From a virus: 35,580 nucleotides of DNA. The stretch spans positions 1 through 35,580 of the IMG/VR virus record IMGVR_UViG_3300042465_003644; one strand, given 5' to 3'. Below the pieces are notes generated by a model. The model ran no database searches. It saw only the letters and a list, made by a program, of their open reading frames with translations, and was not told the DNA's origin. Made by a program: the position numbers and the translations under genes. This document shows, one piece after another, positions 1 through 35,580 of this stretch (the stretch's first letter is position 1; every line of letters starts with the position of its first letter).

Positions 1-7
1 CTCCTTT
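1..7 (-). promoter_or_regulatory. Shine-Dalgarno of a gene to the left of the window
   Basis: On the minus strand these bases read AAAGGAG, a strong ribosome-binding site immediately after the stop of the tail tube gene. The next gene of the minus-strand operon therefore probably starts just outside the window. In T4 the neighbours of gp19 are the sheath (gp18) and portal (gp20) genes, so a head or tail gene is expected there, but nothing of it is visible. Confidence 0.4.
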
Positions 8-21
8 AGTATAAAAAATGA

Positions 22-765
22 TTACGCGGTTAGAGCACCAGCAGTTTGTTGTACTGGACCAACAAATCCAGCCGGTAAATCTCCAGGAAGATTAATATAA
101 CCTTGCGTAAAGTCCACAGTATGAAAACGATATGTCATTGTTACTGAAAATCGTTGATATGTGTTCTGTTCTTCCCAAGTCAAATTCATTGGACTAATTT
201 GAATTGGGTATGCATTGTAAAGTGTATATCTTGCAAGTTGTTTTCTTTCACCACTCACTTGAATAATTCTTACTTGTCCTGATGCGTATTGATTGTAATA
301 CTTTGCAAGTCCTGCGCGACTTGCATTTCCGTTTCTAAGGTCTGTCTGATTGATAATGTTTTCTGCCCAAACTTCAAACATTGCTCTTTCTCTAAAATCT
401 TCAGAGCAAATAATTTGTAAATTTACATCCGCATAAGAAGTTTCATATGCGTATTTTGTTGTTGGACCATACGCTTGATCGTCATTTGTTGACACAGTTC
501 TTCCTGGCAATTCAGTTGCTTCACAACGAAAACGAAAAGTTGAATTAATGTCTTTTCCGTCAAATGAATTCCACCAGTTTGGACCAGAAATATTTACGCT
601 ACCTTCAACATTAAAAGTTTGTCCTGGTCGACTTGGATTTGTAAGTCCTGTTCTTGCTTTTGTCAAAAACGCATTTTTTAATTCTGGAGGTAAATCAACC
701 TCTGCGTAAAACATGTTAGGTCTTACGGGCGTGAAGTTTGCTCTGAATTGGCTGATACTAAACAT
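22..765 (-). CDS. 19: Tail tube protein (T4 gp19-like)
   Basis: Forms the inner tube of the contractile tail, through which DNA passes. The 247-aa product carries the gp19 pattern. There is an N-terminal RPNMFYAEVDLP strand, a FRFRCEATELPGR stretch matching the T4 'FQCKATALPAG' loop, then a C-terminal YNAYPIQISPMNLTW..QNTYQRFSVTMTYRF stretch like T4 'LWPTNVGELQLDWDSNNEIQTFEVTLALDY'. It is longer than T4 gp19 (163 aa). Extra residues lie near 40-75 (Gly/Asn-rich, with WWNSF) and around 150-165. The minus-strand start is preceded by TAAGGAAA, whose TAA is the stop of the upstream gene, so the two are probably translated in series. It is the last complete gene of the left minus-strand operon. 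The family call is secure; the register with T4 is approximate. Confidence 0.85.
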   Translation of the reverse strand: MFSISQFRANFTPVRPNMFYAEVDLPPELKNAFLTKARTGLTNPSRPGQTFNVEGSVNISGPNWWNSFDGKDINSTFRFRCEATELPGRTVSTNDDQAYGPTTKYAYETSYADVNLQIICSEDFRERAMFEVWAENIINQTDLRNGNASRAGLAKYYNQYASGQVRIIQVSGERKQLARYTLYNAYPIQISPMNLTWEEQNTYQRFSVTMTYRFHTVDFTQGYINLPGDLPAGFVGPVQQTAGALTA

Positions 766-777
766 TTATGTTTTTCC

Positions 778-1374
778 TTAGATCATTGATCGACTGTCTG
801 CCCAAATGCTTGCTTTATCCGACTTTTTAAATCTTTCAAGCGGTAAAAATAGAGCCATATCCCATTCTGGTGCCCTAATTTCTAAAAACTGGGAGCGAAT
901 GTGATTGTTTAAGTATCGCTTAACAGTTGGTTTGAACGCACTATATTTAGATGCGCTTTTTAGAATACGATAGGTTGCTAGAATCTTTGTTTTCTCATTG
1001 TACTTTTTATCAGTAGTGATGCTATACAATGCGTCCATTAACTTTGCACGAAGCATATATGGCAAGTAGTGAAAGTTGATGCCTAGAAAGCCATCGTTAT
1101 AAGTCTCAATTGGAAAAATAAGTGGGAATGTATCGTAGTATGGTAGATCAAGTTTGCCTTTTGGATCATACTTAAACAAGTACATGTATCCAGGCTTCAT
1201 CTCTACGACTTTACGCTTTGGTTCAAACGAACGAATAATCTTGGATGGGGTAAGCGAAGCAACGCCTTCCGCTTGTAATGCGGCATCTCTGTACCATTCT
1301 CTTGCGACTTTGGTTCTGGCAGGCGTCATACCTGCGGAAACGCCGCGATAAATGAGTTCTTTAAATAATAGCAT
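778..1374 (-). CDS. Conserved phage protein, possible DNA end protector (gp2-like)
   Basis: A 198-aa basic protein without signal peptide or membrane segment. The core is KPGYMYLFKYDPKGKLDLPYYDTFPLIFP (about residues 60-88), followed by GFLGINFHYLPYMLRAKLMDALY. I remember this pattern from T4-like aquatic phages, where it sits beside gp4. In T4 the neighbour of gene 4 is gene 2, which protects virion DNA ends from RecBCD, so position suggests gp2; T4 gp2 is longer (about 274 aa). The Tyr/Pro-rich core does not by itself prove the function. The start is supported by TAGGAA 6 bases upstream on the minus strand and by a CATAAATA late promoter a little further up. Alternative: a head-completion protein of unrelated fold. 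Confidence 0.45.
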   Translation of the reverse strand: MLLFKELIYRGVSAGMTPARTKVAREWYRDAALQAEGVASLTPSKIIRSFEPKRKVVEMKPGYMYLFKYDPKGKLDLPYYDTFPLIFPIETYNDGFLGINFHYLPYMLRAKLMDALYSITTDKKYNEKTKILATYRILKSASKYSAFKPTVKRYLNNHIRSQFLEIRAPEWDMALFLPLERFKKSDKASIWADSRSMI

Positions 1375-1400
1375 AAATTCCTACTGGTCTGCGATACATA

Positions 1401-1408
1401 TATTTATG
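1401..1408 (-). promoter_or_regulatory. Late promoter, CATAAATA (minus strand)
   Basis: On the minus strand this reads CATAAATA, one base from the T4 late consensus TATAAATA. It overlaps the stop of the gp4-like gene. A start about 6 bases downstream would leave a short leader containing the TAGGAA ribosome-binding site of the gp2-like gene at 1374. Confidence 0.45.
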
Positions 1409-1838
1409 TCAATTGCTTCTCAGTAAGTAACTTAAATTCCCAATTTCTGTCTAAACAATACTCAGTTGCCGCTTTCCATTTCGCTTGATTAACGCCCCAT
1501 GTCATTACTTCATTGAGGTATCTGCGAGTTGGTTTGCCAATAAGTTTTGATGGTTCTAGCGTTTGTTTGTGAGGTTTCACTTCAATCAATGATGCGCGAA
1601 TTGTGCCGTTTCTATCTTTGTAACGAATCCAAAAATCAACAAAGTATCGATGCCAACGATTATCAATTGGAGATTTATAGGGTACGACTACTTCTTCAGA
1701 ATTCCATTCTAGAATTGCTGTATTAGTATCGCAATACACCATGAATCTACGTTCGAGTAGACTACGATATATGATATTTGTTGGGTCACCCTTATATTTT
1801 TGAGGGTTTTTTGGTTTGAATCTACCTTTGTATGCCAT
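1404..1838 (-). CDS. 4: Head completion protein (T4 gp4-like), nuclease fold
   Basis: Completes the DNA-filled head before the tail joins. The 144-aa product matches the T4 gp4 (gp50) pattern. It starts MAYKGRFKPKNPQKYKGDPTNI, then has YRSLLERRFMVYCDTN, ILEWNSEEVVVPY (residues about 43-55), RYFVDFWIRYKD and LIEVKPHKQT, and ends with EFKLLTEKQL. The E(ERR)...D(FW)...E-x-K arrangement is that of a PD-(D/E)xK/TnsA-like endonuclease fold: acidic residues near 29, 68 and 86, with VKP following. Length is normal for the family (about 150 aa). No good Shine-Dalgarno precedes the start on the minus strand, but a TATAAATC late-like box lies about 35 bases upstream. It is the first gene of the left minus-strand operon. 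Confidence 0.85.
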   Translation of the reverse strand: MAYKGRFKPKNPQKYKGDPTNIIYRSLLERRFMVYCDTNTAILEWNSEEVVVPYKSPIDNRWHRYFVDFWIRYKDRNGTIRASLIEVKPHKQTLEPSKLIGKPTRRYLNEVMTWGVNQAKWKAATEYCLDRNWEFKLLTEKQLT

Positions 1839-1846
1839 TTTCAGAT

Positions 1847-1854
1847 TATAAATA
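1847..1854 (+). promoter_or_regulatory. T4-type late promoter, TATAAATA
   Basis: Exact match to the T4 late promoter box, continuing as TATAAATAAGAGAG. The same 14 bases occur at 14431-14444. Transcription would begin near 1860 and give a leader of about 20 bases holding TAGGGA, 6 bases before the tube-cap start at 1880. This points to a gp55-type late sigma factor elsewhere in the genome. Confidence 0.75.
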
Positions 1855-1872
1855 AGAGAGTTAATCTATAGG

Positions 1873-1880
1873 GATTTATA
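1873..1880 (-). promoter_or_regulatory. Possible divergent late promoter, TATAAATC (minus strand)
   Basis: The minus strand reads TATAAATC, 7 of 8 matches to the late box. It is placed to start a transcript near 1867 for the gp4-like gene at 1838. It faces away from the plus-strand box at 1847-1854, so the two promoters would cross over each other. Confidence 0.35.
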
Positions 1881-2902
1881 TGGCAAGAACATCTTTCACA
1901 CCAACCGTTGACGGGCAGACTGCTCTGTACCCTGAGGCTGGTTCGGGAATACAGGAAGCGTCTACTGAAGTAAGCGGGCACGACCGTTATAGTGCGGCTG
2001 GTTTAGTTCAAGGAACTGGAGTATGGCAATTTCCTATTGAAAATGATGCTTTTAATGTGCCTTTTCTACAATTCAAATTTCTTGATGCCTTTGGTAATCT
2101 TTTCAATAATCAAAGGGCACCTACTATCTATCTGCGAATGCCTAATCAATTCAACATTTCTGGCTTCTCAGAGTACGCAAGAACAGATAATATTTTTGGT
2201 GCAGGCAATCAACTACTTCAAAATGAAAATGCTTTAGCAATTGGTAAAGCAAAACAAGAAGAAGGATTTGATTCTAGTCTAATTGCGAAGTATGGACTAA
2301 GTGCGGCTGAAGCATTTCAAACAGGTATTGCTAGAGCATTAGCAGGCGTTGAAGGCTTTCTTGCATCTGGTGGTATGAACAACATTTCACAATTTGAGTT
2401 TACACAAAGACAAGCAATCAATCCATTTTCTCAGTTGTTGTATAAAGGACCGCAACATCGCAAGTACCAAATACCTGTAATCATGCGTCCGAGAACAAAA
2501 CAAGAAGCAGATAACATCAAAAAAATTATTCACACATTTAGAGTTGCTTCATCACCGTCAGTTCCTAATGTAAGTGGCAATTTAAGATACTCTACAATCA
2601 GCAAAGGAACACAAACAATTCCTACAGGCATTGGTGAAGGTAGCACATTTACATTTGGCTATCCACACCTTACACAGTTTGATGTAATATTCAAGACTGT
2701 AGAACAAGACGTTAAAATTTTTAGAAGCAAGCCTTGTGTGATTGATTCTGTTGCAGTTGATTACGGTGGACAGAAACTTACATTCTTTGAAGACGGCAAC
2801 GTAACAGAAGCACAATTAACAATTCAGTTGACAGAAATTATTCCAAGAACACTTGGTGATGGTATGTCAGAAGCGAAAAACACTAATTTTTCAATGGTCT
2901 AA
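1880..2902 (+). CDS. 48: Baseplate tail tube cap/initiator (T4 gp48/gp54-like)
   Basis: Expected to sit on the baseplate hub and nucleate the tail tube. The 340-aa protein has two parts. The N-terminal half includes QFKFLDAFG, YLRMPNQFNISGF and a helical Ala/Gly segment at about 130-165. The C-terminal tube-like half contains YQIPVIMRPRTKQEADNIKK, IIHTFRVASSPS, CVIDSVAVDYGGQKLTFFEDGN and LTIQLTEI, the pattern of gp48/gp54 proteins of T4-like phages. Order supports it, since gp53 follows at once. It has its own late promoter and a TAGGGA ribosome-binding site. T4 has two related proteins, gp48 and gp54; only one is seen here, so the exact number is an inference. Confidence 0.7.
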   Translation: MARTSFTPTVDGQTALYPEAGSGIQEASTEVSGHDRYSAAGLVQGTGVWQFPIENDAFNVPFLQFKFLDAFGNLFNNQRAPTIYLRMPNQFNISGFSEYARTDNIFGAGNQLLQNENALAIGKAKQEEGFDSSLIAKYGLSAAEAFQTGIARALAGVEGFLASGGMNNISQFEFTQRQAINPFSQLLYKGPQHRKYQIPVIMRPRTKQEADNIKKIIHTFRVASSPSVPNVSGNLRYSTISKGTQTIPTGIGEGSTFTFGYPHLTQFDVIFKTVEQDVKIFRSKPCVIDSVAVDYGGQKLTFFEDGNVTEAQLTIQLTEIIPRTLGDGMSEAKNTNFSMV

Positions 2903-2903
2903 A

Positions 2904-3425
2904 ATGTTTCAATTTTTTCCTAAGATACTTTATCTCATTAACGACTTTGATTATCAAAAAGTTGTTGATCTAAACGTGTCCGCACAAATCACAGAATATG
3001 TGAAAAAGTTTAAAACTTCTCCATCCGTTCGACAATTTATTATTCGAGACGGAGAACGTCCAGAAGCACTTTCACAGCGATTGTATGGCACCCCAAAATA
3101 CGATTATCTTCTCATGCTATTAAATGATATTGAAAGTATTCATGATGACTGGCCTCGAAATTCAGTAGCACTCAATAATTATATTGAAAGCAAATATGGA
3201 AGTATTGGCGCGGCCGCGGTGACTGGATATTGGTACACAGGAGATGGCGACCAAGTTGCTGAAGCATATTGGAACACATTACTTACCGATACTAAAAAAT
3301 ACACTAAAACATTTTTTGAGTATGAGGTAGATTTAAATGATGAAAAGGCAAAGATCGACATATTCGATATTCAGATTGCTTTGAAATTTGAAACTGGTTT
3401 ACAAGAATTATTTGATAATCTATAA
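2904..3425 (+). CDS. 53: Baseplate wedge protein (T4 gp53-like)
   Basis: A wedge component needed to close six wedges around the hub. The product is 173 aa when started at the ATG at 2904, one base after the upstream stop. An ATG further upstream (2853) would overlap the previous gene by 50 bases and adds a non-conserved N-terminus. The diagnostic stretch is IIRDGERPEALSQRLYGTP followed by YDYLLMLLNDIESIHDDWP, which parallels T4 'GSPRPEELANAIYGNPQLYWVLLMCNDNYDPYYGW', a LysM-like motif. T4 gp53 is 196 aa. A short Gly-Ala-Ala-Ala stretch (GCGGCCGC in DNA) lies near residue 104. The last base of its stop is the first base of the next ATG, so translation is coupled. Confidence 0.8.
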   Translation: MFQFFPKILYLINDFDYQKVVDLNVSAQITEYVKKFKTSPSVRQFIIRDGERPEALSQRLYGTPKYDYLLMLLNDIESIHDDWPRNSVALNNYIESKYGSIGAAAVTGYWYTGDGDQVAEAYWNTLLTDTKKYTKTFFEYEVDLNDEKAKIDIFDIQIALKFETGLQELFDNL

Positions 3426-4810
3426 TGGCATACACATTTCCTAAACTCAATGTATCTCGCGATCAATTTGGCTTTCAAATAGAGTCGGAGTCAACTACGC
3501 CAGATCACATTAAAGATACCTACATCTTATCTGCGCTTTTTATTAAAATTAAAAACGGCAAAACTATTTCACTAGGCAACTCTTTTAGCCGTTTAGAAAT
3601 ATACGAAGATATTTTTAGCCCGTCAATTACAGGTAAGATAAACATTTACGACTATGTTGGTGGTATTGAAAAGTTTCTATTTACTGGCGGCGAAACAATC
3701 ACAATGCGAGTAACGAAGCCAGGCGGATCAAATGAGATTCTTATTTCGCGTGACGATTTAATTGTTTATGAAGTGGGTAAGATTCAATACGATAATGAAA
3801 ATGCTATGTCATATGAATTGAGTTTTACATCAAAGTCTGCAATCGCATCACAAAAGAAAAGACTGTACAAAAGTTTTGGTACAGACAAAGGACTGAAGAG
3901 CGTATTCTCTAAAATCTATACTGATGTAAATGCAGTATCAAATCTAAATGTCAATACAATTGATCCTGACATTAAAATGCAAAATGCATTTGTTTGTCCT
4001 GGATATACTCCACTTGAAGCATTGTCTCAATTGGCAAGACGTTCATGTGCATTAGGCGATTACTTTGTATTCTACGAAAAACTGAACGGAAGAAATGCCG
4101 CAGATTTTAAACATGTGTTTATTTCATTGGGGTCACTCAAAGAGTTTTGGAACAATGCAGACAAGTTGCAGAAACTTGTGTATCAACCAACTCAAGATTA
4201 TATAAATCGCGAGACAAACAATTTCATCCAAATTAAAAGTTTTTTGATCGAAAACAATTTTCAACATTTAGAAAGAATGCAAACTGGATTTTACAATTCA
4301 AACATTCGCCAGATCGATCCATACAGCCGAAAGTATACTGATTCAAAAATCAGTTACAAAGACATGGCACTTGATACAGACTTTTATGCCAATCGCATTT
4401 TAGAAAACAATAACGAATTTTTAAAATATGATGATACTTACCCAGAATTTCCTGGCGAAAGATTGATTGTTAAGCCAAAAAATGATATAGTATTAGATAA
4501 GGCTAATTGGATCAAATATGACACTTATGGTGGGCTTCTAAATAGTGGGTTACGAGTACTTGCAGATATACCAGGCGCAGATAATCGCATTAGCGTTGGC
4601 TATGCAGTTGAATTAGCATTGCCAAGTAAGGTAGCGAAAGCGCAAAACTTAGAACAAAGTTATGTTGCTGAGGACGAATTTTATTCAGGAAAATATCTAG
4701 TAACAGCAGTACGCCACATGTTTACCAAAGATACTTATATCAAGAAAATAGAACTAAGCCGCGGCTCACTCAAGATTAATCTTGATAGACGCATCGAACA
4801 GACGAGTTAA
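3425..4810 (+). CDS. 27: Baseplate central hub protein (T4 gp27-like)
   Basis: Expected to form the hub ring carrying the gp5-like spike. The 461-aa protein begins with a beta-rich region. SRLEIYEDIFSPSITGKINIYD, then GGIEKFLFTGGETITMRV (about residues 53-95), is the usual opening of gp27-like hub domains in T4-like aquatic phages. A middle helical segment, GYTPLEALSQLARRSCALGDYFVFYEK (about 197-224), is also typical. The C-terminal end, YSGKYLVTAVRHMFTKDTYIKKIELSR, resembles the last tube-like domain. T4 gp27 is 391 aa, so this is somewhat longer. It overlaps the gp53 stop by one base and is separated from the gp5-like gene by a kinase gene and a 76-aa gene, an interruption not found in T4. 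Confidence 0.7.
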   Translation: MAYTFPKLNVSRDQFGFQIESESTTPDHIKDTYILSALFIKIKNGKTISLGNSFSRLEIYEDIFSPSITGKINIYDYVGGIEKFLFTGGETITMRVTKPGGSNEILISRDDLIVYEVGKIQYDNENAMSYELSFTSKSAIASQKKRLYKSFGTDKGLKSVFSKIYTDVNAVSNLNVNTIDPDIKMQNAFVCPGYTPLEALSQLARRSCALGDYFVFYEKLNGRNAADFKHVFISLGSLKEFWNNADKLQKLVYQPTQDYINRETNNFIQIKSFLIENNFQHLERMQTGFYNSNIRQIDPYSRKYTDSKISYKDMALDTDFYANRILENNNEFLKYDDTYPEFPGERLIVKPKNDIVLDKANWIKYDTYGGLLNSGLRVLADIPGADNRISVGYAVELALPSKVAKAQNLEQSYVAEDEFYSGKYLVTAVRHMFTKDTYIKKIELSRGSLKINLDRRIEQTS

Positions 4811-4812
4811 AA

Positions 4813-5766
4813 ATGAAACTATCATTCTCAGAATACGTTTATAAAAAAGAATATGAGTCGAGATTGCCTCTCGAAGAAAAACTCATTCTCTATAACAATG
4901 GCGCAAAGTATGGGCAAGTTGTATTCCTTGCTGGCGGCGCTGGTTCGGGTAAAGGTTTCGCGATTAGCAATTTTATGCAAGGCGAGAACTTTAAGATTCG
5001 TGACGTAGATGAATTGAAGATTGCGTTTCAAAAACTTGACGATCTAGGTAAATTCACTATGGATGAGTTGCTGAAAAAGTATAGCAACAATATTAGTGAA
5101 CGCGATATGCAATTCATTCAAAAGAATGTTATCGATAAAGGTTACTCTCTTAAAGATTTAAACCTCAAGACGCCAGAACATGTTTACTCACTACATGTTA
5201 TGGTTCGTGCAACCGGCGTAAAAAATAAAACACTTGATCTATTACTTGACGGTGCGGCACAAAATACATTGCCTAACATTCTCATTGACTCTACTTTTGC
5301 AGACATGGATGATATGACAGGTTACATTCCTAAGTTGCTCAAAGCAGGTTATGAAACTCGAAACATTCATGTGACTTGGGTGCTAACTAATTATGAGATT
5401 GCAATTCAGAACAACAAGAAACGTGCGCGAGTAGTGCCAGAAGATATTCTACTAAAGACACACAGAGGCGCGGCACAAACTGTATTTGCATTAGTCAAAA
5501 AAGGTTTTCCAAAAGAAGTAGATGGTGGTGTTTATGTGGTACTAAACAACCCACAGAATACAATGTTCATTGTTGATCCTAAAACTGGTCAGCACTATAA
5601 AGATATTAAAGGCAACAAAGTTGTCGGCAAATTCATGTATCTTACATTGAAGAAGCCAGGTAAGTCAATGACAAACGATGCTGGCGTTCGTAAAGAACTA
5701 TACAATTGGATTGTAGATAACGTACCACCAGATTCACTAGATACGAAAGAATTAGACGATCTATGA
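4813..5766 (+). CDS. P-loop kinase inside the hub operon
   Basis: A 317-aa P-loop NTPase. Residues 37-48 read VFLAGGAGSGKG, a complete Walker A (GxxGSGKG). IRDVDELK follows at about 62-69, as in zeta-toxin/polynucleotide-kinase-like proteins where the Asp follows the P-loop. NILIDSTFADMDD (155-167) looks like the Walker B strand. An Arg/Lys-rich NKKRARVVPEDIL (201-213) could be the lid. The N-terminus MKLSFSEYVYKKEY resembles the MKxFxxYL start of the next gene. The substrate is unknown. The gene starts 2 bases after the hub gene and overlaps the next gene by 4 bases (ATGA), so it is made together with baseplate parts. Similar kinases occur in this position in other T4-like aquatic phages as I remember them. 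It may modify a virion or host protein or act in assembly. Confidence 0.7.
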   Translation: MKLSFSEYVYKKEYESRLPLEEKLILYNNGAKYGQVVFLAGGAGSGKGFAISNFMQGENFKIRDVDELKIAFQKLDDLGKFTMDELLKKYSNNISERDMQFIQKNVIDKGYSLKDLNLKTPEHVYSLHVMVRATGVKNKTLDLLLDGAAQNTLPNILIDSTFADMDDMTGYIPKLLKAGYETRNIHVTWVLTNYEIAIQNNKKRARVVPEDILLKTHRGAAQTVFALVKKGFPKEVDGGVYVVLNNPQNTMFIVDPKTGQHYKDIKGNKVVGKFMYLTLKKPGKSMTNDAGVRKELYNWIVDNVPPDSLDTKELDDL

Positions 5767-5993
5767 AAACATTCAAACAATATTTAAGCACTCCTGCTAC
5801 GCAAGAAGAGTGGGAAGAAGATGTGTATGGTCCAGAACTTGTTGAAGTACTCAAACAAGTAGATGGTAAGTGGGCGTTAGTTTCAAAGAATACAGGTAAA
5901 CCTCTTGCATACTATAAGGGTGAGGGCAAGCCATCTGACGATTGGATAGCGAAGCAAGAAAGACGCATTCAGTATTTTAAAAGTATGAGGTAA
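5763..5993 (+). CDS. Small conserved phage protein, 76 aa
   Basis: Unknown function. The body reads WALVSKNTGKPLAYYKGEGK, then PSDDWIAKQERRIQYFK, a Gly/Lys/Tyr-rich module that I remember from several aquatic phage genomes, alone or at the end of larger proteins. The N-terminus MKTFKQYL is like that of many small T4-like virion or scaffold proteins. It overlaps the kinase stop by 4 bases (ATGA) and ends 2 bases before the gp5-like gene, so it belongs to the same translationally coupled set. No membrane segment. Confidence 0.65.
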   Translation: MKTFKQYLSTPATQEEWEEDVYGPELVEVLKQVDGKWALVSKNTGKPLAYYKGEGKPSDDWIAKQERRIQYFKSMR

Positions 5994-5995
5994 TT

Positions 5996-7147
5996 ATGTT
6001 TCTTGGTCGCGAAGGTTTTTATTGGTGGATTGGTGTTGTTGAAGATAATGTAGACCCATTGTTATTGGGTCGCGTTAAAGTACGCATCTTTGGATATCAC
6101 TCATCGTATGCAGAAAGAGCAAGAGGAATTCCTACTTCGGATTTACCTTGGGCAACAATTGTAGTTCCACCAAATGGACAAAACACATACTCACGAATTG
6201 ATTTGGGTGAATGGGTAATTGGTTTTTTTATGGATGGTGCTGACGCACAAGAACCAGTAGTGTTAGGCATCATACCAACACCACTCTCTGAAGGTGCAGT
6301 AACAACCGGCTTCGGCCGATACGGTTCATCAAACAGATCATTTGCACAAGTCACTAGATCGAAAGACAATTATCCTCCAAACGGAGTAGCAGACAAAGAA
6401 TACTCTAAGTTAGCGCAACGAATGTCTCTTATGTCTAATTCAGGACATAGAATTAATTTTCTAGATTATAGCGATGCAGACACCCCTTCTGTTTTAGAGT
6501 TAATCCATAATAACGGAACTTCTTTTATAGAACTCAGAAGTAACGGACTCACAATTAGCAATCGAGGTAAGACTAAAATTACATTTGACGATGAGCGTAT
6601 CTTTGCTGTAGGTCCACATGGCACAAACGAACTATCTGTGCCACCTCCCCCTCCAAGCGGTGGTGGAGGTAAGATCATATGCACAAAACTTTATGAACTA
6701 GGTTATCTGCCAAAAGAAATTTATGAGTTAGACCAAGAGTTTGGTAAAATTCTAGTTGAAAAAAGTCCTGATACTTACTACGGATACATCGCATGGGCGC
6801 AAACTGTTGTAGATTGGATGGAGGGGAATGGTCCTCAATGTATGTTCTGGATTCGCGACCCTGAAGAAAGAAAGCAGGCCCAAGTTTATCTAAGTACTAA
6901 GTGGGCTAGAGAGATTGCAACACCATGGGCAAGTCATATGGCTTATCTAATGGGAAATGAAAATGAGAAGAATGCCACCGGCAGAGTCTTAATGAATGTC
7001 GGCAAGCCAATCTGTAAAGTGATTGGTGTCTGGCAAAGATGGTTTGGCAAATCAGATCAGCCAACAGGGCTATTCAAAGGTTTCTTACTATGGGGAATCT
7101 TTGCAATTCTACGATTTATTGTATGGTTTTATAGGAACGTAAAATGA
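5996..7147 (+). CDS. 5: Baseplate hub spike, gp5-like OB fold with non-lysozyme C-terminal domain
   Basis: The 383-aa protein opens with the gp5/VgrG OB fold: FYWWIGVVEDNVDPLLLGRVKVRIFG (8-33), then DLPWATIVVPP (49-59), LGEWVIGFFMDG (70-81) and EPVVLGIIP (86-94). A beta-rich segment follows (150-205: GHRINFLDYSD, LELIHNNGTSFIEL, LTISNRGKTKITFD). Next comes a PPPPPSGGGG linker (216-225) and a separate domain (226-350) with LPKEIYELDQEFGK, YIAWAQTVVDWM and MFWIRDPEERKQ. There is no T4-lysozyme-like domain and no long gp5C triple-helix repeat. The end, GLFKGFLLWGIFAILRFIVW (358-377), is strongly hydrophobic and could be a membrane-inserting helix. I remember similar C-terminal modules after Gly-rich linkers in other aquatic phage virion proteins; their function is unknown. 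The stop overlaps the next ATG (ATGA). Confidence 0.75.
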   Translation: MFLGREGFYWWIGVVEDNVDPLLLGRVKVRIFGYHSSYAERARGIPTSDLPWATIVVPPNGQNTYSRIDLGEWVIGFFMDGADAQEPVVLGIIPTPLSEGAVTTGFGRYGSSNRSFAQVTRSKDNYPPNGVADKEYSKLAQRMSLMSNSGHRINFLDYSDADTPSVLELIHNNGTSFIELRSNGLTISNRGKTKITFDDERIFAVGPHGTNELSVPPPPPSGGGGKIICTKLYELGYLPKEIYELDQEFGKILVEKSPDTYYGYIAWAQTVVDWMEGNGPQCMFWIRDPEERKQAQVYLSTKWAREIATPWASHMAYLMGNENEKNATGRVLMNVGKPICKVIGVWQRWFGKSDQPTGLFKGFLLWGIFAILRFIVWFYRNVK

Positions 7148-7302
7148 AAACTGAAGAACTTAAAGACGCACTCGACAAACTTACTGAGATTGAGAGACAG
7201 ATTCTTATCGATAACATCAACTACCATACTGTGTTGATTCTATTGAAGATGTTTCCTGATAATGATATTATTAAAGACTTGGTGAATAGGAAAAGGACCT
7301 AA
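7144..7302 (+). CDS. Small ORF, 52 aa, unknown
   Basis: Starts MKTEELKDALDKLTEIERQI and ends KDLVNRKRT; mostly helical, charged at both ends with a central hydrophobic stretch (TVLILLKMF). The ATG overlaps the stop of the gp5-like gene (ATGA), the same coupling used two genes earlier, which favours it being real. It ends just before the late promoter at 7309. No family recognised. Confidence 0.5.
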   Translation: MKTEELKDALDKLTEIERQILIDNINYHTVLILLKMFPDNDIIKDLVNRKRT

Positions 7303-7308
7303 AACCTT

Positions 7309-7316
7309 TATAAATA
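7309..7316 (+). promoter_or_regulatory. T4-type late promoter, TATAAATA
   Basis: Exact late box, continuing TATAAATACTCT, close to the extended T4 late consensus. It lies between the 52-aa ORF and the histone-like gene. The leader would be about 83 bases long and contains a tandem 9-base repeat. Confidence 0.75.
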
Positions 7317-7351
7317 CTCTTAAATCACAGGGGACACCCTATTTTAGTTGC

Positions 7352-7371
7352 TTGTCAAGTGTTTGTCAAGT
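7352..7371 (+). repeat. Tandem TTGTCAAGT repeat in the leader of the histone-like gene
   Basis: TTGTCAAGT occurs at 7352-7360 and 7363-7371, spaced by 11 bases, about one helical turn. The first copy lies within CTTGTCAAG, an inverted repeat around a central T. It could be a protein-binding site on DNA or RNA, or chance. Confidence 0.35.
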
Positions 7372-7404
7372 AATTTTAGCATATTAACCATTGAGGAACA
7401 CATT

Positions 7405-7581
7405 ATGTCCAATCACGAAACACTTGTCAATCTTTTCGAAACTTATGTAAAAGAGAACGAAAAATTTGCAGAAAAAGGCGTAAAAGCCGCTGGAACAAGA
7501 GCAAGAAAAGCATTAGCCGAATTTACCAAAGTAGCAAAAGAACGTAGAAAAGAAATTCAGGATCAAAAGACGGCAGAATAA
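7405..7581 (+). CDS. Histone H1-like (Hc1-type) small basic protein
   Basis: 58 aa starting MSNHETLVNLFETYVKENEK, then KAAGTRARKALAEFTKVAKE, then RRKEIQ. This resembles the helical N-terminal region of the chlamydial Hc1 histone-like family (KAAxxRxRKxxxxLxKxxKxxRKE), but lacks its long Lys/Arg tail. Proposed role: DNA or RNA binding, perhaps condensing DNA or acting in the head; this is inference. The ATG at 7405 is chosen over the upstream in-frame ATG at 7348 because TTGAGGAAC just before it is a good ribosome-binding site and the family begins here. It lies 3 bases before gp25 and is the first gene behind a late promoter, so it should be abundant late in infection. Confidence 0.65.
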   Translation: MSNHETLVNLFETYVKENEKFAEKGVKAAGTRARKALAEFTKVAKERRKEIQDQKTAE

Positions 7582-7584
7582 TAT

Positions 7585-7962
7585 ATGGCATCAGCATTTT
7601 CCGACTTACCTCTAAGTTTTAAGGTTAATCCTATTACAGGAGATGTACCTCCTGCGCGTAATGAAAGTGCAGTTAAAAAGGCGTTGATTAATCTAATCAA
7701 AACGCCAGTCGGAACTCGCCCATTTGCTCCAGAATACGGGTCAAGAGTTTATGACTATTTGTTTGAACCCGCAGATTCGCAAACAGAATTACGTTTGAAC
7801 GATGACATAGCACAATGCATTGAACGATTTGAACCTAGAGCGCAAGTAGTAGCAATCGAATCAAGTATTCAGGAAAATGGTATTGAAATAAAAGTAGAAT
7901 ATTATGTCGTGAATGTACCAACTTTACAACAACTAGAAACAGTAATCACAAGAACGGCATAA
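7585..7962 (+). CDS. 25: Baseplate wedge protein gp25
   Basis: Part of the wedge core that contacts sheath and hub. The 125-aa product has the gp25-like (GPW/gp25) fold signature. It starts FSDLPLSFKVNPITGDV, then has NESAVKKALINLIKTPVGTRPFAPEYGSRVYDYLFEP (27-63), the conserved core with the P-G-x-R-P-F-x-P-x-x-G-S motif, and ends with a beta strand (EIKVEYYVVN). Length is normal (T4 132 aa). It sits 3 bases after the histone-like gene and 4 before gp6, in the T4 order 25-6-7. Confidence 0.9.
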   Translation: MASAFSDLPLSFKVNPITGDVPPARNESAVKKALINLIKTPVGTRPFAPEYGSRVYDYLFEPADSQTELRLNDDIAQCIERFEPRAQVVAIESSIQENGIEIKVEYYVVNVPTLQQLETVITRTA

Positions 7963-7966
7963 ACAA

Positions 7967-9784
7967 ATGGCTACACCTACAAATTTAAAAATTGATGGCG
8001 TAAATTTTCAGCAGATTAGGGAAAACTTCAAGAACTATCTGAAGAATCAAGATCAGTTTAAAGACTATAACTTTGATGCTTCTGGTATTTCTACGCTACT
8101 TGACATTTTAACTTTTAACACATATTACAATTCGTTCTATGTGAACATGGTTGCGACCGAATCAAATCTGAATACAGCACAGCGCAGAAATTCAATTGTA
8201 AATCTCGCTGGTAGTTTGAATTATGTGCCAAGATCAACAACTGCGGCAAAAATTAAAGGTACAATTAAACTGACTGCAACCGGGTCACCACCTTCAATTA
8301 CGCTTCCTCAATACACTCGCTTTGATGCAGTTTATGAAGGTATAACTTATTCCTTCTTAACACAAGAACCTTTAACATTTACATCAAGTTCAAGTTACAC
8401 GTTGAGCAACATTGAGTTAATTCAAGGACGTTATGTTCAAGAAAGATATACAGTCAACCTTGATGATGGAACACAAAGATTTTTAATCAACAATCCAAAA
8501 GTAGACACCGCAACTTTATTGGTTCGCGTTCAAACTTCTTCAACAATTGGCACACTTAGAGTTTTTGAAAATCCAACTAACCTTGTTGAAGTTGGAGCAA
8601 CTACTCGCGCATATTTTATAAAAGAAGTAGAAGATGGTAAGTATGAAGTAACTTTTGGTGATGATGTTATTGGCGAAGCACTTGATAATGATAACATCGT
8701 CATTATGGATTATATTGTAACTGAAGGTGCATCTGCTAATCAAATTCGTGAGATAACTTTAGCGTCCACTATTGCAAATGTTCAAGACGCACTATTTACT
8801 GCAAGTGATGTTTCATTAGGTGGTGAAGATAGAGAAACGCCAGAAAGAATTAAATTTGCCGCACCAAAGTTTTATACCGCACAGAATCGTGCAGTTACAG
8901 TAGAAGACTATCGTGCAATTCTTTTAAACGCGCCGAACGTGGGTTCAGTAGCAGTATGGGGCGGAGAAGATAATGATCCTCCATTCTATGGCAAAGTTTT
9001 TATTGCAGTAAAACCTGTAGTCGGTGAGCAATTAACAACTACAGAAAAAGATAGTATTGTCAGAACTATTCTTAAAAGTAAAAAGATTTTGACTGTTCAG
9101 AATGAAATAGTTGATCCTGAATTTATTTTTATTTCTATTGTGGCAGACATAAAATACGATCCAGAACAAACCGTTGCAACTCAAGATAGCGTACAATCAA
9201 AGATACTTGATACGATTAAATTGTACAATGATACAGACATTAATCAATTTTCAAAATATCTACGCTATTCAAAACTATCACGTTTGATTGATACCTGTGA
9301 GCGTTCAATTCTAAGTTCCGAATTGACACTATCAATGTATAAAGAAATTGATTTGCAATTGGGACAATCATCACGTTATGTAATTAACTTTTCAAATAGC
9401 GTTTCAAAAACAACCGTTGGTCGTTTATCAAGTTTTGGCTATGGTCAAGGCGGCGCAATTACTTCAGGTGCATTTACATATCAAGGATTTGCAAATTGTT
9501 TTCTAGAAGACAACAATGGTATTCTTCGCGTATTCCGTAGAGTAGAACAAAATATTTTTGGTGTTGCACAAAACGTAGGTACAATAGACTATGATACTGG
9601 TCAACTTATTCTAAATGACTTTAATCCTACAGCCATTGCGGCTGGTGGTGTTACTCTTAAAATTTTTGCTATACCTTCAGGTAACGACATTCTGCCATTA
9701 AGAGGGCAAATTGTTAGCATTCGTGACGAAGACATTACGATTAATCTAACAAACGACAAAACAATTAGCCTTGTAAGAAGATAA
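7967..9784 (+). CDS. 6: Baseplate wedge protein gp6
   Basis: gp6 dimers form the ring that joins the wedges. The 605-aa protein begins LKIDGVNFQQIRENFKNYLK, DQFKDYNFDASGISTLLDILTFNTYYNSFYVNMVATESNL (35-76), the highly conserved N-terminal helices of T4-like gp6. The baseplate J-like core includes KFAAPKFYTAQNRAVTVEDYRAI (about 297-319) and SVAVWGGEDNDPPFYGKVFIAV. The C-terminal part has ADIKYDP and DINQFSKYLRYSKLSRLID. T4 gp6 is 660 aa. A short beta-rich tail follows (GNDILPLRGQIVSIRDEDI). No ribosome-binding site stands out; the gene lies 4 bases after gp25 and is probably coupled to it. Confidence 0.9.
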   Translation: MATPTNLKIDGVNFQQIRENFKNYLKNQDQFKDYNFDASGISTLLDILTFNTYYNSFYVNMVATESNLNTAQRRNSIVNLAGSLNYVPRSTTAAKIKGTIKLTATGSPPSITLPQYTRFDAVYEGITYSFLTQEPLTFTSSSSYTLSNIELIQGRYVQERYTVNLDDGTQRFLINNPKVDTATLLVRVQTSSTIGTLRVFENPTNLVEVGATTRAYFIKEVEDGKYEVTFGDDVIGEALDNDNIVIMDYIVTEGASANQIREITLASTIANVQDALFTASDVSLGGEDRETPERIKFAAPKFYTAQNRAVTVEDYRAILLNAPNVGSVAVWGGEDNDPPFYGKVFIAVKPVVGEQLTTTEKDSIVRTILKSKKILTVQNEIVDPEFIFISIVADIKYDPEQTVATQDSVQSKILDTIKLYNDTDINQFSKYLRYSKLSRLIDTCERSILSSELTLSMYKEIDLQLGQSSRYVINFSNSVSKTTVGRLSSFGYGQGGAITSGAFTYQGFANCFLEDNNGILRVFRRVEQNIFGVAQNVGTIDYDTGQLILNDFNPTAIAAGGVTLKIFAIPSGNDILPLRGQIVSIRDEDITINLTNDKTISLVRR

Positions 9785-9785
9785 A

Positions 9786-12700
9786 ATGACTGATAAAGTC
9801 TATTACAATCCAACTCTTGGACTCCAAAACATCACGCCTGCGCTTGATGATGAAACCTTTTTGTTTTTTCTCAGCGCATACTATGATTGGATGCAAACAA
9901 CAGACATTACCTTTAACGGTGCGTCTGGTGCATTCTCAAACGGCGAGATAATTACAGGGCAAGATTCAAGAGCGACAGCAACAATTCGTTATGTAGGATC
10001 AAACACAATTACTGTCTCAATGAAGACAGATGTTCCTTTTGATCTTAATGAAGAAATAGTCGGCGGCACAAGTGCAAATTCTGCATTTGTTCTAGAACTT
10101 TCAGATAATGTGTTGCGTACAGCATCTCGCATTCGCGAAAACAAGAATAACGAAAAAGCACAAGGTCAATTTTTAGAGTACCTTAAAGGTGAACTAAACA
10201 AAGGCATTCCAGTTAAAACTTCTGCTGATAGAAGAAGACTGATTGCACAACTAAAAGATTTTTTCAAATCAAAGTCTACTGAAGAAGCATACACATTTCT
10301 TTTCAGAGCGTTGTTTAACGAAACAATTGAGATTCGTTATCCTGGCGATGACTTGCTACGAGTTTCAGATGGTAACTTTTTAAAGCAAAGTACTATTCGT
10401 ATTAATGAACGCGCCACCGTCCAAAAAATGGGCGAGGCAAATGTTGTTTCTGGAAACAATCTTGTAGTTGGTACAAACACAGACTTTTTAATATTCTCGA
10501 CAGCCGATCATTTTAAAATTGGTACTCAACAAGCAGTTGTATCAAATGTTGTCAATGCGACACACATGTTTGCGACAACAAATTTTGTAACAACTGCAAA
10601 CAATCAATTTGTTTATGAATTAATACCAACAGATATTTTTGCACTAAAAAACAAAACCATTCGAGGCAGAACCTCAGGTGCTATTGGTGTTGTTGCAGAC
10701 GTTCGCGCATCTACTCTTGGCGGTAAATCTTATGCTGACGTTATCCTTCGATTAATTTCTGGTGGATTTACAGCAAACGAAATTATTGAAGACATTGATA
10801 GTCCTTCATCAAATGTTATTGTGTATGGCGTTGTAAGCGATATTAACATTAACGATGGTGGTACTGGTTACGCAGTTGATGATGAAGTTATCATTACTGG
10901 TGATGGTGTAGAGGCTACCGCAAAAATTACTTCCGTTTCTGAAGCGCCAATTACAAAAATTATTTTGGCTAACACAGGTATTGGTTATCAAAACAGTTTA
11001 AGTGCAGTAGTTAACAGCACAGGAACAGGTGGTACTGGATTCGCAGTTCGAATTGCTGAAATTGCAAACACATATACTGTAGGCGCAAACAATCAATACA
11101 CAGTTGGTGACACAGTATCATTAAGAATTGTAAATCGTGGTTCTGGATATGTTGCACTTCCTACAGTTACATTACAAGACACCGCAGTTGCATCACTAGG
11201 TCTTCTACATGATAAACTAATTCGTATCAATAATGCGGGTACATTGTATCAAGTAGGCGACCCTCTTGTCTTTACAAATCCAGTAGGATTTAGTGGCAAC
11301 ACGGCGGTTGGTCGAGTTGCGGCAGTTACAGAACGATGGGCAGAAACTCCAGTAATTTTAGTTGCGACTGAAATTGTTGAGCCATACAAAAATGAAAGTC
11401 TATTAGATGACTTTGGATCAAATACAGTTAGTGTCGAAGGTACTGGCGATGAAGAAGTTGGTATTCTCATCGAAGGTAGTTACTACGACAGACTAAAAAC
11501 AGAAGATTGGCGCGGTATTGGTCCGATTGAACGATTAGAACTTACATATTCAGCAAACGGAAATTACGCATTTGGTAGTGGATACTCTACAACCAGTTTG
11601 CCAACAGTTGTAGTTACATCTGCAAATGGCGTTGGTGCAAATCTAGAAGTATTCAATATTCAAGGTAAGAGTGCAGTTATTAATATTGATGCAAGCAATA
11701 ACATTGCAGGTATTGGTTCGATTCGTGAAGTTACAATTCTCAATCAAGGTATTGATTATACTACAGCAACTATTGACGCAACTGCTAAAGGCGATGGTAA
11801 TGCAAACCTAACCGCAGAGATTGCTGGTTTGTTTGTTGACTCAGGTCGCTTTACGAATGATGACGGTAAAGTAAACTACAAAGTTCTTCAGGACTCATTA
11901 TTCTATCAAGACTTTTCATATGTTATTCGAAGCGGTTTATCATTTGATCGTTATAAAGACATTGTTAAAGAAGTAGTTCACCCTGCTGGTCTAGAATTCT
12001 TTGGTGAAATTGTTATCACCAACACCATTTCTTTGGCAGCCAACTTCTCATCAGAAATTGATGCAGACCGCGCACCAAGATTTGCTTCTCTATTCTCATT
12101 CTTGTCATTGTGGGAAGGTTACGGATTACCTCCACCAGTACAAACTTCAATTATTGTCAAGATCAAGCCAGTTGTTTCTTATGTTGATCAAGCAGTACTC
12201 AACTTGCCTGAACAAGACGGCGGAACAATTCAAGTTGAAATTAATCCTACAATTAATGTTGGTGCAATCACTCATACTGAGTATCGCCCAATTCTTTCAC
12301 CAGTCATTGATGTTGGTATTTTTGGTGCCGCAAATGTTACAGTCATTCCTGTATCTCCAGGCGCAAGCGAATACGAACTTATTCTTGCTGGCGCATCTCT
12401 ACCTGCTACATTTGATCCTTCTGGTGCAGTTAGAGAAATTAATATTGAACCGATTGTTATCAATCAAGCCGCGACTGTTATTGAGTCTACCGATCCAGGT
12501 CTTAAAGGACCACTACAATTTTGGCTTGGTCCACTCAATGTTTCCGCAGAGTTTATTTTCTCAGCGGTGGCACCAAGAACAGAAGTTTCTGGTGGCATAG
12601 GAATAATCGTATCAACATCTACATTTACGGATTCAGAATATAACGTAGAGATTCCTATCTTTGTCGGTCTGGCACCAACAATTATACCGTCAGATCAAAT

Positions 12701-14435
12701 TGCTACACCTAAGTTTTTCAAGACAGAAATTAACACCGCACCTCAGCCTAGTACTTTGTATAAGGTTGAAATTAATTCTATCTTCACAAGACTTCCACCG
12801 CTCACATATGGCGATTTGATTATTGGTGATTATGCTCAGGATATAATTCTTTACGAAGCAGACACCAAATTCAATACTACATTGTACAATGTAGGTGCCG
12901 CTAGAAACGAATACAACATTGAGATTCCATCGTATATTGATGTTACGATGGGATTCTATAGTGCTATCACTACAATGCAAACTGATATTAAATCAGTTGA
13001 AATTGATATTGAGTTGCTACAAAGCGTTTCATCAAACATCAGAGCAAGTTATAAAATAGATATTCTTTCTGGAGAAGGAATTACAAAAGGAACTATTCCT
13101 TTCAAAAATATTCCTTTGGAAGTTTATTCAACAGAAAAGATTGAAGATTTTGCAACCTTAACATTTAATTCTGTTTCTCCAATAACATATCCAAATGCAA
13201 GAGCAAGAGTCGATAGTATTCTTGAAATTGATTTGCCAACAGTTACACTTACACAACCATTAAATGTTGTGCCAAGTGACTTTTTCCCTAAAATAAAATA
13301 CATTCAGCCACAACTAAACATTGGTGCTTTAGATTATAGCGAAATTGAAGTTAATGTTGAGACATTTGTAGATGCTACAATGGCATTCTACAGCAATATT
13401 GTTACAATTGAAACCGACATTAAATCAGTTGAAATTGATATTGAATTGTTTAATTCTGTGGCTTCGTCAGCAAGAACAAAGTATACAATAGAACCGTCTG
13501 CAACTAATTTGGTTATTCAAAGCACTCCGTTGCCTTCTATTGAGATTGAAATTCTTTCGCCAACAGATAGATACAAAGATCAATCTATTAATAGATTCGC
13601 AAATAATTCTATTGCAAGTTTCGACACCGAACCTATAGAAGATAGAATTGCTTTAGGTGCCGCAGGCTTTGTAAATGGTAAATATGATTATTATTATCAG
13701 CAAGCCCGTCTAAGACAGTTTAGAGATACTGAAACTTCTGTATTAGAAAATCTTTCATTCTTGGATGTATTTGGTGATGATACAGTACGCAAAAATATAC
13801 CAATCTCAGGTTCAGTAAATGTTCCGACTGTTATATACGATGATGTTACTTTACAAGTCATCAATGGACAGGAAATAAATAATTATGCGAATGCGCTATT
13901 CTCAGATAGTAGCGGATTGCGTCCTGTGGTATTTGGTTCAAGTAATAACGGCACTACTAACGGCACTATCACTTTCACAGTTCCAGCGGATGCTCCTAGT
14001 ACATTATATTACATCTGTCAATTCCACGGAATTATGCAAGGCGTGCTTTCAATTACAAGTTCATCTGGCTCAGGTGCTAACAATTACACCACATTTAATG
14101 TGACAAATTCTGGTGCGGCTTCTTATGTAATTGACGGCAACAATAACCCAACACTAACACTAGTGCGAGGAAATACATACTACTTTGCAGTTTCAGCACC
14201 AGGTCATCCGTTCTGGATTAAAACAAATCCAAATACCGGCACAAGTAATGCGTATAGCAATGGATTAGTAACCGGCACCAACTTTACGGAAGACTTTAAA
14301 GTCCGAGATTACATTATCATTGGAAACGAAAAATTCATTATTACAGATATTGCAAACTCGGATTACATGGAGATTAACGTCTCCGCATCACAAAATTACA
14401 CCAATGTTCCCGCTTATAGAGAAATTTTTGTATAA
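9786..14435 (+). CDS. 7: Giant baseplate wedge protein, gp7-like
   Basis: 1549 aa, half as long again as T4 gp7 (1032). The N-terminus is typical of gp7-position proteins in aquatic T4-like phages: FLSAYYDWMQ, RIRENKNNEKAQGQFLEYLKGE, FFKSKSTEEAYTFLFRALFNETIEIRYPGDDLLRVSDG (about 159-196). It is followed by a beta repeat (214-271), several Gly-x-Gly-Tyr repeats (about 350-480 and 640-690) and YSYVIRSGLSFDRYKDIVK-type helices (about 715). A long low-complexity beta region contains a duplicated 144-aa-spaced module (about 1050 and 1200). The C-terminus carries two halves of a cupredoxin-like domain in reversed order (about 1385-1495) and then a partial beta repeat. It lies between gp6 and gp8, as in T4. 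The structural role is secure; the C-terminal domains are unusual. Confidence 0.75.
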   Translation: MTDKVYYNPTLGLQNITPALDDETFLFFLSAYYDWMQTTDITFNGASGAFSNGEIITGQDSRATATIRYVGSNTITVSMKTDVPFDLNEEIVGGTSANSAFVLELSDNVLRTASRIRENKNNEKAQGQFLEYLKGELNKGIPVKTSADRRRLIAQLKDFFKSKSTEEAYTFLFRALFNETIEIRYPGDDLLRVSDGNFLKQSTIRINERATVQKMGEANVVSGNNLVVGTNTDFLIFSTADHFKIGTQQAVVSNVVNATHMFATTNFVTTANNQFVYELIPTDIFALKNKTIRGRTSGAIGVVADVRASTLGGKSYADVILRLISGGFTANEIIEDIDSPSSNVIVYGVVSDININDGGTGYAVDDEVIITGDGVEATAKITSVSEAPITKIILANTGIGYQNSLSAVVNSTGTGGTGFAVRIAEIANTYTVGANNQYTVGDTVSLRIVNRGSGYVALPTVTLQDTAVASLGLLHDKLIRINNAGTLYQVGDPLVFTNPVGFSGNTAVGRVAAVTERWAETPVILVATEIVEPYKNESLLDDFGSNTVSVEGTGDEEVGILIEGSYYDRLKTEDWRGIGPIERLELTYSANGNYAFGSGYSTTSLPTVVVTSANGVGANLEVFNIQGKSAVINIDASNNIAGIGSIREVTILNQGIDYTTATIDATAKGDGNANLTAEIAGLFVDSGRFTNDDGKVNYKVLQDSLFYQDFSYVIRSGLSFDRYKDIVKEVVHPAGLEFFGEIVITNTISLAANFSSEIDADRAPRFASLFSFLSLWEGYGLPPPVQTSIIVKIKPVVSYVDQAVLNLPEQDGGTIQVEINPTINVGAITHTEYRPILSPVIDVGIFGAANVTVIPVSPGASEYELILAGASLPATFDPSGAVREINIEPIVINQAATVIESTDPGLKGPLQFWLGPLNVSAEFIFSAVAPRTEVSGGIGIIVSTSTFTDSEYNVEIPIFVGLAPTIIPSDQIATPKFFKTEINTAPQPSTLYKVEINSIFTRLPPLTYGDLIIGDYAQDIILYEADTKFNTTLYNVGAARNEYNIEIPSYIDVTMGFYSAITTMQTDIKSVEIDIELLQSVSSNIRASYKIDILSGEGITKGTIPFKNIPLEVYSTEKIEDFATLTFNSVSPITYPNARARVDSILEIDLPTVTLTQPLNVVPSDFFPKIKYIQPQLNIGALDYSEIEVNVETFVDATMAFYSNIVTIETDIKSVEIDIELFNSVASSARTKYTIEPSATNLVIQSTPLPSIEIEILSPTDRYKDQSINRFANNSIASFDTEPIEDRIALGAAGFVNGKYDYYYQQARLRQFRDTETSVLENLSFLDVFGDDTVRKNIPISGSVNVPTVIYDDVTLQVINGQEINNYANALFSDSSGLRPVVFGSSNNGTTNGTITFTVPADAPSTLYYICQFHGIMQGVLSITSSSGSGANNYTTFNVTNSGAASYVIDGNNNPTLTLVRGNTYYFAVSAPGHPFWIKTNPNTGTSNAYSNGLVTGTNFTEDFKVRDYIIIGNEKFIITDIANSDYMEINVSASQNYTNVPAYREIFV
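12930..13470 (+). repeat. Duplicated module inside the gp7-like protein
   Basis: The stretch encoding MGFYSAITTMQTDIKSVEID (around 12948) recurs as MAFYSNIVTIETDIKSVEID exactly 432 bases later. The best-conserved 30 bases start at 12984 and 13416 and differ at only two or three positions, so the duplication is fairly recent or under strong constraint. Each copy is preceded by a short beta stretch and followed by an SVxSxxRxxYxI segment. Confidence 0.7.
13930..14270 (+). other. Cupredoxin-like domain halves in reversed order
   Basis: The copper-site half with C-x2-H-x2-M (ITFTVPADAPSTLYYICQFH; Cys at residue 1411) comes first. The half with the other ligand, GHPFWIK (His at residue 1474), comes after it. 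In the usual marine version of this domain, as I know it, the GHPFWIK half comes first and joins directly to NNGTxNGTITF. Here the halves are joined by SSSGSGANNYTTFNVTNSGAAS. All four candidate ligands are kept. Confidence 0.55.
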
Positions 14436-14438
14436 ATA
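14431..14438 (+). promoter_or_regulatory. T4-type late promoter, TATAAATA
   Basis: Exact late box overlapping the stop of the gp7-like gene and continuing as TATAAATAAGAGAG, identical over 14 bases to the promoter at 1847. It would start transcription near 14444, ahead of gp8. Confidence 0.75.
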
Positions 14439-14450
14439 AGAGAGACTTTT

Positions 14451-14510
14451 ATGAGTGGATTCTTTACCATAAACGATAAAATAGCCAGAATTGGCTCAAC
14501 AAGGAGATAA
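14451..14510 (+). CDS. Possible 19-aa leader peptide before gp8
   Basis: An ORF reading MSGFFTINDKIARIGSTRR begins about 7 bases after the expected transcription start and ends 3 bases before the gp8 ATG. Its last codons contain AAGGAGA, the ribosome-binding site of gp8. It has no clear ribosome-binding site of its own, so it may not be translated. Confidence 0.2.
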   Translation: MSGFFTINDKIARIGSTRR

Positions 14511-14513
14511 AAC

Positions 14514-15779
14514 ATGCCAGCAATTGCAACCAGTAAATTCAGAGTGCATAATGCAGAGCAGTTTCTAGAAGCATTTTCAGAAACCTCTAACACCATTATG
14601 TACCTTTTCGTAGGCGGACCAAGCGCATTCCCAGATGACGCTAACCCACCAACACCAACCAACTCAACCGCAAACATCGAATTCCAACCATGGCGCGATA
14701 CTTTCGGCGCAAAGCGTATTCAGACAACTGATGTTGTTCACGTTGTTGATCGTTATGATTGGACTTCAGGTACAGTTTATGATCAGTATGATGATCAAGA
14801 CACAAACATTTTAGATGACGATTTTTACGTTGTCACAGACGATTATAACGTCTACAAATGCTTGTGGAATAACGGTGGTGGTGCTTCAACAACAAAACCA
14901 ACCGGCACATCTACAAGCCCATTTGATACCGCAGACGGATACAAATGGAAATACATGTACACAATTACTACATCTGATGCGTTGAAGTTTTTGACAAACG
15001 ACTACATGCCAGTTCGTACAGATTCAACAGTAGCCGCTGCCGCAGTAAGTGGTGCGATTCACGTTATTCAAGTTACAGCAGGCGGTTCAACATATTCTTC
15101 AGCACCATCCGTAGCCATCGTAGGTGACGGCGTAAGTGCGGCCGCAACAGCAACCGTTTCAGGTGGTCAAGTTACCGCAGTTACAGTTGGTACAATTGGT
15201 TCTGGATATTCAAATGCAACAGTAACATTCTCTGGTGGTGGCGGTTCAGGCGCGGCCGCAAGAGCAATCATTTCACCTCAGTATGGTCACGGCAACAATG
15301 CCATTGAAGAACTTGGTGGTAAGTTTGTTATGATTAACGTCCGTCTTGACGGTTCTGAAGCAAACACTATTTCTACTGCTAACGACTTCCGTAAGATTGC
15401 ATTGGTTCGCGATCCATTTGAATTTGGTACAGCAACTCGCGCTGTGTCTACAAACTATCGTCAGACATATCGTTTCACAATCCCATCACCAAACGCAAAC
15501 TTCATTGTTGACGAAGTAGTAACTTCAGGTTCTAACACCGCAGTTGTTGTTGAATGGGATAGCACCAATAAGTACTTGTACACAACAAAACCAATGCCAC
15601 AGACATTTGCAAATACTGCGTCTGTTGTTGGTGCAACTGGTACAACTGGTACAATTGCTGGCATTGCTAACTCGCAATTGGAACCATATTCTGGTGACGT
15701 TCTTTATATTGAAAACCGTAGCCCAATTTCTCGCGCGGCTGACCAGATCGAAGACGTTAAACTAGTTATTGAATTCTAA
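14514..15779 (+). CDS. 8: Baseplate wedge protein gp8
   Basis: Wedge protein joining gp6, gp7 and gp10 in T4. The 421-aa product has the gp8 signatures: KFRVHNAEQFLEAF near the start, an aromatic YDWTSGTVYDQYDD stretch, DDFYVVTDDYNVYKCLWN, then YKWKYMYTI (about 143-151), and the ending GDVLYIENRSPISRAADQIEDVKLVIEF. T4 gp8 is 334 aa. The extra length is largely an inserted Gly-rich beta segment (about 183-254) with GSTYSSAPSVAIVGDGVSA and GSGYSNATVTFSGGGGSGAA, the same Gly-x-x-Tyr repeat type seen in the gp7-like neighbour. A strong AAGGAGA lies 7 bases before the ATG and a late promoter about 80 bases upstream. Confidence 0.88.
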   Translation: MPAIATSKFRVHNAEQFLEAFSETSNTIMYLFVGGPSAFPDDANPPTPTNSTANIEFQPWRDTFGAKRIQTTDVVHVVDRYDWTSGTVYDQYDDQDTNILDDDFYVVTDDYNVYKCLWNNGGGASTTKPTGTSTSPFDTADGYKWKYMYTITTSDALKFLTNDYMPVRTDSTVAAAAVSGAIHVIQVTAGGSTYSSAPSVAIVGDGVSAAATATVSGGQVTAVTVGTIGSGYSNATVTFSGGGGSGAAARAIISPQYGHGNNAIEELGGKFVMINVRLDGSEANTISTANDFRKIALVRDPFEFGTATRAVSTNYRQTYRFTIPSPNANFIVDEVVTSGSNTAVVVEWDSTNKYLYTTKPMPQTFANTASVVGATGTTGTIAGIANSQLEPYSGDVLYIENRSPISRAADQIEDVKLVIEF

Positions 15780-15815
15780 TCGTTATTATACTTAAACTTA
15801 TTGTAGAAAAAAAAT

Positions 15816-18800
15816 ATGGCTTCTAATCCAGGTGGTGTAAATCTAAACATCAGCCCGTATTTCGATGATTATGATGAAGATAAGAAGTTTGTAAGAGTTC
15901 TCTATCGTCCTGGTCGTGCAGTCCAGGCTAGAGAACTTACACAAGCCCAAACATATCAGCAAAAGCAAATTCAACGCTTTGCTGATTACTTCTTCAAGCA
16001 AGGATCAATCGTAAACGGATGCGAACAAAACCTAGACTTGCGTATGGAGTATGTAAAACTCCAGTCAAATTTTGGTGTTGGCACCGGTGCGGCGACAGTC
16101 AATGTAGCATCATTTCTAAATGAAACAGTTGTTGGTGCTAACACTGGCGTTCGCGCATACGTTGGTCTTGTTTCAGATATTGATGGCGATGATCCAAAAA
16201 CATTGTTCATCAACTATACATCATCTGGTTCGATTCTTGTATACAGCAATAATTTACCATCGCTATTGACGGTTGGAAATACAATTTTCTTCCAACCTGT
16301 CAATGCGGGCGATGCCGCAAATAATTCAAGTACTGGCGGGCTTGCGTCTGCTATTATTAATGGATTCTATGATGACCCTATTACAGGTCAACTAGCCATC
16401 CTCTGTAATGGTCTTGTAGGTACGCCAAATACTTCAACAACGATTATTGCAAACACTATCACATCCGATGGTGGTAATAATATTATGCTTGTTACTGGTT
16501 TCAGCGATAAGAGAACCTCTAGCAAGTTTGAAAATAATGAAAAACTTTACACATACAAACGCTTTGTTTCCGATTTTGGCGATGCAGTTTATGCAAATAC
16601 TGCAACAAGTGACGCTGTTCAATATGTTGAAAATCGAGGCGCGGCAAATGAAGTAGTCTATAAGTATGGTTCTAAATTTACACTAGGTGATGGAACTATT
16701 TACCTTTCCGATCACTTTATAAAGAACGATTCTCAGACAATTATTCTTGACAAATATAAGAACACACCATCATATAAAATTGGTATTGTTCCATCTAAAT
16801 CTTTTATTGATACTGTTGATGATCAATCATTGCTTGACAATGCACAGGGTACACCTAACTTCCAAGCACTTGGCGCAGATCGTCTTAAAATTGATACAGT
16901 TCTTACAAAACTCACTCTATCAGCAAATACTGATGAGACAGAATTTATTAGCGTTACGGAAGTTGAGAATGGTTTGCTTAAACGCAAATTTACTCCTGAC
17001 GTAGAGAGCAAATTAGAAGAAGCGATTGCGAAACGCACCTTTGAAGAATCAGGAAACTATACGCTTTCTGATCCAAAGATTTTTGTGCGCGATCACTTAA
17101 AACAAACAGATAATAACGGTAAGTATACCGCCGCCGAAGGTGGTAACAATGAGTTGCTTGTGATTGAAACTGATCCATTTATTTCATACGTTAAAGGTTT
17201 TAGAAATGAATTGCTTGTAAAAGCATTCACACCTTTGCGTAAAGGTACTGATGAACAGTTTATCGAACAAACAAAAACAACATTGGTTTCAGGTTCTTAC
17301 ATTCCAGTCAAAGAGTTGGTTGGTGCGTGGGACATTATGGAAAACACAACCGTTGATTTATACGACACAGTACAGCAAGCAATTTCAAATGCAAGTTTTA
17401 GTTCAACTAGCGTAAAAGGAACTAAAATCGGTGAAGCACGAATCCGTGCCATCGAGTATGCATCAGGTGTTGCTGGTAGAGCAGATACAACATACAACTT
17501 ATATCTCTATGATATTTCAATGAATCCTGGTAAAAAGTTCCAGGATGTTCGTTCTCTTTACGATGATGTAAGCGGTCTACCTGATCGCTATGCAGATGTT
17601 GTGGTTGACTCGCTTGGTAACGCAACATTACGAGATGCCGCATTTGAACCTGCAATTTTTAGACTACCATATAGTGGTACTAAAACAATTCGCGACCTTG
17701 ACAATAACGTAGAATCAGGTTTTGAATTCAAAAAAGAATTTTCAGTATTCTTTAACGCCACAGGTATCATTACGCTTATTACAACAGACTTGAATGAAAC
17801 ATTCGCGTCTGGTGCATCCGATGCACTTAAAAATCAAAACTATCTTGCTGTTCCTACAATTACAGCAAACACTGGCGCTTATACTGGAACTGTAACTACT
17901 ACATCAGGTAATGCTTTAGTCGTTGGTACAGGTACCGCATTTACTACACAATGGGAAGTTGGTGATGTAATTCGCGTTGGCACACAAGATCGAATTATTT
18001 CAAATATTGTAAATGCAACATACTTACTTGTATCATCAAACTATACTACAACATATTCGGCAAACACTTACTCAAAAGCATTCCCTGCTGGTTTGCCAAT
18101 TCGTTTGTATGGCATAGGCGCAAACGGAACAAGAAGTGTAACATTAGGTTCTGCTGGCGCACAAACAGTTGAAGTAGACTTGAAAGAAAGCAATATTGTT
18201 TCTTCATCAGGTTCTGGTTTTACTGCGCGAGTAATTACGACAATGAATCGTGCCAATGCGCGTGAGACAAGAAAAATTTTAGCAAATAATGAAACAGTCA
18301 TTATTAATGCAAACACACATCCAAGTGGATTCCAAGGTCCTTATGGGCTTGGCTATGGTGATGTTTATCAAATTCGTGCGATTTATCAGTCTACTGATTT
18401 TAGCACAACACCTACCACATCAAATACTGTTGTAACAGATAACTATACTCTTGACAATGGTCAACGAGATACATCATACGAACATGGAAGCATTTCTCCT
18501 AAGATTGGTGTTGTACCAACTGGACAATTGCTTGTAGTTTTTGATCACTTTAACCATGACACATCACAAGGTCTTGGCTATTTGTCAATCGATTCGTATC
18601 CAATTAATGATGCGGCTACATCTAATACATCAATTAGAACAGATCAAATTCCAGTATATACTTCAAGAACTGGAACAAACTTTGACTTGCGCGATTGCTT
18701 GGACTTCCGCCCAATTAAAGCGGCTAATACTACAACGACAAATCCATTGCCATCTATCGCTACAGTTTTGACTGGTACAGCAAATGTAACATTTGGTAGC

Positions 18801-21800
18801 GCAAATGTAATTGGTACTGGAACAACATTCACAACAGCAGTTATTGCTGGTGATGTTCTTCGCATTGCAAATCAAGAAAGAATTGTTGCATCTGTTACGA
18901 ATAACACATTCTTAACATGTACTACACAATTCTCAAAGACTGTATCAGCACAAACTGTTAATAGCATAAGCCCTAACGAATACATTATTCCTGGTGGCGG
19001 TTTGCACTTCCCAGTCCCATCATCTGACTATACCGCAGACTTGATTATCTACAAAGGTAGAAAAGCAAAACTCTATGTTGATGAAAACGGTGAACTTGGT
19101 ATCAATGATGGTTCACCAGGTTACCCATATTCATCACCACCTCCAACAATTCCTGATACACTTGAAATTGCAGAATTGACTATTCCTGTGTATCCTTCCC
19201 TTGCAAGAGATATTCAGATCGAATCTTATAACAACCGCCGATTCACTATGCGTGATATTGGTAAGTTGAAGACTCGCGTTGAACAGTTGGAGTACTATGC
19301 CACACTCAACGAAACTGAACGTAAAGCAAGTGAGAAAGTTATTCTTGACGATGCTGGTTTAGACAAATACAAAAACGGTGTTCTTGTTGATACTTTCGAT
19401 GGACATAACATTGGTGATGTAAACTCAGCAGACTACAAGTGTTCTATTGACAGAACATTCCGTTATGCGACTGCTTATGCAAACAACCAAATTCAAATTG
19501 CTCTGAAATATAACACGGCAGGTTCTTCTGGTGTGTATCGTACACCTGGCAATAAGTTGATGTTGGATTATACTGAAGAAACATTTATTAATCAGCCATA
19601 TGCATCTCAAACAATTAATCTAGCACAAGAACTTACATTCACCTGGACTGGTGATCTAGAAGTAGTGCCAGCAACAGATAACTGGATGGATACAAATTAT
19701 CCACCAGACGCAAATACAGTTGTTGACTTGACTGGTTTTGCTGATAACTTCAGAACACTTGTTGATGCATGGAACACAGAAGTGGCTCCAATGACACGTT
19801 TCTGGACAGGCGAACCTCCAGTTACATCAACAACAAACGTAGGTAGTGCGTTCCGTAGTTTCCAACGTGCAACTACATGGGGACTTGCAGTTCTTCAAGC
19901 ACAAAGAACAATTACTACGCAAGATCAAACTCAATTTGAAACTCGCGGTCAGATTGACATTGCCGCGGCTGATGTAAACAGAGTTACCGAACGTGTTTCT
20001 GACGTTTCTATTAAACAATGGATGCGTCCACGCGACTTTATTTTCCAAGCACAGTCTATGAAAGATGGTGCTAGAGTTTACGCATTCTTCGATGATGTTA
20101 ATGTAACTGCTAACTGTACTCAAATTCGTTTAGTTGGTAACACAACAGTAGATGATCTACTCGACTTGTTTGATACAAATGGTATTCTTGCAACAGACAA
20201 TACAAAATATGTTCGTTTGCCTGCTGGTACATTGCGTACAGAAAAGAATAGAATCTTTGGTCTCTTTAGAGTGCCAGAGAATCGTTACTATACCGGTCAA
20301 CGCACATTCCGTTTGACTGACGATATAGACAATCGCGTATCTACTGCTACAACAATTGCATCCACATCAATCTTCTCACAGGGTCTTGCAATCTCAAAAG
20401 GTCTTGACATTGTTAATACTCGACCATTTAACTTTAGAGGATTTGCAGACCAACGAGTTACTGGAACTGCTGGAACACGACAAGTTGTTATATCAGACGA
20501 AACTTCTAATGTGCAAGTTGGACAATGGGATCCATTGTCCCAGTCATTCTATGTTGATGAAAATGTATACAAACAAGGTCTCTTTGTTACATCTCTAGAT
20601 TTGTTCTTTAGAAATAAAGCAGACGAACCTAATCTTGGTGTGACTGTAGAAATTCGCGAAATGCAAAATGGTTTCCCAACCCGTAGAGCGGTTGGTGATG
20701 TATCAAGAAGAGAAAACTCAGAGATTAATACAAGTACATCTGGTACAGTTGCAACCACGTTTGAGTTTAAGAGTCCGATCTATCTTGCACCTGGCGTTGA
20801 GTATTGCTTTGTTGCAAAACCAGATGGTAACTCTACAGGCTTTGATGTGTTCGTTGCAGAACTTGGGCAGTTTGACATTACCAATCCAGAGATTAATCTG
20901 CGTATTGATAAACAAGCCGCGGCAGGTATTTTGTTTACCTCTGCTAACGACTTTACTTGGTCTGCAAGACAAAATCAAGACGTTAAGTTTAAGTTGAAGG
21001 TTGCCAAATTCCTAACTACAGCGCCTGGCGTTGCAGTACTTCAGAATATGGACTTGACGGCTAACAGCGACTTTGAATTTAACTCTTACATTTTGAATAT
21101 TGAAAACCTTACAATTCCAAAAACAGACGTAACATTGGAATCAAGAGTTTCTGATGCATCATATGCTATTGCAGATTTTAAACCAGTTCGTAATCTAGAA
21201 CGTGTTCAAGAAACTGCCGTTCGTATTATTGCAAACACAGTTAATGAAGCGGCAGAACTTTCGACAACAAAATCAATGACTGTTCGCGCAACTCTGACTA
21301 CAGAAAACACATATATTACACCATACATTGATTTGCAACGTATGAATGCCGCGCTTGAGCAAACTCAGATTAATAACTTGACTTACCGCGAATTGGAAGG
21401 TGGCGTTACTTGGTCCGCAAATAGCACCATTGTAACTGGCGCAGGCACATCTTTTGATGCCGATTTAAGTGCTGGTGAATTTGTTCTTTTTGGCGAAGAA
21501 TATCGTCAAATTGCTTCCATTACAAACTCAAGTTATATGGAAGTTAAGAATGCGTTCACTACATCAGGTTCTGGCGCAACAGTATTCCAAGAGAATGAAG
21601 AGAACCCAACAGGTCCATATGCTTCAGAGTCGCGTTATATTACTCGCGTTGTTAAATTGAATGACGGCTTTGAATCTTCAGACCTTGTGGTTTATGTCTC
21701 TGCTAATAAACAACAGTCTACTGGAATGAAAGTTTATTACAAGGTACTCAGCCCTGAAGATACTGATCCATTTGAGTCTAAATTCTGGAACGAGATGGTA

Positions 21801-22247
21801 ATTGAGGGTGGTTCAACAACCAACCAAAACTCAATTACCTATAATGAAGAAAAGTATGTTGTACCAACTGCAAAGAAAACTGGCGGTTCTCAATTGCTCA
21901 GAGGTACAGTCTCTACAACAAATGGCGACACAATTGTTTCTGGTTCAAACACCGTCTTCTTGGAAGAATTGACTGTGGGTTCAACCATTGCGATTGGCAC
22001 ATCAAGATTGCAAAGAACAATTACCGCTATTTCAAATAACACTTTCCTTGCTGTAGATAGTGCATTTACCGCCGACACAACAGCGCAAGAGGCTTATAAG
22101 GTTCTAAATAACTCTATTGGCTATACAACACCTGAAGGCAAATCGTTCGATGGCTTTAAATTCTTTGCAATTAAGGTAGTATTTTTATCTACCAATCGTG
22201 CATATGCACCAAAAATCAAAGAATTAAGAGCGGTTGCTTTGGCTTAA
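15816..22247 (+). CDS. Giant virion protein with DUF4815-type N-terminus
   Basis: 2143 aa. It starts NISPYFDDYDEDKKFVRVLYRPGRAVQARELTQAQTYQQKQIQRFADYFFKQGSIV (about 12-67), the signature of DUF4815 proteins in T4-like and other tailed phages. It lies where T4 has gp9/gp10, so it is probably a peripheral baseplate protein to which fibres attach; that role is inferred. At least four copies of a beta-sandwich-like repeat (about 689-753, 985-1051, 1860-1926, 2027-2096) share the frame G-T-V/N-V-x3-G-x3-V-x-G-x-G-T-x-F, followed by G-D-x-I-x-I and the x-I-x-x-I-x-N-x-T-x-L end. A coiled region occurs near 1140-1175 (IGKLKTRVEQLEYYATLNET). The C-terminus, GKSFDGFKFFAIKVVFLSTN, is also typical of the family. 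No Shine-Dalgarno is evident and no late box lies in the 36-base gap after gp8. Confidence 0.75.
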   Translation: MASNPGGVNLNISPYFDDYDEDKKFVRVLYRPGRAVQARELTQAQTYQQKQIQRFADYFFKQGSIVNGCEQNLDLRMEYVKLQSNFGVGTGAATVNVASFLNETVVGANTGVRAYVGLVSDIDGDDPKTLFINYTSSGSILVYSNNLPSLLTVGNTIFFQPVNAGDAANNSSTGGLASAIINGFYDDPITGQLAILCNGLVGTPNTSTTIIANTITSDGGNNIMLVTGFSDKRTSSKFENNEKLYTYKRFVSDFGDAVYANTATSDAVQYVENRGAANEVVYKYGSKFTLGDGTIYLSDHFIKNDSQTIILDKYKNTPSYKIGIVPSKSFIDTVDDQSLLDNAQGTPNFQALGADRLKIDTVLTKLTLSANTDETEFISVTEVENGLLKRKFTPDVESKLEEAIAKRTFEESGNYTLSDPKIFVRDHLKQTDNNGKYTAAEGGNNELLVIETDPFISYVKGFRNELLVKAFTPLRKGTDEQFIEQTKTTLVSGSYIPVKELVGAWDIMENTTVDLYDTVQQAISNASFSSTSVKGTKIGEARIRAIEYASGVAGRADTTYNLYLYDISMNPGKKFQDVRSLYDDVSGLPDRYADVVVDSLGNATLRDAAFEPAIFRLPYSGTKTIRDLDNNVESGFEFKKEFSVFFNATGIITLITTDLNETFASGASDALKNQNYLAVPTITANTGAYTGTVTTTSGNALVVGTGTAFTTQWEVGDVIRVGTQDRIISNIVNATYLLVSSNYTTTYSANTYSKAFPAGLPIRLYGIGANGTRSVTLGSAGAQTVEVDLKESNIVSSSGSGFTARVITTMNRANARETRKILANNETVIINANTHPSGFQGPYGLGYGDVYQIRAIYQSTDFSTTPTTSNTVVTDNYTLDNGQRDTSYEHGSISPKIGVVPTGQLLVVFDHFNHDTSQGLGYLSIDSYPINDAATSNTSIRTDQIPVYTSRTGTNFDLRDCLDFRPIKAANTTTTNPLPSIATVLTGTANVTFGSANVIGTGTTFTTAVIAGDVLRIANQERIVASVTNNTFLTCTTQFSKTVSAQTVNSISPNEYIIPGGGLHFPVPSSDYTADLIIYKGRKAKLYVDENGELGINDGSPGYPYSSPPPTIPDTLEIAELTIPVYPSLARDIQIESYNNRRFTMRDIGKLKTRVEQLEYYATLNETERKASEKVILDDAGLDKYKNGVLVDTFDGHNIGDVNSADYKCSIDRTFRYATAYANNQIQIALKYNTAGSSGVYRTPGNKLMLDYTEETFINQPYASQTINLAQELTFTWTGDLEVVPATDNWMDTNYPPDANTVVDLTGFADNFRTLVDAWNTEVAPMTRFWTGEPPVTSTTNVGSAFRSFQRATTWGLAVLQAQRTITTQDQTQFETRGQIDIAAADVNRVTERVSDVSIKQWMRPRDFIFQAQSMKDGARVYAFFDDVNVTANCTQIRLVGNTTVDDLLDLFDTNGILATDNTKYVRLPAGTLRTEKNRIFGLFRVPENRYYTGQRTFRLTDDIDNRVSTATTIASTSIFSQGLAISKGLDIVNTRPFNFRGFADQRVTGTAGTRQVVISDETSNVQVGQWDPLSQSFYVDENVYKQGLFVTSLDLFFRNKADEPNLGVTVEIREMQNGFPTRRAVGDVSRRENSEINTSTSGTVATTFEFKSPIYLAPGVEYCFVAKPDGNSTGFDVFVAELGQFDITNPEINLRIDKQAAAGILFTSANDFTWSARQNQDVKFKLKVAKFLTTAPGVAVLQNMDLTANSDFEFNSYILNIENLTIPKTDVTLESRVSDASYAIADFKPVRNLERVQETAVRIIANTVNEAAELSTTKSMTVRATLTTENTYITPYIDLQRMNAALEQTQINNLTYRELEGGVTWSANSTIVTGAGTSFDADLSAGEFVLFGEEYRQIASITNSSYMEVKNAFTTSGSGATVFQENEENPTGPYASESRYITRVVKLNDGFESSDLVVYVSANKQQSTGMKVYYKVLSPEDTDPFESKFWNEMVIEGGSTTNQNSITYNEEKYVVPTAKKTGGSQLLRGTVSTTNGDTIVSGSNTVFLEELTVGSTIAIGTSRLQRTITAISNNTFLAVDSAFTADTTAQEAYKVLNNSIGYTTPEGKSFDGFKFFAIKVVFLSTNRAYAPKIKELRAVALA

Positions 22248-22259
22248 AGATAAAAGGCG

Positions 22260-22267
22260 CATAAATA
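22260..22267 (+). promoter_or_regulatory. Late-promoter-like box, CATAAATA
   Basis: Seven of eight matches to the late box, but it ends only 1 base before the ATG at 22269. A start about 6 bases downstream would leave that ATG out of the transcript. It may therefore serve the fibre gene at 22532 rather than the 77-aa gene, or be fortuitous. Confidence 0.35.
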
Positions 22268-22268
22268 A

Positions 22269-22502
22269 ATGGAACACAAAATTGAACTTTCCGAACCTAT
22301 TCACGGATTTACTCATAGAGATGCACACTCTAAAGCCTTATTAAATACAGATTTAAGCGGGCTGATGAAGTACAAGTTGCAAAGAGAGAGACATTTTCAT
22401 GGTATTCAAGAAATGAATAGGGTCAAGTCGGATATTTCGTCTTTAAAGGATGAAATGAAAGAAATTAAACAATTGCTTTTAGTTCTATTACAGAATAAAT
22501 AA
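22269..22502 (+). CDS. Small coiled-coil protein, 77 aa
   Basis: Reads KALLNTDLSGLMKYKLQRER near the middle and ends in a leucine-heptad helix (VKSDISSLKDEMKEIKQLLL, residues about 52-71) that should form a coiled coil. I remember similar small proteins beside tail fibre genes in aquatic T4-like phages, but know of no assigned function. It starts 21 bases after the DUF4815 gene with only a weak AAAGG upstream. It precedes the fibre gene by 29 bases, so a role in fibre assembly or trimerisation is possible but unproven. Confidence 0.6.
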   Translation: MEHKIELSEPIHGFTHRDAHSKALLNTDLSGLMKYKLQRERHFHGIQEMNRVKSDISSLKDEMKEIKQLLLVLLQNK

Positions 22503-22531
22503 CCTAAATTAACAGAAGAGAGAGAGAAAAG

Positions 22532-25066
22532 ATGGCACAGACTCAAATTCAGTTAGCAAATACATTCAATGAGTTTCGCTCTGCGTATAATAACGCGGCG
22601 AACACTCTTGATTCGCTAGAAACTACACTTAATTCAATTACTGGCGGAGGTGGCGGCGGAGGCGGTCAAGTTACTGTCGGCACAGTAACTTCAAACAATT
22701 TCATCGGTAATGGTTTTACCGAAAACAGAATTTTGTTTGCTAACGGTGCCGGATACGTTATTGGCGATGATGGTCTTATCTATTTCCCATCATCAAATAC
22801 TCTCAGCCTTCAAAACAATCTCTTATTAGGTAACACTCTTTATGCCACCGGAAGTGTTTTAGCAAATACAATCGGCGCAAATACTCTCACCTCAGGTAGA
22901 ATTGCATTCGTTGGTTCTGGTGGAGTTGTAGTAGACGATGCCGATTTAGCGTGGGACACAAGTACAAATAGATTGACTCTAGCAAATGGTCAATTAAATC
23001 TCTCTGGTACTACATCACTAGACAGCGCAGGTAAAATTGATGTAAACAATACTCTTCGTGCCGCAAACGTAACCGCTAACAATCTTACATCTGGTCGTGT
23101 TCTAATCGCAGGCACATCTGGTCTAATCTCAGACGATAGCGGATTGACATACAATTCCGGAACAGACTCTCTCACCGCAAGTGGTAACATTACTGCAACT
23201 GCATGGGCTAATGCCGCAAACATAAATGTTACAAACGATGTTCTAGTTGGTGCTAACGTAAATGTCTCAGGTACAGTAAATGCCGCATCCGACTTACATG
23301 TTGGTGGTGCGGCACAATGGATTATCGATAAAGACGAAAGCCAAGATGTTCACTTGGTTACAGCGGTCGCTGAAAGCGATGGCGCGCACGATATTGCTGT
23401 TGTTAACCGCAGTAATAGTGTAAACGCATATGCTGAATTGATTGCAATCAACAACGCAGGTAATACCGACAATGGTTGGGTATCAATTGGTATTAATGCA
23501 ACAAACTACAATCAAGGTGCGTTCGCTGTTACAAAAGGCGATGACGCATACATTCTTTATAATCAACCAGTAGGTTCAACAAAGTCTGGTGACTTGGTGA
23601 TTGGTACTGGTGGTAACGGTACAGGCAACAAAATCATCTTCTCAGCGAATGGCTTTGATGATCCTGCAAACAACACTCAGATGACAATCGAACCAGGTGT
23701 TCGTATTCACATTGAAGTTCCAACTCAATCTACGTCAACCACATCTGGTGCGTTGACAGTAGCAGGTGGTATTGGTGTTGTTGGTAACATGAACGTAGGT
23801 GGTAACGTAACCATTACAGGTTCTATTTCTCTACTTGGTGCAGGTAACACAGTTTCAACAGACACACTTGCTGTTGCAAACTCAATGTTGTTCCTTGCAA
23901 ACGGCAACTCTTCAGACGCACTTGACATTGGTGTTGTTGGTCAATATCAACAAGGTGCTCCAAAATACTTTGGTCTTGTTCGTGACCAATCTGATGGCAT
24001 CTTCAAACTATTCTTAGATGCATCAACAAGACCTGCTAACACAGTAAACTTTGGTGAAGCAGGATTGAATTATGGTTCAGTACAAATTGGTGAATTGTTT
24101 ACATCAAATACTACTGCAACTTCAAGCAGTTCTACAGGCTCACTCAGAGTTGCAGGCGGCGCTGGTGTCGCAGGTGGTATTTGGGCTGGCGGTGCAATTC
24201 GTACAGATGATATAACTGCATCTACATCTACATCAACTGGTGCATTAATTATCGCTGGTGGTGCAGGTATCGCAGGTAATACGATTGTCGGTGGTGCTAT
24301 TGTAACAACCGATTCAACCGCATCTTCATCTACCTCAACTGGTTCTATTAGATCAAGCGGTGGCGCAGGTATTGCTGGTGCAGTATATGCTGGTGGCGTA
24401 CTTGTAACAACTGATACGACTGCATCTACATCAACAAGTTCTGGTTCTCTAAGAGCCGGAGGTGGTGCAGGTATCGCAGGCGCAGTATATGCTGGTGGCG
24501 TGATTGTAACAAGCGACACTACAGCATCTTCATCAACAACTACTGGTTCTCTAAGAGTTGGCGGTGGTGCAGGTATTGCTGGTGCAGTATATGCGGGTGG
24601 TGCTATCGTTACCAGTGATGCTACAGACACTACATCAGGAACAACGGGCGCTGTTCAAGTTGCTGGTGGTATCGGTGTTGCAAAAGGTGTTCACGTTGGT
24701 GGAACACTTATCACAACAAAAGTATCAGAGAAAACATCAGATGTAACTGGTAACGGTGTTACAACATTCAATACAGCAAACGGTCATGTATTCGCAGTTA
24801 CACCAAGTGCTAACTTTACTGCAAACTTTACAAACGTAGACACAACATCAAGCCGTGTTCAAGTAATGACACTTATCATTACACAAGGCGGAACAAAATA
24901 TGACTTGTCAGCAGTTCAGATTGGTGGTGCCGCACAGACAATTAAATGGGCTGGTGGTGTGGCTCCAACATTTACTGCAAATAGAACAGAACTTGTTGTT
25001 ATTACACTCATTAGAACTAGCGCCGGCGCATGGACTGTTACAGGTCAACTATCACAATACAGTTAA
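22532..25066 (+). CDS. Tail fibre protein with Gly-rich beta repeats
   Basis: 844 aa. A short helical N-terminus (FNEFRSAYNNAANTLDSLET, then TLNSITG) is followed by eight glycines (22643-22666), probably a flexible hinge behind the baseplate-attachment part. The body is Asn/Thr/Gly-rich and beta-structured, with phase-like variations of LANGQLNLSGTTSLDSAGKI. From residue 527 there are six 34-aa repeats (TASTSTSTGxLxxxGGAGIAG, then xVYAGGxIVTSD); an isolated similar copy lies near 396-430. The C-terminal 110 residues (VTGNGVTTFNTANGHVFAVT, then FTNVDTTSSRVQVMTLIITQ, ending GAWTVTGQLSQYS) form a conserved fibre-end domain. Expected to be a trimeric fibre with a beta-helical shaft. AGAGAGAG precedes the ATG. 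Whether it is the distal, receptor-binding or the proximal fibre cannot be told. Confidence 0.7.
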   Translation: MAQTQIQLANTFNEFRSAYNNAANTLDSLETTLNSITGGGGGGGGQVTVGTVTSNNFIGNGFTENRILFANGAGYVIGDDGLIYFPSSNTLSLQNNLLLGNTLYATGSVLANTIGANTLTSGRIAFVGSGGVVVDDADLAWDTSTNRLTLANGQLNLSGTTSLDSAGKIDVNNTLRAANVTANNLTSGRVLIAGTSGLISDDSGLTYNSGTDSLTASGNITATAWANAANINVTNDVLVGANVNVSGTVNAASDLHVGGAAQWIIDKDESQDVHLVTAVAESDGAHDIAVVNRSNSVNAYAELIAINNAGNTDNGWVSIGINATNYNQGAFAVTKGDDAYILYNQPVGSTKSGDLVIGTGGNGTGNKIIFSANGFDDPANNTQMTIEPGVRIHIEVPTQSTSTTSGALTVAGGIGVVGNMNVGGNVTITGSISLLGAGNTVSTDTLAVANSMLFLANGNSSDALDIGVVGQYQQGAPKYFGLVRDQSDGIFKLFLDASTRPANTVNFGEAGLNYGSVQIGELFTSNTTATSSSSTGSLRVAGGAGVAGGIWAGGAIRTDDITASTSTSTGALIIAGGAGIAGNTIVGGAIVTTDSTASSSTSTGSIRSSGGAGIAGAVYAGGVLVTTDTTASTSTSSGSLRAGGGAGIAGAVYAGGVIVTSDTTASSSTTTGSLRVGGGAGIAGAVYAGGAIVTSDATDTTSGTTGAVQVAGGIGVAKGVHVGGTLITTKVSEKTSDVTGNGVTTFNTANGHVFAVTPSANFTANFTNVDTTSSRVQVMTLIITQGGTKYDLSAVQIGGAAQTIKWAGGVAPTFTANRTELVVITLIRTSAGAWTVTGQLSQYS
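24110..24721 (+). repeat. Six tandem 102-bp (34-aa) repeats in the fibre gene
   Basis: Copies begin at 24110, 24212, 24314, 24416, 24518 and 24620, in frame throughout. Copies 3-5 share GGAGIAGAVYAGG almost exactly; the first and last are more diverged, as expected when inner copies are exchanged by unequal recombination. A change in copy number would change fibre length without breaking the frame. Confidence 0.85.
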
Positions 25067-25083
25067 TTGAAGGGGTTGCTTAA

Positions 25084-26433
25084 ATGCCATTTTTTAATTC
25101 GGCAGGCGCGGCCGCAGTAGCGACAGGTCGTGGAGGATTTCATCCGAGTGTTTCGGGAACCGATGCGCCTGGCTCTTCAGCCGCAGGTTCTTTAGGAACA
25201 TCAACGCTAAGTGGCAATGGTCAAACCATTGCCCAAACCTCATCGTCAACTGTTACGGGTCAACGAGATATTATTGACCCATGGTTCACTGGCGCAGAAG
25301 CATATTCAATTGCATCAGGTTCTTTACCTCCAGGCTTTGCGCTCAACCCATCAACCGGTCAAGTAACCGGAGCATATACGATAGCAGGCTGGAACGAAGA
25401 CGGTACTTATAATTTTACTGTTCGCTCAAATACCGGTGACGGGCTTCATCAAAGCGACAGAGCATATTCGATTGCGGTTTCAGTTCCTTTTTTATATAAG
25501 CAAATTATTACAACCGGTTATGTAATTGGTGGTTATGTTAGTACTATTCCATTCAGAAATGTAACTGCAATGGCCAATGCAACTGATACTTTGTCAAATA
25601 AAGGTGATCTTGTCGGTACCGCGGCGCAATATTGCGATGGCTTCCCATCTAAAGATAATTCATATTCATTTGGTACGTCAGATAGTGCATCCACTGGTTC
25701 TTCAAGAACTGAAAAGTTCAATATGAGAACCGAGACTGCAATTGCACATAGTGCTACTAGAGATATGCCTGCGTCAAAAGATGACTTAACGATAGCATCA
25801 ACATTATCACCAGCCGCAGTTGGTTATATTTTTGGTGGCGGTTCAACATCAGTTTTTAAATTTACTTCAAGTAATGATACTTGTGCAACAATTCCTGCCA
25901 CATCAACTGCTGGATCACCAGCAACAATAACAGGTACTGGTTCTATTCAAGGAGAACTTAGCGCAGTTATAACTCCTGGTGCAAATAAATTTGTTTATTC
26001 AACAGAAACCAATACTGGTATTGCGCCAGCATATCCTGATGTAGACGGACAGCAAAAAGGCCTGTCCACAAAACTAGGTAAAGGCTACATGGGCAACGAA
26101 GGTGGTTATGCTAGAGGTTTTAACTTCCGAGTTTGGAATTTTAGTAGCGAAACATATACTACAGTAGCAAAGCCAGCAATTCCATTACACCCATTGGGTT
26201 ATGGTGAAGAAAATATGATCATGGGTCAACATTGGGGATATATTATGGGACTTTACAACGAATCAACTGGACAAATTTCAGATTGCATTAAACACATTTA
26301 TCCAACAGATAGTGGATATTATATGGGAATTAAAGCGGAAACTTCATCACCAAGTGCATTTAATACCGGTCCAACGACATATTCTGGACTGATGCCCGGA
26401 AGAAGTTCTGGAACTAAATCTTGGAGAGACTAA
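25084..26433 (+). CDS. Fibre/adhesin protein, copy A of a tandem pair
   Basis: 449 aa. The first 60 residues (MPFFNSAGAAAVATGRGGFH and on) are nearly the same as in copy B and probably attach the protein to the virion. Residues about 65-133 form a He_PIG-type Ig-like domain (GSLPPGFALNPSTGQVTGAY). The rest has recurring G-Y-x-x-G-G/G units (TTGYVIGGYVSTIPFRNV, VGYIFGGGSTSVFKF, WGYIMGLYNESTGQISDCIK), suggesting a beta-propeller or related repeated-sheet adhesin. I remember this family, with its QQKGLSTKLGKGYMGNEGGY motif, from aquatic T4-like phage fibre regions. It ends PGRSSGTKSWRD. GAAGGGG lies 7 bases before the ATG. The stop is followed at once by the ATG of copy B. Likely host-binding; the ligand is unknown. 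Confidence 0.65.
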   Translation: MPFFNSAGAAAVATGRGGFHPSVSGTDAPGSSAAGSLGTSTLSGNGQTIAQTSSSTVTGQRDIIDPWFTGAEAYSIASGSLPPGFALNPSTGQVTGAYTIAGWNEDGTYNFTVRSNTGDGLHQSDRAYSIAVSVPFLYKQIITTGYVIGGYVSTIPFRNVTAMANATDTLSNKGDLVGTAAQYCDGFPSKDNSYSFGTSDSASTGSSRTEKFNMRTETAIAHSATRDMPASKDDLTIASTLSPAAVGYIFGGGSTSVFKFTSSNDTCATIPATSTAGSPATITGTGSIQGELSAVITPGANKFVYSTETNTGIAPAYPDVDGQQKGLSTKLGKGYMGNEGGYARGFNFRVWNFSSETYTTVAKPAIPLHPLGYGEENMIMGQHWGYIMGLYNESTGQISDCIKHIYPTDSGYYMGIKAETSSPSAFNTGPTTYSGLMPGRSSGTKSWRD

Positions 26434-27789
26434 ATGCCATTTTTTAATTCGGCAGGCGCGGCCGCAATAGCAACAGGGCGTGGAGGATTTCACCCAAGTG
26501 TTTCTGGAACTGATAGCCCCGCATCGTCAGCCGCAGGTTCTTTAGGTACTTCAACGCTAAGTGGTAACGGACAGACCATTGCTTCTACTTCATCGTCAAC
26601 TGTTACTGGTCAGAGAGATATTATTGACCCATGGTTTACAGGAAGCGAATCTTACTCAATTACTTCAGGTTCTTTACCTCCAGGTTTTACACTTAATTCA
26701 TCAACGGGTCAAGTCACAGGTGCATATGCTGTAGCCGGTTGGAATGAAAATGGAACATACAACTTTACTGTTCGTGCAAATACTGGTGATGGGCTTCATC
26801 AAAGCGATAGAGCATACTCAATTGCAATATCTGTACCATTTTTCTATAAGCAAATCATTACAACTGGTTATGTAATCGGCGGTTATTTAAACTCAGTACC
26901 GTGGCGAAACGTACATGCAATGAATAATGCAACGGACACCACCACAAACAAAGGCGATTTGATTGGTAATGCCGCCCAATATACTGATGGTTTTCCATCT
27001 AGAAATTCTTCATATTCAATGGGTACAAGTGATAGCGCAGGTACTGGTTCTTCTAGAACCGATAAATTCAATATGAGAACTGAGACTGCTATTGCACATG
27101 ATGCTGGCAGAAACATGCCAGGTTCTAAAGATGACTTAACTATAATGAGTACACTGGCACCAGAAGCAGTAGGATATATTTTTGGTGGTGGCTCAACATC
27201 TATTTTTAAATTTCTTTCGAGTACTGATACTGCTTCAACAATTCCTGCAACCGGTCCATCAGGCGGTACGGGAACCGGATGCGGATCAATTCAAGATGAA
27301 TTGGTCGGACATGTTTGGGCAGATAGTAATAGCGGACAAACATTTACATACTCAACTGAAACTTTAGCCGCATCTGGTGGCGCGCCAGGATCGGCCGGAT
27401 TCAATGGACAGCAAAAAGGTTTGTCTACAAAATTAGGTAAAGGCTATGGTGGTAATGAAGGCGGATACTCAAGTGGATTTAACTTCCGTGTTTGGAATTT
27501 TAGTTCGGCTACATATACTACAGTAGCAAAACCTGCGATTCCTAGATACCCAAACGGTTATGGTGAAGAAAACATGATCATGGGTCAACATTGGGGATAC
27601 ATTATGGGATTTTATGTAGGCTTAGAACCAGTAACGACTCAAGTTTCTGATTGTATTAAAATGGTATATCCAACAAATACCGGATATTATATGGGTTTTG
27701 CTGCCGATACATCTACACCGGGTGGATTTAATACACCAACAGGAATTATGGGTGGTCGTAGTTCTGGAACAAAATCTTGGAGAGATTAA
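26434..27789 (+). CDS. Fibre/adhesin protein, copy B of a tandem pair
   Basis: 451 aa, clearly a paralogue of copy A with the same architecture: virion-attachment start, He_PIG Ig-like domain (GSLPPGFTLNSSTGQVTGAY), then G-Y-x-x-G-G repeat body and the same end (GGRSSGTKSWRD). Differences cluster in the loops near 150-170 (NSVPWRNVHAMNN against STIPFRNVTAMAN), 270-320 and 395-440. This is the pattern expected if a conserved scaffold presents variable binding surfaces. The ATG directly follows the stop of copy A with no spacer. The ribosome-binding site must then lie in the end of copy A (TTGGAGAG). Its own end, TTGGAGAGATTAA, repeats this sequence, which fits an origin by tandem duplication of a whole unit. 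Confidence 0.65.
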   Translation: MPFFNSAGAAAIATGRGGFHPSVSGTDSPASSAAGSLGTSTLSGNGQTIASTSSSTVTGQRDIIDPWFTGSESYSITSGSLPPGFTLNSSTGQVTGAYAVAGWNENGTYNFTVRANTGDGLHQSDRAYSIAISVPFFYKQIITTGYVIGGYLNSVPWRNVHAMNNATDTTTNKGDLIGNAAQYTDGFPSRNSSYSMGTSDSAGTGSSRTDKFNMRTETAIAHDAGRNMPGSKDDLTIMSTLAPEAVGYIFGGGSTSIFKFLSSTDTASTIPATGPSGGTGTGCGSIQDELVGHVWADSNSGQTFTYSTETLAASGGAPGSAGFNGQQKGLSTKLGKGYGGNEGGYSSGFNFRVWNFSSATYTTVAKPAIPRYPNGYGEENMIMGQHWGYIMGFYVGLEPVTTQVSDCIKMVYPTNTGYYMGFAADTSTPGGFNTPTGIMGGRSSGTKSWRD

Positions 27790-27814
27790 TTTTTTTGACT
27801 TGGAGAAAGTAAAC

Positions 27815-28696
27815 ATGACTGAATTGGTAACTAAAGAACATTTTGAAACATTAACAAAGAGATATTCAAAAAATTCTATTTCAACACACACTCAACAGGA
27901 AGCAAATTTGGTTCCTTTGAGCAATAGTGAAAAACATTTTTTAAGAGAAGATCAAAAAGAACTTCTAGAGTATGCAGTAAACCGCGAATGGCAAACATCA
28001 AAATTTAAGATGCGCCACTTTGTTGGTGATGCACAAGTAACGCCATATGCAAAATTAAAACAATATATTGTTGAAGCAAGAGAAAGAGAAGAAGCAATTG
28101 CTTCTATGGAATTTGAGAAAAGAAAACAGGAAGTTGAAGTAAAAATTCTCAAGAGAAAAATTGAACAAGAACAAGACGAACTTCAAAAAGAACTTCATCA
28201 AATTGAACTTGAGAAAAAAGAAAGAGGACAATCTTTAGGTATCAAACGAATTGAAGACCTATATAAAGAGCGTCAGCAATTCTTAGAATTAATTGATGAA
28301 TTCAATAACTCTCCAGAAGGAAGATTGCCAGATGGAACTTTGTTATTAGAATGTTTAAGCGATCCAATTAAAGAAGAAATTCTTGAAAGAGAATTGTGGA
28401 CTGCAAGACTAGCAAAGCAAGCGGCTATGGAAATTGCAACTGCTGGAAGAATTGGTTCAGGCAATTTAGATGCTATTGCAATGCTTGAAAAAAATCATCA
28501 AGCAGAAGTTTTATTCCTTGCAACAGACTATGGTACTAGACTTGAAAGCGCAATGGGATTTTTAAGAAACGAAGCGGCTGGTCAACTCAATCTAGCATAC
28601 AAAGACAAAGATGTTAAACTTACAGAGATTTTGTCTTTTACCGCACAAGAAAAAAATTATAACAATTTACTAGGGCACGAAAAGGTTAAAGAATGA
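27815..28696 (+). CDS. Coiled-coil phage protein, 293 aa
   Basis: Function not recognised. The ATG at 27815 is chosen because TGGAGAAAG lies 6 bases before it; an in-frame ATG further up would lie inside the previous gene. A central helix rich in Glu/Lys/Gln (about 85-155: ASMEFEKRKQEVEVKILKRK and on) should form a long coiled coil. It is flanked by a YAVNREWQTSKFKMRHFVGD segment before and a globular helical part after (LARLAKQ-like, IATAGRIGSGNLDAIAMLEK, then ATDYGTRLESAMGFLRNEAAG). No membrane segment or catalytic motif. It follows the adhesin pair and overlaps the next gene by 4 bases (ATGA). It might be an assembly factor or connector for the fibres; this rests on context only. Confidence 0.6.
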   Translation: MTELVTKEHFETLTKRYSKNSISTHTQQEANLVPLSNSEKHFLREDQKELLEYAVNREWQTSKFKMRHFVGDAQVTPYAKLKQYIVEAREREEAIASMEFEKRKQEVEVKILKRKIEQEQDELQKELHQIELEKKERGQSLGIKRIEDLYKERQQFLELIDEFNNSPEGRLPDGTLLLECLSDPIKEEILERELWTARLAKQAAMEIATAGRIGSGNLDAIAMLEKNHQAEVLFLATDYGTRLESAMGFLRNEAAGQLNLAYKDKDVKLTEILSFTAQEKNYNNLLGHEKVKE

Positions 28697-29265
28697 AAAT
28701 CATTTTTGTTCCAAAAAATTTAGTCTTCAATTACGAAGACCCTAACATTAGATATACAGGATCAAGAATTCCTATGTCATTTATGATGGGGTTTGTTGCG
28801 GATGTAGATAATTCTTTTGATTTTTCTGGCGTTGACTACAAAGAAATTACTGAAGAAGATTCATCAAGAACTATTAAGTTTTTTATGAATCCTAATGGGT
28901 ATGTCAAAGTTACGCAAGGTACCGAAAATTCTACACTAGAAATTACTTCATCAAAAGAAGAAATTGCTGGAATGCTTACCAAAGTTAAATACTATCTTAC
29001 TGATGAAGACAAAGCAAAAGCATTCTCTTTCACAAAAGAAAATGTTCTTTGGATGTTCGACTTGAGAGTTGATAGAGTTAAAAAAATACTTGATGACTTT
29101 AATAGAAGCGAATATGAAAGTAGCACTAATTTTGTTAGAACTCAACTTGTCAACGCAACAGAAATGAAAGACATTTTTGTAGTTGGACATAAATATTTTG
29201 GTATGCAGGCACCTCCTGCAATCGTAGAAGAATTCAATTTAACAACACCAACATTGGTAATATAA
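28693..29265 (+). CDS. Unknown protein, copy A of a tandem paralogous pair
   Basis: 190 aa. Begins MKIIFVPKNLVFNYEDPNIR and ends EEFNLTTPTLVI; the middle has SRTIKFFMNPNGYVKVTQGTENSTLE. The next gene is a diverged copy with the same beginning (MIVLFVPKSLPFDWEN), middle (RSYKFYLNVRGYIKVIKGTENTTLE) and end (EQYNLSTPTLLI). The ends are the best conserved parts. No known domain, signal peptide or membrane helix seen. The beta-rich first half and helical second half suggest a small structural or chaperone protein. It overlaps the coiled-coil gene by 4 bases. Confidence 0.6.
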   Translation: MKIIFVPKNLVFNYEDPNIRYTGSRIPMSFMMGFVADVDNSFDFSGVDYKEITEEDSSRTIKFFMNPNGYVKVTQGTENSTLEITSSKEEIAGMLTKVKYYLTDEDKAKAFSFTKENVLWMFDLRVDRVKKILDDFNRSEYESSTNFVRTQLVNATEMKDIFVVGHKYFGMQAPPAIVEEFNLTTPTLVI

Positions 29266-29266
29266 A

Positions 29267-29854
29267 ATGATTGTTCTTTTTGTACCTAAAAGCCTTCCCT
29301 TTGATTGGGAAAATCAGGCGTTCACTTATCTACCATTTAAATTTTCTATGCCATTTATGCGCGCCGATGGCGTAAGAGTATTAGACCCAACATCTACACA
29401 AGGCGCAGAATTTTTACAGAGTGTGTATTATATGATTCTTAATGAAACTGAATACACAAGAAGTTATAAATTTTATTTAAATGTTCGTGGTTATATCAAA
29501 GTAATCAAAGGTACTGAAAACACAACTTTAGAATCACCGCCCGGAAGTAGAAACTATGGTGATTATGAAAAAGTCAATTATTATCCTACCGATGAAGAAA
29601 ATGAATTAGGATTTCAGTACACAAAAAAAGTTTGGCGTTGGGCAATCAATGTTAGAAAAACTGAAAGATTGAAAAATTTAAGTGGACAAACCGCAGAAGA
29701 ATACACTTCAATTGTAAATTCAGTATTATCTGAAATTGAATCTGCAACAACTGTAACAGAATTAGGAAAGATTGCTCACACTAAATTGGGCGCTCAAACT
29801 ACCGATTTGATAATTGAACAATACAATTTATCAACACCAACATTATTAATTTGA
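29267..29854 (+). CDS. Unknown protein, copy B of a tandem paralogous pair
   Basis: 195 aa, paralogue of the preceding gene and starting one base after its stop. The shared framework includes FVPKxLxFxxEN, the KFxLNxRGYIKVxKGTEN beta stretch, the KVNYYPTDEENELGFQYTKK segment (KVKYYLTDEDKAKAFSFTKE in copy A), and the TPTLLI end. Copy B has an insertion near residues 40-55 (LDPTSTQGAEFLQSV). Function not recognised. Like the two adhesin genes just upstream, the pair is in tandem, so each copy may serve one adhesin; that is inference from number and order only. Confidence 0.6.
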   Translation: MIVLFVPKSLPFDWENQAFTYLPFKFSMPFMRADGVRVLDPTSTQGAEFLQSVYYMILNETEYTRSYKFYLNVRGYIKVIKGTENTTLESPPGSRNYGDYEKVNYYPTDEENELGFQYTKKVWRWAINVRKTERLKNLSGQTAEEYTSIVNSVLSEIESATTVTELGKIAHTKLGAQTTDLIIEQYNLSTPTLLI

Positions 29855-29869
29855 TTTTTAGGAGTCATC

Positions 29870-30448
29870 ATGATTGAGACAATGTTTACTGTGAATTTTT
29901 TTCACAAAACCTTAAACGCTAAAGTTGATCCACTTTTAATTTCAGAACTATCTACTGAAGTTACTGGAGAAACATATAATATTGACGATGGTGGATCATC
30001 ATCTCACCCAAGTAATGTGCTATATCAAACCGATGCGAGACTTGAATCTTTAGTAGATGAAATTAAAATTTCAACACAAGAAGCATGGAATGAATTAGAG
30101 TTTAGAGAAGATTTATCACCAATCATTACTGAAATGTGGATGAATGTTGTTTACCCTAAAGGTAAAATGACAGACCAAGCACATCATTCTAAGTATTCAA
30201 TGTATGGAGTTTATTATCTTCAAGCAGATGAAAATTGTGGTGATTTAGTTTTACATCATCCGTTAGATGGCATGACAAGAAACTTGCCGTATCAACCAAA
30301 GCCAAATCTAGACAGATATAAGATTAAGCCAAAGACAGGCGAATTGATTATTTTTCCATCATCATTTGTCTTCAACACAAAAGAAAACAAGAGTGAGTCT
30401 AATAGAATCACTCTTGAATTTGGAATTAATTACAAACTTAAAGTTTAA
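29870..30448 (+). CDS. 2OG-Fe(II) oxygenase-like protein, probably degenerate
   Basis: 192 aa with the double-stranded beta-helix pattern of the putative 2OG-Fe(II) oxygenase group (PF13759-like). EMWMNVVYPKG (88-98), then AHHSKYSMYGVYYLQADENC (104-123), GDLVLHHP, and KTGELIIFPSSFVFN (155-169), ending NRITLEFGIN. In active relatives the stretch after FPS reads roughly xLxHxVxPN; here the His position is Phe (residue 168), so one of the iron ligands seems lost. R179, used for 2-oxoglutarate, is present. TAGGAG lies 7 bases before the ATG. It converges with the minus-strand oxygenase, overlapping its stop by 4 bases. It could be inactive, structural, or use another residue as ligand. Confidence 0.55.
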   Translation: MIETMFTVNFFHKTLNAKVDPLLISELSTEVTGETYNIDDGGSSSHPSNVLYQTDARLESLVDEIKISTQEAWNELEFREDLSPIITEMWMNVVYPKGKMTDQAHHSKYSMYGVYYLQADENCGDLVLHHPLDGMTRNLPYQPKPNLDRYKIKPKTGELIIFPSSFVFNTKENKSESNRITLEFGINYKLKV

Positions 30449-30466
30449 TCTTCAAACTTTTTATTT
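30440..30466. terminator. Possible weak bidirectional terminator at convergent ends
   Basis: AAAGTTT (30440-30446) and AAACTTT (30454-30460) can form a 7-bp stem with a 7-base loop, followed by TTATTT. The stem is AT-rich and therefore weak. It lies exactly where the two converging genes end. It may only partly stop transcription. Confidence 0.3.
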
Positions 30467-31062
30467 GCTATTTGCTGTGTTTTAGGAAACCACAAAGAAC
30501 GTCTTTCATCCCATTTATGTTTAGGACTAAATTCTCCTTGAGCATCGATGTAGTGTAAGAACATTTGATAATGGCGTTTGCCTGTATAAGGCTTGCGCCA
30601 GTGTGGCAAAATACATCCACTATACACGGCTAAGTCTCCTGGCTCTAACTCCACTTCAACTTCTTCTCCATTTTCTTTCTGAAAATAAATTGGCCAGTCA
30701 ACTTCTTTCTTAACACATAGCGTAGCAGAGAATTGACAACTCGGTCTATCAATATGCTTTTCTAGCGTTCCTCCATTATAGTATATTCTCATATAACTAT
30801 AAGTCTCAACGAGTTTTTTATTTACAGTTTGTTCTAACATATCTCTGAGATATACTAGAAGACTATCGCCATAGAGCGGCGAGTAAAATGCAAAACTGTT
30901 TGGTGATTGTGGATCACCATATGGATATCTTTGCAAAGAGTTAGGTGGATTGTGGGTATATCCAGCGTATTCGTGAATATCAAAATTTAATTGAATAAAA
31001 CGAATAACTTCAGGATGAACTGCGTTTCGAATAATTTCGTATTTGTCTTCTTTGAATGCCAT
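30445..31062 (-). CDS. 2OG-Fe(II) oxygenase (prolyl-hydroxylase-like)
   Basis: 205 aa. The metal motif is intact: H103-x-D105 in LEKHIDRPSC and H154 in ILPHWRKP, with R163 in KRHYQMFLHYID as the 2-oxoglutarate-binding Arg. The core strands are YMRIYYNGGTLEKHIDRPSC, FSATLCVKKEVDWPIYFQKE and LEPGDLAVYSGC. Expected reaction: hydroxylation of an unknown substrate using 2-oxoglutarate and O2, as in P4H-like enzymes. A longer reading starting at 31101 is rejected because GATGAGG lies 6 bases before the ATG at 31062 and the extension overlaps the upstream gene. It is the last gene of the minus-strand cassette. The substrate cannot be told; lipid, protein and base are all possible. Confidence 0.75.
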   Translation of the reverse strand: MAFKEDKYEIIRNAVHPEVIRFIQLNFDIHEYAGYTHNPPNSLQRYPYGDPQSPNSFAFYSPLYGDSLLVYLRDMLEQTVNKKLVETYSYMRIYYNGGTLEKHIDRPSCQFSATLCVKKEVDWPIYFQKENGEEVEVELEPGDLAVYSGCILPHWRKPYTGKRHYQMFLHYIDAQGEFSPKHKWDERRSLWFPKTQQIANKKFED

Positions 31063-31069
31063 TTTTACC

Positions 31070-31696
31070 TCATCTAAATTTTGGACCAGTAACCCAACCA
31101 ACTAAAGACTTTCTCTTTCCTTCAGTAACTTCTGCAACTCTATGCAATAAAAATGATGGAAAAAACATAATTGATCCTCTTTTCATAATTGGTACTGCTG
31201 GTCCATTATGACTCACTAGAATTTCCATTCGACCACCTTTGTAATCAACTTCTGGTTCAGACAGTAGAAAAGTAAAAGACAATTTTCTAAATTCAATCAT
31301 CGTTGGTGGAGGGTTTGCACCTAAAAACGAATCAATATGATAATCATATTTACCCTCATACTTTGCGCTGTATTCAGTATATTGAAGACTATCATAACCA
31401 TTCAATACAAAATTAAAATGATTGTTGTTTACATCTTCAATTACTTGATTCAATCTTTTAAAAATCCAAATTGTTTCTTCGTCAGGGTTAACCCAAGCGA
31501 TATTAGATTTTCTAGAATTTTTTAAAATCTCTTCGTCTTGTTCAATTGCCACTTGTCCCATGAACAATTCTTTTCTTGACATAATCTCACATATCTTATC
31601 CAATTCGTCTGGAGTAAATACATCATTTGCAGTTATGAATGTTTCTAACGCTCTTGATCTGTAATTGGTAAAGTTTGTTATTCCTTTGTATTCCAT
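31070..31696 (-). CDS. 2OG-Fe(II) oxygenase, PKHD type
   Basis: 208 aa. H120-x-D122 in YDYHIDSFLG, H185 in FPSFLLHRV and R195 in GKRKSLVGWV form the full iron and 2-oxoglutarate site. RKLSFTFLLSEPEVDYKGGR (137-156) and the ending KRKSLVGWVTGPKF are close to the PKHD/PiuC-like hydroxylase pattern (...GxRxSLVGW...). Family length is about 220-230 aa, so this is near full length. It is likely an active oxygenase on an unknown substrate. The start MEYKGITNFTNYRSR is supported by AAGGAATTATT upstream on the minus strand. The gene lies 9 bases after its upstream neighbour and 7 before the second oxygenase, so the three probably share one transcript. Confidence 0.75.
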   Translation of the reverse strand: MEYKGITNFTNYRSRALETFITANDVFTPDELDKICEIMSRKELFMGQVAIEQDEEILKNSRKSNIAWVNPDEETIWIFKRLNQVIEDVNNNHFNFVLNGYDSLQYTEYSAKYEGKYDYHIDSFLGANPPPTMIEFRKLSFTFLLSEPEVDYKGGRMEILVSHNGPAVPIMKRGSIMFFPSFLLHRVAEVTEGKRKSLVGWVTGPKFR

Positions 31697-31705
31697 AATA
31701 ATTCC

Positions 31706-32470
31706 TTAAAAATATTTTCTTAGAGTCTTCATAAAAAGATTTTTGTAAGTAGCAGTTCTATCAAACGAATAAGAATTGATATAGTTTTTCTTTTCTAGCC
31801 ACTCATTATCTTTTTGATTTGCATCTCTCACAACCAATTCTAATTTTCTTTCTGTAATTGGTATGATATGAACTAAAGGATATCCTGCGGGAAACAATTG
31901 ACTTCCATGAGGTACATTCCACCAACCTTGAATGTTTACCTCAGTCGATTCATCGGTATCTAGAAACCCGATTGACGCATCAAATAGTGCATTGTCTGGA
32001 TAAGAAATTGGATTAAAAAGAAGTTTAACTCCTTGTGGCGCGACTACAGACCAAGGAGTGTTAATCTTCATAAAATTGTTAGATTGATTCCATGTTCTAG
32101 GAAGATGTTTCAAAATATGATCTGGCTGATTTTCAATCAATGCTTTGCTAGTAAAAATATCTTTAGTTAGTGCTTCAGATGGAACAGTCCATTCAAATCC
32201 TCTGCCTCTTGTCGAATCTACTTCAATAACTGCATCGTGCCATAAAGGAACAATATATCCAGTAGTCATTAATTTAACAATGCCTGGACATTTAGCAATA
32301 TGTGATCTTCTGACTGAAGGCCACTTATTCTCTTTTAATTCCTTATTACTATCTTTAAAATCTTTAAAGGCATTTGTCATCCAAGTTGGCATCATTTTTG
32401 ACGCATGAACAATTGGAAATGCTTCCGCAAGTCCCGGAACACTAGAAAAGAAAATTATTTCGTCTTTCAT
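31706..32470 (-). CDS. Conserved aquatic-phage protein of unknown function
   Basis: 254 aa, starting at the ATG at 32470, which overlaps the upstream stop (ATGA) and has GGTGAG a few bases before it. An ATG at 32506 lies inside the upstream gene and is rejected. Recognisable stretches are MPTWMTNAFKDFKD, RRSHIAKCPGIVKLMTTGYI (54-73), VPLWHDAVIEV, APQGVKLLFNPISYP, then FPAGYPLVHIIPIT. I remember proteins with this CPxxxxLxxxGYIxPLxxDxxI pattern from aquatic T4-like phages, often near 2OG oxygenases, but no function. No signal peptide or membrane helix. Lying between a methyltransferase fusion and two oxygenases, it may bind or present their substrate; inference only. Confidence 0.55.
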   Translation of the reverse strand: MKDEIIFFSSVPGLAEAFPIVHASKMMPTWMTNAFKDFKDSNKELKENKWPSVRRSHIAKCPGIVKLMTTGYIVPLWHDAVIEVDSTRGRGFEWTVPSEALTKDIFTSKALIENQPDHILKHLPRTWNQSNNFMKINTPWSVVAPQGVKLLFNPISYPDNALFDASIGFLDTDESTEVNIQGWWNVPHGSQLFPAGYPLVHIIPITERKLELVVRDANQKDNEWLEKKNYINSYSFDRTATYKNLFMKTLRKYF

Positions 32471-34131
32471 TTTCTCACCACAACAATATACAATCCATTC
32501 CACCAATCTTTAGAACTTTCAATTCCGTTAAGAATCTTCTTATGATACAGAATTTCTAGTCCAGCCTTTTTAATGCCTTCATCGGCACCAGAAACAATAC
32601 CATCCCAGTTTGCGTCATCGAAAATCAAAATGGCTTCATCGGCAAGTTTATCTGCATAGTACAATACTGCATTTCTTGTTGACTCATGATCGTGCGGACC
32701 GTCATAGAACATAAACTTTACAGGCTCATCAATCAAATCTTTATTGACTTGAAGAAAATCAGCATCGATAGCGTGAACATGATTCTCTTGTACATATGGT
32801 TCAATTGCACTAGCAAACTTTTCGTATTTGTTTTCTGGCATCTCAAAGTTACCATTCTCTGGATGTGTGGTTTGCGACCAGTTATCAATTGCCCATGCTT
32901 TAATTGTGTTACCTCTCAATGCAGATGCAAGTGTCGCACCCATTGCGGTACCAATCTCAAGATAATTGCCTGCAAATTTTGCAGTATGATTAATAATCTT
33001 TTGCACTCTAGGGCTTGTTAAGCCTTTGATGTTGATAATGATATTATCTGTAGCAGACTTTTCAACAATATCTGCCATTGCAGAAACGATTGGCGTAATA
33101 AATTGAGTTGCTTTCTTGTCATAGATTTTATCGCAGTAGTGACAATCCCAGCAATCAAATTTGCAAGTTTTAATTTTCTTGCGCCAAACATCAATAGGTT
33201 TTTCTTCTAAGTTATTGTCGGCAATATAATCATCGAATTGATTGAAAAGAATTTCATCACCATTTGCAAAGCGTTTGATGATATCCATTGTTTCAAGTAA
33301 TCTAGATGAGGCTTCGCGCCCATGCATCTTGATTACATCAATACCTAATTCTTCAACAAACTCAACCCAATCTTCACGCCATGGTGGAAAGTTAGCCGTC
33401 TTCAATGATAATGCGTTGTCTTGATATTCCCACTTGGTGCAACTTACTCGGCTTGATGGTGCATTAAAATACTGTGGCGCATCATTGCCTCTTGTGTTAT
33501 TGTATTCAAAGTGTTCTACCATGAATGGGCATTGACCCATACAGCCTTCATTTGCGAGAAGGCTAAGTTTAATTGGCATATCATTTTTGTGACAGTATTC
33601 TTTTGCTTCTTTGATTCTCAATAATGCATCTCTGTCTCGCATAAGATCACGATCCAAATTGATGTAATGAAATCCTGCCTGTGCAAGGTTCACTACTTCA
33701 GTTGCAGTATGAACATCTCTAAGGATTGTATTTTTGATCATCAACTTAGGAAATGCTTCCTGAATTTGACCCGTAGCAACCCAATGGGTGTGCGGTATCG
33801 TAGCAATATGAATGCCAGCATCATAGTATGGCTTGAAGTTTTCAATCCATAAATCTAGATTTTCTTGCGTTGGTGGAACTTGAATATTATTGAATGTTGC
33901 GCTGATTGGTATGCCAAGCGCGTCTTGAATATTTCTAGCGGCTAAAATGGCTTGTTCATAATCACCATCATTTTTGAACACATCTCCCATTGCATCCTGA
34001 TGAAAGGGTGCGATCCGAGAGGTAAAATACACATCGTAAATCCAGTCTTTATATTTCTGCAAAAAGCCTAAAAAGTTAAAATATTCCTTTTCAGACAGTT
34101 TTGGGTTTAATGGTACACTAAAAATTTTCAT
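32467..34131 (-). CDS. U32-like Fe-S TIM barrel fused to a SAM methyltransferase
   Basis: 554 aa, two parts. Residues 1-340 resemble U32-family barrels (RlhA, UbiU/UbiV): NIQDALGIPISATFNNIQVP (67-86), IKNTILRDVHTATEVVNLAQ (132-151), FHYINLDRDLMRDRDALLRI (154-173) and LLANEGCMGQCPF (191-203). Possible Fe-S ligands are C197, C201 and C231, plus a late cluster, C323, C327, C330 and C333 (CKFDCWDCHYC). Residues about 375-554 are a class I methyltransferase of the Methyltransf_24 type: GNYLEIGTAMGATLASAL (motif I, 388-405), AIDNW (acidic residue after strand 2), FMFYDGPHDHESTRNAVLYY (473-492) and LIFDDANWDG. U32 proteins known so far do O2-independent hydroxylation; a fusion with a methyltransferase is unusual to me. 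AAGGTGAATGA precedes the minus-strand start; it is the first gene of the cassette. No claim is made about the substrate. Confidence 0.65.
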   Translation of the reverse strand: MKIFSVPLNPKLSEKEYFNFLGFLQKYKDWIYDVYFTSRIAPFHQDAMGDVFKNDGDYEQAILAARNIQDALGIPISATFNNIQVPPTQENLDLWIENFKPYYDAGIHIATIPHTHWVATGQIQEAFPKLMIKNTILRDVHTATEVVNLAQAGFHYINLDRDLMRDRDALLRIKEAKEYCHKNDMPIKLSLLANEGCMGQCPFMVEHFEYNNTRGNDAPQYFNAPSSRVSCTKWEYQDNALSLKTANFPPWREDWVEFVEELGIDVIKMHGREASSRLLETMDIIKRFANGDEILFNQFDDYIADNNLEEKPIDVWRKKIKTCKFDCWDCHYCDKIYDKKATQFITPIVSAMADIVEKSATDNIIINIKGLTSPRVQKIINHTAKFAGNYLEIGTAMGATLASALRGNTIKAWAIDNWSQTTHPENGNFEMPENKYEKFASAIEPYVQENHVHAIDADFLQVNKDLIDEPVKFMFYDGPHDHESTRNAVLYYADKLADEAILIFDDANWDGIVSGADEGIKKAGLEILYHKKILNGIESSKDWWNGLYIVVVRK

Positions 34132-34153
34132 TCATTCACCTTCATTAAAAAGT

Positions 34154-34161
34154 TGTTTATA
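34154..34161 (-). promoter_or_regulatory. Possible late-like promoter of the minus-strand cassette, TATAAACA
   Basis: The minus strand reads TATAAACA, one base from TATAAATA, giving a leader of about 17 bases before the ATG at 34131. TATATAAT directly upstream on the minus strand could instead act as a host-type -10 element, but no convincing -35 is visible at 16-18 bases. Confidence 0.25.
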
Positions 34162-34201
34162 TTATATAGGCCCGCTGGATTGCTATGTAGATTCAAAAAA
34201 G

Positions 34202-34209
34202 CATAAATA
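34202..34209 (+). promoter_or_regulatory. Late promoter, CATAAATA
   Basis: Seven of eight matches to the late box. A transcript starting near 34215 would carry AGGGG (34231-34235) and the gp13 ATG at 34241. It would exclude the upstream in-frame ATG at 34211, which is used here to choose the gp13 start. Confidence 0.55.
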
Positions 34210-34240
34210 GATGGTAGAAATTAACCTTATAGGGGCACAA

Positions 34241-34990
34241 ATGAGTACGCACAAACCAGCAACCAGAGAAGAATTTAAAGACTACTGCCTCCGTCAACTT
34301 GGCGCACCGGTTCTGGAAATCAACATTGATGATTTGCAGGTCGAAGATTGCGTGGAAGCCGCACTTCAAGTTTACCACGACTATCACTACGATGGTACCG
34401 AAAAAGTTTACCTAGCACACAAAGTAACCGAAACTGACATTGCAAACAAGTATTTAGATATACCTGAGAACGTCATTTCAGTTATCAATATCCTTGACAT
34501 TGGTAATTCATACTCTACCAACAATCTTTTCAACATTCGCTATCAGATGGCGCTGAACGATTTGTTCGCGTTTAATTACGGTCCGTTCGCACCATACTAT
34601 ATGGCTTTACAAAACGTAGCACTTGCTGAAGAAATGTTCGTAGGCAAGCAAGGTTTACGTTTTAATCGCCATGTGAACAAACTTTACATTGATATGGCAT
34701 GGGGTGAAAAGATTCTCAAAGACGAGTATATCATAATTGAAGGCTATCGTCTACTTGATCCAGACACATATACCGATGTGTGGAATGATCGTTGGCTAAA
34801 GAAGTATGCTACCGCAATGATTAAAAAACAATGGGGTAATAACCTCAAAAAGTTTGAAGGTTTACAAATGCCAGGCGGTGTAACATTTAATGGACAAAAA
34901 ATCTATGATGAAGCAGAGGATGAATTAAAAGCACTGGACGAGGACTTGATTCGTTCTTATTCTTTGCCAGTAACAGACATGATGGGATAA
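34241..34990 (+). CDS. 13: Neck protein gp13
   Basis: Neck protein that, with gp14, closes the filled head and offers the site for tail joining. 249 aa from the ATG at 34241, which has AGGGG 6 bases before it. An in-frame ATG at 34211 is disfavoured because it lies at or before the expected late transcription start. Diagnostic stretches are TREEFKDYCLRQLGAPVLEINIDDLQVEDCVEAALQVYHDYHYDG (8-52), then YLDIPENVISVINI, YMALQNVALAEEMFVG and LKKYATAMIKKQWGNNLKKF, the well-conserved T4-like gp13 pattern. T4 gp13 is 309 aa; aquatic relatives are shorter, like this one. It is the first gene behind a late promoter and is followed 4 bases later by gp14, in the T4 order. Confidence 0.88.
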   Translation: MSTHKPATREEFKDYCLRQLGAPVLEINIDDLQVEDCVEAALQVYHDYHYDGTEKVYLAHKVTETDIANKYLDIPENVISVINILDIGNSYSTNNLFNIRYQMALNDLFAFNYGPFAPYYMALQNVALAEEMFVGKQGLRFNRHVNKLYIDMAWGEKILKDEYIIIEGYRLLDPDTYTDVWNDRWLKKYATAMIKKQWGNNLKKFEGLQMPGGVTFNGQKIYDEAEDELKALDEDLIRSYSLPVTDMMG

Positions 34991-34994
34991 ACAA

Positions 34995-35580
34995 ATGCGT
35001 AATCGCTATTTTAATCAGTACGGGACTGCAACTGAGCAGAATGTACTGGAAGATTTAATCATTGAGTCAATGAAGATATATGGCATTAATGCCTACTATC
35101 TACCGCGCACCCATGTAAATTTAGACATGCTCTTTAAAGAAGACGCATCAATGAAGTTTGACGATGCAATTGAAATTGAAATGTATCTCAAGACATACGA
35201 TGGCTACATGGGACAAAACGATTTTATATCTAAGTTTGGTTTGCAAGTTGATGAATCATTGACATTCACAGTTGCAAAGAAACGATTCTCTCAGATTCTT
35301 CAACCTAAGTTGATGACTGAGTACTCATACAATTTTAAACTTGAAGATAACGATTTACTGCGCCAAGAAATAAATTTTGATCAAGACTATACTGGCTACA
35401 TTCGCCCTAAAGAGGGTGATCTAATTTGGTTTCCATTTACAAGAGATTTGTTCGAAATTAAGTTTGTCGAAAATATTGAAACACTCTTTCAATTGGGTAA
35501 ACTTTATACCTATGAATTGCGTTGCGACAAATACGAATACTCTAGCGAAGTTCTTAATACAGATATTGCAGACGTTGATC
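34995..35580 (+). CDS. 14: Neck protein gp14, cut by the window edge
   Basis: 195 codons of an open frame running off the right end; start MRNRYFNQYGTATEQNVLED. T4-like gp14 features are SMKIYGINAYYLPRTHVNLDMLFKED (about 27-52; T4 has '[21 protein letters not shown]'), FDDAIEIEMYLKTYDGYMGQ, NDFISKFGLQVDESLTFTVA and PKEGDLIWFPFTRDLFEIKFVEN (T4 '[23 protein letters not shown]'), then FQLGKLYTYELRCDKYEYSSE. T4 gp14 is 256 aa, so about the last fifth is missing. It follows gp13 after 4 bases. No ribosome-binding site stands out; coupling to gp13 is likely. Confidence 0.88.
   Translation, partial: MRNRYFNQYGTATEQNVLEDLIIESMKIYGINAYYLPRTHVNLDMLFKEDASMKFDDAIEIEMYLKTYDGYMGQNDFISKFGLQVDESLTFTVAKKRFSQILQPKLMTEYSYNFKLEDNDLLRQEINFDQDYTGYIRPKEGDLIWFPFTRDLFEIKFVENIETLFQLGKLYTYELRCDKYEYSSEVLNTDIADVD

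Follow-up and report, generated by a model that had tools for sequence, protein, structure and literature searches.

A U32-like barrel–methyltransferase fusion tied to a predicted tail-tip module in T4-like marine phages

In this work, we have analysed a window of 35,580 nt, comprising positions 1 to 35,580 of the IMG/VR virus record IMGVR_UViG_3300042465_003644, which belongs to a marine, T4-like virus. Four minus-strand ORFs, here called A, B, C and D, occupy positions 30445-34131, with plus-strand fibre genes on one side and the plus-strand neck genes gp13 and gp14 on the other. The four are closely packed, B and A overlapping by 4 bases, with gaps of 9 bases between C and B and of 7 bases between D and C; ORFs, spacing and position between the fibre and neck genes were all exactly as described in a first-pass annotation of this DNA. 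D converges with a plus-strand gene, E, the two overlapping by 4 bases. The features of the locus are the following:

25084-26433, plus strand: fib0 copy 1, predicted tail-tip/adhesin protein (phrog_1417; cyanophage T4-GC 351, 'sericin 1 precursor-like')
26434-27789, plus strand: fib0 copy 2, tandem paralogue, 78% identical to copy 1
27830-28696, plus strand: f3, coiled-coil protein (phrog_1409 / T4-GC 353; first possible start 27698)
28693-29265, plus strand: f2 copy 1, T4-GC 352-like partner
29267-29854, plus strand: f2 copy 2
29870-30448, plus strand: E, 2OG-Fe(II) oxygenase family (PF13759, phrog_81), without the H-x-D motif
30445-31062, minus strand: D, H-x-D...H...R oxygenase-type protein (phrog_2954; first possible start 31101)
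31070-31696, minus strand: C, predicted PKHD-type 2OG-Fe(II) oxygenase (PF13640)
31706-32470, minus strand: B, dUTPase/dCTP-deaminase-like fold (phrog_7084; distant kin of DUF6065)
32467-34131, minus strand: A, U32-like barrel and methyltransferase fusion (phrog_1458 / T4-GC 354)
33097-34131, minus strand: A, U32-like barrel, residues 1-345 (Foldseek 5d88; barrel-only homologues)
33439-33543, minus strand: A, invariant EGC-x-G-x-C ... C cluster, C197-C231
33133-33165, minus strand: A, C323-x3-C327-x2-C330-x2-C333, invariant, barrel-only homologues included
32470-33012, minus strand: A, class I SAM methyltransferase domain, residues about 374-554 (PF13578; O-methyltransferase structure matches)
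34154-34161, minus strand: TATAAACA, T4-late-promoter-like site upstream of A, of a kind no more frequent across the window than expected by chance
34211-34990, plus strand: gp13 neck protein (head-tail adaptor Ad2), with ATAAATA ahead at 34203-34209

Promoter-like sites showed no excess in the scan (18, against 18.9 in shuffles) and the count of ATAAATA did not differ from its chance frequency; terminator-like sites were in slight excess (4, against 2.1 in shuffles).

Protein A (554 aa) carries an N-terminal U32-like Fe-S barrel and a C-terminal methyltransferase in one polypeptide. The barrel matches the U32 protein Mk0906 (5d88) with a TMt of 0.69 over 279 columns, and none of the 50 Foldseek matches listed has a higher TMt. 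We call it U32-like, its probable membership of that family resting mainly on the fold. The PF01136 profile (Pfam/NCBIfam) found no match in A, in 39 relatives or in barrel-only relatives, which are about 409 aa long. Profile-profile comparison with E. coli U32 proteins gave E values of 0.02 for A and 7e-4 with the barrel-only relatives, in a weak, low-probability alignment that stays in register as far as the RELS-like motif. Seven cysteines of the barrel are invariant. Among them, C197-x3-C201 may be compared with the UbiV-type C-x3-C, while the other Fe-S cysteine positions could not be superposed. The E-x7-C-x6-C essential in TrhP and RlhA (E162, C170 and C177 in TrhP) is absent from A, which has N-E-G-C-x3-C instead (E195-G-C197-x3-C201) and no E eight residues ahead of C197.

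In the C-terminal domain, residues 391-506 match PF13578 (1.5e-11; 45.5 bits against a curated cut-off of 26.3), with the SAM motif E392-I-G394...G398 and a conserved D416. The invariant D477 and D505-D506-A-N508 resemble the D...D-N metal ligands of COMT-type enzymes, the match not being exact. The structure matches are O-methyltransferases (SafC, SynOMT and TrmR), and a sequence search of the PDB with the A profile gave a single match, B. subtilis YrrM/TrmR (E 0.004). Both folds that had been postulated for the cassette, the U32-like barrel and the methyltransferase, are thus found on structure comparison; but both lie in A, which rules out a methyltransferase encoded by a gene of its own. 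A genome scan for cellular relatives of A recovered only two short contigs, both from metagenome-assembled genomes, and one of them at least has phage-like content.

The listed Foldseek matches of B (255 aa) are all dUTPases or dCTP deaminases (prob 0.87-1.00; TMt 0.36-0.66; E 1e-3 or weaker), a fold that excludes B as a methyltransferase. No motif like the dUTPase motif II PRSS was seen by eye in B, and in motif III the Asp is kept (D171) and the Tyr is not conserved. C belongs by its sequence to the PKHD-type 2OG-Fe(II) oxygenases, with the site H120-I-D122, H185 and R195, a match to PF13640 (1.9e-11) and PDB matches to 3dkq (8e-9) and to PiuC (9ghl). D, which has neither a Pfam nor a PDB match and whose family is named 'ferrochelatase' in PHROGs, carries H103-I-D105, H154 and R163, with H103-x-D105 and H154 invariant in five members; its motif suggests an H-x-D oxygenase-type protein. 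The H-x-D...H...R sites reported earlier for two oxygenases are therefore present in both C and D. The neighbouring E, left out of the cassette in the first-pass annotation, lacks the H-x-D motif despite its match to the PF13759 family.

Relatives of A, B, C, D and E were found together repeatedly in hundreds of viral contigs, so their packing is not a matter of chance. The inverted A-B-C-D order is confined to near relatives of the window, being complete in loci L001 and L002, without B in L004 and truncated in L003. B, C and D are common without A, which was found in none of the 20 D-anchored loci of at least 12 kb. The proposal that the four genes act as one set and co-occur across phages is not borne out: A-B-C-D as a single conserved system is ruled out, and in the window modular parts have come together locally. 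The genes B, C, D and E are members of oxygenase/halogenase islands that are widespread in cyanophage-like viruses; the halogenase/2OG islands of syn9, Syn10, S-RIM44 and P-TIM40 also lie downstream of fibre and fibre-assembly genes. Halogenases occur with relatives of A, and the window has none. Around A, the genes E, B, halogenase, C and D are variable, whereas f3 and fib0 are constant.

This constancy, also missed before, proved to be strict. A search of 50,697 phage records found exactly 123 with A, 123 with f3 and 123 with the C-terminal domain of fib0, the breakdown by organism and host being identical. The N-terminal part of fib0 is present in 158, which ties A to the tip domain and not to the shared N-terminus. 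For the IMG/VR loci with enough sequence, f3 accompanies A in 143 of 143 and A accompanies f3 in 143 of 143, fib0 occurs with A in 138 of 138 and f2 with A in 143 of 144. The IMG/VR matches of f3 come partly from A-anchored loci, a bias of which the phage-record counts are free; f3 offers no conserved stretch for an IMG/VR anchor, and tblastn on the phage records was used instead. In 101 distinct A proteins, the divergence of A correlates with that of fib0 (r 0.78; 0.76 given gp13) and of f3 (r 0.74; 0.72 given gp13), but hardly with that of gp13 (0.26). A is scattered over the gp13 tree, S-CAM4 with A, for example, standing next to L092 without it; an independent-pairs test of A against f3 on this tree gave no contrary pairs, but only three pairs were available (p 0.25). 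A is the obligate companion of the fib0 C-terminal domain and f3, and the three genes transfer between phages as one unit. A glycine-rich tip protein of another kind (PF21722) is encoded just upstream of the barrel-only relatives, and a halogenase downstream of them. The interval between fibre and neck genes is plastic, and nearness by itself proves little; it is the strictness of the link between A and the tip module that points to a tail-tip substrate over DNA, tRNA, lipid or quinone.

We propose, with a confidence that falls a little short of even, that fib0, f3 and f2 make up a tail-tip (adhesin) module served by its own maturation enzymes, in which A hydroxylates and then O-methylates the tip protein or a partner. 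Known U32 hydroxylases carry out ring hydroxylation without O2. By analogy, the Fe-S barrel of A would, late in infection, hydroxylate a residue of fib0 or f3, most likely an aromatic ring, and the C-terminal domain would next O-methylate the new hydroxyl. This order of reactions had been put forward for the four genes jointly; the joint system falls, and the sequence of hydroxylation and methylation becomes likelier because the barrel and the methyltransferase are fused in A. C and D, together with E if it is active and the flavin halogenase in relatives, may place hydroxyl groups or halogens on the same or neighbouring residues, and B, with a dUTPase fold lacking a recognisable motif-II signature, may serve as an accessory or binding subunit. 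Modification could make the tip more stable or change its receptor binding, and in the lineage of the window an inversion would have turned the A-B-C-D block round with respect to the fibre and neck genes. The predicted adhesin role of fib0 comes from its position, its tandem copies and matches that are weak and confined to Kelch propellers. Within fib0 there is no obvious candidate residue for modification, G-x-SS alone being near-invariant; a C-terminal tryptophan, considered as a universal target, is found in many tails and missing from many others, and was rejected.

Two other readings seem unlikely to us. The halogenase/2OG/methyltransferase islands might decorate capsule or LPS, or yield a halogenated secondary metabolite that aids the infected host. 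It is in natural-product pathways that flavin halogenases, PKHD oxygenases and O-methyltransferases are typically encountered, and the VirX1 halogenase of Syn10 has a broad small-molecule substrate scope (PMC8407142). The sections of Iyer et al. 2021 accessible to us (PMC7824862) describe gene clusters of cyanophages in which halogenase and 2OG oxygenases occur with cupin-like proteins and O-methyltransferases, and interpret related clusters, those of jumbo cyanophages among them, as capsule or secondary-metabolite pathways; given these clusters, the earlier statement that no such phage system had been described was too strong. However, neither halogenase nor carbamoyltransferase was found in the 25-35 kb region of the window and no sugar phosphatase in its neighbourhood, carbamoyltransferase and sugar phosphatase being markers of the published clusters, and this reading would leave unexplained why A is strictly paired with, and diverges together with, f3 and the tip domain of fib0. 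We give similarly little weight to hitch-hiking, in which A, f3 and fib0 are linked just by sharing an exchanged block and A has an unrelated target (DNA, a quinone or a host protein). The block does sit in a frequently exchanged region, and the distances of E and B also correlate with those of A (0.47 and 0.74 given gp13, B on 45 pairs), but shared exchange sits poorly with a neighbourhood in which E, B, halogenase, C and D vary around A and f3 and fib0 do not. Still less probable is an RNA modification pathway in which A, as a TrhP-like U32 hydroxylase and TrmR-like methyltransferase, would convert U34 of host or phage tRNA to 5-methoxyuridine: TrhP (U32) and then TrmR do produce ho5U and mo5U in sequence (PMC6599085) and the A profile does find TrmR, but the TrhP/RlhA residues are unmatched, the methyltransferase is nearer PF13578, and a tRNA enzyme would have no reason to follow a tail-tip domain.

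The dedicated maturation of a tail tip by A and its neighbours would have wider consequences. That T4-like marine phages use a fused U32-type hydroxylase/O-methyltransferase, 2OG oxygenases and halogenases to modify their receptor-binding protein is a more tentative idea, and we hold it with less confidence than the proposal for A. Earlier guesses for the cyanophage oxygenases and halogenases include DNA repair, nitrogen sensing, antibiotics and capsule decoration, and the pairing of A with the tail tip now reduces this puzzle to one direct test. If the idea is correct, phage host range would be set by chemical modification as well as by sequence, tail-tip maturation would provide a native substrate class for VirX1 and open the native role of viral halogenases to study, and there would be an established case of a U32 enzyme with a protein substrate, an activity of which we know no report. 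In the literature searched, we found no phage adhesin modified by such hydroxylation, methylation or halogenation.

Several known systems can be compared with this locus. T4-GC 351-352-353-354 of cyanophages (numbering of Sullivan et al. 2010) correspond to fib0, f2, f3 and A in the same neighbourhood; in the P-HM2 and Syn33 annotations available to us they appear as hypothetical or 'sericin 1 precursor-like', with no enzyme assignment or pairing. The clusters of Iyer et al. (PMC7824862) share with the window and its relatives the phage group and the enzyme classes (flavin halogenase, 2OGFeDO, cupin-like, O-methyltransferases), but differ in their core of carbamoyltransferases, HemK-like methylase and HAD phosphatases, and the accessible text mentions neither a U32-like barrel nor a link to tail tip or adhesin. 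At the VirX1 locus of Syn10, halogenases neighbour oxygenases and a protein of the B family, and fibre-assembly genes lie upstream of them; A is absent from the whole genome of syn9, which belongs to the same genus. TrhP, RlhA and UbiU/UbiV resemble A in barrel fold and in having a cysteine cluster, whereas A has another cysteine spacing, an extra C-x3-C-x2-C-x2-C and a fused methyltransferase. Finally, C matches the PKHD hydroxylases PiuC/YbiX in sequence and active site, and differs from them in being encoded by a phage and in lying in a tail-tip neighbourhood.

Around the minus-strand block of this T4-like myovirus, which codes for a baseplate gp8-like protein and a neck gp13-like protein, the conserved unit is a U32-methyltransferase fusion with a tail-tip module, and it is worth a direct test. 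The first-pass annotation had proposed that four opposite-strand genes form one system that could hydroxylate and then methylate a substrate. The four genes are real, and their measured spacing (-4, 9 and 7 bases) is identical to that claimed, but the assignments were partly wrong, as the methyltransferase lies inside gene A and B has a dUTPase fold, and the four are not a conserved unit.

25084-30448, plus strand, genes between the fibre genes and gp13
29870-30448, plus strand, E, third oxygenase-family gene, convergent with D
30445-34131, minus strand, block A to D, between the fibre genes and gp13
31706-32470, minus strand, B (phrog_7084)
32467-34131, minus strand, A (554 aa; whole protein phrog_1458)

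The tip module consists of fib0, a predicted tail-tip/adhesin protein, the coiled-coil protein f3 and the partner protein f2, and the order fib0 - f3/f2 - A is found nearly always in 84 A-bearing loci. When 50,697 annotated phage records were searched by tblastn, A, f3 and the C-terminal part of fib0 were each found in 123, split alike into Synechococcus (77), Cyanophage (38) and Prochlorococcus (8); these sets were compared by totals and splits, not accession by accession, and hosts were alike among the entries listed. Full-length fib0 reaches 158 records, since its N-terminal part alone is common to other phages. Among IMG/VR loci with enough flanking sequence, f3 occurs with A in 143 of 143 and A with f3 in 143 of 143, counts that include near-duplicates (101 distinct A proteins among 137 loci). 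Over 18 loci, distances between A proteins correlate with those of fib0 (0.78) and f3 (0.74), values that become 0.76 and 0.72 with gp13 distance held constant, while the correlation with gp13 itself is just 0.26. A-bearing phages are also scattered over the gp13 tree. Given strict pairing, co-divergence and this scatter, A, f3, f2 and fib0 thus act like a single unit that is exchanged between phages.

Both barrel and methyltransferase lie within A (PF13578 match, residues 391-506), and seven cysteines (C197, C201, C231, C323, C327, C330 and C333) are invariant in 39 relatives. In structure searches with the predicted model (mean pLDDT 84), the barrel superposes on the U32 protein 5d88 (TMt 0.69) and the C-terminal domain resembles the O-methyltransferases SafC, SynOMT, BcOMT and TrmR. 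Pyruvate kinase, which headed the match list, was discounted (superposition of about 23 Angstrom). The profile search gave no PF01136 match, hhalign of the A family against UbiU, TrhP, RlhA and UbiV was weak (E-values 0.02 and 7e-4), and residue comparison found none of the TrhP/RlhA catalytic residues. On its predicted model, A is therefore U32-like by fold, with a weak link by sequence, rather than an established member of the TrhP, RlhA or Ubi subfamilies.

A-type barrels also occur alone (about 409 aa), with all seven cysteines and lacking the methyltransferase:

L286:8760-9989, barrel-only relative; others in L278, L285, L288, L297 and L310

The L286 gene lies just 3' of a 139-aa protein and a glycine-rich tip protein (PF21722) different from fib0, another, distinct case of the barrel being paired with a tail tip. 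A halogenase gene follows in L286; across the six loci a flavin halogenase gene comes directly after the barrel-only gene or with one oxygenase gene between.

As for B, among the 50 structures listed for its AlphaFold model (mean pLDDT 85) only dUTPases and dCTP deaminases appear (best E 1e-3), in weak agreement with the profile search. The alignment retains the motif III aspartate; by eye, no PRSS-like motif II was seen in it. Haloarchaeal HF2-like viruses also encode B-family dUTPase-fold proteins (L333:5914-6798; L334:5914-6750), with a ribonucleotide reductase gene on one side and tail-fibre/adhesin genes on the other. C is a PKHD-type oxygenase (PF13640; PDB match 3dkq). D has an invariant H-x-D...H pattern, no Pfam match in the profile search, and the PHROGs family label 'ferrochelatase'. 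E matches PF13759, but inspection of its sequence found no H-x-D, and it may thus lack activity or rely on other metal ligands. Oxygenase-type proteins in cyanophage clusters carry misleading PHROG/GenBank labels ('ferrochelatase', 'DNA endonuclease V', 'minor coat protein'):

window 30445-31062; L014:11782-12351; L083:8703-9413, oxygenase-type proteins under misleading labels

Here phrog_274 matches PF13640/PF13759, phrog_2954 carries H-x-D...H, and the gene labelled minor coat protein matches DUF6445; such names mask the true extent of the oxygenase islands.

Loci chosen via B or the flavin halogenase (Hal) fall into two types, fib0-f3-f2-A-(E)-Hal-E-B and, without A, Hal-Hal-B-E-E-O23-D-gp13 (e.g. 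syn9 and S-RIM44, whose whole genomes yielded no A). The window is a mixture of both, and among loci with both genes the inverted A-to-D block is confined to its near relatives. In 45 of 55 long loci (e.g. L020:9646-10596) A is followed by a predicted membrane protein (f4, DUF401), which is missing from the window; a few loci have an unrelated second methyltransferase-like protein (RrnaAD/Methyltransf_25) immediately after A (L060:1964-2650).

Our data establish which genes are present, their folds or profiles and conserved residues, the strict linkage and the co-divergence. For function, we propose that fib0 may be a receptor-binding tip protein, given its position, tandem copies, N-terminal part common to variable tips and weak Kelch matches. 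By analogy with U32 enzymes, the barrel of A would hydroxylate fib0 or f3, with an aromatic ring as the likeliest site. The fused domain would then methylate the hydroxyl so formed, which would explain most simply why the two domains are joined. C, D, perhaps E, and the halogenase in relatives could add further groups, with B as a putative accessory protein. Late expression would be in keeping with a TATAAACA box that lies 23 bases upstream of A, but such boxes are no more frequent than chance.

Reports of 2OG oxygenases and tryptophan halogenases in cyanophages go back to 2010, and these enzymes have been linked to nitrogen sensing, to DNA repair or to antibiotics (PMC3037559, PMC2984593). 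Cyanophage clusters that combine halogenase, 2OG and cupin enzymes with O-methyltransferases were interpreted by Iyer and colleagues as systems for capsule or secondary metabolites (PMC7824862). Cyanophage T4-GC 351-354 correspond to fib0, f2, f3 and A; their annotations read hypothetical or 'sericin 1 precursor-like'. The papers searched contained neither the enzyme identity of T4-GC 354 nor the fact that it pairs strictly with the tip domain nor a maturation reading. VirX1, from Syn10, was the first halogenase of a virus to be characterised (PMC8407142). The two Syn10 halogenase genes (L335:3885-6990) lie in an oxygenase island, 3' of the fibre-assembly genes and adjoining a B-family gene. 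One of them, judged by length only, is probably the iodinase VirX1, and this island is a possible lead to its native substrate.
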